Source of the DNA: Prochlorococcus marinus str. MIT 1013
GTDB lineage: Bacteria; Cyanobacteriota; Cyanobacteriia; PCC-6307; Cyanobiaceae
DNA: 64,000 bases
Direction: 5' to 3'
Assembly (NCBI RefSeq): GCF_027359395.1
Contig: NZ_CP114778.1
Location: 124,001-188,000, forward strand
In this document: piece after piece, positions 1 to 64,000 of the stretch
Layout of the letters: every line of letters starts with the position of its first letter
Position numbering within the stretch: the stretch's first letter is position 1
Program-made: the position numbers and the translations under genes
Notes under the pieces: generated by a model
The model's database searches: none
Seen by the model: the letters and a program-made list of their open reading frames with translations, nothing else
What the model was told of the DNA's origin: nothing

Positions 1-82
1 CTCTTTTCAGTATCGGTCGGTCTGGTATCTCAGATCTTTCTTAAAGAGAACGAGGAGTTGTTTCTATGAAATATCACTTGTC

Positions 83-331
83 ATGTCACTCACTACTATT
101 AAGTACACAATCAAACCTGACGGAAATGTAGAAGAAGAAGTTCAAGGAGTAGTAGGTCACGCTTGTCAACGAATTACTAAGTCAATTGAGGATGAGGTAG
201 GAGATGTTGTTAGTCGTGATCATTTGGCATCATTCTTTGTGACGGATTCAAATCCAACTGAAACAAACATACAAAACCTTGAAGAGGAAGACTGGCGTGG
301 ATGCTGTAATTCTTGGGAGTGTGCTATTTAA
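83..331 (+). CDS. DUF2997-like small protein
   Basis: An 82-residue soluble protein of unknown function. The first 45 residues (TIKYTIKPDGNVEEEVQG, then a conserved Cys and a TKSIEDEVG stretch) fit my memory of the DUF2997 family, short proteins frequent in cyanobacteria. The C-terminal tail is acidic and ends with three cysteines in the segment DWRGCCNSWEC, which could bind a metal or form a disulfide; that is inference. A purine-rich GAGGAG lies at 52-57, about 25 bases before this ATG and much closer to another ATG at 66, which opens only a 21-codon frame. The start at 83 is kept because the family homology begins there. Confidence 0.6.
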   Translation: MSLTTIKYTIKPDGNVEEEVQGVVGHACQRITKSIEDEVGDVVSRDHLASFFVTDSNPTETNIQNLEEEDWRGCCNSWECAI

Positions 332-475
332 TTCCGTTCATCATAGAAACTCTTTGCATGCCAATAGGGGGGTTGAAAGTTCTTATCTCATTAAGTGGTT
401 TTGGCGATTAGTTGGTCTTCAGACTTGATTTAAAAGTGTTTACATTCCATCATTATTCTTAGTATAATTAGATAC

Positions 476-934
476 TTTTCCACAATTGAAGGTTTTTGAT
501 CTCAACTTTTAAATAAATCAAAAACAAGAAAAAATCCATTAGAAACTTGCAGAATAAAATTTGAAAGGTCAATTGCTTAAAGCCATTTTTTAGTTTTTTG
601 ATTTAAATTTTACAAGAAGAAAATTCAAGCTTATGAGTGGAGCTGATTTCTTGAAATTAAGTGACTCAGGCTGGTTTAATGAAAGAATATTCAATAGCAG
701 ATCCTTTTGCTGGGCGTATATATTCCTAAAAGATTGAATAACGAATAAGTCAGCTAATGTTTATTTGTCCTTATCAATCTCTTTGATGAGTCTTAAAAAA
801 AATCTAATATCATTCATAAGATAATCTAATCAATCAATCTTTAAGCCCTTTCTTAAGAGTAAATCATTTGTTTTCAACATGTTTTCCACAGGATAAAAAC
901 AATAATTCCTTTGCTGGTGTACTTCAGTGGAAAA
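476..934. promoter_or_regulatory. Cluster of DnaA-box-like nonamers in a gene-free gap
   Basis: The gap 332-1056 holds no convincing gene; only a 34-codon frame at 633-737 is open. Within it are two exact TTTTCCACA nonamers (476-484 and 882-890), one with a single change (TTTTCAACA, 871-879) and one near-match on the other strand (TTTTCCACT read on minus, 926-934). TTTTCCACA is the DnaA box consensus known for cyanobacteria. Three of the four lie within 64 bases in very AT-rich DNA. No dnaA or dnaN is next to it, so an origin role is unsupported; a DnaA-regulated or DnaA-titrating site is a more modest reading. Confidence 0.3.
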
Positions 935-1004
935 TCCTAAAAAAAGTACTTTTTATTGTCATTTTATATACAAGCTACTATTTGTATTTATTTTTCTATT
1001 GACA

Positions 1005-1036
1005 CCCTTCCCTCCAAAGGGGTCTCATCATGAGAC
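1005..1036 (+). promoter_or_regulatory. Two small adjacent hairpins upstream of the DUF2811 pair
   Basis: CCCTT (1005-1009) pairs with AAGGG (1017-1021), and directly after it GTCTCA (1022-1027) pairs with TGAGAC (1031-1036) around a TCA loop. No T-run follows, so a terminator is unlikely. The pair sits 20 bases before the first possible ATG of the DUF2811 gene and may be part of its leader or an operator. Confidence 0.3.
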
Positions 1037-1056
1037 AAGGTTAGATTAGATTTTTC

Positions 1057-1407
1057 ATGCTCCTTGACTTGCGATTGGAAAAACTGATAGATGGGGGTTC
1101 ACAAGGAAATTATTTAATGCAAAGTTCAACGGTAGAAGCGATTCAATCAAAAAAAATAGATCAGCAAAACAGTATTTCTATTAATGATCAAAATGAGTCA
1201 ATAGTTAGTTTCATAGAAGATGTACCTGTCTATCTAAATGACGCAATGAGAAAATATCTAGATGAGCATCCAAACTGGGATCAACATCGATTAATGCAAG
1301 CAGCGATCTCTGGTTACCTTTTGGAAAAAGGTGTTACATCACTAGAAATGAGACGTTTTTACACTCAAAGTATGTTGTCCAAAAAAACCATGAGAGGAAA
1401 CATATGA
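1057..1407 (+). CDS. DUF2811 family protein, upstream copy
   Basis: The C-terminal 65 residues (VSFIEDVPVYLNDAM, then DEHPNWDQHRLMQAAISGYLL) fit the DUF2811 family, a small cyanobacterial family of unknown function. The pattern of an amphipathic helix plus a NWDQ turn and a second helix is seen here. The N-terminal 50 residues have no family match and are polar, so translation may really start at the ATG at 1117. The stop codon overlaps the start of the next gene (ATGA at 1404-1407), which is also DUF2811, so the two are probably translated together and arose by tandem duplication. No catalytic residues are visible. Confidence 0.65.
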   Translation: MLLDLRLEKLIDGGSQGNYLMQSSTVEAIQSKKIDQQNSISINDQNESIVSFIEDVPVYLNDAMRKYLDEHPNWDQHRLMQAAISGYLLEKGVTSLEMRRFYTQSMLSKKTMRGNI

Positions 1408-1598
1408 GCTTAGAGACAGAGATCCCTGAGATTCTTTTTACAGAGATGAAAGATTTTATTGAATTAAGTTCTGACCTTGATAGAAAAAAATTTATAAATT
1501 CTGCTTTAACAGATTTTTTATTTCAGAATGGATGTCAAGTTAAACATCTTAGAGAAAGCTATTTGAAATATCTTCTTAATCATTCTCCTAAACTTTAA
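1404..1598 (+). CDS. DUF2811 family protein, downstream copy
   Basis: A 64-residue protein matching the same family as the gene it overlaps by four bases. Shared features are an ETEIPEIL/FIEDVPVYL-type opening, an alcohol- and charge-rich helix, and an LTDFLFQNG / SGYLLEKGV segment followed by the LRESYLKYL / MRRFYTQSM helix. It is shorter than the upstream copy and lacks its N-terminal tail. The pair could form a heteromer; that is inference from the coupling. It is followed by a gap of about 550 bases that holds only a possible broken gene and one 28-codon frame. Confidence 0.65.
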   Translation: MSLETEIPEILFTEMKDFIELSSDLDRKKFINSALTDFLFQNGCQVKHLRESYLKYLLNHSPKL

Positions 1599-1737
1599 TT
1601 TTTAAATTCAATTTTTTACTTTCGTAGCTCATATCAAAAACTCAATCAGTTTTCAAACCTAAACAAATACAGAAAACGTCACATATACCTCTTGAATCAG
1701 CAAAATAACTACTTCAGTAGAGACTTAATTATTTTTC

Positions 1738-1862
1738 TTATTTAGTATTTTCCTCTTCAACAGGCTTCGCCTCTTCAGCGGAATTAATTTCTTTTAGAAA
1801 CTCAGAGAGTTTTGAAAAATCCCCTTTAGGAATTCAATGATTTTCTGTAGTAAGTCTTTCAT
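1738..1862 (-). pseudogene. Possible frameshifted small gene
   Basis: Read on the minus strand, an ATG at 1862 opens MKDLLQKIIEFLKG, then goes out of frame. The reading frame that continues the pattern after the run CCTAAAGGGGATTTTTC gives GDFSKLSEFLKEINSAEEA and ends EEENTK at the TAA at 1738. The total of 125 bases is one base short of a multiple of three, so a single-base loss in the A/G/T runs would explain it. The two parts together make a sensible helical, acidic-tailed protein of 41 residues. Programmed frameshifting or pure chance are the alternatives. Confidence 0.3.
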
Positions 1863-1966
1863 ATGAAAATTCCCTATCGAATATCGAGGGAAATAAAGCT
1901 TCATACAAATAAAAACATTTATAAATTACTTGGTCTCTCGCAACTAATACTCAAAAATTGGAGGAA

Positions 1967-2053
1967 ATGAATAAGCCTTTTAACTCTAGAGGAAATACCC
2001 GGGCGTTAAGACGGATTTACATCACCTATAAAGATCACTTAAAACAAACTTAA
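1967..2053 (+). CDS. Putative 28-residue basic peptide with strong ribosome binding site
   Basis: The frame opens with ATG directly behind GGAGGAA (1960-1966), one of the best Shine-Dalgarno matches in this region, though its spacing is tight. The peptide is MNKPFNSRGNTRALRR followed by IYITYKDHLKQT, with a net positive charge and no membrane segment. It is too short to compare with a family. A 13-base piece inside it (2021-2033) recurs at 2436-2448. Confidence 0.3.
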   Translation: MNKPFNSRGNTRALRRIYITYKDHLKQT

Positions 2054-2148
2054 GACGAACAACTTTGAGACTAATTACTTCCAAAGTAATTAAACCTTGT
2101 ATATGAGAGCGAATTACAAATCTCTCAGCAAAACTCCTAAAAAAAACA

Positions 2149-2361
2149 ATGAAAAAACAAAAGTCATCTCCAAAAGATTTTTTTACATCCAATATCACGA
2201 ACAAAAGGGTACTAACTCAAAACAATAAGGAAATAACTGCGACTATAGCGAGAAGAGAACATCTTCTCAGGGAATTAAAAGAAACCAATTTAATATTGCA
2301 TCACTTAATGAGTCAACTTAAATTAGATGAAGAATTCAAGAAGCTATACAAGGCTTATTAG
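2149..2361 (+). CDS. Hypothetical protein, helical and basic
   Basis: A 70-residue protein I do not recognise. The first 30 residues are Lys/Thr/Asn-rich and probably disordered. Residues 31-68 form a likely amphipathic helix with leucines at regular spacing (LLRELKETNLILHHLMSQLKL broken over 33-53), suggesting a short coiled coil. An overlapping 60-codon frame on the other strand is considered a shadow. No operon partner is obvious. Confidence 0.4.
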   Translation: MKKQKSSPKDFFTSNITNKRVLTQNNKEITATIARREHLLRELKETNLILHHLMSQLKLDEEFKKLYKAY

Positions 2362-2379
2362 CTACTTCTTTATTTACCA

Positions 2380-2600
2380 CCTGCGATATTCCTGTTGGAT
2401 CTATTCTAGATGGTCCTACCACATTTTCGTCTTAGATCACCTATAAAGCATCCTTCTATGCAGTCTGCTTGGTAGCCTCTTTGTCGCTTTGAGTGGTTTG
2501 TGATCCGTCCTGGCACCCTCTCAGATACTCATGCTTGCCTCTCACTCTTTTGGTTAGCCCCTATGGGGGTGATTTGTCTTTGGTCTATATGTAAAAAGGC
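2380..2600. other. GC-richer non-coding segment with a terminator-like hairpin, possible structured RNA or repeat
   Basis: This gap has no ORF but is visibly richer in G and C than its surroundings, which in AT-rich genomes often marks structured RNA. A CCCC (2558-2561) / GGGG (2565-2568) hairpin with a TAT loop lies near its right end. It also carries ATCACCTATAAAG (2436-2448), a second copy of a 13-mer seen at 2021-2033. Strand is not clear. A decayed gene or a multi-copy genomic repeat are other possibilities. Confidence 0.3.
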
Positions 2601-2679
2601 CAAATAAATTTCTGGAAAAATTCTATAGACATTTATTTGATAACCAAGAGAATTAATCCAAACTTAGGAAACAACTCTC

Positions 2680-2961
2680 ATGTGCCTTGAAGAAGAATCC
2701 TTTGAGATGGTTCTTAGCGAATATAGAAGCATGGATAGAGAGGAGCTAAAGGCCAATATCGATTATTGGGAAGAAGCAGCAGAGTGGTCTCATCAATTGC
2801 AAATTTTAGATATCGCGAAACAGGAACTAGAGCGAAGGAATAAAGAAAGGGAGGAACAAATAGAACTTCTAACTAAATCTCTTTCATCATCATCAAGACT
2901 TGGAAGATGGATCTCTAGTGGAAAAGCAGTTGTTCAGAAATTTGTTGAGTTGAAGTTTTGA
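2680..2961 (+). CDS. Hypothetical protein with coiled-coil segment
   Basis: A 93-residue acidic protein of unknown function. Residues 8-65 are strongly helical and charged (EYRSMDREELKANIDYWEEA, then QELERRNKEREEQIELL), typical of a coiled coil. The C-terminal 25 residues (Ser-run, GRWISSGKAVVQKFVEL) are different, with a basic amphipathic helix. I see no signal peptide and no membrane segment. The ATG at 2680 is the first in frame. It stands alone between two gaps. Confidence 0.45.
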   Translation: MCLEEESFEMVLSEYRSMDREELKANIDYWEEAAEWSHQLQILDIAKQELERRNKEREEQIELLTKSLSSSSRLGRWISSGKAVVQKFVELKF

Positions 2962-3151
2962 TTCATGTTTCTATCTTGCTAAATAAAAGCGACAAAGTAC
3001 TTTAAATTCAGATGCATTGAGTTTTGCCAATGTATTTATTGAGGATTATGTCCATCAATAATTTTTTGAATAGTTTCTAAACGATTTTTAAAAAGCTTGT
3101 TGTCCGATCTCAATATTTCCAATTCAGCTTTGGACTTTATATAAAACTAGA

Positions 3152-3502
3152 TTAAAGTGTTAAACCTTTAGCTTTACGGACTTTTCGTAGAAGCTCGTGA
3201 TCTTCTCTTGCTCTTTGATCAAGAATTGCTATGTCTCTTCTTGCTTTTTGATCAACTTTTTGAATATCTTCCCTTGCTCTCTGATCAAGAAGTGCTATGT
3301 CTTTTCTTGCCCTTTGATCGATGTTCTCAAGATCGGCTCTAGCTCGTTGATCAACATTCTCTAAATCGATCTTTGCTCTTTCTACCATGCTCGCCATTGA
3401 GTCAACCATCATTGATAAAGCTGCGGGGACCTGCTTCCCAGAAGTTGAAAAAGGGGACTTTTCATTAAGACTAATACCAGTGTTTGCTTTATTCGAAGCC
3501 AT
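3152..3502 (-). CDS. Protein of tandem 11-residue (hendecad) repeats
   Basis: A 116-residue protein of unknown function. After a Ser/Asn-rich N-terminus and a Met-rich helix (residues 30-40), it consists of five near-identical 11-residue units of the type DQRAR-x-D-[IL]-x-x-[LIV] (residues 51-61, 62-72, 73-83, 84-94, 95-105). A degenerate unit (40-50, VERAKIDLENV) precedes them and a basic one (106-116) follows. At DNA level this is a 33-bp repeat. Eleven-residue periodicity is known to give a right-handed or near-straight coiled coil, so a rod or oligomeriser is likely; that is inference. It stands alone. Confidence 0.55.
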   Translation of the reverse strand: MASNKANTGISLNEKSPFSTSGKQVPAALSMMVDSMASMVERAKIDLENVDQRARADLENIDQRARKDIALLDQRAREDIQKVDQKARRDIAILDQRAREDHELLRKVRKAKGLTL

Positions 3503-3807
3503 AGGTTTGATTAAATAGGCTCCTTCAAATAGAAGCCATCTTCTTTATTTTTCTATTATCTCTTTTTATTAGCCCAACAAATAAAAATCTTCAGAAGGAA
3601 AACGAGATGTAATAGAAAATTTGATAATTTTACCTGAAAAGCCAATTTTTTCATGTTTTAGCTCTGTCTATCTTTCATGAATTCTTGATTTTTAGGGCCA
3701 TTTATGAGGTAATGATATTCCTATTTATTAGGTGAATTGAGACTTTTCAAATCCTTATATATATTATGATAAGTTCAACATATGATTTCTAATGTAATTT
3801 ATTTGTA

Positions 3808-4032
3808 TTAATAATATTTTCCTTTGGGATATAGTCTCGCTATTCTTTTCTTTTGAGTTTCTTTCTCTAACTGTTTTCGTTTTTTATCCTTATAGGAATC
3901 ATTACCTTGATTAAGTCTGAAAAAGACAAAATAGAACATAATCCCTGTGAAAATTAATCCTATAAATAAAACCCAAAAGCCAATTAACCCTGTAGGAGAT
4001 AAGTAATGAAAATCGAAAGAAGTATTTCTCAT
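3808..4032 (-). CDS. Hypothetical single-pass membrane protein
   Basis: A 74-residue protein with one hydrophobic segment at about residues 14-37 (GLIGFWVLFIGLIFTGIMF) and a strongly basic C-terminal half (DKKRKQLEKETQKKR), so the tail probably lies in the cytoplasm. No family is recognised. It is isolated, with AT-rich gaps on both sides. Confidence 0.45.
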   Translation of the reverse strand: MRNTSFDFHYLSPTGLIGFWVLFIGLIFTGIMFYFVFFRLNQGNDSYKDKKRKQLEKETQKKRIARLYPKGKYY

Positions 4033-4220
4033 TTTTATTCTATGAAAACCAATTCACCTATCTTATCTAAAAAGATTATAAAATAATTGAATTGCATTGT
4101 TTGATTCAGTCCTGTAAATTATGCTTTAAATCTAAATGGCTTTAGTCTATGAATGAGAATTTTTACGCATTAACACATGAATAAAATTAATTAGAATTAG
4201 TTTTATTATTTTAATTTGAA

Positions 4221-4355
4221 ATGGAAGAGACACATAACTATGCAATGAATCTTGTCGTCCCAATAATGGGAATTGCTCCATTGCTAATGCTTTTTATATT
4301 GAAAGGAGAGAAAAAATCAAAGATTACAAAAAACTGGACTAGATCGACGAACTAG
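4221..4355 (+). CDS. Small membrane protein, 44 residues
   Basis: A short frame with an acidic N-terminus (MEETHNYAMN), one hydrophobic span (LVVPIMGIAPLLMLFIL, residues 11-27) and a basic tail (KGEKKSKITKNWTRSTN). This arrangement is typical of true small single-pass proteins with the C-terminus inside. No family is recognised and no ribosome binding site is clear. It is the first of several microprotein candidates in 4.2-5.9 kb. Confidence 0.45.
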   Translation: MEETHNYAMNLVVPIMGIAPLLMLFILKGEKKSKITKNWTRSTN

Positions 4356-5095
4356 AATTAAGATAAGTAAAATTAAAATATTTTTTCAAATTATTTCTAG
4401 AAATATTTACCAATAAAACTTCGTTTTTTATAATAGTTTCATTTTTAATTACTATTTATTAGTAGTTATTTATGCAACCTTAAAATAAACTTTTAGGTAT
4501 TTCTCACTTTTAAGATGGTTTATTTTCATAAGAGCACGTCATACAATAAAAATGAATTTGACCAAAAAATTAAACTTGAAGGAATGATTGTTCGGTAATT
4601 ACACACGATATTCGTTTGTTTTCGCTATATTGTTACTTATTAACTTAAGAATTTAGATTTTTTTAAGTTTTAACAACTAATTTAACAATACCCTCAAATG
4701 CAAAAAAACAAAACACAGCAATTTTCAAAATTTTTTTTAAAAGATACAAAATCTAAACCACAAGAAAATCATAGCGAAAAAACTGATCTTAAATGAATTA
4801 TCCCTTTCATTGTTCGATTAAATTCTCTATCAATACTTATACTCATATTTTTATATCTTTCTTAAGGTTCACATAGTTGAAAACTTATTATTTCTAGATT
4901 TAATTTTTCTTATTAGATGATTTAAATGCATGTCAATTTTCTCTTGATAATTTGAGGCGGTAAAAATTAGCCTCAAAAAGTAGTAATTATTTAATGTAAT
5001 TAATACCTATACAATATTCAAAAGTAAAAATAATATTAAAAATATCTTTTCTGATTAAAACCATGCTAAACGTAGCATAGTTTTATTGGAGGGAC
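4356..5095. other. Long AT-rich gap with one hairpin and only doubtful micro-ORFs
   Basis: No gene of normal size is open here. Two short frames exist, 4515-4598 (27 codons) and 4698-4796 (32 codons, Lys/Gln-rich), neither with a ribosome binding site or recognisable content. A hairpin with 8-bp arms (TTTGAGGC at 4951-4958, GCCTCAAA at 4970-4977) stands out; it is not followed by a long T-run on either strand. Confidence 0.4.
5063..5078. promoter_or_regulatory. Small hairpin just upstream of the 59-residue gene
   Basis: ATGCTA (5063-5068) pairs with TAGCAT (5073-5078) around AACG. It is followed by AGTTTTATT and then the strong ribosome binding site of the next gene, so it could be an operator or a weak terminator of something upstream. 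Confidence 0.25.
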
Positions 5096-5275
5096 ATGAA
5101 CAAACCCATTCAACGAAAAACTACATTAAAGTGGAGTTCCGATGGGGAGCTATCTTCAATTGATATGGCTAGGATTCTTGAACTCCTATCACATAAGGAA
5201 TTAACACAATGTGTGTTAGCTTGTGATGCAAATAAAAAATCTTCAGAGATACTATTTCATTTAAAAGATCGATAA
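5096..5275 (+). CDS. Hypothetical 59-residue soluble protein
   Basis: An ATG at 5096 is preceded by TTGGAGGGAC (5086-5095), a strong Shine-Dalgarno sequence, which is rare in this window and supports translation. The protein begins MNKPIQRKTTLKWSSDG and continues with a helical segment containing two cysteines (LTQCVLACDA, residues 37-45) and a basic C-terminus. There is no membrane segment and no recognised family. Confidence 0.5.
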   Translation: MNKPIQRKTTLKWSSDGELSSIDMARILELLSHKELTQCVLACDANKKSSEILFHLKDR

Positions 5276-5363
5276 TAAGTGCATTTACCTAAAAAAGTTT
5301 TGTTAATTCATCAAGAAATATAGAGTGTTTAATAGTATGTTTAGTTACTAATAAATTAAAAAT

Positions 5364-5510
5364 ATGAAAACAGCACAAGATAGATATTTTGAATGTTTAG
5401 AAGTTTGTATAGAGGATGAGCAGGGAAAGTCCTGTCGCCAGGTATGTGCACCTATATTAAACGATGATCCCTCTGATCATCCTACAGTGCCAATAATGAG
5501 TAATAAGTAA
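5364..5510 (+). CDS. Small protein with two CxxxC motifs
   Basis: A 48-residue acidic protein. Four cysteines are arranged as two C-x3-C pairs (C11/C15 and C24/C28), spaced so that two short helices could bring them together as in helical-hairpin disulfide proteins or a small metal site. That structural idea is inference. The N-terminus is MKTAQDRYFECLEVC and the tail is rich in Pro and Asp. No family is recognised; it lies 88 bases after the previous microprotein on the same strand. Confidence 0.45.
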   Translation: MKTAQDRYFECLEVCIEDEQGKSCRQVCAPILNDDPSDHPTVPIMSNK

Positions 5511-5705
5511 TATTTAATTTTAAAATTGAGAATCTTCTTTCAATAATGATATAGATTAATATTATTTTTATTTTGTAGGATAAAATTTAATAATACATTT
5601 TTTAATTTTCAAACCAATCATTTAATATGTTAATAGTCACTTTTTTGATTGGGACTCCTAATCAAGTTTAAAATTAGTTAAGATTAAATCAAATATTTAT
5701 GAATC

Positions 5706-5864
5706 ATGGATACCCCTATCAATCATATTAATTTATTCAATGCTATCCTCGCTCTATACGTAATAGGCTATCAACTTTCGATTTGCTTGGACTGGAGTTG
5801 GATCCCAATGAATAAAGAGGATTATCAACTTCCATATCAAGACAAGTGGAGCAAAGTTAGTTAG
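5706..5864 (+). CDS. Small membrane protein, 52 residues
   Basis: The frame encodes a polar start (MDTPINHINLFN), one hydrophobic span (AILALYVIGYQLSICL, residues 13-28) and a Trp/Tyr/Lys-rich tail (DWSWIPMNKEDYQLPYQD). The overlapping ATG at 5699 leads quickly to a stop, so 5706 is the likely start. I do not recognise a family. Confidence 0.4.
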   Translation: MDTPINHINLFNAILALYVIGYQLSICLDWSWIPMNKEDYQLPYQDKWSKVS

Positions 5865-6011
5865 GAAATATTTAATTAATAAGCATTTCTATTAGTAAAT
5901 ACACAAAAGCCTTGATTCTGTAGTTAATTGAAATTATCTAAATTTATTGGTTAAATATTTTATAATTTTGATTATATTACATTTCTGAAGAGTTACATAC
6001 TCTTTCAAATC

Positions 6012-6188
6012 TCATATGTTCTGAACTACATGAAACAAACCAAATGAATATCCGCCAATAAGTATCCATCCAAGAATTGCTGAAATTATCGTAGATCTTC
6101 TGTTGTGCCTTCTAATTGCATTCTCTATCATTTCATTTACATCATCTCTATTAATTAGATTTGTTGATTTTGGATTGGTAGAAGTCAT
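6012..6188 (-). CDS. Small C-terminal-anchored membrane protein
   Basis: The open frame begins at 6245, but the first 19 residues look like untranslated DNA. The internal ATG at 6188 gives a 58-residue protein, MTSTNPKSTNLINRDD, then an Asn/Arg-rich amphipathic stretch (MIENAIRRHNRR), then one hydrophobic segment to the C-terminus (TIISAILGWILIGGYSFGLF). Tail-anchored arrangement is seen directly; function is unknown. A 71-codon frame that overlaps it in another phase is rejected as a shadow. Confidence 0.4.
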   Translation of the reverse strand: MTSTNPKSTNLINRDDVNEMIENAIRRHNRRSTIISAILGWILIGGYSFGLFHVVQNI

Positions 6189-6245
6189 TTGTTTTATGTA
6201 AATTTGATGCTTTGAGACTCTGTTACTAAATCTCTTGTTGAACAA

Positions 6246-6910
6246 ATTCCTTTCGAATTGAATTTGTTTGAAAAAGCAGTGGGAGCCATGTTTATTAGGT
6301 GTCGTTGATCAAAACTAATAATCGATGGCAGAGAGGAGGATAAGTCTTGTATGTAAATATTTGTTAAGACTATAATGGATTTTTCCTGAAGTTGTGTAGG
6401 TAAAATCACTTTAATTTGTTTTTGTCAGCTTCTTGAGTCTCTACTTTTAGATTTTGAACGTTCCAATAATTTCTTTTGTTTCGCACAAAGAGTCTTAATT
6501 GTTTTTGTTTTTTGAAGGCTGTTATAAATTAGATTAGATATTTAATTTTATTTTCTTCTGTATTTTATTCTCTTTTGTTTAATATCTTCGTTCCTAACTA
6601 GTTTTTCTATCTACAAACTGGACTGGCTAATCTAATCTCCTTTTGTATCAGCTTAAAAAATGTATTAATATAAGTAGAACTATATATATTAAAAGTCTTT
6701 AATAGAAATATCACAAGTTCTAAAAGATATAAGTTATTAAACAATTTCTCAACATATAAGAGATTAAATTAGATCCAATAAGATCTAGGATAAATAGAAA
6801 TGGTATTATTTATATAAAAAAAGAAATGTAAAAATCAATTATTCATCTCTTAAATCACCTTTTTTTATTTGTTTTCGTTATTATCTTTTTCATTCTTTTC
6901 TAAGAGTTTT
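6246..6910. other. AT-rich gap without a gene
   Basis: Apart from a doubtful 71-codon minus frame reaching to 6409, which overlaps the preceding gene and has no protein-like pattern, I see no gene, RNA or repeat here. The stretch 6660-6830 is almost pure A and T. Confidence 0.5.
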
Positions 6911-7318
6911 CTAGTTAGAAAAGAATATGAAGCTTGATGTCTTTCCTTCCATTCTTTGTGTTCTTGTATCTGTTTTTTTCAACTTTTCAAGACTTTCTTT
7001 CTCTTCTGGGTAAAACCTCTCTAAGTATTCAGGGCTTAAATTTATATTACCTTCAAATTCATAAACCATCTCCTCGAATGACTCGCATATTCCTAGTATA
7101 TCTGCCATGAAATCCTCAAATTCATCAATATTTATTTCTTGAAGGACTTTTCTTAATTTACTTTGACTGGATTCTTCTGGTTCCCATTCTTTTTTTAATA
7201 CATGAAGCAGATTGAGTTGGCCAATCCTATCTAGATGATCCCACTTGGAGGCATCATCGGCTGAGTAAAAATACGAGCCATCCCCTGATTGATAGAATTT
7301 GGCTCTTTCTTTATCCAT
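6911..7318 (-). CDS. Hypothetical acidic soluble protein
   Basis: A 135-residue protein of unknown function. It begins MDKERAKFYQSGDGSYFYS and holds an acidic helical middle (SSQSKLRKVLQEINIDEFEDF) and a Glu-rich stretch (FYPEEKESLEKLKK). There is no signal peptide and no membrane segment. It is separated from its neighbours by more than 200 bases on both sides, so it is probably transcribed alone. The regular content and length make it a likely real gene. Confidence 0.5.
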   Translation of the reverse strand: MDKERAKFYQSGDGSYFYSADDASKWDHLDRIGQLNLLHVLKKEWEPEESSQSKLRKVLQEINIDEFEDFMADILGICESFEEMVYEFEGNINLSPEYLERFYPEEKESLEKLKKTDTRTQRMEGKTSSFIFFSN

Positions 7319-7555
7319 TGATATTCAAAGGGAAATGTATTAAATCATCTTTATCAGGCTTACTGTGGTAAAACATTCGATTAACTCTATTTATCAAAAA
7401 AATTGAATTTTAGTAAGGTATCAACACTTTGTTATGTTTTGTCAGTATTAGGATAGCATTTGTTTTGACAACTTTCTATTTTTTTGATTATTTTTAGATT
7501 TAATATTTATTTTCTGGAAATATTTATATTACATTCAGAAGTATAAATTATATTT

Positions 7556-7957
7556 TTAATCAAAGAAATCTAATGGAAAAGGACCAATAGTTTTCGAAGT
7601 CAATGAATTATCATAATTTTGACAACTGATTAATATCCCTTCACCTAAACCGTATTCAATTCTAGCGTGTATTTCTCCAGTTTTTTGATTCGCTTTTAAG
7701 AATATTGGACCATCGGAGCTCGGGGTTGTACAACATTTCATCTTATTGTATTCAAACTTTTTTTCTATTCTTCTAATCGCTTTGATTCCTTTTATTAATG
7801 AAGGGGCCATAACTCCTATAGTCAACCAATCTGAATTATTAATAATATTTGTAAGTTCATATAAAAGCAATTTTGACTGTTCTTTACTTAGTTTAGGAGC
7901 AGATCTAAACTTATCAAGATCTTTCAATTTAGATATATCATTAACGTTTATTGACAT
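7556..7957 (-). CDS. DUF1824 family protein
   Basis: A 133-residue protein whose overall pattern fits DUF1824, a cyanobacterial and plastid-lineage family of unknown function. An N-terminal helical part (KLKDLDKFRSAPKLSKEQSK), the segment WLTIGVMAPSLIKGIKAI, then GPIFLKANQKTGEIHARIEY and the ending GILISCQ...GPFPLDFFD correspond to family landmarks as I remember them. The last two blocks are the most telling. It is soluble, stands alone, and has no visible catalytic motif. Confidence 0.65.
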   Translation of the reverse strand: MSINVNDISKLKDLDKFRSAPKLSKEQSKLLLYELTNIINNSDWLTIGVMAPSLIKGIKAIRRIEKKFEYNKMKCCTTPSSDGPIFLKANQKTGEIHARIEYGLGEGILISCQNYDNSLTSKTIGPFPLDFFD

Positions 7958-8209
7958 ATAAATAAAAATTTTATATATATTATCAGGATGAGCAATTCTT
8001 TTTGTGGTTATTAAAAAAAAATATTTTTAATTAATATTTTAGATAAGCATTATTATTTGATCTCTAACTATCTTAGAATTTAGTAAAAAAGAATTTATAT
8101 TATTTATTTCGTTAATAGGCAATTTGCTAATCTAAAAGCCAAGTATTTTAGTGATTATATTAAGAATTTGCTTTTGTTAGCTCTAATCTGAATTTCATTG
8201 TGTTGCTGT

Positions 8210-8401
8210 CTAATTAAGATTATTCGATTCTTTTATCCTCCTGGATTCATGTAGTTGCTCCAATTCGTTGTAAACGTCTCGTAATACTTTCATAATGTGA
8301 TCTGAATTCTCGATTGCTCCAAGCGAATTCATTGCTTTTATAAGGCTTTCTTTTGCTTCTATCAAACCTCTACATTGAGTACTACCAGCTTCAGAAGACA
8401 T
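8210..8401 (-). CDS. Hypothetical 63-residue helical protein
   Basis: A small soluble protein beginning MSSEAGSTQCRGLIEAKES with a regular amphipathic helix over most of its length (AKESLIKAMNSLGAIEN, then VLRDVYNELEQLHESRR). Its size and N-[DE]-rich helices recall the two paralogous small proteins at 13.5 and 16.8 kb, but I see no clear sequence match to them. Function unknown. Confidence 0.4.
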   Translation of the reverse strand: MSSEAGSTQCRGLIEAKESLIKAMNSLGAIENSDHIMKVLRDVYNELEQLHESRRIKESNNLN

Positions 8402-8840
8402 CTTTGTTTGGCAATTGGTATAAAATTATTATATCTATTCTTCATAATTGATTAATTTTCTCTCAACTTTTTTAAATAATTATTATTGCTGCAGGAAAAC
8501 AAAAATTGATTCTTAACTTTTTCTTTCATAGGAATTATTTATAGTTTTTTTCATTTTACTATTTTACTTCTCTAATAATTACTGTATTTATTCATATCTA
8601 TTCTAGAGATAATTACTTCCTTAAATTCAAAAGTGATCTAAAAATATCTTCTAGTTGAATTAAAATATAATTTTTTTAAATATAAATATTCTTAAGAATT
8701 TTCCTATCTTAAATTATTTATTCCGTATAAGGCCTTCCATTTTCGTTCATTAACATAATTTCTTTAACTTCACTTTAGATTTTTAGACTTGACGAAGCAC
8801 CGTTTTTTAATTAAAAACAAAACTAACACTTTGTTTTTTG
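8402..8840. other. AT-rich gap without a gene
   Basis: No open frame of interest, no hairpin with T-run and no repeat was found here. The right end must hold the promoter of the DUF1651 gene, but no confident box can be named. Confidence 0.5.
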
Positions 8841-9110
8841 ATGACAAACGTAGAAAACTTAGATAGCCCTATTGGTTGGCTTATTGATCCTCATAATAAA
8901 TGGGTTATTCATTTTGACATTAAAAAGGAATCTACTAACCATGCTAAGACAGATTTTAATATTGATACGTGGGGAGTCGTTCCAAACGGTAAACCTATGG
9001 TCTTTAAAAGTAGAAGAAAGGTCACAAAAAAAGATTCACTTAAGATCTGGACTCAATTGATTTCAACCAATTGGGTTGAATTTGATATTGAAAAGTTTAA
9101 GGCTGCGTGA
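8841..9110 (+). CDS. DUF1651 family protein
   Basis: An 89-residue protein matching DUF1651, a family that I know almost only from marine Synechococcus and Prochlorococcus, where it is often multi-copy. Landmarks are SPIGWLIDPHNKWVIHFD at the start, the middle WGVVPNGKPMVFKSRRKVTKKDS, and a C-terminal WTQLISTNWVEF. Function is unknown. The frame could start at TTG 8838, but the adjacent ATG at 8841 is preferred. Confidence 0.7.
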   Translation: MTNVENLDSPIGWLIDPHNKWVIHFDIKKESTNHAKTDFNIDTWGVVPNGKPMVFKSRRKVTKKDSLKIWTQLISTNWVEFDIEKFKAA

Positions 9111-9212
9111 AATGTACTTTTATTTTAAAATGAAGTTTTTAAAGTAATGTTATTGATTTTACATTTCGAATTTTACTAGTTATTATCAAATTGAGTATTT
9201 AAGATTTACAAA

Positions 9213-9491
9213 TTGATTAATACTATCCAAAAATTTTTCAAGTTATTACTTATATTTTCTGCAGTAATAACGGGATGGACCTCAATTATTTTGTTGTCTA
9301 ATACAACTTTTAATTTAGAGATTAAGGAACTTATAACTAAAATGTATTTAAATCAAAAACAATTTATTTTAAATGTTAAGGATTTATCACTTTTATTATT
9401 AAAAGATGCTAATCACCGTTTCTCTGAAAATAGTCAAAGTATGACTCAATTAAAGAATGTAAAAAATCAGATTAATAAAATTCAACCTTAA
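9213..9491 (+). CDS. Hypothetical N-terminally membrane-anchored protein
   Basis: A 92-residue protein that starts at TTG; no ATG lies near the N-terminus and the hydrophobic anchor (FKLLLIFSAVITGWTSIILL, residues 9-28) would be lost with later starts. The rest is a polar, helical domain (residues 35-92) with Asn, Gln and Lys, likely outside the cytoplasm or in the thylakoid lumen. No family is recognised. It precedes the deoxyribosyltransferase-like gene by 59 bases on the same strand. Confidence 0.4.
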   Translation: MINTIQKFFKLLLIFSAVITGWTSIILLSNTTFNLEIKELITKMYLNQKQFILNVKDLSLLLLKDANHRFSENSQSMTQLKNVKNQINKIQP

Positions 9492-9550
9492 AGTTTGTTT
9501 ATCATTTATAGTTTCGTTTATTAATTTGAATTATCTGGAGATTAAAAAAA

Positions 9551-10021
9551 TTGTCAAATAAAACGCTTTATCTTGCTTCTCCATATGGCTTCTCTGAGCA
9601 TTCTCGATTGAAACTTTTACCTGAATTTATTACTGAACTTGAGAGCTTAGGAGCGAGGGTTTTGGAACCGTTTGAACGGAATGGCAATATCGACCCATCT
9701 ATTTCTGGCTGGGCTAGTAAAGTCGCTTGTTCAAACTTAAGAGACTTGAGACAATCGGATGGTTTATTTGCAATAGTTAATGGAGCCCCTCCTGATGAAG
9801 GCGTGATGATTGAACTTGGTGTGGCTATTGCTTTAGGTAAGCCTACTTTTTTATTTAGAGATGATTTTCGTAAATGCACTGATTCTGATGAATATCCCCT
9901 TAACCTAATGATTTTCTTGGGGATACCTTCTAATTCATGGAATGATTACTACTATCGATCTCTAAATGAGATTGGTAGCAAAAAGAAAGCTATTTATAAA
10001 TGGTTATGTAATTCAATTTAA
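9551..10021 (+). CDS. Nucleoside 2-deoxyribosyltransferase family protein
   Basis: A 156-residue Rossmann-like protein. The start LYLASPYGFSEH and the segment SDGLFAIVNGAPPDEGVMIELGVAIALGKP are the two landmarks of this family: the first forms the nucleotide pocket, and the second holds the acidic nucleophile region (DEG...E) and the substrate-binding helix. Known members move deoxyribose between bases or hydrolyse nucleotides in purine and pyrimidine salvage; the exact substrate cannot be read. It starts with TTG preceded by GGAG (9537-9540), which supports that start. The next gene, an MTHFR-like protein, follows in the same direction. Confidence 0.75.
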   Translation: MSNKTLYLASPYGFSEHSRLKLLPEFITELESLGARVLEPFERNGNIDPSISGWASKVACSNLRDLRQSDGLFAIVNGAPPDEGVMIELGVAIALGKPTFLFRDDFRKCTDSDEYPLNLMIFLGIPSNSWNDYYYRSLNEIGSKKKAIYKWLCNSI

Positions 10022-10075
10022 TTCTAATACTTACGTCTTTATTTAGATGAAATTTATCTTCTTTTTTATATTTAA

Positions 10076-10921
10076 ATGAAGAATACTTTATTTGATTTGA
10101 ATGATATAAGGTTAGAAATATCTTTTAAATCATTTGATGAACTTCGCTTGATTTTAGCTTTTTATCAGCGACATCATCTTTATAAAATTAATTTACCTTG
10201 TAAAAACAGCATAAAAAAAGATTTTCTATTAAATGCGATAAAAATTTCAAGAGAAGAGTTCTCAGATATAGAGATTATTCCACATTTTAGTATTCTCCAT
10301 GAATTCAAAAAAAATAGGTGTAATACTCAGAATTCTTTTATTGAATATCTTAAGCTAGTAAAATATCTAGGCTGCAAGGAAGTTCTTCTTGTTTCAGGTT
10401 CTCAAAGAAGATTAACATTAGATTCCGTTTCATCTTTATCTTTGCTCAAAGATAATCCTTTATTTAAAAATGATGATATTTCGATTGGCGTAGCATTTAA
10501 TCCTTATCTGCCCAGCGTATTATTTGATGAAGAGATTTTAAGATTAGAAAAGAAACTTCAATCAGGTATAGTAAGTTCTATCTGGATTCAATTTGGTACA
10601 GATTATAAACTTTTCGAGGATAGAATTCAAATACTTAAAAGTATAATAGTATCGACAATAAAAAATAATTATAAAATATCAAACATCAATTTATATGGTA
10701 GTATTTTAATTCCCTCTAGGCAGTTTTTAGCTAGATTTAAATTTAGACCATGGAAAGGTGTTTATTGTTCTGATGAATTTTTAGAATCAGTAGAAAATGC
10801 TAATAACTTGGTTAAAAAATTATTAAAAACATATAAGGAATATAAAGTTTTCCCAATAATTGAAACTAATACTTCTACTAATGATTATTTAAATTCATTA
10901 AAAATAATTTTAAGAGAATAA
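10076..10921 (+). CDS. Divergent methylenetetrahydrofolate reductase-like TIM-barrel protein
   Basis: A 281-residue soluble protein. The order of segments recalls the MTHFR barrel: IIPHFSILHEF for the HxT/C strand, CKEVLLVSGSQRR where MTHFR has its flavin-contacting ILALRGD-type loop, IGVAFNPYLPS for the GVAGYPE loop, IVSSIWIQFGTD for the second-strand Gln-containing loop, and a late ILIPSRQFLARF. The match is by pattern only and the canonical residues are partly replaced, so substrate and activity are open. It may reduce or sense a folate, or be an unrelated barrel. It follows the deoxyribosyltransferase-like gene by 54 bases, so the two may be cotranscribed. Confidence 0.45.
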   Translation: MKNTLFDLNDIRLEISFKSFDELRLILAFYQRHHLYKINLPCKNSIKKDFLLNAIKISREEFSDIEIIPHFSILHEFKKNRCNTQNSFIEYLKLVKYLGCKEVLLVSGSQRRLTLDSVSSLSLLKDNPLFKNDDISIGVAFNPYLPSVLFDEEILRLEKKLQSGIVSSIWIQFGTDYKLFEDRIQILKSIIVSTIKNNYKISNINLYGSILIPSRQFLARFKFRPWKGVYCSDEFLESVENANNLVKKLLKTYKEYKVFPIIETNTSTNDYLNSLKIILRE

Positions 10922-11414
10922 ACTTGACTAACTAAACTTTTAGGTGCTGTAAAAAGGTAAAATTTTGATTTTAAATATAATGTAAATAACTCTATTTATG
11001 TTTCAATGTGATTTAAATTTTCTTTGGTTAAGCTAATGTTTAAGTAAGGTTTGCTTATTGAAATTTTAATAGAAATTTTTTGTTCATAAACACCTCACAA
11101 AACTGAACTAAAGGTTTAAAAGGATTCATTTCCATTTTATTAAGTGTTGAAAATTTGGAATGGTTCTAGGTTGGGAGTGAATTTACTAACTGATAGCTTA
11201 GATAGCTAAAATTAAATCACTTGCTGCTGCAACAGAGATCGGATTCAAATATTTAATATCGTAAAGCTTCTGTTGACTTCTGTAAATCTTTTTTTCCTGC
11301 CTTAGCTGAGGTTGTTTTAGTAGCCTGGGTTTAATGCCCTGAATTATATATGCTGCTTAGTAATAGCAATAGCTTTTTAACTTTTACATGATTATTTACT
11401 CAAGCAACTTTTTT

Positions 11415-11490
11415 GGGCCCTTTCCTTTTGATAAGCCTTAAGGCCCTACCGTTTGTGACACTTGGTGTCGCACCTTTTCTTATTTTTTGC
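11415..11490 (+). ncRNA. Candidate small RNA 3' end or terminator
   Basis: The gap 10922-11574 has no gene. In its right part GGGCC (11415-11419) can pair with GGCCC (11442-11446), and GACAC (11457-11461) with GTGTC (11465-11469) around TTG. A pyrimidine stretch with T-runs (CCTTTTCTTATTTTTT, about 11472-11488) follows, as in intrinsic terminators. The DNA from about 11220 to 11470 is less AT-rich than its flanks. A small RNA ending at about 11488 is plausible; its 5' end cannot be seen. Otherwise this is the terminator of the MTHFR-like operon, which would be unusually far away. Confidence 0.35.
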
Positions 11491-11574
11491 CTCGATGGGA
11501 TTTACTTTGTTTTTTGATCTTTCGCAGTCCATTGAAATTTCCATTAATTTACAAGATATATTTTTTTAATTTAA

Positions 11575-11778
11575 ATGTTTTCATCAAGGAAAAAAACTTC
11601 TCCAAAAAGTGTTCCTCAATCAAATTCTTTTGCTGCTGAAACCTTTCTGCTAAGGAGAGGGTCTGAGGGTTCAAGGTATAAGTACGCTGCACTGATGATG
11701 TTTATTGCTGGCTTTGCTCTGCTGACTTTAGGGACTTGGGTTCTTAATGATTTTAACTTTCTCACTTTCACAAATTAA
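11575..11778 (+). CDS. Hypothetical single-pass membrane protein
   Basis: A 67-residue protein with a basic, Ser-rich N-terminal part (FSSRKKTSPKSVPQSNS) and a hydrophobic segment near the C-terminus (YAALMMFIAGFALLTLGTWVL, residues 37-57, quoted in part). By the positive-inside rule the N-terminus faces the cytoplasm. It lacks the ExxNxRxAM signature of high-light-inducible proteins, so it is not one of these. Function unknown. Confidence 0.5.
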   Translation: MFSSRKKTSPKSVPQSNSFAAETFLLRRGSEGSRYKYAALMMFIAGFALLTLGTWVLNDFNFLTFTN

Positions 11779-11912
11779 TAGTTTGTTAACTTCAGTTATC
11801 AATAATTTTTTAAAAGATTTTTAACCTTAATTTATTAGTAAATTCTGTCTTTTATATTTTTTTACTGGAAGATTTCTCTTTATACTTAAAGTTAGAAAAT
11901 ATCTTATTTTAA

Positions 11913-12248
11913 ATGCCAAACTCCTGGGACAAGTATTTCTCTATATATTCTGATTGGGACGAAGCTCACAGTTTCAACGTCAGATTGGAATTAAAATACG
12001 AGGAGGAATTAAAAAATCTAGGCTATATTGAATTTGTCAACTCTGAGGATGCTTTTTTATTAGATAATAGTATTTCTAATAAAACACACCCTAAAAGTAA
12101 AACATATACAAAAAATAAAAATGAAATTATATTGTCTTTTGACGTACCTTACGATTGGTCGATTGATACAGACTGGGAAGATAAAGCTCTTATCCTTCTT
12201 GGAATATCTGATGAGTGGGTAATAGACTCGTCTGTTGAGGACAAATAA
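11913..12248 (+). CDS. Hypothetical acidic soluble protein
   Basis: A 111-residue protein rich in Asp, Glu and Trp, with repeated SDWDE / YDWSIDTDWED type stretches. Residues 1-45 look structured, 50-70 are Lys/Thr-rich and probably flexible, and the end is acidic. No signal peptide, no membrane span and no recognised family. It faces the next gene, which is on the other strand and ends 44 bases away. Confidence 0.45.
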   Translation: MPNSWDKYFSIYSDWDEAHSFNVRLELKYEEELKNLGYIEFVNSEDAFLLDNSISNKTHPKSKTYTKNKNEIILSFDVPYDWSIDTDWEDKALILLGISDEWVIDSSVEDK

Positions 12249-12291
12249 TAAAATCTTAGTCTTAAATTTTGGTTTGAAGTATATTTATTTT

Positions 12292-12558
12292 TTAGGAGTA
12301 AAAAATAAGTGCAAGCCCTTTTTGCGTTAAATAAAATTCTTTTTCTTCTCGGCTTAAATCCATTGATAATTCTTCTCCTTCTTTGATTGCTTGCTCATAG
12401 GGAGGCTTTGACGGAGAAATTCCTTTATAAATTGCTGCAATGCCTAATGGTGTTGCGTTCCATGCAAAATTAGCTGTTTCTCCAATAATAGGCTGATTTA
12501 GGGCTTCTTCAAGAAGATTAGATGAGTTTGATTTTGGACGACTTGTTGTTGATGTCAT
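12292..12558 (-). CDS. Hypothetical 88-residue protein
   Basis: An unrecognised soluble protein. The N-terminal 20 residues are Ser/Thr/Asn-rich, followed by EEALNQPIIGETANFAWNA and PLGIAAIYKGISPSKPPY, then an acidic helix ending in KGLALIFYS. The segment order suggests a folded core of about 60 residues. It is convergent with the gene before it and 150 bases downstream of a ribbon-helix-helix-like gene read in the same direction. Confidence 0.45.
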   Translation of the reverse strand: MTSTTSRPKSNSSNLLEEALNQPIIGETANFAWNATPLGIAAIYKGISPSKPPYEQAIKEGEELSMDLSREEKEFYLTQKGLALIFYS

Positions 12559-12709
12559 GTTTATATTTAAAATTTTCTTATAAAAATTTTTGAGTGATCC
12601 TTAAAAGAACTAAACACTTTCTAGTACATTGATTTGTTTAATGCGTGATTTTTGTTGATCTCTGCATTCTTTTGAAAAAGTGTCTATATAAGTTGTTTTT
12701 TAGACATTC

Positions 12710-13108
12710 TTATAATTTTTCCTTTATTGTCTTTTGAAAGAGCATGAATTGTTTAAAATGTTCAAATAATTCCTCGTTATTTATTTCTCTGGACTCAGAT
12801 AAATTATGTTCAGTTTTATCCTTGTGATTTTTTCTAATGTAGACTATACCTTCATCAGATATTAATTCATCAATCTCATTATAAGTTAAAGTTGAATTGT
12901 CAATATTATTTTTTTTTCTTTGAAGGCTTTTTCTAATTAATATATTTGTATTGTTGGGATCGATTTCCCCTCTGCCTATTAATGCTTCTTGAACCAATAT
13001 TCCTACCACTTTTGATTGGCTTAGTTTCTCTTTATTTGCAATTTTGGTTATCTTCTCTTGAGCATCAACTGAAGGAAGATAGCCAATCCTTTTTCTTATG
13101 GAAGGCAT
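12710..13108 (-). CDS. Putative ribbon-helix-helix DNA-binding protein
   Basis: A 132-residue protein. Residues 3-48 (IRKRIGYLPSVDAQEKITKI, then SQSKVVGILVQEAL) have the pattern of a ribbon-helix-helix fold: a basic strand, a helix, a Ser/Gln turn and a second hydrophobic helix, as in Arc/MetJ/CopG-type repressors. The rest (50-132) is Asn/Lys-rich with a possible extra helix at the end (EELFEHFKQFMLFQK). No toxin gene lies next to it. A DNA-binding role is inferred from pattern only; its target is unknown. Confidence 0.45.
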   Translation of the reverse strand: MPSIRKRIGYLPSVDAQEKITKIANKEKLSQSKVVGILVQEALIGRGEIDPNNTNILIRKSLQRKKNNIDNSTLTYNEIDELISDEGIVYIRKNHKDKTEHNLSESREINNEELFEHFKQFMLFQKTIKEKL

Positions 13109-13193
13109 ACATACCTATTTTGATTAAAATTTAATTTACTTTACTTTTTGATTTAATTCAAAATATTTTATTTATTTCTTGACCTTAGTTTCT

Positions 13194-13370
13194 CTAAAAA
13201 ATCCATTCAGCTAAAATTATTTGAGCTTTCTCCAATTCGTTATTGGCTTTCAGCTCATTTATTTTTTTTAGAGCTGAGTATGCCATTTCTCCTTTTTCCC
13301 AAAAACAAATGTGATTTATAGGATTTAGAAGATTCGATTCACCATTAGAGTTAGTAAGGTTTTTAGGCAT
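13194..13370 (-). CDS. Hypothetical 58-residue protein
   Basis: A frame starting with ATG at 13370 encodes MPKNLTNSNGESNLLNPIN, then HICFWEKGEMAYSALKKINEL and a helical acidic end (ELEKAQIILAEWIF). The C-terminal 30 residues form a regular amphipathic helix pair. A GGAGG lies 14 bases upstream on the other strand only, so no ribosome binding site supports it. It is read in the same direction as the RHH-like gene downstream and as the small paralogue gene upstream. Confidence 0.4.
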   Translation of the reverse strand: MPKNLTNSNGESNLLNPINHICFWEKGEMAYSALKKINELKANNELEKAQIILAEWIF

Positions 13371-13535
13371 TAGGTTATTAAAAGGAGGTATTACTTAATT
13401 TGAATTAAGTTTTTTATATTCAATTCCAGAATAGACTATGAACTTGCTCTTCTAAAAAAACTAAGTTAAATAAAATTTACTTAGGTTTAGTATTTATATA
13501 AGTCGGTTTTTAATATTTAACCTTGTTAAAGACTT

Positions 13536-13751
13536 TTAATGTTTTTTGTCTTCAGGGAATTCTGGTTTATCTTTCTTTTTTCTTCTGCCGTCTGATAGCT
13601 CTAGTAAAGTTGAGAGTTGTTCATATACTGATCTGAGTGATGATAATTCTGGTAGTAAACCATCGTTTCTGAGATCTTCATCCATATATCTAAGCTCTTG
13701 CCTTACGTAGGAGAGAATAGATTTAGCTTCATCTCTTTTTGGCCCAGCCAT
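13536..13751 (-). CDS. Small helical protein, paralogue of the gene at 16826
   Basis: A 71-residue protein with the pattern KRDEAKSILSYVRQELRYMD, then LLPELSSLRSVYEQLSTLLE and a basic-acidic tail (KKKDKPEFPEDKKH). It aligns without gaps over nearly its whole length with the protein at 16826-17029 (KREEVSSHLRYIRQELRDLD, LLPELSELKEVYNSLDALHQ, KKKPKPEF). The two lie about 3 kb apart on opposite strands. The helices suggest a dimer or a partner-binding protein. Function unknown. Confidence 0.55.
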   Translation of the reverse strand: MAGPKRDEAKSILSYVRQELRYMDEDLRNDGLLPELSSLRSVYEQLSTLLELSDGRRKKKDKPEFPEDKKH

Positions 13752-13982
13752 ATTTTATTTTTATTTTTTAGAAAGATACAACAAAAAAGTACTGAATTAA
13801 GATTTCAACTGGGTATCAAGACAATGTGTTTTCACGTAAAATTTTTTTTAGTTTATATCAAATTAAATCTCATCATTCAATGATTCATTTGAATTTATCT
13901 TTAACTCAATAAATAAAAGTAATAAATAAATAAATTATATACTATTTCACTAAAGTACAAAATATTATAAGTTTATTATTTG

Positions 13983-15215
13983 ATGATTTCAGATCTAGTC
14001 ATTATTGGTGGAGGTGCTTCAGGTTTTATGGGAGCAATCACAGCCGTTGGAAGTGGACTTAGATCTGTTGTGATACTTGAAAGCACATCTAAAGTATTAG
14101 AAAAAGTTAGAATTAGTGGTGGTGGTAGATGTAATTTAACCAACTCTTGTTGTGAAATCTCTAATTTAGTAAATAATTATCCTAGAGGCGAAAAGCAACT
14201 AATAAGCTTGTTTAATAGATTTTCTACTACCGAAGCTTTTGATTGGTTTCAAAAGAAAGGTGTTAATCTTAAAATAGAGAAAGATGGACGAGTCTTTCCT
14301 TGTTCAGATTCTTCTGATGAAGTAATAAAATGTTTGACATCTGTTGCGAAAAAATCTGGTGTAAAGGTATTCACTAATTCTCATGTAAAGCATGTAAGTT
14401 TAACAAAAGAAGGTTTTGATGTTTTAGTTAAAGGGAATATTCACTTAGAAGCAAAAAATATTTTGATTTGTACTGGTGGCCATCCAAGTGGAAGGCGATT
14501 AGCAAAAAGTCTTGGGCACTCAATCATTCAACCTGTACCATCTCTTTTTTCTTTTACGACTTATGAAAACTCTTTGAAATCATGCTCTGGTATAACTTTA
14601 GATGTGCAAATTAAACTTACTGTTGACAAGAAAAAATATTCTGAAACGGGATCTATTTTGATAACTCATAGAGGTTTTAGTGGCCCTGCTATATTACGTT
14701 TATCTGCTTTTAGTGCTAGAAATTTGCACGCTAATAAATACATTGGTGAATTGATAATAAATTGGCTTTGCATGAGTGAGAAAGAAGTTCGCTCGGAAAT
14801 TGATTTATATAAATTGGAGAATGGTAAGAAGTTTTTATTAAATAATAAACCTTTTAATCAGTTACCTCGAAGTTTATGGAATGCACTTCTCAAAAGTGAA
14901 AAAATTGATAGTAAATTAAAATGGGCTGATTTATCTAAAAAAGACAAGGAGTCTTTAGTAAAATGTTTAATAATGAAAAGTTATTCAATAAAAAATCGTG
15001 GTCCTTTTGGTGAAGAATTCGTATCCGCTGGTGGAATATCACTTAAGGAGATTAATTTTAAAACTATGGAAAGTAAGATTTGTAAGGGTTTATTTTTCGC
15101 AGGTGAGGTAATAGATATTGATGGTATTACGGGTGGTTTTAATTTTCAGCACTGCTGGACTAGTGGTTGGGTTGCAGGGAATGCAGTGGTTTTGAAAAAT
15201 AATAACTCTAATTGA
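13983..15215 (+). CDS. HI0933 family flavoprotein (BaiN-like NAD(P)/FAD-dependent oxidoreductase)
   Basis: A 410-residue protein with the standard landmarks of the HI0933/YhiN family: an N-terminal dinucleotide-binding site (DLVIIGGGASGFMGA), the block ISGGGRCNLTN, the middle GRVFPCSDSSDEV, the block TGGHPSG, and the C-terminal FAD-closing block GLFFAGEVIDIDGITGGFNF followed by WTSGWVAGN. It probably binds FAD tightly; substrates of the family are poorly known. A TTG at 13980 is directly before the ATG at 13983, which is preferred. Length is normal for the family. The gene is alone on its strand, next to small unknown genes. Confidence 0.85.
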   Translation: MISDLVIIGGGASGFMGAITAVGSGLRSVVILESTSKVLEKVRISGGGRCNLTNSCCEISNLVNNYPRGEKQLISLFNRFSTTEAFDWFQKKGVNLKIEKDGRVFPCSDSSDEVIKCLTSVAKKSGVKVFTNSHVKHVSLTKEGFDVLVKGNIHLEAKNILICTGGHPSGRRLAKSLGHSIIQPVPSLFSFTTYENSLKSCSGITLDVQIKLTVDKKKYSETGSILITHRGFSGPAILRLSAFSARNLHANKYIGELIINWLCMSEKEVRSEIDLYKLENGKKFLLNNKPFNQLPRSLWNALLKSEKIDSKLKWADLSKKDKESLVKCLIMKSYSIKNRGPFGEEFVSAGGISLKEINFKTMESKICKGLFFAGEVIDIDGITGGFNFQHCWTSGWVAGNAVVLKNNNSN

Positions 15216-15277
15216 TTTGTCAAAATTTCTGATAGTTAAAATAGTAGAAAAAATATGGATAAATTGAATTAAAGATC

Positions 15278-15361
15278 TTATCCAAGTGATGCAATTAATG
15301 CTGGTATAGCAACTATTATTAGACCCACAGCAGCGGTTGCAGCAAGTAAAGAAGTACTCAC
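15278..15361 (-). CDS. Tiny hydrophobic protein, possibly a photosystem subunit
   Basis: A 27-residue frame starting with GTG: a short polar N-terminus (MSTS) and then LLAATAAVGLIIVAIPALIA, a single membrane span, ending SLG. Very small single-span proteins of this kind are common among photosystem subunits. The AVGLIIVAIPALI stretch loosely recalls Psb30/Ycf12, but I cannot confirm that. The codons upstream contain a stop, so GTG is the only start that keeps the span. Confidence 0.35.
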   Translation of the reverse strand: MSTSLLAATAAVGLIIVAIPALIASLG

Positions 15362-15562
15362 GCTTTAATAAAAATTAGGTATATTTTTACATATAGTTTT
15401 CAATAGTATTGTGGATTTTTATACTATTTGTCGTTATGAATCATATTTTCTTTGAATTGGTTACAAATTATCCGATCAATTAATATATAATTCTTTTTTT
15501 CTAGCCCACTCCAGCCCTCAATTTATATAAAAACCTTCTTGAACAGTTCTCGTGCCAAACCT

Positions 15563-15610
15563 GGACAAACTCTTAAGATAGGTATTAATACTTATCTTAA
15601 GAGTTTGTCC
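15563..15610. repeat. 48-bp near-perfect palindrome
   Basis: The left arm begins GGACAAACTCTTAAGATA (15563-15580) and its exact reverse complement ends the element (15593-15610). The 12 bases between also pair with themselves except for one G-T position, so the whole element has two 24-base arms with one wobble and no loop. It lies in the gap before the doxX gene. It could act as a terminator for either strand (a weak T-run follows on plus), as a protein-binding site, or be a miniature mobile remnant. Confidence 0.7.
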
Positions 15611-15671
15611 TTTGTTTTCCACGCTTTATGCTCTGGCATATCTAAAGTTCATTCAAATAACGGTAAATTAA

Positions 15672-16229
15672 TTGCTCAACTCGATCTTCTATAAAACAAT
15701 ATTTAAAGATTTAGCTTTCCTGGTTTTGAGAGTATTTACGGGAGCCCTTTTAATTCATCATGGTTTTGAAAAGCTGAATGATATTAATAACTTTGCTGAT
15801 GCTTTTGTTCGCCCATTGCATCTGCCTTTCCCGGTCACTCTCTCATACGTAGCTGCTGGTTCTGAAATTGGTGGTAGTTGGTTATTGATTCTTGGTCTTG
15901 GTACGAGATTAGGGGCGTCTGCAATACTTGGAACCATGAGCGTTGCTATTTATCATGCAATTGCTACTTCTGGTTTTAATATATATTTATTAGAGCTTTT
16001 AGCTCTTTACTTTGCTTCTGCATTTTCAATAATTTTGTTAGGTCCAGGTATGTTTTCTGCAGATTATTTAATTAAACATATTATCAATTCTAATTATGAT
16101 TTCCTTATTTCCATTGTTAACCGACAATCTCTATCTAATACTAACTCCTCCTCTAAAAGTAAACTTTCAAAACCTAACACGCAAAAGAAATCATTTGACT
16201 TCCCTTTTACTAGCTTTTTATCTTCATAA
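15672..16229 (+). CDS. DoxX family membrane protein
   Basis: A 185-residue protein with four hydrophobic segments. The start LAFLVLRVFTGALLIHHGFEKL, the block FPVTLSYVAAGSEIGGSWLLILGLGTRLGA (quoted here in description only) and the last two spans follow the DoxX/SURF4 pattern: an LRxxxGxxxxxHGxxK helix, a GxxEixGgxlLixGlxtr helix, and two more helices. Bacterial DoxX proteins have been tied to oxidative stress and thiol systems. The C-terminal 35 residues are Ser/Lys-rich and extra. Start is TTG; no ATG lies upstream of the first helix. Confidence 0.75.
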   Translation: MLNSIFYKTIFKDLAFLVLRVFTGALLIHHGFEKLNDINNFADAFVRPLHLPFPVTLSYVAAGSEIGGSWLLILGLGTRLGASAILGTMSVAIYHAIATSGFNIYLLELLALYFASAFSIILLGPGMFSADYLIKHIINSNYDFLISIVNRQSLSNTNSSSKSKLSKPNTQKKSFDFPFTSFLSS

Positions 16230-16240
16230 GCAATCATTAA

Positions 16241-16537
16241 TCACTTCTGGCTAATTTCTTTTTTTTTCATTGACAAGTAGAACCACATCCAAGTTGGTAA
16301 AGTAATAAAAAAACCTATTAAAATAATATAACTTTTTGTTGTGTCCCAAGCTGCATCATCACATTTAGATTTGATTTGATTAGTGTCACTTAGTTTACTG
16401 CTAAGATTCCTGCAAATATTTAGTCCATGAATACTAAGGGTTCCATATGTTATCGCTGTTGGAACGGTAGCAAGAAATATTGCGAGTATTAAATTTCCTA
16501 GCCTCAGGTTGAGGTCTTTTCTTTTTTGTTGATCCAT
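16241..16537 (-). CDS. Hypothetical two-span membrane protein
   Basis: The frame is open from 16642, but the ATG at 16537 gives a 98-residue protein that starts MDQQKRKDLNLRLGN, with two hydrophobic segments (LILAIFLATVPTAITYGTL and SYIILIGFFITLPTWMWFYL) linked by a polar loop with two cysteines, and a basic tail. The upstream 35 residues look like non-coding DNA. Both ends are probably cytoplasmic. Function unknown. It converges on the doxX gene. Confidence 0.5.
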   Translation of the reverse strand: MDQQKRKDLNLRLGNLILAIFLATVPTAITYGTLSIHGLNICRNLSSKLSDTNQIKSKCDDAAWDTTKSYIILIGFFITLPTWMWFYLSMKKKEISQK

Positions 16538-16825
16538 ATATATATTTTTATCCAAATCTAAGATATGGCACACTATATTTCTTATTTTTTTACAAACCAG
16601 CAAGCTTGTTTGGGATTGGCTCTTAAAGTGTTTGCTCTTCAATTTTTTAACTCAAAATCTCGCTACTATATTTTTGAAATTATTAGATTTATATAATTTA
16701 TTAAATTAACTAGCTTGAAAGTGTGGTGACAACTTGTTGGTTTATAAATTTTTTAAATCTGAAGATGCTTAATATACTTATCTTAGGTTAAAGTTAATGC
16801 TTAGCAGCAATTAATTTATTTTATA

Positions 16826-17029
16826 ATGTCAACCAGTAAGAGAGAGGAAGTAAGTTCGCATTTGCGTTATATCAGACAAGAACTTCGAGACTTGGATCAG
16901 ATGCTTGGCCAATATGGCTTATTGCCCGAGTTGTCTGAATTGAAAGAGGTCTATAATTCTTTAGATGCTCTACATCAATTACTTTCTGGTAAAGTTAAAA
17001 AGAAACCTAAGCCCGAGTTTGATGATTGA
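16826..17029 (+). CDS. Small helical protein, paralogue of the gene at 13536
   Basis: A 67-residue protein, clearly related to the one encoded at 13536-13751 on the other strand. Shared blocks are KREE[AV], the Y[IV]RQELR helix, GLLPELS and a basic tail with KPEF. The two helices are amphipathic. The strong conservation of the tail suggests a function beyond helix packing. Function unknown. Confidence 0.55.
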   Translation: MSTSKREEVSSHLRYIRQELRDLDQMLGQYGLLPELSELKEVYNSLDALHQLLSGKVKKKPKPEFDD

Positions 17030-17174
17030 TATCGTTAATTAATATCTGAACAGAATTTAAAAACCAATAGACGAATAAATTTATTTTTAATATTTTGTAT
17101 AGATCAATATTTTTGGGACTTGCGAAGAAAAAAAAACTAATAACAATATATATATAAGCCAATTAATTGAACAA

Positions 17175-17384
17175 ATGGTTGAAGAAACTTGGAAAACTCA
17201 GTATAAGCAATGGAAAAAGTTAAAACCTTATCAAATTAAATTGATTGATGATGGCCCTAAAAGTCAATCTCAGGCTTGGCTCTTAAACTCAATGTGGTGT
17301 GAATGGGTAGAGTTGAAAAAGAAAAATGTCTCAGAAATCTCTACCAATGACATTCTTTGTTGGTCTGATCCTTGGTCAACCTAA
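17175..17384 (+). CDS. Hypothetical Trp-rich protein, 69 residues
   Basis: A small soluble protein with eight tryptophans (MVEETWKTQYKQWKKLKPYQ, then SQAWLLNSMWCEWVELKKK and a WSDPWST end). The dense Trp and Lys content suggests a compact helical fold or a surface-binding protein. I recognise no family. It converges on the AI-2E-type gene, 24 bases away. Confidence 0.45.
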   Translation: MVEETWKTQYKQWKKLKPYQIKLIDDGPKSQSQAWLLNSMWCEWVELKKKNVSEISTNDILCWSDPWST

Positions 17385-17408
17385 TGCCTGTCCCCTGCTG
17401 ATTGTTAT

Positions 17409-18485
17409 TTATGTTTTACTAGAAAAGTATTGTTTTTCTAATATGTCATGAACAATTATTTCTTTAACGAATACTTGAATTACTACAGCCATTGGAATGG
17501 CTAACAATAAACCAAGTGGTCCAAAAAGAATAGTGAATATAAATTGAGCAGTAATTGTTAATCCTGGAAGTAATTTAACTTGTTTGTGCATTATTGAAGG
17601 AGTTATTACGTAGCTTTCAATATTTTGAATTACTATATATAAACCTAGTACAGCAAGTGATTTCCATGGAGTATCAAGCAATGCAACAGAAAGAGGAAAA
17701 ATAGTACTTATTGTTGGACCTACATTTGGTATGACATTTAAAATACCTGCGATTAAAGCATTAGCAATTACTAATTTTATTCCTAATAAATATAGTCCTA
17801 TAGAGGCAAGTATTGCTACACATATAGAGCTAAGTACAACTCCAGCCATCCAACTACTAAGAGCATCACCGCATTTTAATAAAATGCTTCTTGCTCGCCT
17901 TCTATAAAAAGATGGGACTAATAGTATTGCAACTTCTCTGTATGAATTTGGCTGTAAAGTTATCATTAAACCAACAGAAATTATAAAAAATAATTGAATA
18001 ATACCAATCCCAACATTACTTGCTAAGCTGATCAATTTTGTAATACTATCTGTTACCCCATTTGCTAGAGTAGAACCATCTGGGAATATACTAAGCTTAT
18101 TTGTCAATATTGTTCTATCGGCTAAGTTGGGAATATTATCTTTATATATAATCTCTGCAAAATTAAAAAAAGTATTTACTGAGAGGTCCCATAGCTTGCT
18201 TGCTGCTGAGGGTATTTGATTAATTAGCTCTTGAAACTCACTGGTAAATTGTGGTATTATTATTACTATTGATAAACTTGAAATTAGTATAATTGTTATT
18301 ATAGTGATTCCTAATGAAATCCACCTGGGGATATGAAAAAAATCTCGGATTTTACCGGTTATAGTGCAAATAGCCATTGCTATAATTATTGATGCGAAAA
18401 AAAGTATAATTATTTCTTTTAAACCCCATAAGATCAATATAGAAATAATTAAAGCTGTAATTGATAGCAAGCTTGTTGGTTTCAA
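17409..18485 (-). CDS. AI-2E family transporter (PerM-like permease)
   Basis: A 358-residue membrane protein with about eight hydrophobic segments. The order is typical for the AI-2E/PerM (UPF0118) family: three early spans, a long extracytoplasmic region (about residues 85-150), then the conserved late block with IAGILNVIPNVGPTISTIFP and GLLLAIPMAVVIQVFVKE. Family members are exporters or permeases of varied substrates; here the substrate is unknown. The start is TTG. The gene follows psb28 by nine bases and mnmH before it, so the three likely form one operon. Confidence 0.85.
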   Translation of the reverse strand: MKPTSLLSITALIISILILWGLKEIIILFFASIIIAMAICTITGKIRDFFHIPRWISLGITIITIILISSLSIVIIIPQFTSEFQELINQIPSAASKLWDLSVNTFFNFAEIIYKDNIPNLADRTILTNKLSIFPDGSTLANGVTDSITKLISLASNVGIGIIQLFFIISVGLMITLQPNSYREVAILLVPSFYRRRARSILLKCGDALSSWMAGVVLSSICVAILASIGLYLLGIKLVIANALIAGILNVIPNVGPTISTIFPLSVALLDTPWKSLAVLGLYIVIQNIESYVITPSIMHKQVKLLPGLTITAQFIFTILFGPLGLLLAIPMAVVIQVFVKEIIVHDILEKQYFSSKT

Positions 18486-18494
18486 ATAAATTAT

Positions 18495-18836
18495 TTAATT
18501 GTTATTCAGAGAGTTTGCATACCTTGTAGCAAAACGCATAAATCTCTCAAATTCTTTTTCTGAATTCCAATTATAAGTAGATTTTACGTCCTTAATATAA
18601 TTTTCTGAAATAGACAAATCAATTTTTCTTGTTGATATTTCTCCTTCTTGGTCAATTAGATACATTTTTTGGATTGATTTGAAATTCTCTAGTGTTATTG
18701 TTTTAGGCTTATAAAATGTATATTCTACATAACCTTTTTTGCTATCTACATTTCTAAATAAACGTATTTCAGGTTGATCTATTTCTGTTTCCCCTTTGAT
18801 AAATTGAATTGAAACTTTCTCATTGATTTTCGTCAT
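18495..18836 (-). CDS. psb28: Photosystem II assembly protein Psb28
   Basis: A 113-residue soluble protein matching Psb28 (Psb13). Landmarks are VSIQFIKGETE near the start, PEIRLFRNVDSKKGYVEYTF, then a FERFMRFATRYANSL C-terminal helix. Psb28 binds PSII assembly intermediates on the cytoplasmic face and also affects chlorophyll-protein synthesis. The frame is open from an ATG at 18854, but the ATG at 18836 fits the usual N-terminus MTKINE and has AAGGAGAA directly in front, though that spacing is tight. It lies in an apparent operon after mnmH and before the AI-2E-type permease. Confidence 0.9.
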   Translation of the reverse strand: MTKINEKVSIQFIKGETEIDQPEIRLFRNVDSKKGYVEYTFYKPKTITLENFKSIQKMYLIDQEGEISTRKIDLSISENYIKDVKSTYNWNSEKEFERFMRFATRYANSLNNN

Positions 18837-18877
18837 TTCTCCTTTAGCTTCCATTAATAGATCTATCCTTGTAAGAA

Positions 18878-19930
18878 CTATAAAGGATTGAGCTTCTCAT
18901 TTAAGATTTTAATTAATGATAATTCTAGGGTTAGACCACTGATATTAATTGAATTTATATTTTTTGTTTTATTTAGTTCGTAGTCATAGCATTTATCGTA
19001 ATAATCCAACATCGCTTCACAAGCTTTAGACCATTCTTTTCTTTCAATCGAATTCAAGGCATCTTTTGTTCTTTGTGGCCCTAATCTTTTGCTTATTCTA
19101 TTTACAGCATCTTTTAATTCATTTTGAGAATTTTGACTGTATATATTGACTAAATTTTTCACACGCTCATTCTTCGTTTTAATTATTTCTATGATCGGAG
19201 CTTTTTGCATTTTTGTATACAAACTATTTGGTATGCGACATTTTCCTAGATTAGAACTTTCGGCTTCTATCCATATCTCATTAGCGTTATTTTTATGAAA
19301 CTCATTAAGTGATTCTGCTAGTATATTTTCAAATTGTTGAGTAGTGGGTTGATTCTCCATACCTAATGAACCAAAACTGCTTCCTCTATGATTAGCAATT
19401 CCTTCTAAATCAATTACAAATATATCTTCTCTATTTATGTGATTTAGTAGGTCTGTTTTTCTTGTACCTGTTTTACCTCCGATAAGTCTTAAAGGTAGAT
19501 CAGCCTCGAATTGATTTAAAACCCATTTCCGATAGCTTTTATATCCACCTTTTAATAAAAAAGTATTAATTCCAATTGTCCTTACAAGCCATGCAAAAGC
19601 ACTAGATCTCATGCCTCCCCTCCAGCAATAGATTCTCAATGATTTATTTCCTTTCGCTTTAGCCATAGTCGTTTCTAAGATTATTTCCAAGAGTTTTTTG
19701 GTGTTAGGAAGGGTAACTTTTAAACCATTGAATATTGCTTTTATGCGACTTTCTTTTTTATAGCTTTTACCTATAATCTCTCTTTCAGAATCAGAAAATA
19801 AAGGGATATTAATTGCGCCTGGCCAATGACCTTGGCAAAATTCGCTAGGACTTCTTACATCAACAATTTGACAAGTTAAATTCCGAAAATCCGTTACGGG
19901 AAAGGCTAAATTGGTAGGTTTCTCTGACAT
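18878..19930 (-). CDS. mnmH: tRNA 2-selenouridine/geranyl-2-thiouridine synthase (MnmH/SelU)
   Basis: A 350-residue protein with an N-terminal rhodanese domain (VDVRSPSEFCQGHWPGAINIP) and catalytic Cys102 in YCWRGGMRSS, followed by a P-loop (GGKTGTRKT, residues 150-158), the layout of MnmH. The family changes the wobble thiouridine of some tRNAs by geranylation and selenation. No selD is in the window. Its start is only 39 bases from the start of gun4 on the other strand, so the two promoters must overlap or reach into the genes. It probably heads the operon with psb28 and the permease. Confidence 0.88.
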   Translation of the reverse strand: MSEKPTNLAFPVTDFRNLTCQIVDVRSPSEFCQGHWPGAINIPLFSDSEREIIGKSYKKESRIKAIFNGLKVTLPNTKKLLEIILETTMAKAKGNKSLRIYCWRGGMRSSAFAWLVRTIGINTFLLKGGYKSYRKWVLNQFEADLPLRLIGGKTGTRKTDLLNHINREDIFVIDLEGIANHRGSSFGSLGMENQPTTQQFENILAESLNEFHKNNANEIWIEAESSNLGKCRIPNSLYTKMQKAPIIEIIKTKNERVKNLVNIYSQNSQNELKDAVNRISKRLGPQRTKDALNSIERKEWSKACEAMLDYYDKCYDYELNKTKNINSINISGLTLELSLIKILNEKLNPL

Positions 19931-19969
19931 AGTGTTAGTGATCAGGTCATTTTAGGCCGGCAGTAGATC

Positions 19970-20686
19970 ATGACTGTAGAAAAACCACATCCAAACAAAG
20001 AAAGCATAAAGGAGTATTTGGAGTCTTTTAATATGGCTTCAGAAAGGAAGCGTATTGGTTCGTTAACTGGTTTAGAAGAACGCGTTGATGATCTACTGAG
20101 TCTGGGCTCTTCTTTAATGTCAGGATTTGATCCTGGCATTTATGACTGGCCTTCTGGTTTTATTTTGCAACTCATTCATAAAAATGATGATAGTTTCATA
20201 AAAAATAATCTCAATTGTGATGATCTCTGTTGGTTTAAGGCCCCATCTGAGGTTGGGTTTGATTATTCACCTCTTCAGCGATATTTATTAAATGAAAATT
20301 ATGAGGATGCTGACCGTTTTACTAGCGCAAAACTTAGAGAGCTTGCGGGCGCAAAGGCAGTAAAGAGAGGGTATGTTTATTTTTCCGAAGTTGAAAAAAT
20401 ACCTTCTATTGATTTGTCAACTTTGGATAATCTATGGATCGTCTATTCCAGAGGGAAATTCGGCTTCACAGTTCAAGCAAAAATATTAGATTCAGTAGGG
20501 GGAAGATATGACAAACTTTGGCCTCGAATCGGTTGGAAAAAAGATGGAATATGGACTAGATATCCAAAAGCTTTTAATTGGTCAATTGAAGCACCAAATG
20601 GTCATATGCCATTGGTTAATCAGCTTAGAGGAGTTCGATTAATGGATGCCTTGCTAAACCATCAAGCATTAACAACTAAAAGCTAA
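19970..20686 (+). CDS. gun4: GUN4 domain protein, Mg-chelatase activator
   Basis: A 238-residue protein. Residues 1-90 form a helical N-terminal part and about 95-235 match the GUN4 domain: YSPLQRYLLNENYEDADRFT, then GYVYFSEVEKIPSIDLSTLDNLW, a SRGKFGFTVQ strand, IGWKKDGIW and APNGHMPL. GUN4 binds protoporphyrin IX and Mg-protoporphyrin and stimulates Mg-chelatase (ChlH) at the entry to chlorophyll synthesis. The ATG at 19970 is the first in frame. It diverges from mnmH with an unusually short gap. Confidence 0.92.
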   Translation: MTVEKPHPNKESIKEYLESFNMASERKRIGSLTGLEERVDDLLSLGSSLMSGFDPGIYDWPSGFILQLIHKNDDSFIKNNLNCDDLCWFKAPSEVGFDYSPLQRYLLNENYEDADRFTSAKLRELAGAKAVKRGYVYFSEVEKIPSIDLSTLDNLWIVYSRGKFGFTVQAKILDSVGGRYDKLWPRIGWKKDGIWTRYPKAFNWSIEAPNGHMPLVNQLRGVRLMDALLNHQALTTKS

Positions 20687-20812
20687 CAATTTAATGATTA
20701 ATGTTTAATTTTTTCTCTAAGTACACTATTTATGACTTAAGTTAAAAATATGTTTTTATATCTATACTAAATTCTTTGATCAAAAGATTAATTTACAAAG
20801 AAAGTTTTAATT

Positions 20813-21205
20813 GTGGAGATTTCTAAAAAATGGGCTGTTTTTATTCATCCCTCTACTTTAAAACTAGGATCATTTGTTGAAACTCTTTTAGAACCTGTGA
20901 TCTGTAGAGAAACTGCAAAAAAAATAGAATTAGGCTTGCATGAGGCGCTTGTTAACGCTGTAGTGCATGGCAACTTATCCAACCCCAATAAAATTATTCG
21001 TGTTAGAAGAATTCTTACTCCAAACTGGTTTGTATGGCAAATTCAGGATGAGGGGATAGGCATAGTTAAAAATAAAAGATTAACCTCTTTGCCTCTTGAA
21101 ATTGATGCTAATAGTGGAAGAGGAATATATCTGATTCACAAGTGTTTTGATGATGTTAGATGGAGCAGAAAAGGCAATAGACTCCAGCTATCAATAAAGA
21201 AATAA
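20813..21205 (+). CDS. Anti-sigma-factor-type histidine kinase-like ATPase (RsbW-like)
   Basis: A 130-residue single-domain protein. The ATP-binding fold is shown by the N box (HEALVNAVVHGN, residues 43-54), the G1 box (IQDEGIGIV) and the G2 box (SGRGIYLIHKCFDDV). This is the HATPase_c_2 type of RsbW/SpoIIAB, serine kinases that bind sigma factors or phosphorylate an anti-sigma antagonist. No antagonist or sigma gene is beside it, so its target is unknown. It starts with GTG; no ATG is upstream in frame. The unknown gene at 21210 converges and ends four bases away. Confidence 0.85.
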   Translation: MEISKKWAVFIHPSTLKLGSFVETLLEPVICRETAKKIELGLHEALVNAVVHGNLSNPNKIIRVRRILTPNWFVWQIQDEGIGIVKNKRLTSLPLEIDANSGRGIYLIHKCFDDVRWSRKGNRLQLSIKK

Positions 21206-21209
21206 GTCT

Positions 21210-21470
21210 TTAATGACTTTTGCAGCCTGTATCTTTTATTTCTTCTCTTATCCATAATATTGCTTGCTTAAGAAGGTCTTCTATTTCTGCTTCATCTCCA
21301 TCATTAATTAATTGTGAGATCGCGGAAATAATTAATTCAGCGCTTCTTCTTTGTTTGTTCCCCCTAAATTCATGCCAGTTGTAATTATTCAGACTTATTT
21401 CATTGTGAAGCTCTTGTGTAAGTAAAATTGCTTTTTCAGACCAAATTTTTTTATGTTTTTTTATTATCAT
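21210..21470 (-). CDS. Conserved small cyanobacterial protein, probably DUF6439
   Basis: An 86-residue helical protein. The order WSEKAILLTQELHNEI, WHEFRGNKQRRSAELIISAI and LLKQAILWIREEIKDTGC resembles a small cyanobacterial family that I believe is DUF6439; the GNKQRR block and the GCP/GCK end are its best-kept parts. Function is unknown. It is read in the same direction as the methyltransferase gene, which ends up 47 bases before it, and they may share a transcript. Confidence 0.55.
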   Translation of the reverse strand: MIIKKHKKIWSEKAILLTQELHNEISLNNYNWHEFRGNKQRRSAELIISAISQLINDGDEAEIEDLLKQAILWIREEIKDTGCKSH

Positions 21471-21517
21471 TTTTGAGTTGTGGAAATTTATTTTTCGACA
21501 TTTTTTTTATGTCATAA

Positions 21518-22579
21518 TTAAATTGGCTTGTTTGCTTTCCATACTTTAGTCATAAAGTGAGATTCAGATGTTATGGCGGAAAATCCACTTTCTTTTAATC
21601 TTAAATTTATATCGTCAATTATATAGTCTCTATAATATGGCTCATGAAAAATTTTGTGAAAGTTTTCCATTATTGGAGTGAATTTTGGAGAATCTTCTAT
21701 TTGAATGGAGTCCGCAAGGACAAGTGTTCCACCAGGTTCTAGCAATCTAAAGCATTCATTCAATACATTTTGTCTTGCCTCTCTAGGTAGTTCGTGAAAT
21801 AGAAAAACACAAGTTAATGCCTGAAAACTTTCTGATAAATAGGGCATGTTTTCTGCATTCCCTTTTGTCAGTTGAACAAGATCACCACTTCTGGAACTTA
21901 GATATTTACTTGCCTGCTTTAAGTATGAACCTGACAAATCAATACCATAAAGTTCAACTTGTGGTAATGCACTTTGTATTTGTTGGAGAGTTCTTCCAGT
22001 ACCTGTAGCGACATCTAAAACTTTTACTTTCTTTGAGTCTTCCGTTAAATATTTTTTTAGACCTGTCTTCAAAGGAGATAAAATTCTTCTTCTCATGGAG
22101 TCGGCTGTTCCATTGAAAAGAATCTCAACTTGTAAGTCATAAATTTCAGCAGAATGCTCACTTAGGTAACCATCTGTTTGATGATGAAAATTCTGCAAAT
22201 AATAATCAGGATATTCTTGCTCATTTACATTTCTTGGGATTTCTCTTGTTTTATTTTTGGTTTTCCTCTGCCAAATTTGAGGCATATCTAGCCAAACCAA
22301 AGGATATTTCTTTGCCCATTCGAACCATGGAGCTTCGAATAGTTGTGATTTAGGATAAATTCCTGCCTCTGCTTCTTTCCAATCAACACTCTCTAGATTT
22401 TCCATTGATCTTCTAACTTCTTTTACTAGATCTTGATTGATTGGAAATTTCCCTGGAGCTGCTTCAGGCGCAAACACTTCCATTAACTTTGTACTTAACT
22501 CTTTATGAGCTATCCCAGCAAGTGTTTTTCCTTGTTGAAGCGTGTGATATGCAATTTTTCTAAGGCTGGGCGCTGCCAT
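21518..22579 (-). CDS. Class I SAM-dependent methyltransferase
   Basis: A 353-residue protein. An N-terminal part of about 170 residues with no motif that I recognise is followed by a Rossmann methyltransferase domain: motif I VLDVATGTGRTLQQI, the acidic end of strand 2 LYGIDLSGSYL, NAENMPYLSESFQALTCVF and the post-motif ELPREARQNVL. It is of the Methyltransf_11/UbiE type, acting on small molecules or quinones, but the substrate is not known. The start is ATG. The gene lies behind the glnA terminator in the same direction, so it has its own promoter. Confidence 0.8.
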   Translation of the reverse strand: MAAPSLRKIAYHTLQQGKTLAGIAHKELSTKLMEVFAPEAAPGKFPINQDLVKEVRRSMENLESVDWKEAEAGIYPKSQLFEAPWFEWAKKYPLVWLDMPQIWQRKTKNKTREIPRNVNEQEYPDYYLQNFHHQTDGYLSEHSAEIYDLQVEILFNGTADSMRRRILSPLKTGLKKYLTEDSKKVKVLDVATGTGRTLQQIQSALPQVELYGIDLSGSYLKQASKYLSSRSGDLVQLTKGNAENMPYLSESFQALTCVFLFHELPREARQNVLNECFRLLEPGGTLVLADSIQIEDSPKFTPIMENFHKIFHEPYYRDYIIDDINLRLKESGFSAITSESHFMTKVWKANKPI

Positions 22580-22639
22580 GAACCGTTTATTAATTTCTTT
22601 ATTATCTAACAGATTTGATTGATTAGTGACGACTTAACT

Positions 22640-22684
22640 AAAAAAAAATTAAGGTCTATGCATATTTCTACATAGACCTTAATT
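22640..22684 (-). terminator. Intrinsic terminator of glnA
   Basis: A perfect 14-bp stem (AATTAAGGTCTATG at 22647-22660 and its complement at 22671-22684) with a 10-base loop, followed on the minus strand by eight T (complement of 22641-22648). It starts 33 bases after the glnA stop codon. This is the clearest intrinsic terminator in the window. Confidence 0.88.
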
Positions 22685-22716
22685 ATGTATTCTAAAAACT
22701 TATAAAAGAATTTAAA

Positions 22717-24138
22717 TTAGGCGTCATAGTACATCGTGAATTCATGAGGATGAGGTCTTTGTCTTAGCTGTTGAACTTCTTCGTATTTAAGTTCTATCCA
22801 GTTATTGATGAAATCTTCGGTAAATACGCCTCCTTCCGTTAAATATTTATTGTCACTGTTTAATGCTTCTAATGCATCGTTCAATGAAGAGGGAACAGTG
22901 TCTATTTTTGATAATTCCTCAGAAGGGAGCTCAAAAAGGTCAACGTCAACTCCATCTCCAGGATCAATTTGATTTTTGATTCCATCGATACCTGCCATCA
23001 TCATTGCGGAAAAAGCAATATATGGATTGGCTAATGCATCACCCGATCTGAATTCAAGCCTTTTTGCTTTTGGACTAGGTCCAGTCAAAGGAATTCTTAC
23101 AGCAGCTGATCTATTACCCTGTGAATAAACTAAATTAACTGGTGCCTCGAAACCTGGTACTAATCTTTTGTAGCTGTTTGTAGTTGGATTAGTAAAAGCA
23201 AGGAATGATGGTGCATGTTTTAGTATTCCACCTATATACCATTTAGCCGTTTGAGATAAATTGGCATAGGTACCTTCGCCATAGAATAAAGGTTGACCGC
23301 CTTTCCATAAACTTTGATGAACATGCATTCCTGTTCCATTGTCATTGAAAACTGGCTTGGGCATGAAAGTGGCAGTCTTTCCATATTTCTTTGCTACGTT
23401 CCTGACGATGTATTTGTAGATCATTACATTGTCGGCTGCGTTGATTAGGGGAGCAAATTTCATCCCTAATTCGTGTTGGCCAGCTCCTGCTACTTCATGA
23501 TGGTGCTTTTCAATGGGGATACCCAATTCACCCATAAGTAGTAGCATCTCAGACCTCATGTCTTGAGCTGTGTCGTTAGGTGAAACTGGGAAATACCCTT
23601 CTTTTAGTTGAATTTTGTATCCAAGGTTTCCTCCCTCTTCCACTCTCCCCGTATTCCACGGAGCTTCTATTGTATCAACGCTATAAAAACTTCCACCTTC
23701 CCCTGAGTTATATCGGACATCATCAAAAATAAAGAATTCTGGTTCAGGACCAAAGAATGCAGCATCTGCAACACTAGTGCTCCCTAAATAATCCAATGCT
23801 TTTTGTGCTAAAGCTCTTGGACATCTGGCATATGGTTCTCCACTTCTGGGCTCCTGAATTGAACAAATCAGGCTAAGAGTTTTGTGATGGTAAAAAGGGT
23901 CTATCCAGCTCGTTGATGGATCTGGAACCATTGCCATATCTGATTCGTTTATGGCTTTCCAACCTCGAATAGAGGAACCATCAAAAGCAAGCCCTTCTGA
24001 AAAAGAGCTTTCTTCAATGAGATCTGAAGCTACAGTTAAATGTTGCCACTTGCCATGTAAGTCCGCGAACTTTAAATCTATTAGTTCAATGCCCTCATCT
24101 TTAATTTGACGAAGAACATCTTGAGAGGTCTTGCTCAT
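22717..24138 (-). CDS. glnA: Glutamine synthetase type I
   Basis: A 473-residue protein, full length for GSI. It makes glutamine from glutamate, ammonium and ATP, the entry of nitrogen in cyanobacteria. Visible landmarks include [11 protein letters not shown], the ATP and metal block [13 protein letters not shown], the [13 protein letters not shown] motif, and [10 protein letters not shown]. The site where E. coli GS carries the adenylylated Tyr (NLYDLP) reads DLFELP with Phe402, so adenylylation is not possible there; cyanobacterial GS is known to be controlled by inhibitory proteins instead. A GTA-N8-TAC NtcA site was not found upstream. An intrinsic terminator follows. Confidence 0.96.
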
Positions 24139-24363
24139 GATGAATTTGATTCACAATAGATATATCTAATTATGAACGTAATAAGCGATTGAATCACTTT
24201 TTGTATTAAGAAGCACTTTTTTTAGACTTTTAACAGAAAACTACGATTATTTTTTGTCTTCTTAGGCAAATCTAGCAAATTCCTATTGCAATCCCTAAAA
24301 AAAACACCCCGACTTTGCCTATCGCCTTTTAGGCTCGGTAGATATATAAACCGATCTGTTTTC

Positions 24364-25524
24364 TTGGCCACTCAAATTCTTCCTTCTGTTGATAATCAAC
24401 ATCGTAAAGATTTTGGTCCAACTGTTTCTCCTGAAAGGTTATTGCTTGGGCCAGGCCCATCAAACGCAGATCCTGCTGTTTTAAAAGCACTCTCTCAGCC
24501 TCCCATTGGTCATTTGGATCCTTTTTATGTGGACCTGATGAGTGAGGTTCAAGAGTTGCTTAGATATGCGTGGCAAACCAGCAATCGATTAACACTCCCA
24601 ATGAGTGGTACTGGAAGTGCAGCAATGGAGGCAACATTGGCAAATGTTGTTGAGCCAGAAGATACGGTTTTAGTTGCTATCAAAGGATATTTTGGACATC
24701 GACTTGCGGATATGGCAGGTAGGTACAAAGCAAATGTAGAAACCATTCAGAAAGATTGGGGAAATGCATTCTCACTTGAGGAAATAGAAGATGCATTGAA
24801 AAAACATAACCCAGCTGTTTTGGCAATTGTTCATGCCGAAACTTCAACAGGTGTTTGTCAACCTATGGATGGAATTGGTGATTTATGCAGAAAATATAAT
24901 TGTTTACTTCTTGTAGACACAGTAACTTCTTTGGGAGGCGTTCCTCTTTATTTGGATGAATGGAAAATTGATCTAGCATACAGTTGCAGCCAAAAAGGAT
25001 TAAGTTGCCCTCCAGGATTAGGTCCTTTTTCAATGAATAAGAGAGCGGAAGATAAAATGTCTAATAGAAAAGATAAAGTTCCTAACTGGTATCTAGATGT
25101 CTCTTTGCTTAATAAATACTGGGGTAGTGATCGTGTATATCATCACACCGCTCCTGTAAACATGAATTTTGGCATTCGAGAAGCGCTTAGATTGTTAGCT
25201 GAAGAAGGATTAGAGATTTCATGGGATAGACACAAGAAAAATGCTAAATCGCTTTGGATTTCTTTAGAGAATATAGGTTTGGAATTACATGTGAAAGAAG
25301 AATTGCGCTTACCTACGCTAACAACAGTGAAAATACCTGAGGGTGTTGATGGTAAGGCATTTACTAAGCATTTACTAAATAATTTTGGAGTTGAGATAGG
25401 AGGTGGTTTAGGTGACCTGGCTGGAAAAGTATGGAGAATTGGTTTGATGGGATATAATTCAACTTCTAAGAATGTAGAAAAAATAATAAATATCTTTGAA
25501 ACTGAATTACCTAAGTTTAGATAA
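24364..25524 (+). CDS. Class V aminotransferase, alanine/serine-glyoxylate aminotransferase type
   Basis: A PLP enzyme of 386 residues. LLLGPGPSNADPAVL, the PLP-phosphate block LPMSGTGSAAMEA and the PLP-lysine block YSCSQKGLSCPPG are those of the alanine- or serine-glyoxylate aminotransferase group. In cyanobacteria such enzymes act in photorespiration. The frame is open from 24286, but the extra 26 residues are not family-like; the TTG at 24364 gives MATQILPSV, close to the usual N-terminus, and no ATG is near. The 3' end overlaps the tadA gene by eight bases. Confidence 0.85.
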   Translation: MATQILPSVDNQHRKDFGPTVSPERLLLGPGPSNADPAVLKALSQPPIGHLDPFYVDLMSEVQELLRYAWQTSNRLTLPMSGTGSAAMEATLANVVEPEDTVLVAIKGYFGHRLADMAGRYKANVETIQKDWGNAFSLEEIEDALKKHNPAVLAIVHAETSTGVCQPMDGIGDLCRKYNCLLLVDTVTSLGGVPLYLDEWKIDLAYSCSQKGLSCPPGLGPFSMNKRAEDKMSNRKDKVPNWYLDVSLLNKYWGSDRVYHHTAPVNMNFGIREALRLLAEEGLEISWDRHKKNAKSLWISLENIGLELHVKEELRLPTLTTVKIPEGVDGKAFTKHLLNNFGVEIGGGLGDLAGKVWRIGLMGYNSTSKNVEKIINIFETELPKFR

Positions 25525-26047
25525 TGAATTTTTCTTTAGCTAAAACTCTTTTATCTTTAAACCAATCCACGATAACCTTTCTAGATTCTTCTTTCATTAT
25601 TCCTCTTTCAATCAACATTCTGTGATGGGCACTTTTGTGCTCAGCTAGATTAATACTTCCACCTAGTGCTCCTCTTTTTGGGTCTTCAGATCCATAGATA
25701 ATCCTCCCCATTCTTGCTTGTATTATTGCGCCCGCGCACATTGGACATGGCTCCAAATTTACTATCAATGTACAGTCATTAAATCTCCAATCATTATTTA
25801 TCCAAGAAGCTTGTCGGAGTGCAACTAATTCCGCATGACCTAAAGGATCTTTCATTGCTTCTCTTCTATTCCCCCCATAACCAATACATCTACCTCTTTT
25901 GTCGAGAATAACTGCAGCAATGGGAACTTCCCCTCTCTCGCCTACAAGTTTTGCCTTGGTTAGCAATCTTGTCATCCACTTTATTTTTTCTTCCTGACTC
26001 AGTGAGATTGGTTTTGACAATTTTTTAGATGATTGGAGAATTATCAA
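25517..26047 (-). CDS. tadA: tRNA-specific adenosine deaminase
   Basis: A 176-residue zinc deaminase. The zinc site and catalytic Glu are visible as H71-A-E73 and P100-C101-P-M-C104, the order of the CDA fold. TadA converts adenosine 34 of tRNA-Arg(ACG) to inosine. KWMTRLLTKAKLVGERGEVP aligns with the usual N-terminal helix, so translation starts at least before it; the TTG at 26047 is taken, with an ATG at 25975 as the alternative. It converges on the aminotransferase gene. Confidence 0.9.
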   Translation of the reverse strand: MIILQSSKKLSKPISLSQEEKIKWMTRLLTKAKLVGERGEVPIAAVILDKRGRCIGYGGNRREAMKDPLGHAELVALRQASWINNDWRFNDCTLIVNLEPCPMCAGAIIQARMGRIIYGSEDPKRGALGGSINLAEHKSAHHRMLIERGIMKEESRKVIVDWFKDKRVLAKEKFII

Positions 26048-26129
26048 ATAAAATGTTTATCTGGAGATTAATCATTTTTTTTTTGTTTGAACTGGATCAT
26101 CCAATACTACAAATAGAGACTTATTTTCT

Positions 26130-27500
26130 TTGGACCCTTTCGCATCACCACACAATTTAGATAGAGAATTGCATTCTTTACTTGCTCAAGCCTCAAGTAA
26201 TCTTTGTGATTGGTTTGCTGAATCAGGCAGTCAAGCTCCAATCCCTGATTTATTTGATTTACCAGAGGTCTTTCCAGCAAAGGAAGGTGTATCTAATAAT
26301 GTTTTATTGAGCGAACTTCAATTATTAATGAATGGTTCCTACCGACCCTCCCATCCAGGATCCCTTGCTCATTTGGACCCACCTCCTCTATCAGCTTCAA
26401 TTGTAGGAGAACTAATTTGTGCTGGTTTAAATAACAATCTTTTAGCTGAAGAATTATCACCTAGCTTGTCATCCTTGGAAAGAAAACTATGTAAATGGTT
26501 TTGTCATAGGTTGGGTCTTGGTGATTTATCTGGAGGTGTAGCAGCAAGCGGGGGAAGTTTAAGTAATTTAATGGCTTTAGTAATGGCAAGAAATATTGCT
26601 GGCCTAGAAAATGATCCTAGTGCTGTGTTTTTTGCAAGTGAAGATTGTCATGTCTCATTCTCAAAAGCTCTTAAGATTATGGGTCTTAAAAAGGAATCTT
26701 TACAAAAAGTTCCTACGGATGAAAACGGTAAATTAGATATTTCTTATTTGTCTTCTAATTTAAAAAAAATACAATCTGAGGGAAAGAAATGTTTCGCCAT
26801 CGTAGCGACAGCAGGTACTACTGTAAGGGGAGCTATTGATCCACTCTCTGGGATCGCTCAATTTTGCCAAAAAGAAAATATTTGGCTTCATGTTGATGGA
26901 GCAATTGGTGGGATTTACGGCCTCTCAAAAATCACTTCGGAAATTGTTAATGGTTTAGGTTCCGCTGACTCCATAACTATTAATCCACAGAAATTATTGG
27001 GCATCGCAAAAACTTCATCTTTACTACTTGTAGCAGACAAAGATCATCTTTCTTCTACTTTTTCAACTGGATTACCTTATGCCGAACCAATTACAGGGAA
27101 TGACTTTCATCGAGGAGAGCTTGGAATTCAGGGTACTAGATCTGCTGAGTCATTGAAATTATGGATTGGCTTAAGACAATTGGGTGAAGAGGGTATTGAA
27201 AAAATACTTTTAGAGTCTATTCAAAGAAGATGCTATTTAGAATCAATAATTGATTTATCAAAATTTAAAATAATATCAGGACCTCTTCATCTTTTAGCTA
27301 TAACACCCATCAATTTCACTGCTTCTCAAGCGTCCGATTGGTCTGTAAAAACGAGAAAAACTTTGTTAGCTAATAAGTTTATGCTTTCTAGACCAATGTA
27401 TGGAGATAGATATTATTTAAAAGCTGTTATGGGAAACCCTAATACTAAATCTAATCATTTGAAAACCTTAGCTAATCTTATTAATCATTCAATTATTTGA
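26130..27500 (+). CDS. Group II PLP-dependent decarboxylase family protein
   Basis: A 456-residue protein of the pyridoxal-dependent decarboxylase group that includes aromatic-amino-acid, aspartate and diaminobutyrate decarboxylases. Blocks seen are HPGSLAHLDPPPLSASIVGE, ASGGSLSNLMALVMAR, TAGTTVRGAIDPLSGIA, the HVDGAIGGI motif with the pyridine-binding Asp, and NPQKLLG with the presumed PLP lysine. The usual HKW at that site is QKL here, so the substrate and even decarboxylase activity are uncertain. The start is TTG. Confidence 0.75.
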   Translation: MDPFASPHNLDRELHSLLAQASSNLCDWFAESGSQAPIPDLFDLPEVFPAKEGVSNNVLLSELQLLMNGSYRPSHPGSLAHLDPPPLSASIVGELICAGLNNNLLAEELSPSLSSLERKLCKWFCHRLGLGDLSGGVAASGGSLSNLMALVMARNIAGLENDPSAVFFASEDCHVSFSKALKIMGLKKESLQKVPTDENGKLDISYLSSNLKKIQSEGKKCFAIVATAGTTVRGAIDPLSGIAQFCQKENIWLHVDGAIGGIYGLSKITSEIVNGLGSADSITINPQKLLGIAKTSSLLLVADKDHLSSTFSTGLPYAEPITGNDFHRGELGIQGTRSAESLKLWIGLRQLGEEGIEKILLESIQRRCYLESIIDLSKFKIISGPLHLLAITPINFTASQASDWSVKTRKTLLANKFMLSRPMYGDRYYLKAVMGNPNTKSNHLKTLANLINHSII

Positions 27501-27507
27501 TTTTTAA

Positions 27508-27672
27508 ATGAATAAGGATCTTTTTAATAAGAAAAATATATTGGCATTAATAACAGCTTTTATATCAATTTTGATTGGCCTAATATACTTGGCATTTGTT
27601 TTTGTTTTGGATTTTAGAGGTCCGATGAGTCCTCCCCCCTCGGAGGCCTTGATCTCGGCGGTAGTTTTTTGA
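27508..27672 (+). CDS. Small membrane protein overlapping the 3' end of the opposite gene
   Basis: A 54-residue frame starting seven bases after the decarboxylase stop. It has a basic start (MNKDLFNKKN), a long hydrophobic span (residues 11-36, including ALITAFISILIGLIYLAFVF) and a tail FRGPMSPPPSEALISAVVF. The Pro-rich, ordered tail and close spacing to the gene before it suggest a real product. Its last 59 bases overlap the end of the GTPase gene on the other strand. Function unknown. Confidence 0.55.
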   Translation: MNKDLFNKKNILALITAFISILIGLIYLAFVFVLDFRGPMSPPPSEALISAVVF

Positions 27673-29167
27673 CTTTTTTTTCAACTAAAGGATCAATAAC
27701 CCTTTCATAAGCTCTTCTAATAAAACTTTTGAAGTACTCATCCCTTTTGTTTAAGTTATAATGATATTCAACAACTTCTTGGATTCCACCGTCTCCCCAA
27801 TTTTGGTCTTGTTGGAAATAGGTTATAAAACTTGCTCCAGCAATCCTAGTTAGCCAGGATACACTTACACCTTGAATTACTTTGCTAACAACTAATGTTG
27901 GAAGTGACAAACTTAATGTTGAGCTTATTAGTGAAACTCCCCCATTAACTAAACCCATAGTTGCCAGTATTTTTCCTACTGAAAAAGCTAACTTTTTTGC
28001 TCTCTCTTTTGTGATTTCAATACCATAGATTTTTGCGATTTCAATTACCATTTGTGCATTCACAGCCGCAGCAGCGATCATATCTATAACTGGTAATGGT
28101 GTTAGTATTAATACTCCGCTACTTAGCCAACCATACTTGTCAATACATTTTTTGGCTGATTGACTTCTTTGCTTAACTAATAATCTCTTCCCTTCTTTAC
28201 CAAGATTACTACATTGAAGCAATATATTATCTGCGATCAACTCTTCACCTTCTTCATGTAAAATATTTGCTAATCTTCTAATTAAACTATTGATTTCAGG
28301 GTCTGGTTGATAAGGCTTTTTGCCAGGTATTGAAATTGTCTGAGGAGATGCTGATGTACAAATAATATCTTTTGGCTCAATAAAATCAAAACATTTTGAA
28401 TTGAGAATTTGAATTAATCTTTTCTCTTCATTTTCTCCTCTTAAATCTATTTTATTAAGAACAAGTAATAGCCTTTTGCCTGATTTAGATAAACTTCTGA
28501 TTGTTTTTGTTTCTTCAGAACGTAAATCACCTTCTATTACTACTAACATTAAATCAGATTTACGTGCTTCGAGTAAGGCGCTTTTTTCCCTCTCACGGCC
28601 TTCTTCCCCTGCTTCTAATATTCCTGGAGTATCAATAATTTTTATTCCTCTCGAAAGTCCTTTAAGTTTCAGCCGGAAGGTCTCTTTTACTCTTGTTGAT
28701 CCCATTTCAGGGCTAACTTTGCCAACTATTCTTTTTAAAAGAGCTCTTATTAGTGAGGTTTTACCGCTTGAGCCAATTCCAAATACTACTAAAATGATAT
28801 CTCCTCTATCTAACTCTAATGAAACTCTATCCTTTTCATCCTTTAGTGCCTGAGCCTTGACTTTGTCATTAATTAATGTGATTAATTGATCAATACTTCT
28901 TAATGATTTGCCTGCGGCTTGCTTTTTGCTTGTTAATGACAGATTTATTGAATTACTATCACTTTTAATCTTGAATATTGATTTTAGATTTATTTTCAAC
29001 CAATCTATCTTTTTTGAGTAACTTAAACCACCTATTATGATCACTGTTATTAATATAGCAGGGATATTTATTAATCTAATTATTGCTCCAATTAAGCCTA
29101 CAAATGTCAGGCTAATGAAAATTATCAATATATAAAATAATATTTTTTTTGTATTATATGTTTTCAT
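27614..29167 (-). CDS. Membrane-associated GTPase with DUF697 domain
   Basis: A 517-residue protein. Two N-terminal membrane segments (about residues 9-48) are followed by an Era/TrmE-type GTPase domain: Walker A GIGSSGKTSL (from residue 130), G3 DTPGIL, and G4 NKID. The C-terminal half has the hydrophobic stretches of DUF697 (VIDMIAAAAVNAQMV and after). Such fusions are common in cyanobacteria and plastids; the function is unclear, possibly membrane or lipid homeostasis. It lies 18 bases after lspA in the same direction and probably belongs to the bioY-lspA operon. Confidence 0.82.
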   Translation of the reverse strand: MKTYNTKKILFYILIIFISLTFVGLIGAIIRLINIPAILITVIIIGGLSYSKKIDWLKINLKSIFKIKSDSNSINLSLTSKKQAAGKSLRSIDQLITLINDKVKAQALKDEKDRVSLELDRGDIILVVFGIGSSGKTSLIRALLKRIVGKVSPEMGSTRVKETFRLKLKGLSRGIKIIDTPGILEAGEEGREREKSALLEARKSDLMLVVIEGDLRSEETKTIRSLSKSGKRLLLVLNKIDLRGENEEKRLIQILNSKCFDFIEPKDIICTSASPQTISIPGKKPYQPDPEINSLIRRLANILHEEGEELIADNILLQCSNLGKEGKRLLVKQRSQSAKKCIDKYGWLSSGVLILTPLPVIDMIAAAAVNAQMVIEIAKIYGIEITKERAKKLAFSVGKILATMGLVNGGVSLISSTLSLSLPTLVVSKVIQGVSVSWLTRIAGASFITYFQQDQNWGDGGIQEVVEYHYNLNKRDEYFKSFIRRAYERVIDPLVEKKVKKLPPRSRPPRGEDSSDL

Positions 29168-29185
29168 GTGATAAAAACCATTCTT

Positions 29186-29668
29186 TTAATACTTTATTCT
29201 TGATTTATCTTTGGAAATAATTATATCAATTATAAAACATATAATAGCAATATTTATTGATAAATCTGCTACATTGAAAATAGGAAAATTAATTGGAACT
29301 AGATCTAAAAAATCAAGAACATAGCCTCTAAATAATCTATCAATTCCATTACCTACAGTCCCACCTAGAAGGTATGCAAGCCCCCTTAAATTCCAAAAAG
29401 ATTTTGGTGGAAATTTTAATATAATAGTAATTAATATTAATGAGGCTAGAATACTTGTAATAGTGAGTAAGTTTGTAGAATTGCTAAAAAGACTAAATGC
29501 AGCTCCTTTGTTTTTTACTAATGTGAGATTTAATAAATTAGGAATAATATTTTTAGATCTTTCAAAACCTATGGTATTTAATATTAAAAACTTACTGAAT
29601 TGATCTAAAAAAATAATATAAAAAGAGGTAGATATTATTTTCATGCGTCTATTCTTAAATGAAGTCAT
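29186..29668 (-). CDS. lspA: Lipoprotein signal peptidase (signal peptidase II)
   Basis: A 160-residue membrane protein with four spans. The aspartic protease dyad lies in GTVGNGIDRLFRGYVLDFLDL and FNVADLSI. The enzyme cleaves prolipoproteins before the lipidated Cys. The frame is open from 29722, but the ATG at 29668 is favoured because it overlaps the bioY stop as ATGA and gives the usual N-terminus. The DevB-like protein at 34131 has a lipobox and is one likely substrate. Confidence 0.92.
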   Translation of the reverse strand: MTSFKNRRMKIISTSFYIIFLDQFSKFLILNTIGFERSKNIIPNLLNLTLVKNKGAAFSLFSNSTNLLTITSILASLILITIILKFPPKSFWNLRGLAYLLGGTVGNGIDRLFRGYVLDFLDLVPINFPIFNVADLSINIAIICFIIDIIISKDKSRIKY

Positions 29669-30237
29669 TTTAGTATTAATATACGTTTTAGTATTATTGA
29701 TAATAAACTTATTGATATGCATAGTAATAATTGAGTTGGAAAAGGTATGAAAGAATTTATTAAAATAAGATCGGATAAATTATCTAACCAATTTCCAAAT
29801 ATTTTACCAAGAATTAGATAAGTAATACCTATAAGATGCACAATCCCTAATGATAAGGCTGTATAAAATGTATAATTAATTAGATTAGCTTTTGAATTTT
29901 GTTTGGCTAAAAAACCACATGTCCAAGCAGCAGGAATAAGTCCTAATAAATATCCAAATTCATGAGTTAAGATATAACCAACACTACCTCCTCCATGAAA
30001 AACAGGTAAATAGAATAAGCCTATAATAAGATAGGAAAGTGCAGAAATTGTTCCGATTTGAGGTCCGCAAAGCAATGAAGTCAAAAAAAGCCCCTGGATT
30101 TGCCAATTGCTATTAAGTGGGATAGTTGAGAGAGATAGGTCTTCTTTAGGAAAAATTATAGATGATGGTAACATCGCGCAAACTATGATTAACATTACGC
30201 CTGTTATTGCTTTTATTCCGCTACTAAATTTTTGCAA
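29665..30237 (-). CDS. bioY: Biotin transporter BioY (ECF S component)
   Basis: A 190-residue membrane protein with about six spans. GLFLTSLLCGPQIGTISALSY, FHGGGSVGYILTHEFGYLLG and FIPFPTQLLL are the landmarks of BioY. BioY binds biotin and works alone or with a shared ECF energising module; no EcfA or EcfT gene is seen in the window. The start is TTG. The stop codon overlaps the lspA start, so the genes are coupled. Confidence 0.85.
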   Translation of the reverse strand: MQKFSSGIKAITGVMLIIVCAMLPSSIIFPKEDLSLSTIPLNSNWQIQGLFLTSLLCGPQIGTISALSYLIIGLFYLPVFHGGGSVGYILTHEFGYLLGLIPAAWTCGFLAKQNSKANLINYTFYTALSLGIVHLIGITYLILGKIFGNWLDNLSDLILINSFIPFPTQLLLCISISLLSIILKRILILK

Positions 30238-30321
30238 TGAATTTATTTAGCAACTCTTATACATTATTATTTACAAATTGATTGATATGTCAATAAGATC
30301 ATTTAATGCTATTTATTCATA

Positions 30322-30543
30322 ATGAAATTTTCAGTTGGAGAAAAAGTGTCCTTACAAGTTCCTTTGCCATACTTGAAGACTGCAGATTCTATATCAATCT
30401 TAAGACCGCCAGACCTAGTATCTCTTGATGAGGTTGGTATAATTATTGGAATAAGGCAAAATGATTTGTTAGAGGTGAAATTTAGAAGGGGCAATTTCTT
30501 GATTCCTTCTGAAAGACTTAAGACTTTGGATGAAGATGGCTGA
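30322..30543 (+). CDS. sipA: SipA-like regulatory protein (DUF3148)
   Basis: A 73-residue protein that resembles an SH3-like barrel. FSVGEKVSLQVPLPYLKTAD, ILRPPDLVSLDEVGIIIGIR and VKFRRGNFLIPSERL follow the pattern of SipA, known in Synechococcus to bind the sensor kinase NblS and raise its activity in high-light and stress signalling. It diverges from bioY and faces the M16 gene, which ends 18 bases away. Confidence 0.85.
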   Translation: MKFSVGEKVSLQVPLPYLKTADSISILRPPDLVSLDEVGIIIGIRQNDLLEVKFRRGNFLIPSERLKTLDEDG

Positions 30544-30561
30544 CAATTAAATGAAACTTGA

Positions 30562-31809
30562 TTAAATTTTCCAGTCATTACTTATTTTTTGAATAACTTC
30601 TTTGTTGCTACAAACGCTTAGCAATGGGTTCTTTAAATATTTATTTGCAGCTTCCTTGACTTCTTTACTAGTTATATTTTCGAGTCTTAGTAGAATTTCT
30701 TTATCGTGATCCTTTGTTAGACCAATTCCTAAAAGATGAGCTTTATGCTCAGCTCTCTGACTAATACTCTGTAAAGAATGTGCCATTTGACCTCGATATT
30801 TTATCTTTGCAAGATCTAATTCTTCAGCCGATATTTCACTTTCAATAATTTTCTCCCAACTCTCTTTTAGTAACTGAAGAGTAAAGATTGCTTTCTCTTC
30901 AGTTGTAGAAGCGTGCATAATAAATGGTGTTTGATTCTCTCTTATAGGGTGATAAATTCCAGCCTCATAAACTACTCCATACTTTTCTCTGAGAACCTTA
31001 AATAATAAACTTGTCATTCCATAACCTAAGTAGCATGATAACAGTCTAAGCAAAATATCTGATTCATTATCATATCTAATTGTTGCTTTACCTAGAAGCA
31101 GAATGACTTGTTTAGTATTTATTGATCGTGTATAAATACTGGTTTTTTGTTTAGAAAGAATTTCATTTTCAACATTATTTTTATATGTTTGATTTTTATT
31201 AGTAAAATTATTATTAAAACCCTTAAATGCGATTGTATTTTCTATAAAATTGTCTATATCAATTGGAAACTTGCCTGAAATTACTAAGTTCTTTTTTCTA
31301 TGAATTAATAATTTTGAGATTGGCAATATATGTTCTTTATTAATTTTTTTTATATCAACGATTGATCCCAGTGGATCATGACCATATGGTCCATTACCAT
31401 ATACCATTTTTCTCCAACCATCAAAAGCTAATTGATATGTACTCTCTTTTTGTCTTTTAATGGCTTTTATTGTTAGATCTTTTTCTAATTCAATCTGATC
31501 TGTTTGAAGTAAAGGTTTTGTAATCATCCAACCAATTAAAGGAAGAAGTTTATAAGCATCACTTTCGACACATTTAAGACTTATTAGAAGACCATCTTCG
31601 TATGTGTCACAATTTAAACTTGATCCAGAACTTTCTACGATTTCAGCAATTTGCTTATTATTATATGGTCCACAACCTCTAAGCATTGTTGCACTTAGAA
31701 GTTGATGAATTCCTTTTTTATCTTTTGGATCATTTCTACTACCATCTTCTATCCAGAGTTTTGCACACATTATATTTTTGCTATTGAGTTTGTCTAGAAT
31801 TATATTCAT
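30562..31809 (-). CDS. M16 family peptidase-like protein without zinc site
   Basis: A 415-residue protein with the two-domain M16/insulinase fold. At the place of the zinc motif HxxEH it reads HQLLS (residues 35-39), so the metal ligands and catalytic Glu are missing. This is the usual state of the partner subunit in two-subunit M16 peptidases. LRGCG, LLSCYLGYGMTSLLFKVLRE and VYEAGIYHP match the non-catalytic subunit pattern. It begins two bases after the stop of the catalytic gene, so the two must be cotranslated and likely form a heterodimer. Confidence 0.85.
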   Translation of the reverse strand: MNIILDKLNSKNIMCAKLWIEDGSRNDPKDKKGIHQLLSATMLRGCGPYNNKQIAEIVESSGSSLNCDTYEDGLLISLKCVESDAYKLLPLIGWMITKPLLQTDQIELEKDLTIKAIKRQKESTYQLAFDGWRKMVYGNGPYGHDPLGSIVDIKKINKEHILPISKLLIHRKKNLVISGKFPIDIDNFIENTIAFKGFNNNFTNKNQTYKNNVENEILSKQKTSIYTRSINTKQVILLLGKATIRYDNESDILLRLLSCYLGYGMTSLLFKVLREKYGVVYEAGIYHPIRENQTPFIMHASTTEEKAIFTLQLLKESWEKIIESEISAEELDLAKIKYRGQMAHSLQSISQRAEHKAHLLGIGLTKDHDKEILLRLENITSKEVKEAANKYLKNPLLSVCSNKEVIQKISNDWKI

Positions 31810-31811
31810 AT

Positions 31812-33044
31812 TTATTTCTCAGGTTCAGCAATTAATGTAAATGCATTTTCTGGATCAAATAATGGAAAAATTAATTCATTTAAGCGTGAAGTAGTCCAAT
31901 ATGAAATATCATCTATAGATTTTAATATTGACTGGTGTCGACCCCATAAGGCCTGATTACCTAATGCTGAGGCAATTTGAGTACTCAACTCTAAGCCAAA
32001 GTAAATATTATTTATGACTAATTTTTTTGCACGTTCCAAATCTTTATGAGTAATTAAACCTCTATTTAATTCTTTTAGTATTTTATTGATTTCACTTTCG
32101 GCAATTTTAAGATTTTCTTGCGGACAGCTGATGTCAAGAAGAATTAATCCACCCTCCTCAAGTATTTGTAAATCAATATCTATTGATTCGATAATACGTT
32201 TTTCTTCTCTTAAGTCCTTAACAATAAGACTACTTTTACCGTCGCATAACATTGTGGCTGCAATTTCTGCCCCTAAAATTAAGACCTGCTCTTTTGCAGG
32301 ATGAAGCTTCCAGGCTTTTAATATTCTTCCTCCCTCAAGCCTAGGAATTTTTTCTTTTTTATAACCTTTATTAAAAGTCGTCTTGCTACTTATATTTGTT
32401 TCTTCTGCAATTGTTTTTAATTCTTTAAGTTTACTGTTATTAATTATCGAATAAATATCTTTTGGCAATTCTCCAGCTATACAAAGTGTACAGTTTTTAC
32501 CTACATAATGATTTTTATGGAATAGTTTCATTTGTTTAGAGTTTATACTTTTTACAGTCTTTTCATCACCCAGTATTGGTTTAGAATATCTATGAGGTGT
32601 TAAACATTCTTTTAATAACTTCATATAAATAATTTCATCTGGTTGCTCAATATTCTGAGCGATTTCCTCTAAAACTACTTCTTTCTCCATTTCAAAGGCG
32701 TCTTGTTCGATTTTCGGAAATAATAATAATTCTAATATCAGTTTTAGTCCTTCTTCCATCTTTTCTGGTGGTACAAGAACGTGATAGTGAACATCGTCTA
32801 AACCAGTTGCAGCGTTACTACTTCCACCAAGAGATTCAATCCTTAAATCAAATTCACCTTCTTTAAGGTTCTTACTGCCTTTAAATATCATATGCTCTAA
32901 GAAATGTGCCATCCCTTCTTGATCTTTCATTTCATAAAGACTTCCTCCTTTGCACCAAAAGTCTATACAAGTCAATGTTGATTGTTCTATATCTGCTACA
33001 ACACATGTAGCACCATTAGGTAAAGACCAATGATTTACTTTCAT
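31812..33044 (-). CDS. M16 family zinc metallopeptidase, catalytic subunit
   Basis: A 410-residue protein of the M16 (processing-peptidase-like) family. The zinc site is seen as H47-F-L-E50-H51, with a downstream EEIAQN segment for the third ligand. It degrades short peptides in related systems; the target here is unknown. It pairs with the zinc-free subunit that follows at once. Start is ATG. The region 33045-33411 on its 5' side is the only place for its promoter. Confidence 0.88.
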   Translation of the reverse strand: MKVNHWSLPNGATCVVADIEQSTLTCIDFWCKGGSLYEMKDQEGMAHFLEHMIFKGSKNLKEGEFDLRIESLGGSSNAATGLDDVHYHVLVPPEKMEEGLKLILELLLFPKIEQDAFEMEKEVVLEEIAQNIEQPDEIIYMKLLKECLTPHRYSKPILGDEKTVKSINSKQMKLFHKNHYVGKNCTLCIAGELPKDIYSIINNSKLKELKTIAEETNISSKTTFNKGYKKEKIPRLEGGRILKAWKLHPAKEQVLILGAEIAATMLCDGKSSLIVKDLREEKRIIESIDIDLQILEEGGLILLDISCPQENLKIAESEINKILKELNRGLITHKDLERAKKLVINNIYFGLELSTQIASALGNQALWGRHQSILKSIDDISYWTTSRLNELIFPLFDPENAFTLIAEPEK

Positions 33045-33411
33045 TCTATATATCTTAAAGGACGCTAAATCTTTATGCTATATGAATCTAGCGAATGAGA
33101 TTTATAATTTTAAAATCCGATAGGTTTGAATTTCTTAAATTGTAAAAGATTAATTTGATATTTATATAATTTTTATATCTATATTTTATTTTGTATTTAA
33201 ATTATCCTTTTTTACTTACTTTACTTTAGTATCCTATATTTTTCAAAATATAACCTTTGAACTCTTTGTGCTTATTCACTTGTCTTTGCAAAAAAAATCT
33301 CTTTTTTAGTTCTTTTTAGCCTTAATAATCATATAATATTCTATAAGTATATTTATATATAAACAGTTTCTATGAATCTTATTCAAACCCTTTTAGCCTT
33401 GAGTTCTGGTT
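33045..33411. other. AT-rich divergent intergenic region
   Basis: This gap lies between the M16 pair and pcyA and must hold both promoters. A frame of 18 codons (33372-33428) with ATG overlaps the pcyA start in another phase and could be a leader peptide, but nothing supports it. No repeat or hairpin of note was found. Confidence 0.4.
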
Positions 33412-34137
33412 TTGAAGTCAGTTTTTAGCACTCAAAGTAAATTGAATCCTCTTTTGCTTGAGGCTTTCGAACTTATCAAAAATAGAATCAATTCGTTGAC
33501 TGATGTTGAACCTTTAAACATTGACCCCAAGTCCAGCAAAATTTATAGCAACCTAAATAAGGAGGAATTATTTATTACCAACGAGTTTTATCAAGCAAAA
33601 GGATTTAGGAAAATTCATTTGGAAGTCGCAATGCTTGGAAAATCATTGCAAATACTGCATTGTGTTTTTTTCCCTGATCCATGCTACGAACTACCCATAT
33701 ATGGTGCTGATTTGGTAGTTAATTCAAATAACATATCTGCCGCAATTGTTGATTTGTCCCCTGTTGGGAAACATTTGCCTGATTCCCTGATTGCTCAATT
33801 GAGATCAATAAAATTCCCTAAATTCAATGAACCTGGAAAGATTCCACAATGGGGATGTATCTTTTCTCCGTATGTATGCTTTATTCGTCCAGTTGATTTT
33901 CTCGAAGAAAAATTATTTTTAAAACTCATTGATCAATATTTATCACTATTATTATCTTTACTGGCTAGAGTAGAACCTGACGATATTAATTCGTTGGATA
34001 CAATGGATAGACTTAGTTATCAAAAACGATATTGCTCAAATCAGAAACTTAATGATAAGACCAGGGGTATCTTAACTAAATTCTTTGGTTCGTCTTGGGC
34101 TGATAAATATATCAATAAAATCCTTTTTGAATGTTAG
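33412..34137 (+). CDS. pcyA: Phycocyanobilin:ferredoxin oxidoreductase
   Basis: A 241-residue protein of the ferredoxin-dependent bilin reductase family. Blocks ILHCVFFPDPCYELPIYGADL, AAIVDLSP and PQWGCIFSPYVCFIRP are those of PcyA, which reduces biliverdin IXa to phycocyanobilin in two steps. In Prochlorococcus, which has no phycobilisomes, the bilin may serve residual phycoerythrin or photoreceptors. The start is TTG; the first bases precede a normal PcyA N-terminus. It overlaps the next gene, a DevB-type protein, by seven bases. Confidence 0.9.
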   Translation: MKSVFSTQSKLNPLLLEAFELIKNRINSLTDVEPLNIDPKSSKIYSNLNKEELFITNEFYQAKGFRKIHLEVAMLGKSLQILHCVFFPDPCYELPIYGADLVVNSNNISAAIVDLSPVGKHLPDSLIAQLRSIKFPKFNEPGKIPQWGCIFSPYVCFIRPVDFLEEKLFLKLIDQYLSLLLSLLARVEPDDINSLDTMDRLSYQKRYCSNQKLNDKTRGILTKFFGSSWADKYINKILFEC

Positions 34138-35048
34138 TTATGTTTAAATATTTATCTTATAAATTCCTTTTTTCTCTAGGCATTACTCCCTTGTTTTTGA
34201 TTTCAATTAGTGGATGTAATAATAAAGATTTAGATGCAAATCAATCTATCAATAATACTGAAGTTGTTGATAGGATTGAAGGTGTAGCAGCTTTAGGACA
34301 ATTGAATCCTCTTGGCGAAGTAAGAAAATTAGCAGCTCCAAGTAGTGCTAAGGGTGGCACGCCAAGACTATCTAAATTATTAATTCGTGAGGGTGAATCT
34401 ATTATCAAGGGTCAAATCTTAGCTATTTTTGATAACCGTCCTAAACTTGAAGCTAATTTAAAATCTGCACAGGCTAATTTAAATATATTAATGAGTCAAA
34501 TCAGTATAAAAAAAAGGGAAATCAATAGATATCAAACTCTTGTTGATAAAGGTGCAGTTGCGCTAATTGTTTTAGACAAGATGAAAGATGATTTGCTTAT
34601 TTCTGAGACTAGTATTTTAAAGCTTAAATCTACCATCGATGCTATTAATGTTGATTTAGAACAAACACAATTAAAAAGTCCAATTGATGGTATTGTTCTG
34701 CAAATTTTAGTTCGTGAAGGTGAGAGACCAAATTCGTCTGGTGTAATCAATGTTGGCGCTAACCAATTAATGGAAGCGCTTATTGAAGTGTATGAATCCG
34801 ATATAGATAGAGTTAAATTAGGTCAAGATGTTGATTTGATAAGTGAGAATGGTGGATTTAAAGGGTCTTTAAGAGGTCAAGTGAGTTTGATTAGTCCACA
34901 AGTCAGGCAAAGAAGAGTGCTTTCAACGGATCCAACTGGCGATGCTGATTCAAGAGTTGTTGAGGTTAGAGTAAAACTTGATAATGTATCAGCTAAAAAG
35001 GTCTCTCATCTAACTGGAATGAAAGTGATTGCTCGTTTTCTGCCGTAG
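34131..35048 (+). CDS. devB: DevB-type membrane fusion protein, probable lipoprotein
   Basis: A 305-residue protein of the HlyD/DevB type. The N-terminus is a signal with lipobox ISGC (Cys29), so it is probably lipidated and held at the inner membrane. EGVAALGQLNPLGEVRKL, a biotinyl-lipoyl-like half, a coiled-coil (about residues 100-170) and QLKSPIDGIVLQILVREG follow. With DevC and DevA it forms an ABC exporter working with a TolC-type channel; in heterocyst-formers DevBCA exports glycolipid, and the substrate here is unknown. It is coupled to pcyA. Confidence 0.85.
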   Translation: MLVMFKYLSYKFLFSLGITPLFLISISGCNNKDLDANQSINNTEVVDRIEGVAALGQLNPLGEVRKLAAPSSAKGGTPRLSKLLIREGESIIKGQILAIFDNRPKLEANLKSAQANLNILMSQISIKKREINRYQTLVDKGAVALIVLDKMKDDLLISETSILKLKSTIDAINVDLEQTQLKSPIDGIVLQILVREGERPNSSGVINVGANQLMEALIEVYESDIDRVKLGQDVDLISENGGFKGSLRGQVSLISPQVRQRRVLSTDPTGDADSRVVEVRVKLDNVSAKKVSHLTGMKVIARFLP

Positions 35049-36223
35049 TGGGTTTAAATAATCTTTTAAAACAAAGAAAAATACCTCTTGCTTGGCTTTT
35101 GCTGACAAGACAACCTTTGAGAATATTGGTAGCTATCGCAGGAATTGCATTCGCAGGAATTTTGATGTTTATGCAATTAGGTTTTAGAGATGGGTTGTTT
35201 GACGCAAGTGTTACTGTTCATAAGCTGTTTGACGCAGATCTGGTTTTAATTAGTCCTCGCTCAAAAAGTTCAATAAGCATGAGTGGGTTCCCTCGAAGAA
35301 GATTAGTTCAAGCCATGGCACATAAGGACGTTTTAGGAACAACAGCTGTTAATTGGAATTTTTTACTTTGGCGAAATCCTGAAAATTTATCAACAAGATC
35401 TATTCTTGCTTTAGGTTTTGAGCCAAGTAATCCATTATTAATTGATTCTGATTTCGAAAGAAAGGCTGAAACTCTAAAAAATAAAGGAAGAGTTTTGTTT
35501 GATGATCTTTCCAGAGATGAATTTGGGCCTATATCTTTATGGTTTAAATCAGGGCGTTTAGTTGAAACTGAAGTTGCAGGTAAAAGGGTAAGAGTTTCTG
35601 GAATAGTTAGTTTAGGTCCTTCCTTTGGAGCTGATGGAAATTTAATAACTAGCAGTGAGACATATTTAGATTTATCTCCAGGGAATCCTAAAGGAAGTAT
35701 TGAAATTGGTTTAGTAAGGTTAAAGAAGGGATCTGATGTTGAGAAGGTTGTTCGTTCTTTGAATTTAAGTTTGCCTAGTGACGTTAAAGTTATGTCTTTG
35801 AAATCATTTATAGATTTTGAAAAGAATTATTGGAAAAGTAGTACATCGATTGGATTTATTTTTACCTTGGGTGCTGCAATGGGATTTATTGTTGGTTGTG
35901 TAATTGTTTATCAGATTCTCTATAGTGATGTAAGTGATCATTTGCCTGAATATGCAACCCTAATGGCTATGGGATATAACTTAAGGAGCCTATTAGGAGT
36001 TGTAGCTAGAGAAGGATTCATTTTATCAATTATGGGATATATTCCTGCCTATATTTCAGGGCAAGCTTTATATGCTTTGGTTAGATCATCAACTAAATTA
36101 CCTGTTGAAATGAGTTTTAGTAGAGCATCAATTATATTTTGTTTGATACTTTTTATGTGCATGGGCTCAGCTTTAGCTGCTATGAAAAAATTGGCTGATG
36201 CAGATCCTGCTGAGATATTTTGA
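35048..36223 (+). CDS. devC: DevC-type ABC exporter permease
   Basis: A 391-residue membrane protein of the FtsX/MacB type. It has an N-terminal span (LRILVAIAGIAFAGILMFMQ), a long periplasmic domain (about residues 45-275), and three C-terminal spans starting with FIFTLGAAMGFIVGCVIVY, with a DHLPEYATLMAMGY block before a later helix. The GTG start overlaps the devB stop by one base. Confidence 0.88.
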   Translation: MGLNNLLKQRKIPLAWLLLTRQPLRILVAIAGIAFAGILMFMQLGFRDGLFDASVTVHKLFDADLVLISPRSKSSISMSGFPRRRLVQAMAHKDVLGTTAVNWNFLLWRNPENLSTRSILALGFEPSNPLLIDSDFERKAETLKNKGRVLFDDLSRDEFGPISLWFKSGRLVETEVAGKRVRVSGIVSLGPSFGADGNLITSSETYLDLSPGNPKGSIEIGLVRLKKGSDVEKVVRSLNLSLPSDVKVMSLKSFIDFEKNYWKSSTSIGFIFTLGAAMGFIVGCVIVYQILYSDVSDHLPEYATLMAMGYNLRSLLGVVAREGFILSIMGYIPAYISGQALYALVRSSTKLPVEMSFSRASIIFCLILFMCMGSALAAMKKLADADPAEIF

Positions 36224-36258
36224 TGAACAAATCGTATGTTTTTATATTTAAATAATTT

Positions 36259-36951
36259 ATGACAAATATGAATAATAATACTTTAAATATTGCTTCTTTG
36301 AATCACTGGTATGGTCATGGAGATATGAGAAGGCATGTTCTTCAGTCCATATCAATGGAAATTTCTCCTGGGGAGGTTGTTTTACTTACGGGACCTTCGG
36401 GATGTGGAAAAACTACTCTTTTAACCTTAATTGGAGCTCTTCGTAAAGTTCAAGATGGTGACCTTAAAGTATTTGGTAAACAACTTTTTGGAGCCAGCAG
36501 AAAAACTAGACAGAATCTTAGAAAAAATATTGGAATGATTTTTCAAGGGCACAATCTTTTGAGATGTCTTACCGCTGAACAAAATGTGCAAATGGGTGCT
36601 GACCTTTTAGATGGATTTTCATACAAGGCTCGAAGGGCGCAGTCTAGAGAATGGTTAAGATCTGTTGGATTAGAAGACCACTTATCTAAGCTGCCGCAAG
36701 ATTTATCAGGTGGCCAAAAGCAGCGAGTTGCCATTGCCAGAGCTCTTGCCGCTAGACCCAAATTACTATTAGCAGATGAACCAACATCTGCATTAGATAG
36801 TTCAACTGGTAGAGAAATTGTTGATTTGTTAAAAAAACTAGCTTTAGAACAATCCTGTTCAGTGTTGATGGTTACTCATGATCCGAGAATTTTGGATGTA
36901 GCAGATCGTCTCTTGAGAATGGAAGATGGCCAAATATTGCCCTCTGTTTAG
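36259..36951 (+). CDS. devA: DevA-type ABC exporter ATPase
   Basis: A 230-residue ATPase. Walker A GPSGCGKTTLL, the signature LSGGQKQRVAIARAL, and Walker B LLLADEPTSALD are all present, so it is active. It is nearest to the MacB/LolD type that serves FtsX-type permeases. The gene lies 35 bases after devC and completes the devBCA set. Confidence 0.9.
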   Translation: MTNMNNNTLNIASLNHWYGHGDMRRHVLQSISMEISPGEVVLLTGPSGCGKTTLLTLIGALRKVQDGDLKVFGKQLFGASRKTRQNLRKNIGMIFQGHNLLRCLTAEQNVQMGADLLDGFSYKARRAQSREWLRSVGLEDHLSKLPQDLSGGQKQRVAIARALAARPKLLLADEPTSALDSSTGREIVDLLKKLALEQSCSVLMVTHDPRILDVADRLLRMEDGQILPSV

Positions 36952-36987
36952 TAAATTAGATAGATATAAAATTTGTTGGAACTGAGC

Positions 36988-37143
36988 ATGTCCAAAAGAC
37001 GAAATCTTAAGAAAGAGAAGCAAGAGAGAAATAGGGCTTATGCAAGGAAATTTAAGAAGCGTAAGCTTCGCAATGATGGTAGGGGAGAAGGAGCAGGTAA
37101 CGGTGTTACAGGTACTGCAAATAACGGTGGAGCAGCTGATTAA
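36988..37143 (+). CDS. Small basic/Gly-rich protein
   Basis: A 51-residue frame 36 bases after devA. The N-terminal 30 residues are very basic (MSKRRNLKKEKQERNRAYAR, then KFKKRKLRND) and the rest is Gly/Ala/Asn-rich. The content recalls ribosome- or RNA-associated basic peptides. A Lys/Arg-rich frame of this length could also arise from AG-rich DNA, but the clean Gly-rich end speaks for a real gene. Confidence 0.5.
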   Translation: MSKRRNLKKEKQERNRAYARKFKKRKLRNDGRGEGAGNGVTGTANNGGAAD

Positions 37144-37234
37144 TAATTTCTATTCAAATCAGAAAATATTCTTTTTAAATCTTTTAATTTAAAGAGTTTG
37201 AACAAAAACCTTGAATTCTATTTTTTAATTTGGG

Positions 37235-38167
37235 ATGTTAATTAGCGTTGTTATACCGACTTACAATAGACTTCCTATACTAAGAAAGTGTCTAATTGCA
37301 TTAGAAAATCAAATCTGGAATGAAGAAATCTACAATTACGAGATTGTAATTGTAGATGATGGATCAACTGATGGGACTATTGATTGGCTAAGAAATAATA
37401 TCGAGACTTTTCCCCACCTAAGATTTTTTGAACAAGACCATGGGGGGCCAGCTCTAGGAAGAAATCTTGGAGTAAACAAGTCAAAAGGTGACTTAATTGT
37501 TTTTATTGATAGTGATCTGGTTGTTGACAAGTATTTCCTTAGGAGCCATGTTGAATCCTTACTAAAGGCTTGGAAAAAAATTGGTAATAGAAAATGCTTT
37601 ACCTATGGATCTGTAATTAACACTTCTAATTTTACTTACCCAAATTCTGAACCTTTTAAACTACAAGACTTGTCTTGGGCTTACTTTGCTACTGGAAATG
37701 TTGCTATTGATAAAAGGGTATTAGAATTATCTGGGCTTTTTGACCCTTCTTTTCGACTGTATGGTTGGGAAGATTTGGAATTAGGAGAAAGGCTAAGAAA
37801 TATGGGAGTAAAGCTTATTAAATGTCCAAAAGCTATTGGATATCATTGGCACCCAGCATTAGCTCTTGATCAAATTCCTGATTTGATTCGAATTGAAAAA
37901 GAGAGAGCAAAGATGGGATTGGTTTTTTATCGCAAGCACCCAACTTTGAGAGTAAAGTTTATTATTCAATATACTTTTATTCATCGTTGTCTTTGGGAAT
38001 TTTTAACTCTTGGTGGACTTATTAATACAAAAACTCTTAAACCTCTCTTGGCTGTTTTAATCAGGAATGGTCAGTCTGGTTTGGCTATGGAATTGTTAAG
38101 ACTTCCTCTTAATTTGATTGGAGTGAGACAAATTTTTAGAGAAGCATCATTAATTGGACTTCGGTGA
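37235..38167 (+). CDS. Family 2 glycosyltransferase
   Basis: A 310-residue GT-A type enzyme. VVIPTYNRLPILRKCL, the nucleotide-binding VDDGSTDGTIDWL, the metal site FIDSDLVV and the acceptor-site block YGWEDLELGERL are seen. It transfers a sugar to an unknown acceptor, probably in cell-surface polysaccharide synthesis. The last 60 residues are more hydrophobic but I see no certain membrane span. It lies just upstream of the rpsB leader, in the same direction. Confidence 0.85.
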   Translation: MLISVVIPTYNRLPILRKCLIALENQIWNEEIYNYEIVIVDDGSTDGTIDWLRNNIETFPHLRFFEQDHGGPALGRNLGVNKSKGDLIVFIDSDLVVDKYFLRSHVESLLKAWKKIGNRKCFTYGSVINTSNFTYPNSEPFKLQDLSWAYFATGNVAIDKRVLELSGLFDPSFRLYGWEDLELGERLRNMGVKLIKCPKAIGYHWHPALALDQIPDLIRIEKERAKMGLVFYRKHPTLRVKFIIQYTFIHRCLWEFLTLGGLINTKTLKPLLAVLIRNGQSGLAMELLRLPLNLIGVRQIFREASLIGLR

Positions 38168-38207
38168 GCCATGATTTGTTAGATTAGTAGTGCAATTTAA
38201 AACCGCA

Positions 38208-38290
38208 CACCTGATTGTTTCGGGTGATAAATTAAATTTTGATTGTTTAACCAAGATTTAATTTATCCCTGTCGGGTGGAGGCGAACCCG
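38208..38290 (+). promoter_or_regulatory. Structured leader of rpsB
   Basis: Three hairpins follow one another: CACCTGA (38208-38214) with TCGGGTG (38220-38226); a perfect 12-bp stem GATAAATTAAAT (38226-38237) with ATTTAATTTATC (38256-38267); and CGGGT (38273-38277) with ACCCG (38286-38290). The loop of the last hairpin contains GGAGG (38278-38282). The ATG follows at 38308. Ribosomal protein operons are often autoregulated by such leaders; S2 control of rpsB is known in other bacteria. That this one binds S2 is inference. Confidence 0.5.
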
Positions 38291-38307
38291 GAACCCACAA
38301 AAAAAAC

Positions 38308-39000
38308 ATGGCTGTAGTTTCTCTCTCAGAGATGATGGAAGCTGGTGCTCACTTTGGGCATCAGACAAGAAGGTGGAACCCTAAGATGTCCCGTTACATC
38401 TATTCTGCTCGTAATGGAGTACACATTATTGATTTGGTAAAAACCGCTGTTTGTATGAACAGTGCTTATAAATGGACAAGAGGAGCAGCAAGAAGCGGTA
38501 AAAGATTTCTTTTTGTTGGCACTAAAAAACAAGCTTCCGAAGTTGTTGCTCAAGAAGCTATCAGGTGCGGCGCGTCCTACGTTAATCAAAGATGGTTAGG
38601 AGGTATGCTTACCAATTGGACAACCATGAAAGCGAGAATTGATCGACTTAAAGATCTTGAAAGAATGGAATCAAGTGGTGCTATCGCAATGCGCCCCAAG
38701 AAAGAGGGAGCCGTATTGCGTAGAGAATTAGAACGACTGCAAAAATATTTAGGCGGTCTAAAAGGAATGAGACGGTTGCCCGATGTTGTCGTTTTAGTTG
38801 ATCAAAGGAGAGAAACAAATGCTGTTCTAGAGGCTAGAAAACTAGATATCCCCCTGGTATCAATGCTTGATACTAATTGCGACCCAGATCTTTGTGAAAT
38901 TCCGATACCATGCAATGATGATGCTGTCCGATCTGTTCAACTTGTTTTGGGTAGATTAGCTGATGCTATTAATGAAGGGAGACATGGCCCGAATGAGTAG
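38308..39000 (+). CDS. rpsB: 30S ribosomal protein S2
   Basis: A 230-residue protein. [58 protein letters not shown] and [11 protein letters not shown] are signature blocks of S2. It belongs to the late-assembling head of the 30S subunit and is needed for S1 binding. It leads the conserved rpsB-tsf operon, here extended by an unknown gene and recG. Confidence 0.98.
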
Positions 39001-39059
39001 TTAAAATAAATTTATTTGATAGATTCTTATTACCTTATTTCTCGTTACCCCAAATTAAA

Positions 39060-39716
39060 ATGCCGGATATAACAGCTAAACTCGTCAAAGAACTGCGAGA
39101 TAAGACATCCGCAGGAATGATGGATTGCAAAAAAGCCCTAATTGAAAATAAGGGTGATATGGAAAAGTCTATTGAGTGGTTAAGACAAAAAGGCATTGCT
39201 AGTGCAGAAAAAAAATCAGGCAGAGTAGCTGCTGAGGGTGCTGTTGGAAGTTACATACATACAGGTTCTCGAGTTGGAGTCCTTCTTGAATTGAACTGCG
39301 AGACTGACTTTGTTGCGAGAGGAGATTTATTCCAAGGTTTATTGAGAGATCTGTCTATGCAAGTCGCTGCTTGTCCTAATGTTGAATATGTAAGTGTTGA
39401 TCAAATTCCAGAATCAATTGCTAATAAAGAGAAAGAAATAGAAATGGGCAGAGATGATCTTTCAGGCAAGCCTGATCAAATAAAAGCTAAAATTGTTGAT
39501 GGAAGAATTGGAAAGAGATTAAAAGAAATGGCTCTCTTGGAACAGCCATTTATAAAAGATAGTTCATTAAATGTTGAAGAATTGGTAAAACAAGTTGCTG
39601 GTAAAATAGGGGAAAATATAAAAGTTCGTAGATTTACTAGATATACTCTTGGTGAGGGGATTGAGGTACAAGGACCTGACTTTGCAGAAGAGGTTGCATC
39701 TATGACTTCAGGTTAA
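39060..39716 (+). CDS. tsf: Elongation factor Ts
   Basis: A 218-residue protein, of the short EF-Ts form. [19 protein letters not shown] (N-terminal UBA-like domain) and [18 protein letters not shown] (core) are the signatures. It exchanges GDP for GTP on EF-Tu. It lies 59 bases after rpsB, the usual order. Confidence 0.98.
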
Positions 39717-39718
39717 TC

Positions 39719-40918
39719 TTGTCTGGAAATAAGCATTTATTTGATCCCGATTTTGACCCTTTAGATCAAATAAGTCTATTAAAAGAAAAATGTAAGAATA
39801 TATCTCCTTATCTATATAGGGTTAATTCTTTTTATCTTGAGGAGCTAAGAAATTTTCTTCCTCAAACCATAAGAACTTCATTATTCTCTCTTATTACTGA
39901 TAGGCTTGGAGATGATTTTGGCTTTTCAACAGTAAGATCAAGAAAAAAATTTCAGTTTATAATTGATAAGTTAGTTTCGGAAAATATCTCTCTTATAACA
40001 ATTGAACATTTAAATGAATTGTCAAAGAAAATTGAGGAAGAAAATATTCGTAATTTCAATAATGCTAAAGATGAAATATCAAATAACCCTAATATGAAAG
40101 ATAATTCGGGAAAATCCGAATCATTTAACGAACTTAATTCAATTGATATAAGCTTAATTCCGCCACTGGAGAACTTATCAATTACTGAAGGATGGAATGG
40201 AGAAATAAAAGCTCCATATTCAATAGATGATAAAGAATCTTATGTGAAAAGTGAAATATCAAATAGTGAGTATCTACTTGATAATACAAGTAAGGATTAT
40301 CATTCATTAAAAGATGATGACAAGAATTCTGATACTTTTAATTTAAAAAGGAAAGATATTGAAATTTTACAGTCAATATTTGCTTTGACTGATGAATCTA
40401 ATTCAAGTGACTCAGATTCAAAAATACAAGCTTCATCTAATGAGTCTAATCTTTATGAAGATGTGAAAAATAATCGATTTCTACCACAATCACCAATTGG
40501 CTTATATGAGTGGATGATTTCTATAGATACAGCTTTAGTTCGAAGATTGCGTGATCTTTCACATTCCATTAATACTGAACTTTTAAAATCAGGCTTGGTA
40601 AATACACTTGTCCCAATTAATATTTTAGATGCGGCTTTATCAGGCCAATTAATTTCTTCTAAATCTATATCTAATATTCTTACTTTTAAATTACCAACAA
40701 ATAATCCATTAGGTTCTGGAGGATTAGATATCGATTGCTTGCTAATCACCCCCTCGGATATGGAATTTGATAATCCAAGACTTAGGAAAAATAGAATTAA
40801 TATTAAACATTATCAAAATGTACTTTTGGGTATGATTAAACAACAACGTTATTGGCAAGGTCGTTCCTTAGCAGATGAGATTAATAAAGAATGGTGGAAG
40901 GATACAACAAAAATATAA
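39719..40918 (+). CDS. Conserved hypothetical protein between tsf and recG
   Basis: A 399-residue soluble protein I do not recognise as a named family. The N-terminal 110 residues (helical, KHLFDPDFDPLDQISLLKEK) and C-terminal 150 (YEWMISIDTALVRRLRDLSH, then IPINILDAALSGQLISS and a basic end, quoted in part) look folded. The middle (about 110-240) is Ser/Asn/Asp-rich and probably disordered. It starts with TTG two bases after the tsf stop and overlaps the recG start by 28 bases, so it is translationally coupled to both, and possibly works with one of them. Confidence 0.6.
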   Translation: MSGNKHLFDPDFDPLDQISLLKEKCKNISPYLYRVNSFYLEELRNFLPQTIRTSLFSLITDRLGDDFGFSTVRSRKKFQFIIDKLVSENISLITIEHLNELSKKIEEENIRNFNNAKDEISNNPNMKDNSGKSESFNELNSIDISLIPPLENLSITEGWNGEIKAPYSIDDKESYVKSEISNSEYLLDNTSKDYHSLKDDDKNSDTFNLKRKDIEILQSIFALTDESNSSDSDSKIQASSNESNLYEDVKNNRFLPQSPIGLYEWMISIDTALVRRLRDLSHSINTELLKSGLVNTLVPINILDAALSGQLISSKSISNILTFKLPTNNPLGSGGLDIDCLLITPSDMEFDNPRLRKNRINIKHYQNVLLGMIKQQRYWQGRSLADEINKEWWKDTTKI

Positions 40919-43431
40919 GTAGTAATGATTTAAAAGCTATTCCTGATAGTAAATCGGGTGAACTAAAAACCTGGATTCGATCTTTACAACAAGCTTTAAC
41001 AGTTGAAGTTGATCACGGGTTTACTAATATTCAAGGGAGAACAAGTAAATTCTCTTATTTTGTAAGTGGGTATTTATTAAGTATCCCTTCCATAGCTTTT
41101 AGTGAGAATGATCTTTCTAAATTAAAGAAATTAGCTTTGGATTATGAAAGATATTCAAATATGTCTATAGATGAGAGACGTAGAATAATAGCTAAGTCCA
41201 GACATGTTTTACATGATCTATACAAATATCAAGAAGCTGAAAAGAAAGTAGATTCAAAAAAATTAAAGATAAGAAGATCTCATGAGTCTATTTTATATAA
41301 GAAAAGTTCTTCGACAGATTCATTAAGTTTAGGGTGTTCGATTTCTGCTATTAGAGGTGTGGGCCCAAAGCAAGCTGAGAGATTATCTTCATTGGGTCTT
41401 ATTTTAATTCGTGATCTCATAAATTATCTTCCTCGTGATTATGTTGATTACACTTCATTGAAAACTATTGATAAAAGCCATGCAGGTCAGAATGTAACTA
41501 TTGTCGCAAAAATTAGACGATGTAGTTCATTTAAAAGTCCTAAGAATCCAAATCTTTCAATTCTTGAGTTGTTTATAAAAGATAAGACAGGAGGTATGAA
41601 AGTTACTAGATTTTTTGCAGGACGTCGTAATAGTAGTATTTCGTATGTAAAATCTCAGCAAAGTTTGTACGCTGTTGGCGCAACTGTTGCGGTAAGTGGG
41701 CTCGTTAAGGAAAGTAGATATGGTAAATCATTAAATGATCCTTTAATAGAAATTATCGATAGTCCTAATAATTATTTGAAATCTAGAACTATTGGTCAGA
41801 TATTTCCTGTTTATTCTTTAACTGAAGGAATTACTTCTGATAAATTCAGAGATCTAGTCCAATCGATTCTTTATTTGACATCTGAAATAGAGGAGCCACT
41901 CCCTAAAGATACATTAAAAAGATTAGACCTACCTTCGAAGCAAGAAGCTTTTTTCCGTATTCATAATCCTGAGAATTCAATAACTTTAGCTAAAGCAAAA
42001 AGAAGAATTGTATTCGAAGAGTTTTTATTGTTGCAGCTTAGTCTTCTTTTAAGACGTGATTTACATAAGAAATCTAATTCTCCTAAATTAAGTATTGAGC
42101 TAAGTAGTAATAGCCTGGTTGGTAAGTTTTTAAATATTCTTCCTTTCTCCCTCACAGATGCTCAAAAAAGGGTTTTGAAGGAAATTGAATTAGACATAGT
42201 CAAAGCCGAACCAATGTCGCGACTATTACAAGGCGATGTTGGAAGTGGTAAAACAGTTGTCGCTATTTCAGCACTCCTCACTGCAGTTCAATCAGGATGG
42301 CAGGGTGCTTTTATGGCACCAACTGAAGTGCTTGCAACACAACACTATCAAACACTTAGCAAATGGATTCCTCAGCTTGAATTAAACGTAGATCTGTTAA
42401 CTGGTTCTACTCCCAAGTCTCGTCGTAAAGAAATTCTTACTGATTTAGTAAATGGCTCTACAAAAATTCTTGTAGGAACTCATGCATTATTTGAAGATCC
42501 AGTTGTTTTTGAACGACTTGGTCTTGTAGTTGTAGATGAACAACATCGCTTTGGTGTTAAGCAAAGGAACAAACTTTTGAATAAAGGCTTACAACCTCAT
42601 TTGCTAACGATGACTGCTACACCCATCCCTAGGACCCTCGCACTTACTCTTCATGGTGATCTTGATATTAGTCAATTAGATGAACTCCCTCCTGGTCGAA
42701 CTCCCATCAATACCCAGCTGATATCACCTAAAGATAAAAAGTATGCATATGATTTAATAAGGAGTGAAATCAATAAAGGACATCAAATTTATGTTGTTCT
42801 ACCTTTAATTGAAGAATCCGAAAAACTTGAACTCAGCTCAGCTATTGACGTACATCATCAATTGTCTACTGAAATCTTTTCAGATTTTACTGTTGAATTA
42901 CTTCATGGAAAAATGAAAGGTATAGAAAAGCAAGAGGTCATTCGGAACTTTCTTAACAAAAAAAGTGACATACTAGTTTCTACTACGGTTATAGAAGTAG
43001 GTGTTGATGTTCCAAATGCCAGTGTAATGCTAATAGAAGATTCTGATCGTTTTGGACTTGCTCAATTGCATCAATTAAGGGGACGTGTTGGGAGGGGGGC
43101 CTCTAAGTCATATTGTCTGTTGAGTCATCAAAATAAAAACAAACTATCTCGACAAAGATTGGAAGTTTTGGTTAATTCCAATGACGGATTTGAAATTTCT
43201 GAAATTGACTTGCGTTTTCGTGGACCAGGACAAGTCTTAGGTACTAAACAATCGGGGTTGCCTGATTTCGCCCTGGCATCATTAGCTGACGATGCTGATG
43301 TTCTTGAACTTGCAAGGAATGAGGCTCGAAAAATTTTAGATTCTGACCCTGTTCTTTCAAATAACTCTATTCTTCGTTCGCTAATAAAACAACAGTGGGA
43401 GAAACTGAGAATTGGTAATAAATTAAACTAA
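40891..43431 (+). CDS. recG: ATP-dependent DNA helicase RecG
   Basis: An 846-residue protein. The wedge domain appears with GVGPKQAERLSSLGL and LRDLINYLPRDYVDY-like text; the helicase has Walker A LQGDVGSGKTVVA, motif II VVDEQHRFGVKQ, and TATPIPRTLAL, with a C-terminal GRVGRGASKSYC. RecG remodels stalled forks and Holliday junctions. It is about 150 residues longer at the N-terminus than E. coli RecG, as often in cyanobacteria. The start at 40891 overlaps the gene before it. Confidence 0.96.
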   Translation: MVEGYNKNISSNDLKAIPDSKSGELKTWIRSLQQALTVEVDHGFTNIQGRTSKFSYFVSGYLLSIPSIAFSENDLSKLKKLALDYERYSNMSIDERRRIIAKSRHVLHDLYKYQEAEKKVDSKKLKIRRSHESILYKKSSSTDSLSLGCSISAIRGVGPKQAERLSSLGLILIRDLINYLPRDYVDYTSLKTIDKSHAGQNVTIVAKIRRCSSFKSPKNPNLSILELFIKDKTGGMKVTRFFAGRRNSSISYVKSQQSLYAVGATVAVSGLVKESRYGKSLNDPLIEIIDSPNNYLKSRTIGQIFPVYSLTEGITSDKFRDLVQSILYLTSEIEEPLPKDTLKRLDLPSKQEAFFRIHNPENSITLAKAKRRIVFEEFLLLQLSLLLRRDLHKKSNSPKLSIELSSNSLVGKFLNILPFSLTDAQKRVLKEIELDIVKAEPMSRLLQGDVGSGKTVVAISALLTAVQSGWQGAFMAPTEVLATQHYQTLSKWIPQLELNVDLLTGSTPKSRRKEILTDLVNGSTKILVGTHALFEDPVVFERLGLVVVDEQHRFGVKQRNKLLNKGLQPHLLTMTATPIPRTLALTLHGDLDISQLDELPPGRTPINTQLISPKDKKYAYDLIRSEINKGHQIYVVLPLIEESEKLELSSAIDVHHQLSTEIFSDFTVELLHGKMKGIEKQEVIRNFLNKKSDILVSTTVIEVGVDVPNASVMLIEDSDRFGLAQLHQLRGRVGRGASKSYCLLSHQNKNKLSRQRLEVLVNSNDGFEISEIDLRFRGPGQVLGTKQSGLPDFALASLADDADVLELARNEARKILDSDPVLSNNSILRSLIKQQWEKLRIGNKLN

Positions 43432-43531
43432 CTTTTTGAAAAGTCCTTACTATTGAACTCACTTGATTTTTGGGTAGACTTTAATAAATAATTTTTAAGC
43501 GATTAAAATTTTATACTTATACCTTCTACAA

Positions 43532-44290
43532 ATGATAAAGTTGAGACCTTGGAATAATATCAAAATAGATGAATGTAATGAGCCTTTAATTTCTATTCCA
43601 AAATCCATATTTCGTTTAACACCTCATCCTTATATGTCGTTAGGTGCTCCATATTTAACTGGAGCAGATCCATGGGTTTTACGTAGAAGTGTTTTAAATA
43701 GATTGATTCGTGCGCAACAACATCTTTCTGAGATTAATCCACAAGTACAGTTGGCTTTGTTTGATGCTTGGAGACCTATATCTGTCCAAAAATTCATGTT
43801 TAATCACACTATCCAAGAAACTTGCAAGTCGAAGGGGATTGATATTAATAATCTTTCTGTTAATGAAGAGATTAATGATGTAATTGAGGAGGTTGGCCGT
43901 TTCTGGGCAAAACCATCTTCTGATCCTCTTACGCCGCCTCCCCACAGTACAGGTGCTGCTATTGATCTGACACTTGCTGATATGACTAATAAACCATTAG
44001 ATCTAGGTGGAGAAATAGATTTTATCGGACCTGAATCTTGGCCTGACTTTTATAAGAAAGACTCTTTTAAGTTGCTTTTATCAAAGTATCAGGTTTTTCA
44101 GGATAGAAGATCTCTTTTGTTTTCAGTTATGGAACAGGCTGGTTTTGTTCAACACCCAAACGAATGGTGGCATTTTAGCTATGGAGATCAGTTATGGTCT
44201 TGGTTAACTAAGAAAGGTAATGCTATTTATGGAGCTGCACTTGAGGTAAGTAAAGACATTACACTTTTAGATCCAAGTTTAGTCACATGA
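43532..44290 (+). CDS. M15 family D-alanyl-D-alanine dipeptidase (VanX-like)
   Basis: A 252-residue protein with the zinc site of the M15D family: PPHSTGAAIDLTL (SxHxxGxAxD, written here with the His and Asp ligands) and EWWHFSYG (catalytic Glu and the last His ligand). LALFDAWRP is the usual Arg-containing block. VanX-type enzymes split D-Ala-D-Ala; in bacteria without vancomycin resistance they are thought to recycle cell-wall peptides. No signal peptide is seen. The last 64 bases overlap the end of sir on the other strand. Confidence 0.85.
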   Translation: MIKLRPWNNIKIDECNEPLISIPKSIFRLTPHPYMSLGAPYLTGADPWVLRRSVLNRLIRAQQHLSEINPQVQLALFDAWRPISVQKFMFNHTIQETCKSKGIDINNLSVNEEINDVIEEVGRFWAKPSSDPLTPPPHSTGAAIDLTLADMTNKPLDLGGEIDFIGPESWPDFYKKDSFKLLLSKYQVFQDRRSLLFSVMEQAGFVQHPNEWWHFSYGDQLWSWLTKKGNAIYGAALEVSKDITLLDPSLVT

Positions 44291-46371
44291 TCTCCAAGAC
44301 TAGATGAATTTCCAGTATCTTTCCAGCTAAGGAATAAAGGCTCTAATGTCTTCTCTAATTCATTGATAGGCATTTTTTGTAGATATGGAGTTGCCAACCT
44401 TTTTAAATTAGTGCTACCACCAAGCCATAGTTGGTATTGATTTAGACCACTACCAACTAGCGCTAACTCTGCCATATACGGTCGAGCACAACCGTTTGGA
44501 CAGCCTGTAACTCTTACCAATATAGATTTATTAATCTCTAGTTTTTTTAATTGAGTGTTTATTCGCTTCAAGAGCTCTGGTAAAAATCTTTCTGCCTCTG
44601 TCATCGCTAGTCCACATAACGGCAGAGCTGGACAAGCCATTGCATGTCTAGCTATTGGCTCGGGGCTTCCTGGATTATTAAAACCAATATTAATCAGAGC
44701 ATTCTTTATACTGGCTTTTTGATAATTACCAATATTACACAAAAGTAAATCTTGGTTGGGAGTTAAACGCACATCCAAAGCGAATTTTTCAACTATATTT
44801 CTAAGCTCTTTCTTCACCTCTCCATTAAGCCTGCCTGATAATAGTGGTAGTCCAACAAACCATAGTTTCTCAGATTGTTGATGCCAGCCTAAATAGTCTT
44901 CAAGTATTGTATTCCCTTCGTTCCTTAAGGTGCCAATCTTTTTCGTAAAATATTTCGTTGTTAACTGTTTCTTAAACCAATCGACACCCATGTCATGCAA
45001 AACATATTTAAGTCTTGAGTGTCTTCGAGTTTTTCTATCTCCATAATCTCTTTGAAGAGCGAGAATAGATTGTACAAGCTCTAATATGTATTTTCCTTCT
45101 ACAAAACCGATGGGATCTGCTGTCCTCGCAAATGTCGTATCTAAGTTGTGTGTTCTACCCATACCTCCTCCTACATAGACATTACATCCAACTATAGCTC
45201 CTTTTGCATTAGTGAACGTCACTAGACCTATGTCATGAGTTAGAATATCCACAGAGTTATCTCCCGGCACTGTTGTTGCACATTTGAATTTTCTTGGTAA
45301 GTAGGTTGCACCATATAAAGGTTCATTTTTGTCACCACTAAAAACACCAGGATTTCGTTGAAGCTTTCTGTTCTTTTTGACTTCAGAGGTTGGCTTGATA
45401 GCATATTTCATCTCGCCATCAACCCATAAATCAATGTAGGTTTTCTCTGCTTTTTGGGGTGATAAAACATCGGCAATATCATTAGCTAATTTTCTAGCGG
45501 CAGGATAAGATCCTTTTTCGTAGGGGGCCGCTGGAGCCATTACATTTCTATTGACGTCTCCACAAGCCGCGAGGGTAGATCCCATTGATTTCACAATTGT
45601 TCCTATTACTTCTTTAATATTCTCTTTTTTGATTCCATGCATTTGGAAGCATTGACGAGTCGTCGCTCTAAGCGTTTTATTCCCTAGTCGGTCAGAGAGA
45701 TCATCTAATGCCACAAATAGGGGACCAGGGACCAAACCAGCTGGATTTCTTAGCCTCAGCATCATTTGCCAATCTTTACCTGTGCCGCCTCTTTTTCTAT
45801 GTTCTCGATCATCTTGTTGATAACTACCATGGAATTTTAAAAGTTGTACTGCGTCGTTTGTAAAGTGATCGCTGTCGTTTAATAATTCACTTTGTAGGGG
45901 TTCATTTAAGTAATTACTATCAGCTTTAAATTGTTCAAATTTCGATTTAGGAGAATTATTAGCTATGCAAGGCGATGGAATAGTCTTTTCTATTTCTTCA
46001 ACATTTGGACTTCTATTTTCCTCGAAATTCATCAGAGCTTCTATAGCTGCATTACTAAATCCAGCATCTTTCAAGTCTTTTTCAATGTTTTTTGGAGATT
46101 CTTTTGAATTACTATTTTTAATAGCCTCTATTCTTATTCCCTTTGGTAAGGATTTGTTGATCTGTTTGGTCTCTTCTTCTCTGAGCTTTTCATCGAACTT
46201 TTGTTGAATAGCTATTTCTGCTGAGCTTATGTTTTCTTCTGCTTCTTCTTTAGTATTGCCTATTTTTTTTACTACATCACATGTTCCAAAAGCATCCCTT
46301 AATTTACCCCTCGGTACAGCAACCCTGAGGTAAAAACCCGATCTTCCTGGTATTTTTATGATCTTAGGCAC
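44227..46371 (-). CDS. sir: Ferredoxin-sulfite reductase with an integrase-arm-like N-terminal extension
   Basis: A 714-residue frame. From about residue 143 (SKFEQFKADSNYLNEPLQSE) it is a normal sulfite reductase, with FHGSYQQDDREHR, RLRNPAGLVPG and the siroheme/4Fe-4S cysteines C580, C586, C624, C628 (CPALPLC, TGCPNGC). It reduces sulfite to sulfide with ferredoxin. Residues 1-70 are not from this family: PGRSGFYLRVAVPRGKLRDAFG and VVKKIGNTKEEAEENISSA resemble the arm-DNA-binding domain of tyrosine recombinases. The GTG at 46371 opens the frame, with a stop just upstream. A real sir start may be internal (ATG at codon 114, or TTG/GTG later). The 3' end overlaps the M15 gene by 64 bases. Confidence 0.88.
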   Translation of the reverse strand: MPKIIKIPGRSGFYLRVAVPRGKLRDAFGTCDVVKKIGNTKEEAEENISSAEIAIQQKFDEKLREEETKQINKSLPKGIRIEAIKNSNSKESPKNIEKDLKDAGFSNAAIEALMNFEENRSPNVEEIEKTIPSPCIANNSPKSKFEQFKADSNYLNEPLQSELLNDSDHFTNDAVQLLKFHGSYQQDDREHRKRGGTGKDWQMMLRLRNPAGLVPGPLFVALDDLSDRLGNKTLRATTRQCFQMHGIKKENIKEVIGTIVKSMGSTLAACGDVNRNVMAPAAPYEKGSYPAARKLANDIADVLSPQKAEKTYIDLWVDGEMKYAIKPTSEVKKNRKLQRNPGVFSGDKNEPLYGATYLPRKFKCATTVPGDNSVDILTHDIGLVTFTNAKGAIVGCNVYVGGGMGRTHNLDTTFARTADPIGFVEGKYILELVQSILALQRDYGDRKTRRHSRLKYVLHDMGVDWFKKQLTTKYFTKKIGTLRNEGNTILEDYLGWHQQSEKLWFVGLPLLSGRLNGEVKKELRNIVEKFALDVRLTPNQDLLLCNIGNYQKASIKNALINIGFNNPGSPEPIARHAMACPALPLCGLAMTEAERFLPELLKRINTQLKKLEINKSILVRVTGCPNGCARPYMAELALVGSGLNQYQLWLGGSTNLKRLATPYLQKMPINELEKTLEPLFLSWKDTGNSSSLGDHVTKLGSKSVMSLLTSSAAP

Positions 46372-46397
46372 TGGTACCTACACTGGTACCTACACTG
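46369..46397. repeat. 12-bp tandem repeat at the 5' end of the sir frame
   Basis: CACTGGTACCTA occurs at 46369-46380 and 46381-46392, then CACTG at 46393-46397: about 2.4 copies. It contains the self-complementary GGTACC. It lies directly at the GTG start of the long sir frame. It may be a protein-binding site (for example a promoter operator or recombinase arm sites) or a simple slippage repeat. Confidence 0.7.
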
Positions 46398-46552
46398 TAT
46401 CATTTTTCGTGTTGCTTAGTGCCTAATTGTTCAAATGAAACCATGAGTGAACAAATATCCATTCATTGAATATAAAATTTTTCCTAGGACACAGAATGTG
46501 GAAGTAATTCAAATTAAGATCTAATCTTATTTAAGAACATAAGGAAATCTTT

Positions 46553-48718
46553 TTGTCTACTTACCTTTTAGAAATCGGCACTGAGGAACTACCAGCTGAT
46601 TTGGCTGAATCTGTTATTTCGCAGCTTGAGTTAAATGTAAATAACGACTTGAATTCTTCTCAAATAAAATTTAGTGAAATAAGAGTTACTACTACTCCTA
46701 GAAGAATTGCATTAACGATTGAAGGGATTGCTCCTTTTTCTGAAGATAATATTTTAGAACGAAAAGGTCCTCCTGTTTCTCAAGCTTTTCATGATGGAGA
46801 ACCTACAAAAGCAGCAATTGGTTTTGCTAGAAGATATGACGTTCCTCCTGAAAAATTAGAGGTTCGAGAAACGCCAAAGGGTTCATTTGTTTTCGCTAAA
46901 TTAATTGAGAAAGGCAAGCCCGTTGCGAGTTTGTTGGCTGACTATTTACCTGGATGGATCAGCAAAATTCAAGGAAGAAGGTTTATGAGATGGGGCAAAG
47001 GTGATTTTCGCTTTTCTAGACCTATCCGTTGGATTGTTTCTTTGATTGATTCAGAGGTTTTACCTTTTAGAATTTTAGGGTGCGATCCAGAAATTAAAAT
47101 TGGTAATATCTCAAGACCACATAGGTTGCATGGCTCAACATTAGAGATAAAGAATGCGAAAACTTATTTTGATCAATTGGAGGAGGTCGGAGTAATAGTT
47201 GACAGAAATAGTCGCCTTTTAAATATCAATGATTTAGTTCTTAATCACGAAACAAATAAAAAAGTTAAGCCTGATCTGACGCAACCCCTTTTAAATGAGC
47301 TGACGGATTTAGTTGAGTCTCCTTTACTTGTGACTGGGAGTTTTGATGAATCTTTCCTAGATTTACCTCCAGAGGTGTTGTCCACAGTGATGAAGGTTCA
47401 TCAAAGGTACATACCTTTATATAACAAATTAAATATTGAGTTTGATCCATTATCACTAGACTCAAGAAATATTTTACTTCCTAGTTTTTTGTGTATTAGT
47501 AATGGATTATCTTTGGCAAAAGAAAATATTATTTTAGGTAATGAAAAAGTATTAAAGGCAAGGTTTTCTGATGCATCATTTTTCATAAAGTCAGATCTAT
47601 TAATTAATAGCTCTTCACGTATTAATAAATTAAAAGATGTAACTTTTGCTGAAGGATTAGGTTCTTTATATGAGCGAGTAAATAGGATAGAATGGCTTAC
47701 TAAATTATTGACATCAAAACTTAAATTTGATAAAGAGGATATTGAGAAATCTGTGAGAGTTGCACATTTTTCCAAGCATGATTTAGTTAGCAATATGGTT
47801 GGCGAGTTTCCAGAATTACAAGGAACTATTGGATCTAAATACTTACTTCATGAGGGTGAATCCAGAGATGTATGCCTGGGTGTTTTGGAACATTACAAAC
47901 CCAAAGGAACTTCTGACTCTCTCCCATCAAACGACCTTGGTAATGCGGTATCATTAGCTGAACGTTTTGAGTTGCTTTTCAGTATCTATGCTAAGGGAGA
48001 AAGACCTTCTGGCTCGTCTGATCCATATGCCCTGCGAAGAGCTGCTAATGGAATATTATTGATTTTATGGAATAAAGATTGGCAATTAAATATTAATGAA
48101 ATACAAAATGATTCACTAAGTTTTTGGCAGCAACTTTTCCCTTCTCTCCCTTTTGAAATAAGTTGTCTTTCTAGTGAGTTAAAGGAATTCTTTCGTCAAA
48201 GAATTATTAGTTTATTAGAAGAGAAAAATATTGACTTTGATATTATTCAGGCAATTGCAGGAGATACAACTTCAACATCAAAATTATTGGATGATCCAAC
48301 TGACGTTAATTTTCGATCTTCATTATTAATGGAAATGAGGAAAAATAATACACTTAATTTGTTGCAAGCTGTAGTAACTCGAGCCTCTAAGTTGGCAGCT
48401 AAAAGTTCTATCCCTAAAGACGTGATAGATCCTTCAGGTTTTGTAAATAAATCACTATTTGAGAAGGATTGTGAAATCGAAATGTTTAATGTTTTGGAGA
48501 AATTAAAACCTCTAGCTATAAATTGTGATCGTGTTAAATATAAATTATTAGCTGATGGTCTAGTCTCAAGTGCTGAAACTTTAGCCAACTTTTTTGATGG
48601 AGAAGGAAGTGTAATGGTTATGACTGATGATATTAATCTAAGAAATAACAGACTAAATCTACTGACAATCCTTAGAAATCAATCTTTGAAGATTGCCGAT
48701 TTCAGCAAGCTTAGTTAA
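46553..48718 (+). CDS. glyS: Glycyl-tRNA synthetase beta subunit
   Basis: A 721-residue protein. TYLLEIGTEELPADLA, KGPPVSQAF, FMRWGKGDFRFSRPIRWIV, LVESPLLVTGSFDESFLDLP and RPSGSSDPYALRRAANGILL mark the beta subunit of the heterotetrameric enzyme. The alpha subunit (glyQ) is not in this window. The start is TTG, preceded by AAGGAAA (46541-46547), and the usual N-terminus follows. It converges on chlP. Confidence 0.96.
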   Translation: MSTYLLEIGTEELPADLAESVISQLELNVNNDLNSSQIKFSEIRVTTTPRRIALTIEGIAPFSEDNILERKGPPVSQAFHDGEPTKAAIGFARRYDVPPEKLEVRETPKGSFVFAKLIEKGKPVASLLADYLPGWISKIQGRRFMRWGKGDFRFSRPIRWIVSLIDSEVLPFRILGCDPEIKIGNISRPHRLHGSTLEIKNAKTYFDQLEEVGVIVDRNSRLLNINDLVLNHETNKKVKPDLTQPLLNELTDLVESPLLVTGSFDESFLDLPPEVLSTVMKVHQRYIPLYNKLNIEFDPLSLDSRNILLPSFLCISNGLSLAKENIILGNEKVLKARFSDASFFIKSDLLINSSSRINKLKDVTFAEGLGSLYERVNRIEWLTKLLTSKLKFDKEDIEKSVRVAHFSKHDLVSNMVGEFPELQGTIGSKYLLHEGESRDVCLGVLEHYKPKGTSDSLPSNDLGNAVSLAERFELLFSIYAKGERPSGSSDPYALRRAANGILLILWNKDWQLNINEIQNDSLSFWQQLFPSLPFEISCLSSELKEFFRQRIISLLEEKNIDFDIIQAIAGDTTSTSKLLDDPTDVNFRSSLLMEMRKNNTLNLLQAVVTRASKLAAKSSIPKDVIDPSGFVNKSLFEKDCEIEMFNVLEKLKPLAINCDRVKYKLLADGLVSSAETLANFFDGEGSVMVMTDDINLRNNRLNLLTILRNQSLKIADFSKLS

Positions 48719-48738
48719 TTAGTTAATTAATATTGGTA

Positions 48739-50073
48739 TTATTTTTTACTGGTTTTTATACCACCTTTAATTGAACTTACGGCTAACATTTTATTAACTT
48801 CTTTATCATCTCTTACTGCGCTTGGTACTGGCTTGTATGTGCTTGGTGCTAGCGCCTTCCCTCTTAAAACAGAACCAATAGTTAATAGGGTAAGTTTTAA
48901 TTGTTGAAGCGGCTTCATTGCAACCACAGTTTTATAGAGATAGCTATCGAATGTAAGTCTTTGAACATCCATGTCACCACACATCTCTACGAAAGCCTCT
49001 CTTGCTCCATCACTGGTATAGAAAATTCTTTGGAGAATATCTAAAACTGTATATGTAGTTCCATACTTTTTATCCCATTTTTTTAAATATTTTTTTAGAT
49101 CATTCTCTGAGGGTATTGTTTTTCCATTTTGACTTGATTCGACAATTTGCTCAGCACACATTCTCCCGCTTTTGGCCGCAAAATAAATTCCTTCCCCTGA
49201 ACTTTTGGTTACATAACCAGCAGCATCTCCGACTAGAGCCATTCTTCCAACAACTCTTCTTGGTCGGGGATGCTCAGGTATTGGATGAGCTTCTACTTTG
49301 ATGACTTCACCATTTACGAGTCTCTTCTTTGCTCTCTCTCTAACACCAATCTGGAGGCTTTTTATTAAACTACCATTTTGTTTCATTGTTCCTGTTCCCG
49401 CTGCAACATGGTCGTATTTTGGAAAGACCCAACCATAGAAATCAGGTGATACATCTGTGCCTACATACATTTCGGCCCTGTCTTCGTAATACTTCATTTC
49501 CTCTTTAGGAAGTTTTATCCTTTCTTGAATTGCTACTGCGTAGTTGTAATCACCAGCATCCATTGCTTTTGCAACTCTGCTAGTTGCACCATCTGCCCCA
49601 ACAATTAAATCAACCTCTAGTTGCTTGCCTTTCTCTTCGGATTGGTCGTTAAGGATTTCTGTGTAATGAAGTGTATATGGACCTTGCTTGTTAGTACCAG
49701 TTTCTATTTTTGACACCAATCCATTTACTAATGTTGCGCCAAGTTCTGCGGCACGATTTCTCATAAATGAATCCATTACTTCGCGCCTCAACATGCCTAT
49801 ATATTCTTTGTCGCTTCCTGGATAAATATCATCCAAAATAATATCTACTTCTCTATTGGATGGAGATATCATTTTCATATTCCTGACTTTCCTATCAATA
49901 ATTGATTCAGGAAGATCAAATTCAGAAACCATACACAATGGAATAGCTCCTCCACAAGGTTTTGCATTATCAAGCTTTCTCTCGAAAATCCAAGTTTTAA
50001 TTCCCGCTTTAGCCAAAATTTCTGCGGCGCATGATCCACTTGGACCACCACCAATAACAGCAACTCTTAACAT
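48739..50073 (-). CDS. chlP: Geranylgeranyl reductase
   Basis: A 444-residue flavoprotein. LRVAVIGGGPSGSCAAEIL is the FAD site, followed by KPCGGAIPLCM, GADGATSRVAKAMD and GDAAGYVTKSSGEGIYFAAK. It reduces geranylgeranyl to phytyl for chlorophyll and tocopherol. It is full length and uses an ATG start. It lies between glyS, which converges on it, and the M15B gene, which diverges from it. Confidence 0.96.
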   Translation of the reverse strand: MLRVAVIGGGPSGSCAAEILAKAGIKTWIFERKLDNAKPCGGAIPLCMVSEFDLPESIIDRKVRNMKMISPSNREVDIILDDIYPGSDKEYIGMLRREVMDSFMRNRAAELGATLVNGLVSKIETGTNKQGPYTLHYTEILNDQSEEKGKQLEVDLIVGADGATSRVAKAMDAGDYNYAVAIQERIKLPKEEMKYYEDRAEMYVGTDVSPDFYGWVFPKYDHVAAGTGTMKQNGSLIKSLQIGVRERAKKRLVNGEVIKVEAHPIPEHPRPRRVVGRMALVGDAAGYVTKSSGEGIYFAAKSGRMCAEQIVESSQNGKTIPSENDLKKYLKKWDKKYGTTYTVLDILQRIFYTSDGAREAFVEMCGDMDVQRLTFDSYLYKTVVAMKPLQQLKLTLLTIGSVLRGKALAPSTYKPVPSAVRDDKEVNKMLAVSSIKGGIKTSKK

Positions 50074-50210
50074 CTTTGGATGAAAAATTTAGTTCTCTAT
50101 ATATAAAACTTACATCCTTCTCTGATAGAAAGTATAAAGATTGGAGATACTCGTTACTATCGAAACATCATTTTTGTGAATTTCAATTGTTTTGACCATA
50201 AGCAGATCGT

Positions 50211-50921
50211 ATGAATTACCAAGATGACATCCCGCTGGCCAAAAGGATTAGAACCATCAAAACCCTTACCACTAAATCTTTTTTGCGTTTAGGACTTCTA
50301 TTCGTTGGCCTTGGTATATCTTTAACGTTTTTAGCTGATAAATCATTATTACGCCAAACAGAATCTTTAGATGATTCGATTAACTCCACTGAGACAAATC
50401 AAAATAAAAGTTTGTTAGGCCATCTCCCTTACCCTGAGGCTTCAAAAAATGAGTTAATTCTTTTCTCTCCAGGTATTTATATTCATAAGGAAATTTATGA
50501 AAATTTTAAGGAAATGCAATTTATGGCGGCCCAAAGAGGGATTTCTTTACAACTATTAAGTGGTTATAGATCAATTGATTTGCAAAGAGATATTTTTTAT
50601 GAAAATAAATCTATTAGAAATCAAACTGCTGTTGAGCGATCTATGGTTTCAGCTCCTCCAGGCTATTCTGAACACAGCACAGGATATGCAATCGATGTAG
50701 GTGATGGGAATTATCCCGAGACTCATTTTGAGGTTGAATTTGAACAAACGCCTGCTTTTAAATGGATGAAGAGGTTTGCTCCTAAATATCATTTCGTTCT
50801 TTCATTTCCACCCAATAACAAACAAGGAGTAACTTATGAGCCTTGGCATTGGAGATTTGAAGGGACTGTTAATGCTTTAAGGAAATTTGAAGCTGCCAAT
50901 AAAGTTATAAAATTCAAATAA
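50211..50921 (+). CDS. M15B family D-alanyl-D-alanine carboxypeptidase-like protein (VanY type)
   Basis: A 236-residue protein with one N-terminal membrane anchor (residues 26-42, RLGLLFVGLGISLTFLA) and a periplasmic domain. The zinc site is EHSTGYAIDVGDG and EPWHWRF, and LSGYRSIDLQRDIFY is the usual Arg block. It probably trims the last D-Ala of peptidoglycan stems. It is the second M15-type gene in the window, the other being the dipeptidase at 43.5 kb. Confidence 0.87.
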   Translation: MNYQDDIPLAKRIRTIKTLTTKSFLRLGLLFVGLGISLTFLADKSLLRQTESLDDSINSTETNQNKSLLGHLPYPEASKNELILFSPGIYIHKEIYENFKEMQFMAAQRGISLQLLSGYRSIDLQRDIFYENKSIRNQTAVERSMVSAPPGYSEHSTGYAIDVGDGNYPETHFEVEFEQTPAFKWMKRFAPKYHFVLSFPPNNKQGVTYEPWHWRFEGTVNALRKFEAANKVIKFK

Positions 50922-51051
50922 GTTTGACTTAATTTTTTTATTTCCATTTTTTTATTCGATATGTTAATTGGCATTTAAAACAGCTAAAGGAAGTCATGGT
51001 GAGATATTCTTTAAGTTTCTATTAACCAAAGAAATTTAATTTTTTTAAATT

Positions 51052-52854
51052 ATGAGTTTTGATATACAGGCCATAAGGAATATCGCAATAATCGCTCACG
51101 TTGATCATGGTAAGACAACTTTGGTTGATGCACTTTTAAATCAATCCGGGACTTTTCGAGATAACGAGGAAGTTCCAACTTGTGCGATGGACTCAAATGA
51201 TTTGGAACGTGAAAGAGGCATAACAATTCTTTCTAAAAACACAGCTGTTACATATAACGATACCCGTATAAACATTGTTGACACTCCAGGTCACGCTGAT
51301 TTTGGAGGGGAAGTCGAGAGGGTTTTGGGTATGGTAGATGGCTGTCTTCTTGTTGTTGATGCCAACGAGGGACCAATGCCACAAACTCGATTCGTTCTAA
51401 AAAAAGCTTTAGAGCAGGGTTTAAGACCTATTGTCTTTGTGAATAAAATTGATCGTGCAAGAGTAGAACCTGAAACCGCGGTAGACAAAGTTTTAGATCT
51501 GTTTTTGGAACTAGGGGCTGATGATGATCAATGTGATTTTCCTTATTTATTTGGGAGTGGATTAGGTGGTTTTGCAAAGACTGATGTCAAAAGTGAAAGT
51601 GATAATATGAAACCTTTATTTGAAGCAATTATTAGGCAAGTTCCTCCTCCGGTAGGCGATCAGAATAAGCCTTTACAATTACAAGTCACCACTCTTGATT
51701 ATTCAGATTTTTTAGGAACGATAATTATTGGAAGAGTACATAATGGAGTGATTAAAAATGGCCAAAGGACTTGTTTGATAAAGGAAGATGGAAGCTTGAA
51801 AAAAGGAAGGATTAATAAACTATTAGGATTTAAGGGATTAAAAAGAATCGAAATAGATGAAGCAAATGCTGGAGATATCGTTGCCTTGGCTGGATTTGAA
51901 GATGTTTCTATTGGAGAAACCGTCGCCTGTCCTGATGAACCGAAGCCTTTACCTCTAATAAAGGTAGATGAGCCAACATTGCAAATGACTTTTGTTGTAA
52001 ATGATTCTCCATTTGCAGGAAAAGAGGGAAAGTTTGTAACTAGTCGGCAGTTGAAGGATCGTTTAAATAAAGAACTTCTTACGAATGTTGCATTAAGAGT
52101 CGAGGATACAGATTCTCCTGATCGTTTTTCTGTTAGCGGAAGAGGAGAGCTTCATCTAGGAATTCTTATAGAGACAATGCGAAGAGAGGGGTATGAATTT
52201 CAAGTTTCTCAACCACAAGTCATTTTTAGGACTATTGATGAAATCAAATGCGAGCCGGTTGAGACCCTAGTCCTTGATGTCCCTGAAGCTTCTATTGGCG
52301 CGTGTATTGAAAGCCTTGGGGTAAGAAAAGGTGAAATGCAAAATATGGAAACGGGAACTGATCATCGAACTCAGCTTGAATTTGTTATCCCATCAAGAGG
52401 CTTAATTGGATTTAGGGGTGAGTTTATTCGTGCAACAAGAGGTGAAGGGATTATGAGTCATTCGTTTTTTGAATACAGGCCATCAGTGGGAGATTTTGAA
52501 CAAAGGAGAAATGGAGTCCTTATTTCATTTGAAGAGGGTGTGGCTACCTTCTATTCCTTAAAAAATGCTGAAGACCGAGGACAATTTTTTATTACTCCTG
52601 GAGCCAAAGTTTATAAAGGAATGATTATTGGAGAGAATAATCGACCACAAGATCTTGAATTAAATATTTGCAAGGCTAAACAACTTACCAACATGCGATC
52701 AGCTGGTGCAGATGAGTTAGATCAATTGCAATCCCCAATTGAAATGACATTAGAAAGAGCTCTTGAATACATTGGACCAGGGGAGATGTTGGAAGTTACT
52801 CCTGAATCTATAAGGCTTAGGAAAATTAATGCAAAGAAAAACTTGAAAAAATGA
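51052..52854 (+). CDS. typA: GTP-binding protein TypA/BipA
   Basis: A 600-residue translational GTPase. [16 protein letters not shown] (G1), RERGITI (G2), [15 protein letters not shown] (G3) and NKIDR (G4) are seen, followed by the EF-G-like C-terminal domains with [20 protein letters not shown] and the TypA-specific [12 protein letters not shown]. TypA helps ribosome assembly and stress tolerance. Its stop overlaps the start of the DUF309 gene. Confidence 0.97.
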
Positions 52855-53234
52855 TGACTCTTATAGATAAACAAGATGATTTATTTATTAATGATTCTCG
52901 TTTTGAACTAGGAATGAAATTATTTAATTCTTGTCAGTGGTACAAATCTCATGATGTTTTTGAAGAGATATGGCATGAGACTGGAGAGCCTGAAAGGCAG
53001 TTAATACAGGGCATATTGCAAGTGGCTGTTGCACAAGTTCATCTAGAAAATTGTAATTTAAATGGGGCGACGATACTTTACGGAGAAGCATTGGGTAGAT
53101 TAAAAAGATTTCACTTAACTAATTTTGGATTAGATATTGAAGGACTTTCTAATTGCGTTTCAAGGAGATTGGAAATCCTACAAATTGGTAGGGACCTAGC
53201 TGGTTGCAGCTTGCCTGTTCTCAGTTTGCTTTGA
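52851..53234 (+). CDS. DUF309 family protein
   Basis: A 127-residue protein. LFNSCQWYKSHDVFEEIWHE and RQLIQGILQVAVAQVHLENC are the landmarks of DUF309, with the conserved HDxxExxW and QGxxQxA patterns. Function unknown; a helical bundle is likely. The ATG overlaps the typA stop (ATGATGA), so the genes are coupled. Confidence 0.87.
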   Translation: MMTLIDKQDDLFINDSRFELGMKLFNSCQWYKSHDVFEEIWHETGEPERQLIQGILQVAVAQVHLENCNLNGATILYGEALGRLKRFHLTNFGLDIEGLSNCVSRRLEILQIGRDLAGCSLPVLSLL

Positions 53235-53318
53235 AAACTTTGTTAAACCTTTTATAGTATTGCTGTTAAATAGAGATGATTTTATATTATTTTTCTTGTT
53301 ATGCTGTTGCTTTGCTTC

Positions 53319-53338
53319 AATTTGGATTAATCCAAATT
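53319..53338. repeat. Perfect 20-bp palindrome in the gap before the membrane gene
   Basis: AATTTGGATTAATCCAAATT reads the same on both strands. It lies 29 bases before the ATG of the large membrane gene and has no T-run. It may be an operator; with its AT content, chance is also possible. A 22-codon frame at 53277 covers it. Confidence 0.5.
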
Positions 53339-53367
53339 ATATAGATCGACATTCTGCATAAATAAAA

Positions 53368-54924
53368 ATGGAATTTAAGAGAATCAATCAAATACAATTA
53401 CCAGATCAGCGTTTTTATCAGATATTTTTTCCTGTTTTATTTATAATTATAGGTTTATTTGGTGCATTTAATCATGCTCTTTGGAGAGACGAGATGCAAG
53501 GATGGCTGGTGGCTTGGCAAAGTGATAACTTAATAGATTTATGGAAAAATAACGCACCATCTGGACATCCTGTCCTCTGGTCATTGTTAATTTATTTCTC
53601 AAAGAATATTACTGGCACACCCATAAGTATGCAACTTATGCATTGGTTTTTAGGTAGTTCTGCGATTTTAATTTTTTGGAGATTTAGTCCATTTAGCGTA
53701 ACTACTAAAGCCTTATTTACTTTTGGATATTTTCCTTTTTGGGAATATTTCTTTGTTTCTAGACATTATGTTATTTCAGAATTAATTATATTTATTTTTT
53801 GCTCTATTTATAATTTAAAAGAAAAAACCTACATACCATTTTCTTTATGTATTGGCCTTTTGGCTAATACACAAGCTTTGTCCTGGTCATTAGCATTCGC
53901 AATTGGAATGACTCTATTATTGGATTGGTTTTTTAACCCTAATCAAAGAAAAAATTATAAAAGAAATAAATATTGGATTCTTGATTTAACATCTAGTATC
54001 GCTATTTCCTCCACACTATTGTGTTTTGCAGCTTTTAGTCTTCTTCAAGTAAGAGATTCAGTTAAGTTACTTTCTTCTTTTATAGATATTCGTCACTTCT
54101 TTAGAGTTATAGGACAGATTTTTGGAGGATATATGCTTATTATTCCTGATTCAAGTAGATTTTTTGATTTAGTTTTATGTGCCTTAATTACTTTGATTTT
54201 GCTAGTCAGTACAATCACATTTATTAAATTTTATCGTCCAGCATTAACTTATTTCTTTAGCGGTCTTATATTTTTATTTCTTTTCAATTATTTTTTATTT
54301 TTGGGTGATGGTTCAAGACATTATGGATATTATTTTCTATTGATTATCTCTTCATTATGGTTATCACTATCTAATCAAAATCAACAACTTACGTTTTCTA
54401 ATCAACAAAATTTATTCACTAAAGGTAATTTATTTCATTTCCCTAGATTACTTACCATTTGTTTAACTATACATTTCGTTGTTGGGATTCATATGGTCAT
54501 TAATGATTTTCGGGTACCGTATTCTAGTGGGAAGGAAACTGCTCAATATATTAAGTCTAAAGGATGGGAGGACTTTCCAATATTTGCGACTAGAGATGTT
54601 GAAGTGGCGACAGTATCTGGATATCTAGATAGAGAATTCTACTTGCCTGAATTGGATGGATTTGGAAGTTATGCACAGTGGGCTAATCGGCTTATATTAG
54701 ACAGAACTAAAACACTTGATGAAGTCCAAGTTTATTTAGATAAATTTCCTAAAGTAAATAAATTATTACTACTTTTAAGTAATCGATCATCTATTAAGAA
54801 TTTGGAACCAGGTGAATCTCTTTACTTTGAAAAATTTAGACTAATTGCTGATTCAAAATTTGAGAACTCCTTTCATGATTCAGAGATGTTTTACTTATAT
54901 TGGGTTGAGAGGATTGCTGATTAA
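53368..54924 (+). CDS. Multi-span membrane protein, putative GT-C glycosyltransferase
   Basis: A 518-residue protein with ten or so hydrophobic segments between residues 18 and 390 and a soluble C-terminal part (about 400-518). After the first span it reads HALWRDEMQGWLVAW; an acidic RDE or DE motif in the first external loop (residues 40-42) is the hallmark of GT-C glycosyltransferases such as the GT39 type. The C-terminal domain follows their usual layout. It may add sugars from a lipid-linked donor. The substrate is unknown and the family call is by pattern. It lies between the DUF309 gene and lptB, in the same direction. Confidence 0.5.
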   Translation: MEFKRINQIQLPDQRFYQIFFPVLFIIIGLFGAFNHALWRDEMQGWLVAWQSDNLIDLWKNNAPSGHPVLWSLLIYFSKNITGTPISMQLMHWFLGSSAILIFWRFSPFSVTTKALFTFGYFPFWEYFFVSRHYVISELIIFIFCSIYNLKEKTYIPFSLCIGLLANTQALSWSLAFAIGMTLLLDWFFNPNQRKNYKRNKYWILDLTSSIAISSTLLCFAAFSLLQVRDSVKLLSSFIDIRHFFRVIGQIFGGYMLIIPDSSRFFDLVLCALITLILLVSTITFIKFYRPALTYFFSGLIFLFLFNYFLFLGDGSRHYGYYFLLIISSLWLSLSNQNQQLTFSNQQNLFTKGNLFHFPRLLTICLTIHFVVGIHMVINDFRVPYSSGKETAQYIKSKGWEDFPIFATRDVEVATVSGYLDREFYLPELDGFGSYAQWANRLILDRTKTLDEVQVYLDKFPKVNKLLLLLSNRSSIKNLEPGESLYFEKFRLIADSKFENSFHDSEMFYLYWVERIAD

Positions 54925-54999
54925 CCTTATATATAAGAGGTATAGTTTATTATCAGATAATTCTTATGCATAAGCTTCCCCCTTATAGGTTCTATTGAA

Positions 55000-55725
55000 A
55001 TGACTCTAGTTATTGAGAGTTTGGACTTAACCATATCCAATAAAGCTATTGTAAAAAACGTTAATTTAAATGTTAAACCTGGTGAGGTTGTGGGTCTTTT
55101 GGGACCAAATGGTGCGGGTAAAACTAGTACTTTTAATATGATCGTGGGCTTGATCAAGCCAAACAAAGGCAATATCTACTTGGAGGGAAATAGCATAAAA
55201 AGTTTTTCGATGACAAAAAGAGTTCAATTAGGAATAGGATATTTACCTCAAGAACCAAGTGTCTTTAGAAATCTTACAGTTATTGAGAATTTGGATATTG
55301 CGCTTTCTCAAGCTAACTTATCAATTTCTTTATTTAGAAAAAAACGTGAAGAATTGATTGAGGAATTTAATTTGGTCTCCTTCCTTGATCGTTTTGGTTA
55401 TCAACTTTCCGGTGGGGAAAGACGGAGATGTGAGGTAGCTAGAGCTTTAGCTGTGGGACGTTTAGGTCCTAAGTTTTTACTTTTAGACGAGCCTTTTGCA
55501 GGAGTTGACCCTATAGCTATTAATGATCTACAGAATTTAATTAGGAAACTAAAAAATAAGAATATAGGTATATTAATTACTGATCACAATGTAAGAGCAA
55601 CATTAGCTATAACTGAACGCTCTTATATTCTTAATCAAGGTGAAATCCTCGCCAATGGATCTACAGATCAACTTACAAGAAATGAAGTTGTTAAAGAGAG
55701 TTATCTTGGTAATTCATTTGATTAA
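55000..55725 (+). CDS. lptB: Lipopolysaccharide export ABC ATPase LptB
   Basis: A 241-residue ATPase. Walker A GPNGAGKTSTFNMIVG, signature LSGGERRRCEVARALA and Walker B FLLLDEPFAGVDPIA show an active LptB type. It drives export of lipopolysaccharide with the LptF/LptG permeases. It is followed six bases later by an LptF/LptG-type gene, as expected for this complex. Confidence 0.93.
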   Translation: MTLVIESLDLTISNKAIVKNVNLNVKPGEVVGLLGPNGAGKTSTFNMIVGLIKPNKGNIYLEGNSIKSFSMTKRVQLGIGYLPQEPSVFRNLTVIENLDIALSQANLSISLFRKKREELIEEFNLVSFLDRFGYQLSGGERRRCEVARALAVGRLGPKFLLLDEPFAGVDPIAINDLQNLIRKLKNKNIGILITDHNVRATLAITERSYILNQGEILANGSTDQLTRNEVVKESYLGNSFD

Positions 55726-55731
55726 TTAGTT

Positions 55732-56922
55732 ATGTTTAATAACCTATTATTATTATTATCTAGTGTTCAAAAATTAGTAGAAAGGGTATGGAAAATAATT
55801 CCATTGTTAGATAGATGGATACTTTTTGAATTATTGCCACCTTTATTTTTTTCAATAGCTGCTTTTACTGTCGTTTCTCTTTCGGTAGGAGTTGTTTTTG
55901 ATCTGATAAGGAAAATAGTTGAGATTGGACTTCCTTTTTCTATAGCTATTCAGATTCTATTGTTAAAGCTACCTAGTTTTATAGTTATTTCTTTCCCTAT
56001 GGCAATGTTACTTTCGACTTTGTTGGCTTACGGAAGTCTTAATGATAATAGTGAAATTAAGGCATTAAAAAGTATTGGTATATCAATTTATAGAATTATT
56101 TTACCAGGATTAATTTTGTCAATATTTATGTCGTATATGACTTTCATTTTTAATAATAATATTGTTCCAAGTACAAATAAAAATGCTGAAATTATCTTAG
56201 CTAATTCTTTAGGTAAATCTTTTACAAATGAACAGGGAGAAGATATTATCTTTTCTAAGAAAGGAGAAATTTTAGATCCATATTCAAGCTATAAAAAAAC
56301 AGGAGTTACACATCTTTTTTATGCTTGGAAATTTATTGATGGACAGATGTTGGATGTCACAGTAATTGATTTCTCAAGATTAGGTTTTACTCAAATGCTT
56401 AAGGCCAAAAAGGGAATTTGGAATAGTGAAAAAAAGAATTGGGAATTCTTTGAAGGAGATATTTTGACACTAAGTCCCGATGGAAGTAATACACGAACTA
56501 AATTCTTGAGCTTTTTATATCCATTAGGTACTGAGCTTACTAATATTGCACAATTGCCAAAAGATGCAAATGATATGAATCTTGGTGAAGCTAAAACGGC
56601 TATGGAATTATATCTAAGTAGCGGTAATATTAAAGAAGCAAGAAGAATGAAAGTAAGAATTCAAGAAAAATTTACTTTACCAATTGCTTGTTCGGTTTTT
56701 GCTTTGATTGGTTGTAGCTTTGGGGTAATGCAAAAAAAAGGAGGAGGTAGAAGTCAAAGTTTCGGATTAAGTATTATTTTAATACTCATCTATTACATTT
56801 TTAGTTTTAGTTTTAGCTCTCTTGGAGTCAAAGGCATAATAAATCCTTTTTTTGCTGCTTGGTCCCCTGTTTTTTTGTCTATGTTAGGAGGGAGTTTTTT
56901 GTTAAAACAGGCAAGCAAATGA
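55732..56922 (+). CDS. LptF/LptG family permease
   Basis: A 396-residue membrane protein with the YjgP/YjgQ layout: three spans near the N-terminus ([21 protein letters not shown] and on), a long periplasmic beta-rich domain (about 145-290) and three C-terminal spans ([19 protein letters not shown] and on). [17 protein letters not shown] is the conserved coupling-helix region. Cyanobacteria usually carry one such gene, so it may act as a homodimer. It lies six bases after lptB. Confidence 0.88.
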
Positions 56923-56959
56923 TCCTGTCTTTCTAAATAATCTCTTGTTCCTTTTATTA

Positions 56960-57907
56960 ATGGATAATTTTCAGTTAAATAATTTTTCTTTTGACCCTGT
57001 TGTTTCTCTTGGGTTTGTAGCTTTTCTTTCCTTATTAATTGCATTACCTATTTCATTTTGGTCAGTTGCCAGTAGAAGTGATTCCTCTAAAGCTAGATTT
57101 TTAGTCGCAATATCCAATCTTTTTCTAACTAGTCAATTGATCCTGAGATGGTGGCAATCTGGACATTTCCCAATTAGTAATCTCTATGAGTCACTTTGCT
57201 TTTTGACTTGGGGTTGTACCTTGACTCAACTTTTTGTCGAAAGGGCATGGCGGTCTCCAATCGTTTCTGCTGTTGCGACTCCTATCTCATTGCTTTCAAT
57301 AGGTTTTGCTAGCTTTTTTTTACCAGAGAATTTGCAATCTTCTACACCTTTAGTTCCAGCACTTCGTTCTAGTTGGTTGGTAATGCATGTAAGTGTAATT
57401 ATGAGTTCTTACGCTGCATTACTAATAGGTTCAATTCTGTCTTTTGGTGTCTTTCTTGTTGATGGAAAAAAGCAATTCAATATCCGTAATAGCTCCCTTG
57501 GCTCTGGGTTGTTTAGGCAAAGTTCTGAGCTATATATTGAGGAAAGAGCTGAGAACTTAAATTCAATACAACCGGTGGAATTTACAAATGCTGAGCAACT
57601 TGATTCTTTAAGTTATAGATCAATAACTCTTGGATTTTTATTGCTTACAGTTGGTCTTATTAGCGGTGCTGTTTGGGCTAATGAAGCTTGGGGTAGTTGG
57701 TGGAGTTGGGACCCTAAAGAAACTTGGGCTTTAATATGTTGGTTGGTTTATGCTGTTTATTTGCATACTAGGCTAACAAGAGGATGGCAAGGTAAAAAGC
57801 CTGCATTAGTTGCTATAGCAGGCTTTTTTGTTATTATTGTTTGCTATATAGGGGTAAACCTTCTTGGGGTTGGCTTACACAGTTATGGTTGGTTCTTTGA
57901 TGCTTAG
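56960..57907 (+). CDS. ccsA: Cytochrome c biogenesis protein CcsA (CcsB-type)
   Basis: A 315-residue membrane protein with about eight spans. The haem-handling [15 protein letters not shown] motif (WxWD type) and conserved histidines ([31 protein letters not shown]) are those of CcsA, the haem delivery part of the system II cytochrome c pathway, which works with Ccs1. The ATG at 56960 is preferred to the TTG at 56945. It ends 17 bases before the end of rpe, which converges on it. Confidence 0.92.
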
Positions 57908-57924
57908 TAGTTAATTAATATTTA

Positions 57925-58677
57925 CTATTTCTCTACAATTATTCCATTCTGTGCGTCATTCGCAACTTTCCTTAGTGCATCACAACCTTCTTTAAGTGTT
58001 GGGTAAGCGAACATACCACTTCCTGCTATGAAACAGTTTGCCCCTGCAGCGCAACATTGAGATAATGACCAATCTGCTTTTATTCCTCCATCAACTTCTA
58101 TATCTACGTTGTGTCCATTTTCTAAAATTATTTTTCTTAATTGAGTGATTTTGTTTAGCATCGTTGGAATATAAGCTTGCCCGCCAAATCCAGGATTGAC
58201 TGTCATTACCAGTACGTGATCAACCATATCCAGAACATCCTTGACCATATCCATTGGAGTATGTGGATTAAGGGCTACGGAGGGAGACCCTCCTAGTTGG
58301 CGAATCTTGCCAAGAATTCGATGAAGGTGAACATTAGCTTCTGCATGAGCAATTACAACTCCTGGCTCTCCATTTGCACCCTTACTTGCTTCTACATATC
58401 CCTCAAGCATGGTTTCACAATTGTATTGACTAACCATTAACTGAGTTTCAAATGGAACTTTGCAATACTTTCGGCATGCGGAAATCATTTCTGGGCCGAA
58501 TGTGAGATTTGGAACAAAGTTCCCATCCATCACATCAAATTGAATTCTGTCTACACCTGCTAATTCAAGGTCTTTTACACATTGTCCCATATTTGCCCAG
58601 TCTGCTGGCAATACTGAAGGGATTATTTGAACTGGACGGTGTTCAGAAAAAATTGCTGACGAGATGGATTGGATCAT
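57925..58677 (-). CDS. rpe: Ribulose-phosphate 3-epimerase
   Basis: A 250-residue TIM-barrel enzyme. QIIPSVLPADWANMGQ, IQFDVMDGNFVPNLTFGP, VMTVNPGFGGQAYIP, and DIEVDGGIKADW are its signatures, with the metal-binding His and Asp residues present. It interconverts ribulose-5-phosphate and xylulose-5-phosphate in the Calvin cycle and pentose pathway. It diverges from glpX across a 199-base gap with an inverted repeat. Confidence 0.97.
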   Translation of the reverse strand: MIQSISSAIFSEHRPVQIIPSVLPADWANMGQCVKDLELAGVDRIQFDVMDGNFVPNLTFGPEMISACRKYCKVPFETQLMVSQYNCETMLEGYVEASKGANGEPGVVIAHAEANVHLHRILGKIRQLGGSPSVALNPHTPMDMVKDVLDMVDHVLVMTVNPGFGGQAYIPTMLNKITQLRKIILENGHNVDIEVDGGIKADWSLSQCCAAGANCFIAGSGMFAYPTLKEGCDALRKVANDAQNGIIVEK

Positions 58678-58710
58678 AGTTTTTGTCTTTTGGCAGAGAT
58701 TCTATTAATT

Positions 58711-58738
58711 CATGGTCACAAGTTCTAGTGTGACCATG
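58711..58738. promoter_or_regulatory. Inverted repeat in the rpe-glpX divergent gap
   Basis: CATGGTCACA (58711-58720) and TGTGACCATG (58729-58738) are perfect 10-bp arms around eight bases. It lies 33 bases before the rpe start and 139 before glpX. The size, symmetry and place between two divergent Calvin-cycle genes suggest an operator for a dimeric regulator. The TCACA/TGTGA halves are in the reverse order of the CRP consensus. Confidence 0.5.
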
Positions 58739-58876
58739 CACTGATACAGTCATTATTGCTTATCAACAGATAATAAGTTTTTTGTGAGTACTTTTTTCAG
58801 AGCATTTATCAATGCCCTCAATTACTTACAATATTATCTGCCTTAAGGCGTAAATTTCTTTACCTAGCTGCAAAAA

Positions 58877-59881
58877 GTGGATCGTACTCTCGTCCAAGAA
58901 ATTCTTGAAGTGGTTGAGCAAGCTGCAATTGCTTCTGCTCAATTGACTGGTTTGGGTCAAAAAGATGAGGCTGATGCCGCTGCCGTAGAGGCAATGAGAA
59001 AAAGAATGGGAACGATTCAGATGCAAGGAAGGATCGTTATTGGTGAAGGAGAAAGAGATGAAGCTCCAATGCTTTATATAGGAGAAGAAGTGGGATCAGG
59101 AACAGGACCTGGAGTCGATTTTGCTGTAGATCCTTGTGAAGGTACGAATTTATGTGCTAACAGCCAGCGTGGCTCTATGGCTGTCTTAGCTGCATCTGAT
59201 AGAGGTGGCTTGTTCAATGCTCCGGATTTTTATATGAATAAATTAGCTGCGCCACCAGCAGCTAAGGGCAAAGTTGATATCAGAAAAACCCCTAAAGAAA
59301 ATATAAAAATCTTGAGTGATTGCCTTGGTATCGCAATAAGTGATTTAACTATTGTTGTTATGGATCGGGCTAGACACAAAAATTTAGTGTCTGAAATAAG
59401 ATCCACTGGTGCCAGGATTCAGCCTATTTCAGATGGAGATGTTCAAGCTGCAATAGCATGTGGCTTTGAGGGGACTGGAACACATTGCTTGATGGGTATT
59501 GGTGCTGCTCCAGAGGGCGTTATCTCGGCCGCGGCAATGAGGGCACTTGGAGGCCATTTTCAGGGACAACTTGTATATGATCCTGCAATAGCTCAAACAT
59601 CAGAATGGGCAGACTATACAAAAGAGGGAAATATTAAAAGATTGAATGAAATGGGCATTACTGATATTGACAAGATCTATGAAGCAAATGAACTTGCCTC
59701 CGGAGAAAATGTTGTTTTTGCTGGTGGTGGAATTACAGATGGATTACTTTTTGATGGAGTTAAATTTGAAAAAGATTGCATCAGAACTAGTAGTCTTGTG
59801 ATTAGTACTCTTGATCAAACAGCAAGATTTACCAATACTGTTCACATCAAAGATGGTGCCAAAAGCATCTCTTTGAAGTGA
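58877..59881 (+). CDS. glpX: Class II fructose-1,6-/sedoheptulose-1,7-bisphosphatase (GlpX type)
   Basis: A 334-residue protein. [46 protein letters not shown] and [20 protein letters not shown] are the blocks of the GlpX/F-I bisphosphatase. In cyanobacteria this enzyme hydrolyses both fructose-1,6-bisphosphate and sedoheptulose-1,7-bisphosphate in the Calvin cycle. The start is GTG; the usual N-terminus ([17 protein letters not shown]) follows at once. It lies upstream of hemA with a 30-base gap, so the two may be cotranscribed. Confidence 0.95.
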
Positions 59882-59911
59882 GATTTAATTAAATGAAGTA
59901 AGGGGCAATTT

Positions 59912-61237
59912 ATGCATATTGCTGTCGTCGGTCTTAGCCATCGCACGGCCCCAGTCGAAGTGCGTGAAAAGCTAAGTATCCCAGAAGAGATGTTAGAAAG
60001 ATCCTTTAATAATTTAAAGAAAATTGATCAAATATTGGAAGTTTCAATATTAAGTACATGTAACAGACTTGAAATTTATAGCTTAGTTAAGGATCCGAAA
60101 TTAGGAATAGAAGCAATTAGATCTTTCCTTCTTGAATTTTCCGGTCTTGAAGATAAAATATTATTCCCACATTTATTTAATTTCGTCCAAGAAAAAGCAG
60201 TTTCTCATGTGATGAGGGTTTCTGCTGGTTTGGATAGTTTGGTTTTGGGAGAGGGACAGATTCTTTCTCAAGTTAAGAAAATGGTGCGTCTTGGTCAAGA
60301 CCATCAAAGTTTAGGTCCTATTTTAAATAGATTATTAACTCAGGCAGTTAGTACAGGTAAACGGGTAAGAAGCGAGACAAATCTTGGAACTGGAGCAGTT
60401 TCTATAAGCTCTGCCGCTGTAGAACTAGCACAATTAAAACTTGGTCAGGCTCACGGAATAGATCAATTGATGACTTTAGAAACTGAAAAGGTCGCTGTTG
60501 TTGGGGCTGGACGAATGAGTCGTTTGTTGCTTCAGCATCTTCAATCAAAAGGATGCTGTTCACTGACACTTTTAAATAGAACGATAAAAAGGGCTGAGGA
60601 CCTTTCAGCAGCGTTCCCCGATATTAAAATTGACTGCCAATTAATTGATGAGCTTGATAGTTGTCTATCACTTAGTACTCTTGTATTTACAAGTACTGCT
60701 TCTAATGAGCCAATCATAGATGCAAAAAAATTAATAAATATTGAGAGAAAACCTCTTCTAAGACTTATTGATATTGGAGTGCCAAGAAATATTTCTTCTG
60801 ATGCAAAATCAGTTGCTGGTATTGAATCTCATGATGTTGATGACCTTCAAGAAGTAGTTTCAAGAAATCAAGAAGCAAGACAAAAGCTCGCCTTAGAAGC
60901 GGAAGGTTTGATAGAGGAGGAGTGTCGTATTTTTCTAGAATGGTGGGATAGTTTAGCGGCTGTTCCAACTATTAATTGTCTTCGATCTGGTTTGGAGTCA
61001 ATTAGAAAAGAAGAACTTCAGAAGGCATTAAGCAGAATGGGACCTGATTTCTCCGCTAGAGAAAGAAAAGTTGTAGAAGCATTAAGCAAAGGCATAATTA
61101 ACAAAATACTTCATACTCCAGTAACAAAATTAAGGGCACCTCAATCAAGGAATGATCGCAGAGATGCTCTTGATGTGATTGAAAAACTTTTTAATCTAGA
61201 TGTTTCTAGTTCTTTGAACAAGCCAAAAGACAGCTGA
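59912..61237 (+). CDS. hemA: Glutamyl-tRNA reductase
   Basis: A 441-residue protein. VVGLSHRTAPVEVREKL, LSTCNRLEIYSLV with the catalytic Cys, the MRVSAGLDSLVLGEGQIL block, and the NADPH site VAVVGAGRMSRLLL are its signatures. It makes glutamate-1-semialdehyde from glutamyl-tRNA, the first committed step to haem and chlorophyll. The ATG at 59912 has AAGGGGCAA upstream (59900-59908). It lies right after glpX and shares its direction. Confidence 0.97.
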   Translation: MHIAVVGLSHRTAPVEVREKLSIPEEMLERSFNNLKKIDQILEVSILSTCNRLEIYSLVKDPKLGIEAIRSFLLEFSGLEDKILFPHLFNFVQEKAVSHVMRVSAGLDSLVLGEGQILSQVKKMVRLGQDHQSLGPILNRLLTQAVSTGKRVRSETNLGTGAVSISSAAVELAQLKLGQAHGIDQLMTLETEKVAVVGAGRMSRLLLQHLQSKGCCSLTLLNRTIKRAEDLSAAFPDIKIDCQLIDELDSCLSLSTLVFTSTASNEPIIDAKKLINIERKPLLRLIDIGVPRNISSDAKSVAGIESHDVDDLQEVVSRNQEARQKLALEAEGLIEEECRIFLEWWDSLAAVPTINCLRSGLESIRKEELQKALSRMGPDFSARERKVVEALSKGIINKILHTPVTKLRAPQSRNDRRDALDVIEKLFNLDVSSSLNKPKDS

Positions 61238-61281
61238 AATTATTATTTACTTTAGAAATTCTTACTACATATCACTTCTTT

Positions 61282-61305
61282 CTGGATAAAGAGCACTCTA
61301 TCCAG
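61282..61305. promoter_or_regulatory. Hairpin upstream of glgC
   Basis: CTGGATA (61282-61288) pairs with TATCCAG (61299-61305), with further pairing inside. There is no T-run behind it on plus, so it is not a clear hemA terminator. It lies 37 bases before the glgC start and may be an operator or leader hairpin. Confidence 0.35.
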
Positions 61306-61341
61306 TAGGTTTGCTCCGAATAGCCGATTAATAGTGCCTTC

Positions 61342-62637
61342 ATGAAGAGAGTACTTGCCATAATTCTTGGCGGTGGAAAAGGATCACGCCTATATCCATT
61401 AACGAAAATGAGGGCAAAACCTGCTGTTCCATTAGCTGGAAAATATCGATTAATAGATATTCCCATAAGTAATTGCATAAATTCGGACATCAGTAAAATG
61501 TATGTTCTTACGCAATTCAATAGCGCTTCACTTAATAGGCATATTGCGCAAACTTATAATCTCAGCGGACCTTTTGGTCAGGGATTTGTTGAGGTTTTAG
61601 CCGCTCAGCAAACACCCGAAACACCATCATGGTTTGAGGGTACAGCTGATGCTGTAAGAAAATATCAATGGCTTTTTCAAGAGTGGGATGTTGATGAATA
61701 TTTGATTCTCTCTGGAGATCAGCTTTATCGAATGGATTACAGCTTATTTGTTGAGCAGCATAGGAAAACGGGAGCTGATTTAACGGTTGCAGCTTTGCCA
61801 GTTGATACAGCTCAAGCTGAAGCGTTTGGATTGATGCGTACTGATGAATCAGGAAATATTAAAGAATTTCGTGAAAAACCAACCGGTGATTCATTGAAAG
61901 CAATGGCTGTTGATACTTCAAGGTTTGGATTGGAAGCAGATGAGGCAAAAGAAAAACCTTATTTGGCTTCTATGGGAATATATGTTTTTAGTCGTGCCAC
62001 ACTTTTTGACTTATTGAATAAATTTCCTTCTTATACAGATTTTGGAAAAGAAATTATTCCTGAGGCTTTAGGTAGAGGTGACAAACTAAAAAGTTATGTT
62101 TTTAATGATTATTGGGAAGATATTGGAACTATTGGTGCATTCTTTGAATCTAATTTAGCTTTAACTCAGCAACCGACCCCTCCGTTTAGTTTTTATGATG
62201 AAAAGTTTCCTATTTATACGCGGCCTAGATATTTGCCACCTTCAAAAATTGTAGATACACAAATAACTGATTCAATAGTTTCCGAGGGATCAATTCTTAA
62301 ATCCTGTAGCATCCACCATTGTGTATTGGGAGTGAGGAGTCGGATTGAAAGTGACGTTGTACTTAATGAAACCCTAGTTATGGGATCTGATTTTTACGAG
62401 TCATATGAAGAGAGAATCGCGCTAAGAAATGGAGGAGGGATTCCCTTAGGTGTTGGTCAGGGAACAACTGTTAAAAGAGCAATTCTCGATAAGAATGCTC
62501 GAATAGGTGACAATGTAACTATAGTCAATAAAGACAATGTTGAGGAAGCTGATCGAGCAGATCAAGGTTTTTATATTCGTAATGGAATAGTCGTCATCGT
62601 CAAAAATGCCACAATTCCTGATGGAACAATTATTTGA
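61342..62637 (+). CDS. glgC: Glucose-1-phosphate adenylyltransferase
   Basis: A 431-residue protein, full length. [36 protein letters not shown], the [11 protein letters not shown] and GDQLYRMDY blocks, and a C-terminal left-handed beta-helix region (from about residue 315) are seen. It makes ADP-glucose for glycogen and, in some marine cyanobacteria, glucosylglycerol-type solutes. It is normally activated by 3-phosphoglycerate and inhibited by phosphate. Confidence 0.97.
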
Positions 62638-62798
62638 ATTTAATTTAATTTTCTAGAAATTTAATAAGCCTAGTTTTTTCGAGATTTTTATTATCAAATA
62701 TTTATTAAAGAATCCTTCATCCCTGACATTGAGCTCTTTAATGCAGCGAAATGATTCCACAGTCGTCACACTAGCTCAAGTAGAAACTTATTAACTTA

Positions 62799-64000
62799 AT
62801 GACCAAGGCACATTTTGGATTAGTCGGTCTTGGAGTAATGGGAGAGAACCTAGTTCTTAATGCAGAGCGTAATGGTTTTTCTAGTGTGGTCTATAACCGT
62901 ACTTATCAAAAAACTGAAGATTTTCTTTTAGGTAGGGGGTTAAATAAATCAATTCAAGGAGCGAAGGATCTTCAAGAATTTGTTTCAAAGCTGGAACGTC
63001 CAAGAAGAGTACTAATGATGGTTAAGGCTGGAGCAGCTACTGATGCTGTTATTAATCAGATTTCACCTTTCCTCGAGGAAGGTGACTTGCTCATCGATGG
63101 TGGAAATGCCCAATTTATGGATACAGAAAGAAGAGTAAAAGAACTTGAGAGCAATAGTTTTGGATACATCGGGATGGGTGTATCAGGTGGGGCGAAGGGT
63201 GCATTGGAAGGACCTAGCATGATGCCTGGTGGCACAAAGACCTCTTACGACGCCATAGAGAGTTTGTTGAATAAAATGGCAGCGCAGGTTGAAGATGGAC
63301 CTTGTGTGACTTATATCGGCCCAGGGGGGTCAGGACATTTTGTTAAGACCGTTCATAATGGAATTGAATATGGCATTGAGCAAATTTTGGCTGAGGCCTA
63401 TGACTTGATGAGGAGAGTTTGTGGAATGAGTGGGGATGAGATGGCTTCTGTTATGGGCTATTGGAATAAAACTGAAGAACTTTCCTCCTATCTTGTTGAA
63501 ATTACTGAGGCATGTTTACGAGTTAAGGATCCTGATGATAGTTCCGATCTTGTCGAAAAGATAATGGATAAGGCGGGTCAAAAAGGTACTGGCTTGTGGA
63601 CAGTTGTCAGCGCACTTGAACTTGGAGCTTCTGTCCCAACTATCTATGCATCTTTGAATGGAAGGGTTATGAGTTCGATGAAAGACCAAAGAAATTATGC
63701 AGAAACAATTTTGAACGGTAATAAGCCTTCGTTTGTTGATTTTGGAAAAGCTTCTGATGGAATGCCCTTGCTTATGGATGCAGTTGTATTGGCTACAATA
63801 GCTAGCTATGCCCAAGGTATGGATATTTTGCGACTTGCTTCTGATGAATATAATTACGATCTTGACATGCCCTCCATAGCTCAGATATGGAAAGGTGGTT
63901 GTATAATAAGGTCTACTCTTTTGAGTCGTATACAGGATGCATTTAAGAAAGATCCGAAGTTAAGCAATCTTATTCTAGATACTTGGTTTACTGAACAGGT
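62799..64000 (+). CDS. gnd: 6-phosphogluconate dehydrogenase (5' part, cut by the window end)
   Basis: The frame runs from ATG 62799 to the end of the window (400 codons read, no stop; the full protein is about 470). HFGLVGLGVMGENLVLNAE is the NADP site, DGGNAQFMDTERR, GVSGGAKGALEGPSMMPGG and VKTVHNGIEYGIEQI hold the catalytic Lys and the substrate residues. It oxidises 6-phosphogluconate to ribulose-5-phosphate, giving NADPH in the dark. It follows glgC in the same direction after a 161-base gap, in which I see no clear hairpin. Confidence 0.96.
   Translation, partial: MTKAHFGLVGLGVMGENLVLNAERNGFSSVVYNRTYQKTEDFLLGRGLNKSIQGAKDLQEFVSKLERPRRVLMMVKAGAATDAVINQISPFLEEGDLLIDGGNAQFMDTERRVKELESNSFGYIGMGVSGGAKGALEGPSMMPGGTKTSYDAIESLLNKMAAQVEDGPCVTYIGPGGSGHFVKTVHNGIEYGIEQILAEAYDLMRRVCGMSGDEMASVMGYWNKTEELSSYLVEITEACLRVKDPDDSSDLVEKIMDKAGQKGTGLWTVVSALELGASVPTIYASLNGRVMSSMKDQRNYAETILNGNKPSFVDFGKASDGMPLLMDAVVLATIASYAQGMDILRLASDEYNYDLDMPSIAQIWKGGCIIRSTLLSRIQDAFKKDPKLSNLILDTWFTEQ

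Follow-up and report, generated by a model that had tools for sequence, protein, structure and literature searches.

Self-regulating metabolic enzymes are already known, and PutA of E. coli, Salmonella, and P. putida offers the closest working analogue of the gene examined here. According to PMC5879082, PutA carries an N-terminal DNA-binding domain, and its operators lie between its own gene and a divergent one. Plant SiR/DCP68 provides another point of comparison, as a ferredoxin-type sulfite reductase that compacts plastid DNA; the available part of its description (PMC4154389) does not mention an integrase-type N-terminal domain. Two further systems for comparison are the unfused Sir proteins of other cyanobacteria and the tyrosine integrases with a DUF6538-like N-terminus from the same cyanobacterial family (such as L018/L120, L016, and L024/L124), in which an N-terminal domain of about 65 residues is followed by a catalytic Phage_integrase domain, in most cases with a SAM-like domain before it.

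The locus lies in a window of 64,000 nucleotides from Prochlorococcus marinus str. MIT 1013, corresponding to positions 124001-188000 of a single 2,046,712-base contig. Here, sir encodes an essential enzyme, a sulfite reductase with a homologous integrase-type N-terminal domain, whereas the SAM-like and catalytic domains are both absent and sulfite reductase takes their place. The architecture fits that of PutA, as an analogy for which no homology is claimed. PutA relies on a ribbon-helix-helix domain, with proline as its signal, whereas sir has an integrase-type domain; the divergent neighbour of PutA, putP, is functionally related, whereas that of sir is a gene that we take to be glyS. To our knowledge, glyS is not linked to sulfite reduction. 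The plant nucleoid enzyme, in which no such domain is mentioned, is likewise related to the Prochlorococcus sir by analogy only.

The explanation that we favour, at a probability of about 60%, is that a captured integrase module would turn the sulfite reductase into an autorepressor, a reading that joins origin and mechanism. We give even odds to the more specific proposition that the enzyme took over a whole mobile-element cassette, comprising the integrase promoter, the arm-type repeats, and the domain that reads them, and that recombination sites became an operator. Among the listed results of searches in the open-access (PMC) literature, which extended to domesticated tyrosine recombinase domains on metabolic enzymes, no paper was described as reporting this integrase-domain/sulfite reductase fusion. 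The features of the locus are collected in Table 1.

Table 1. Features of the fused sir locus, in window coordinates
Feature	Position	Strand	Evidence or remark
Fused sir gene	44227..46371	-	714-codon frame; start codon GTG (46371)
Sulfite reductase core (ferredoxin-type), codons 144-714	44230..45942	-	NCBIfam/Pfam matches; cysteine-pair motifs CPALPLC and CPNGC
Linker with helical segment, about codons 67-131	45979..46173	-	dN/dS; no significant integrase match
Integrase-type N-terminal (arm-binding-like) domain, codons 2-66	46174..46368	-	Profile match in both directions, dN/dS, AF2
Repeat unit 2, TGTAGGTACC	46373..46382	-	A single base lies between it and the start codon
Repeat unit 1, TGTAGGTACC, arm-type-like site, proposed operator	46385..46394	-	
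Putative -10 box, TACAGT	46394..46399	-	Shares its last T with the first position of unit 1
glyS-like gene (presumed name), divergent neighbour	46553..48718	+	Also adjoins sir in unfused relatives

The sulfite reductase portion is readily recognised. The NCBIfam models for sulfite reductase align only from residues 135, 139, and 146 of the 714-codon frame onward, in agreement with the original prediction that the match starts only at about codon 143. The protein scores 744.7 bits against NF010029, above the cut-off of 457, and 724.5 bits over 570 positions against TIGR02042 (sir), just under the cut-off of 731.5. Residues C579, C585, C623, and C627 (counted from residue 2), presumably the cluster and siroheme cysteines, are invariant in 18 rows. 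Alignments A3 and A4 each consist of the window and 17/18 loci. A Pfam scan of the 714-aa protein gave no match to PF00589 (Phage_integrase); sir is not an integrase.

The first 66 codons have a different affinity. A profile built from nine related cyanobacterial integrase N-termini, without any sir row (A2), was searched in 399 genomes of the order and matched the sir N-terminus at 68.1 bits (E 1.2e-18) over profile positions 3-66. The genome that contains the window gave no other match to this profile up to an E-value of 0.01. The reverse profile, made from 30 sir N-termini, ranked 20/20 integrase rows (six of them near-copies; E 1.3e-17 to 0.0019) ahead of all 515 decoy frames, the best of which reached E 0.52; one more frame, the 516th, is that of sir. 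The similarity spans about codons 2-66, and six A2-invariant residues (R, G, Y, P, K, and A) are retained in sir. On these profile comparisons, the sir N-terminal domain is homologous to integrase N-termini, as had been proposed for codons 1-70. Codons 66-125 were also considered as integrase-derived; L018 and L020 look alike there by eye, but a profile of the segment scores integrases no better than decoys, which weakens this extension of the homology.

Searches for recombinase domains in the N-terminus, as originally advised, thus succeeded with the purpose-built profile and failed with curated libraries, since residues 1-144 matched only unrelated Pfam, PHROGs, and NCBIfam models, and these weakly (best E 0.015). 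PF20172 (DUF6538) did not match these residues at E up to 10, within HMMER's filters. Among eight integrases scanned with the same model, L016, L018, L025, and L026 matched below the gathering score and the other four gave no match. PDB sequence searches were without significant result for both the 80-aa sir N-terminus and the integrase profile.

The arm-binding domain of tyrosine recombinases consists of a three-stranded sheet packed on a helix, and the AF2 model of the sir N-terminus predicts a strand-strand-helix-strand-helix order that would suit such a domain. Strands are predicted at residues 2-4, 12-17, and 31-37 and helices at 22-27, 40-45, and 47-73, with pLDDT of 81-89 by 10-residue block over residues 1-60. 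Structural searches, however, gave no significant match, the best Foldseek hit having E 2.3. With VIA-align, the best hit was a ribosomal chain (Z 4.0), and 3rmp (P4-like integrases, attP) came sixth at Z 3.3 among unrelated rows. The full-length AF2 model had a mean pLDDT of 41.1 and was left unused.

One detail distinguishes the sir domains from their integrase relatives. A one-residue insertion within PRG[KR]LR occurs in sir and is absent from all nine aligned integrases, a difference that counts against the favoured reading. This insertion, at codons 20-25 of sir (PRGKLR, in 45940-46371), is common to the window gene and to the sir of G042, a genome of another genus, and its glycine is invariant in 18 rows of the genus. 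Judged from the alignment, the insertion is a mark of common origin; it possibly also reflects a changed DNA contact.

The distribution of the fusion is narrow. The 144-residue N-terminus was matched in 21 of 201 family genomes. In ten same-genus genomes and in G042, the match covers 142-144 residues of frames of 716-750 aa. The other ten family genomes match parts of residues 2-129, mostly about 3-65, with eight matches in frames of 430-466 aa and two in short frames (111 and 141 aa); the same-genus genome G086 has a second match in a 424-aa frame. All eight separate frames that were scanned match PF00589, six above its cut-off. A sir core was found in 189 of the 201 family genomes, 11 of which carry the extension. 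Within the genus (41 genomes), the sir start is assembled in 30 and fused in 30/30. In 29 of these genomes the fused frame is complete, 716-750 aa long, and uninterrupted by stops, and in G207 the gene is split over two contigs. The other 11 have no assembled sir start (no match, a 3' piece only, or a nitrite-reductase-like paralogue only). The extension is hence clade-wide, yet it retains its recombinase similarity, contrary to the outcome that the original prediction had named as refuting, an equal extension elsewhere lacking that similarity. Some of the L028-L045 records represent the same genomes as the G handles and were kept out of all counts.

In a tree of 49 Sir cores, composed of the 30 fused rows and 19 unfused ones (drawn from 178 family genomes in which a core match but no fusion was found), the fused rows form one clade (support 100/98), requiring a single change of state. 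Three unfused rows from another genus are its sister, with weaker support (91/83). The unfused proteins have the same core (62-72% identity among the rows listed) and the same divergent glyS, in 19/19 loci inspected, but give no arm-domain match. Their distance from core codon 143 to glyS is 154-192 bp, against 601-628 bp in fused loci of the genus and 642 bp in G042, which indicates a gain of about 435 bp in place. This is approximately the size of the N-terminal module together with its repeats.

In a sample of 386 genomes of the phylum, the integrase profile matched seven, all of them members of this family. Of 23 same-genus genomes with an A2 match, 22 have the domain in sir only and G086 has it also in an integrase. 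That separate integrase (L026/L119, at G086:C1:130033) has an N-terminus of this type and is accompanied by TGGTAGGACC repeats of its own. Donor searches, which reach close relatives only, gave no match for the 80-aa sir N-terminus in phage records, and viral contigs held nothing related to the 144-aa N-terminus; at the same reach, integrases L018 and L126 had no viral relative. Twelve viral contigs contain a GGTACC tandem, and none has an integrase-like frame after the site.

Conservation of the domain bears directly on whether it is a functional part of the enzyme. dN/dS was estimated by the Nei-Gojobori method on a set of 29 genus sir genes plus L086. Among the 29 genes of the genus, it was 0.062 for codons 2-65, 0.161 for codons 66-122, 0.233 for codons 123-143, and 0.081 for the core (codons 144-714). 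Compared with G042, where synonymous sites are near saturation, the values were 0.098 for the arm segment, 0.091 for the core, 0.57 for the helical segment, and 0.24 for the linker. From these substitution patterns we conclude that constraint on the first domain equals that on the catalytic core, and that the following segment is less constrained. Length variants (A, AT, or ATT) sit between unit 2 and the start codon, outside the reading frame, and sir frames of other length (712 or 715 codons) differ by whole codons. The start codon is TTG in 27/29 members of the genus and GTG in 2/29. Together with the low dN/dS of the arm segment, these start codons and frame-sparing variants indicate that the protein is translated from about this start.

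The original prediction had offered two alternatives, a decayed integrase joined to sir in frame and a two-function or DNA-binding sulfite reductase. Purifying selection on the domain and the absence of stops in 29/29 full-length frames contradict the first, and the second appears, on these sequence data, to be the better supported. A related possibility, that a fragment fused by chance has been tolerated as a neutral N-terminal tail, would agree with a single clade, with a gain in place, and with the loose constraint on the helical segment relative to G042. Nevertheless, an arm segment under tighter constraint than the core, in frames that are free of stops and vary only by whole codons, makes such a relic highly improbable.

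Directly before the start codon lies the DNA element to which the domain may bind. The GGTACC repeat noted at the start of the frame was confirmed as two tandem 12-mers at 46369-46392. Each 10-nt unit reads TGTAGGTACC in 28/29 members of the genus and TGTTGGTACC in the remaining member, which is not the same genome for the two units. Nine of ten positions per unit are thus fixed across 29 genomes, and the variable position is the same in both units; G042 has TGTTGGTACC twice. Mean pairwise difference per site is 0.0069 in each unit, compared with 0.277 in the 2-nt spacer, a 40-fold difference, and 0.241 in a 30-nt upstream stretch. The ten bases that precede the box differ by 0.152 per site, and the five that precede unit 1 by 0.028. 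No tandem 10-mer of at least 9/10 identity occurs within 60 nt of the first start codon in the 39 other window ORFs (mechanical ORFs of at least 150 aa, the fortieth being sir). Likewise, 0/13 unfused sir genes have a tandem repeat at their start (13 of the 19, the other six not being parsed).

Constraint of this kind may have a source other than DNA binding by Sir. The domain could be kept for folding, oligomerisation, or partner contact off the DNA, with the repeats serving as promoter and ribosome-binding sequence. Purifying selection is silent on which function was retained, and the repeat partly overlaps both the likely -10 box and an AGG within unit 2 that is a possible ribosome-binding site, so that conservation of unit 2 may be partly translational. 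We nonetheless regard this reading as unlikely. Promoter and ribosome-binding functions alone do not need two identical 10-mers, and the spacer varies while the units are fixed and share their variable position. Moreover, both units persist in G042, beyond the genus.

The repeat pair is also singular in its genomic placement. The pattern GGTACC-N4..12-GGTACC occurs at exactly one place, always the sir start, in 30 of the 41 genus genomes, and the 11 genomes lacking it are those without an assembled sir start. A fuller pattern, with two mismatches allowed, matched 15 of the 201 family genomes, namely the ten genus genomes, G042, and four others; in one of the latter, G156, one of two matches lies at an integrase start. 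This uniqueness weighs against a general nucleoid role, in which the domain would let sulfite reductase bind the chromosome broadly, as plant SiR/DCP68 does. The predicted pI of 9.25 for the arm segment and 9.34 for the core, together with plastid DNA compaction by the plant enzyme, would suit such a role. The domain, however, accompanies sir in few genomes of the family (the 11 of 189 given above). We also know of no recombinase domain in plant SiR, and consider broad chromosome binding quite improbable.

Autorepression by Sir itself, the favoured reading, draws further on the position of the repeats. The sir box is TACAGT in 27/29 genomes, TACACT and TATAGT in one genome each, and TAAACT in G042, and would represent a -10 promoter box by its sequence. 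The gap between unit 2 and the start codon measures one base in 23/29 genomes and two or three bases in the others. This close spacing is compatible with autoregulation of another kind, either in translation, with the RNA leader bound, or by activation, with RNA polymerase positioned by the protein. Both variants seem improbable to us, as the position of the TAnnnT box points to the promoter and integrase arm domains bind double-stranded DNA.

The same layout is common to many integrase starts. Tandem 10-mers of at least 9/10 identity occur within 60 nt upstream of the domain, measured from the first profile-matched residue (the start codon or a few codons later), in 14/18 integrase loci, or 9/13 when six near-copies are counted once, where distinct integrases denote different loci, several of them related. 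L121, L122, L123, and L127 have no tandem repeat, although L127 has one unit, and the integrase of G156 (L024/L124) has three TGTGGGTACC units before its ATG. Repeat sequences vary from integrase to integrase. In 9/13 integrase rows (8/12 without a near-copy) and in 4/4 sir rows examined out of 30, the final T of a TAnnnT box coincides with the first base of unit 1; L119, L120, L124, and L125 have no such box at unit 1. In the remainder of these stretches, a window of six positions contains TAnnnT at 202/1778 positions (11%), from which about 2% would be expected for one exact offset. The integrase rows in this comparison were those with at least one repeat unit. L121-L123 were excluded because they have no repeats, and L130-L133 because they are near-copies. 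L129 closely duplicates L128, and the repeat of L149 is imperfect. The first base of unit 1 was set by hand, and in L134 and L147 the strict repeat begins one base later. The recurrent arrangement suggests that many such cyanobacterial integrases may autoregulate through repeats at their own -10 box.

If the repeats are integrase arm-type sites, as we infer, domain and repeat might be expected to vary together. Similarity in protein and in repeat was correlated across 12 rows with hand-picked units (Mantel r 0.53, p 0.0015); values were r 0.35 and p 0.07 for a less redundant set of nine rows, and r 0.34 and p 0.09 for the eight integrases alone. The integrase nearest to sir is L120 in protein and L124 in repeat. 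The correspondence has the right direction, weakens with the redundant rows taken out, and is only suggestive.

According to the favoured reading, the event would be placed in the common ancestor of this Prochlorococcus genus and one neighbouring genus. There, the 5' end of an integrase gene, with its -10 box, tandem repeats, start, and N-terminal domain, would have been joined in frame to sir in the sir-glyS intergenic region, and the domain would have been retained as a working part of the sulfite reductase. It would bind the two units, which extend from the last base of the -10-like box and stop a single base short of the start codon. When occupied by the protein, they would hide the transcription start and block transcription of sir, so that more enzyme would give less transcript. 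The parent integrase probably repressed its own gene likewise.

Such a circuit would add to what PutA illustrates, in that both halves, the protein domain and the DNA site, seem to derive from one integrase gene, and the origin of the regulatory loop is visible for that reason. It would also mean that the arm domain of a tyrosine integrase can work outside recombination. This ocean cyanobacterium, streamlined and poor in regulators, would thereby gain a one-gene feedback on sulfur reduction.

Several minor observations concern the surroundings of these genes. Placement of the integrases at tRNA genes was considered and became less likely, as ARAGORN found none in 16/16 loci given (flanks up to about 1.5 kb; L020 and L123 denote a single place). 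For the same reason, the label 'tycheposon' was not adopted for them (compare PMC10872708). Eight integrase loci (L119, L124, L125, L126, L127, L128, L129, and L134) share a block CCGT...CC...CGACCT about 85-130 nt upstream of the integrase start, which may mark where the element attaches or where an RNA gene has its 3' end; Rfam searches of L119, L126, L127, L128, and L134 returned nothing. In the window, a convergent ORF at 43532-44290, which its motifs lead us to take for a D-Ala-D-Ala dipeptidase-like gene, overlaps the 3' end of sir by 64 bp (44227-44290). On the opposite side, a block nearer glyS in the sir-glyS intergenic region, at about 46480-46530, is also highly conserved across the 29 genomes and is perhaps the glyS promoter or leader.
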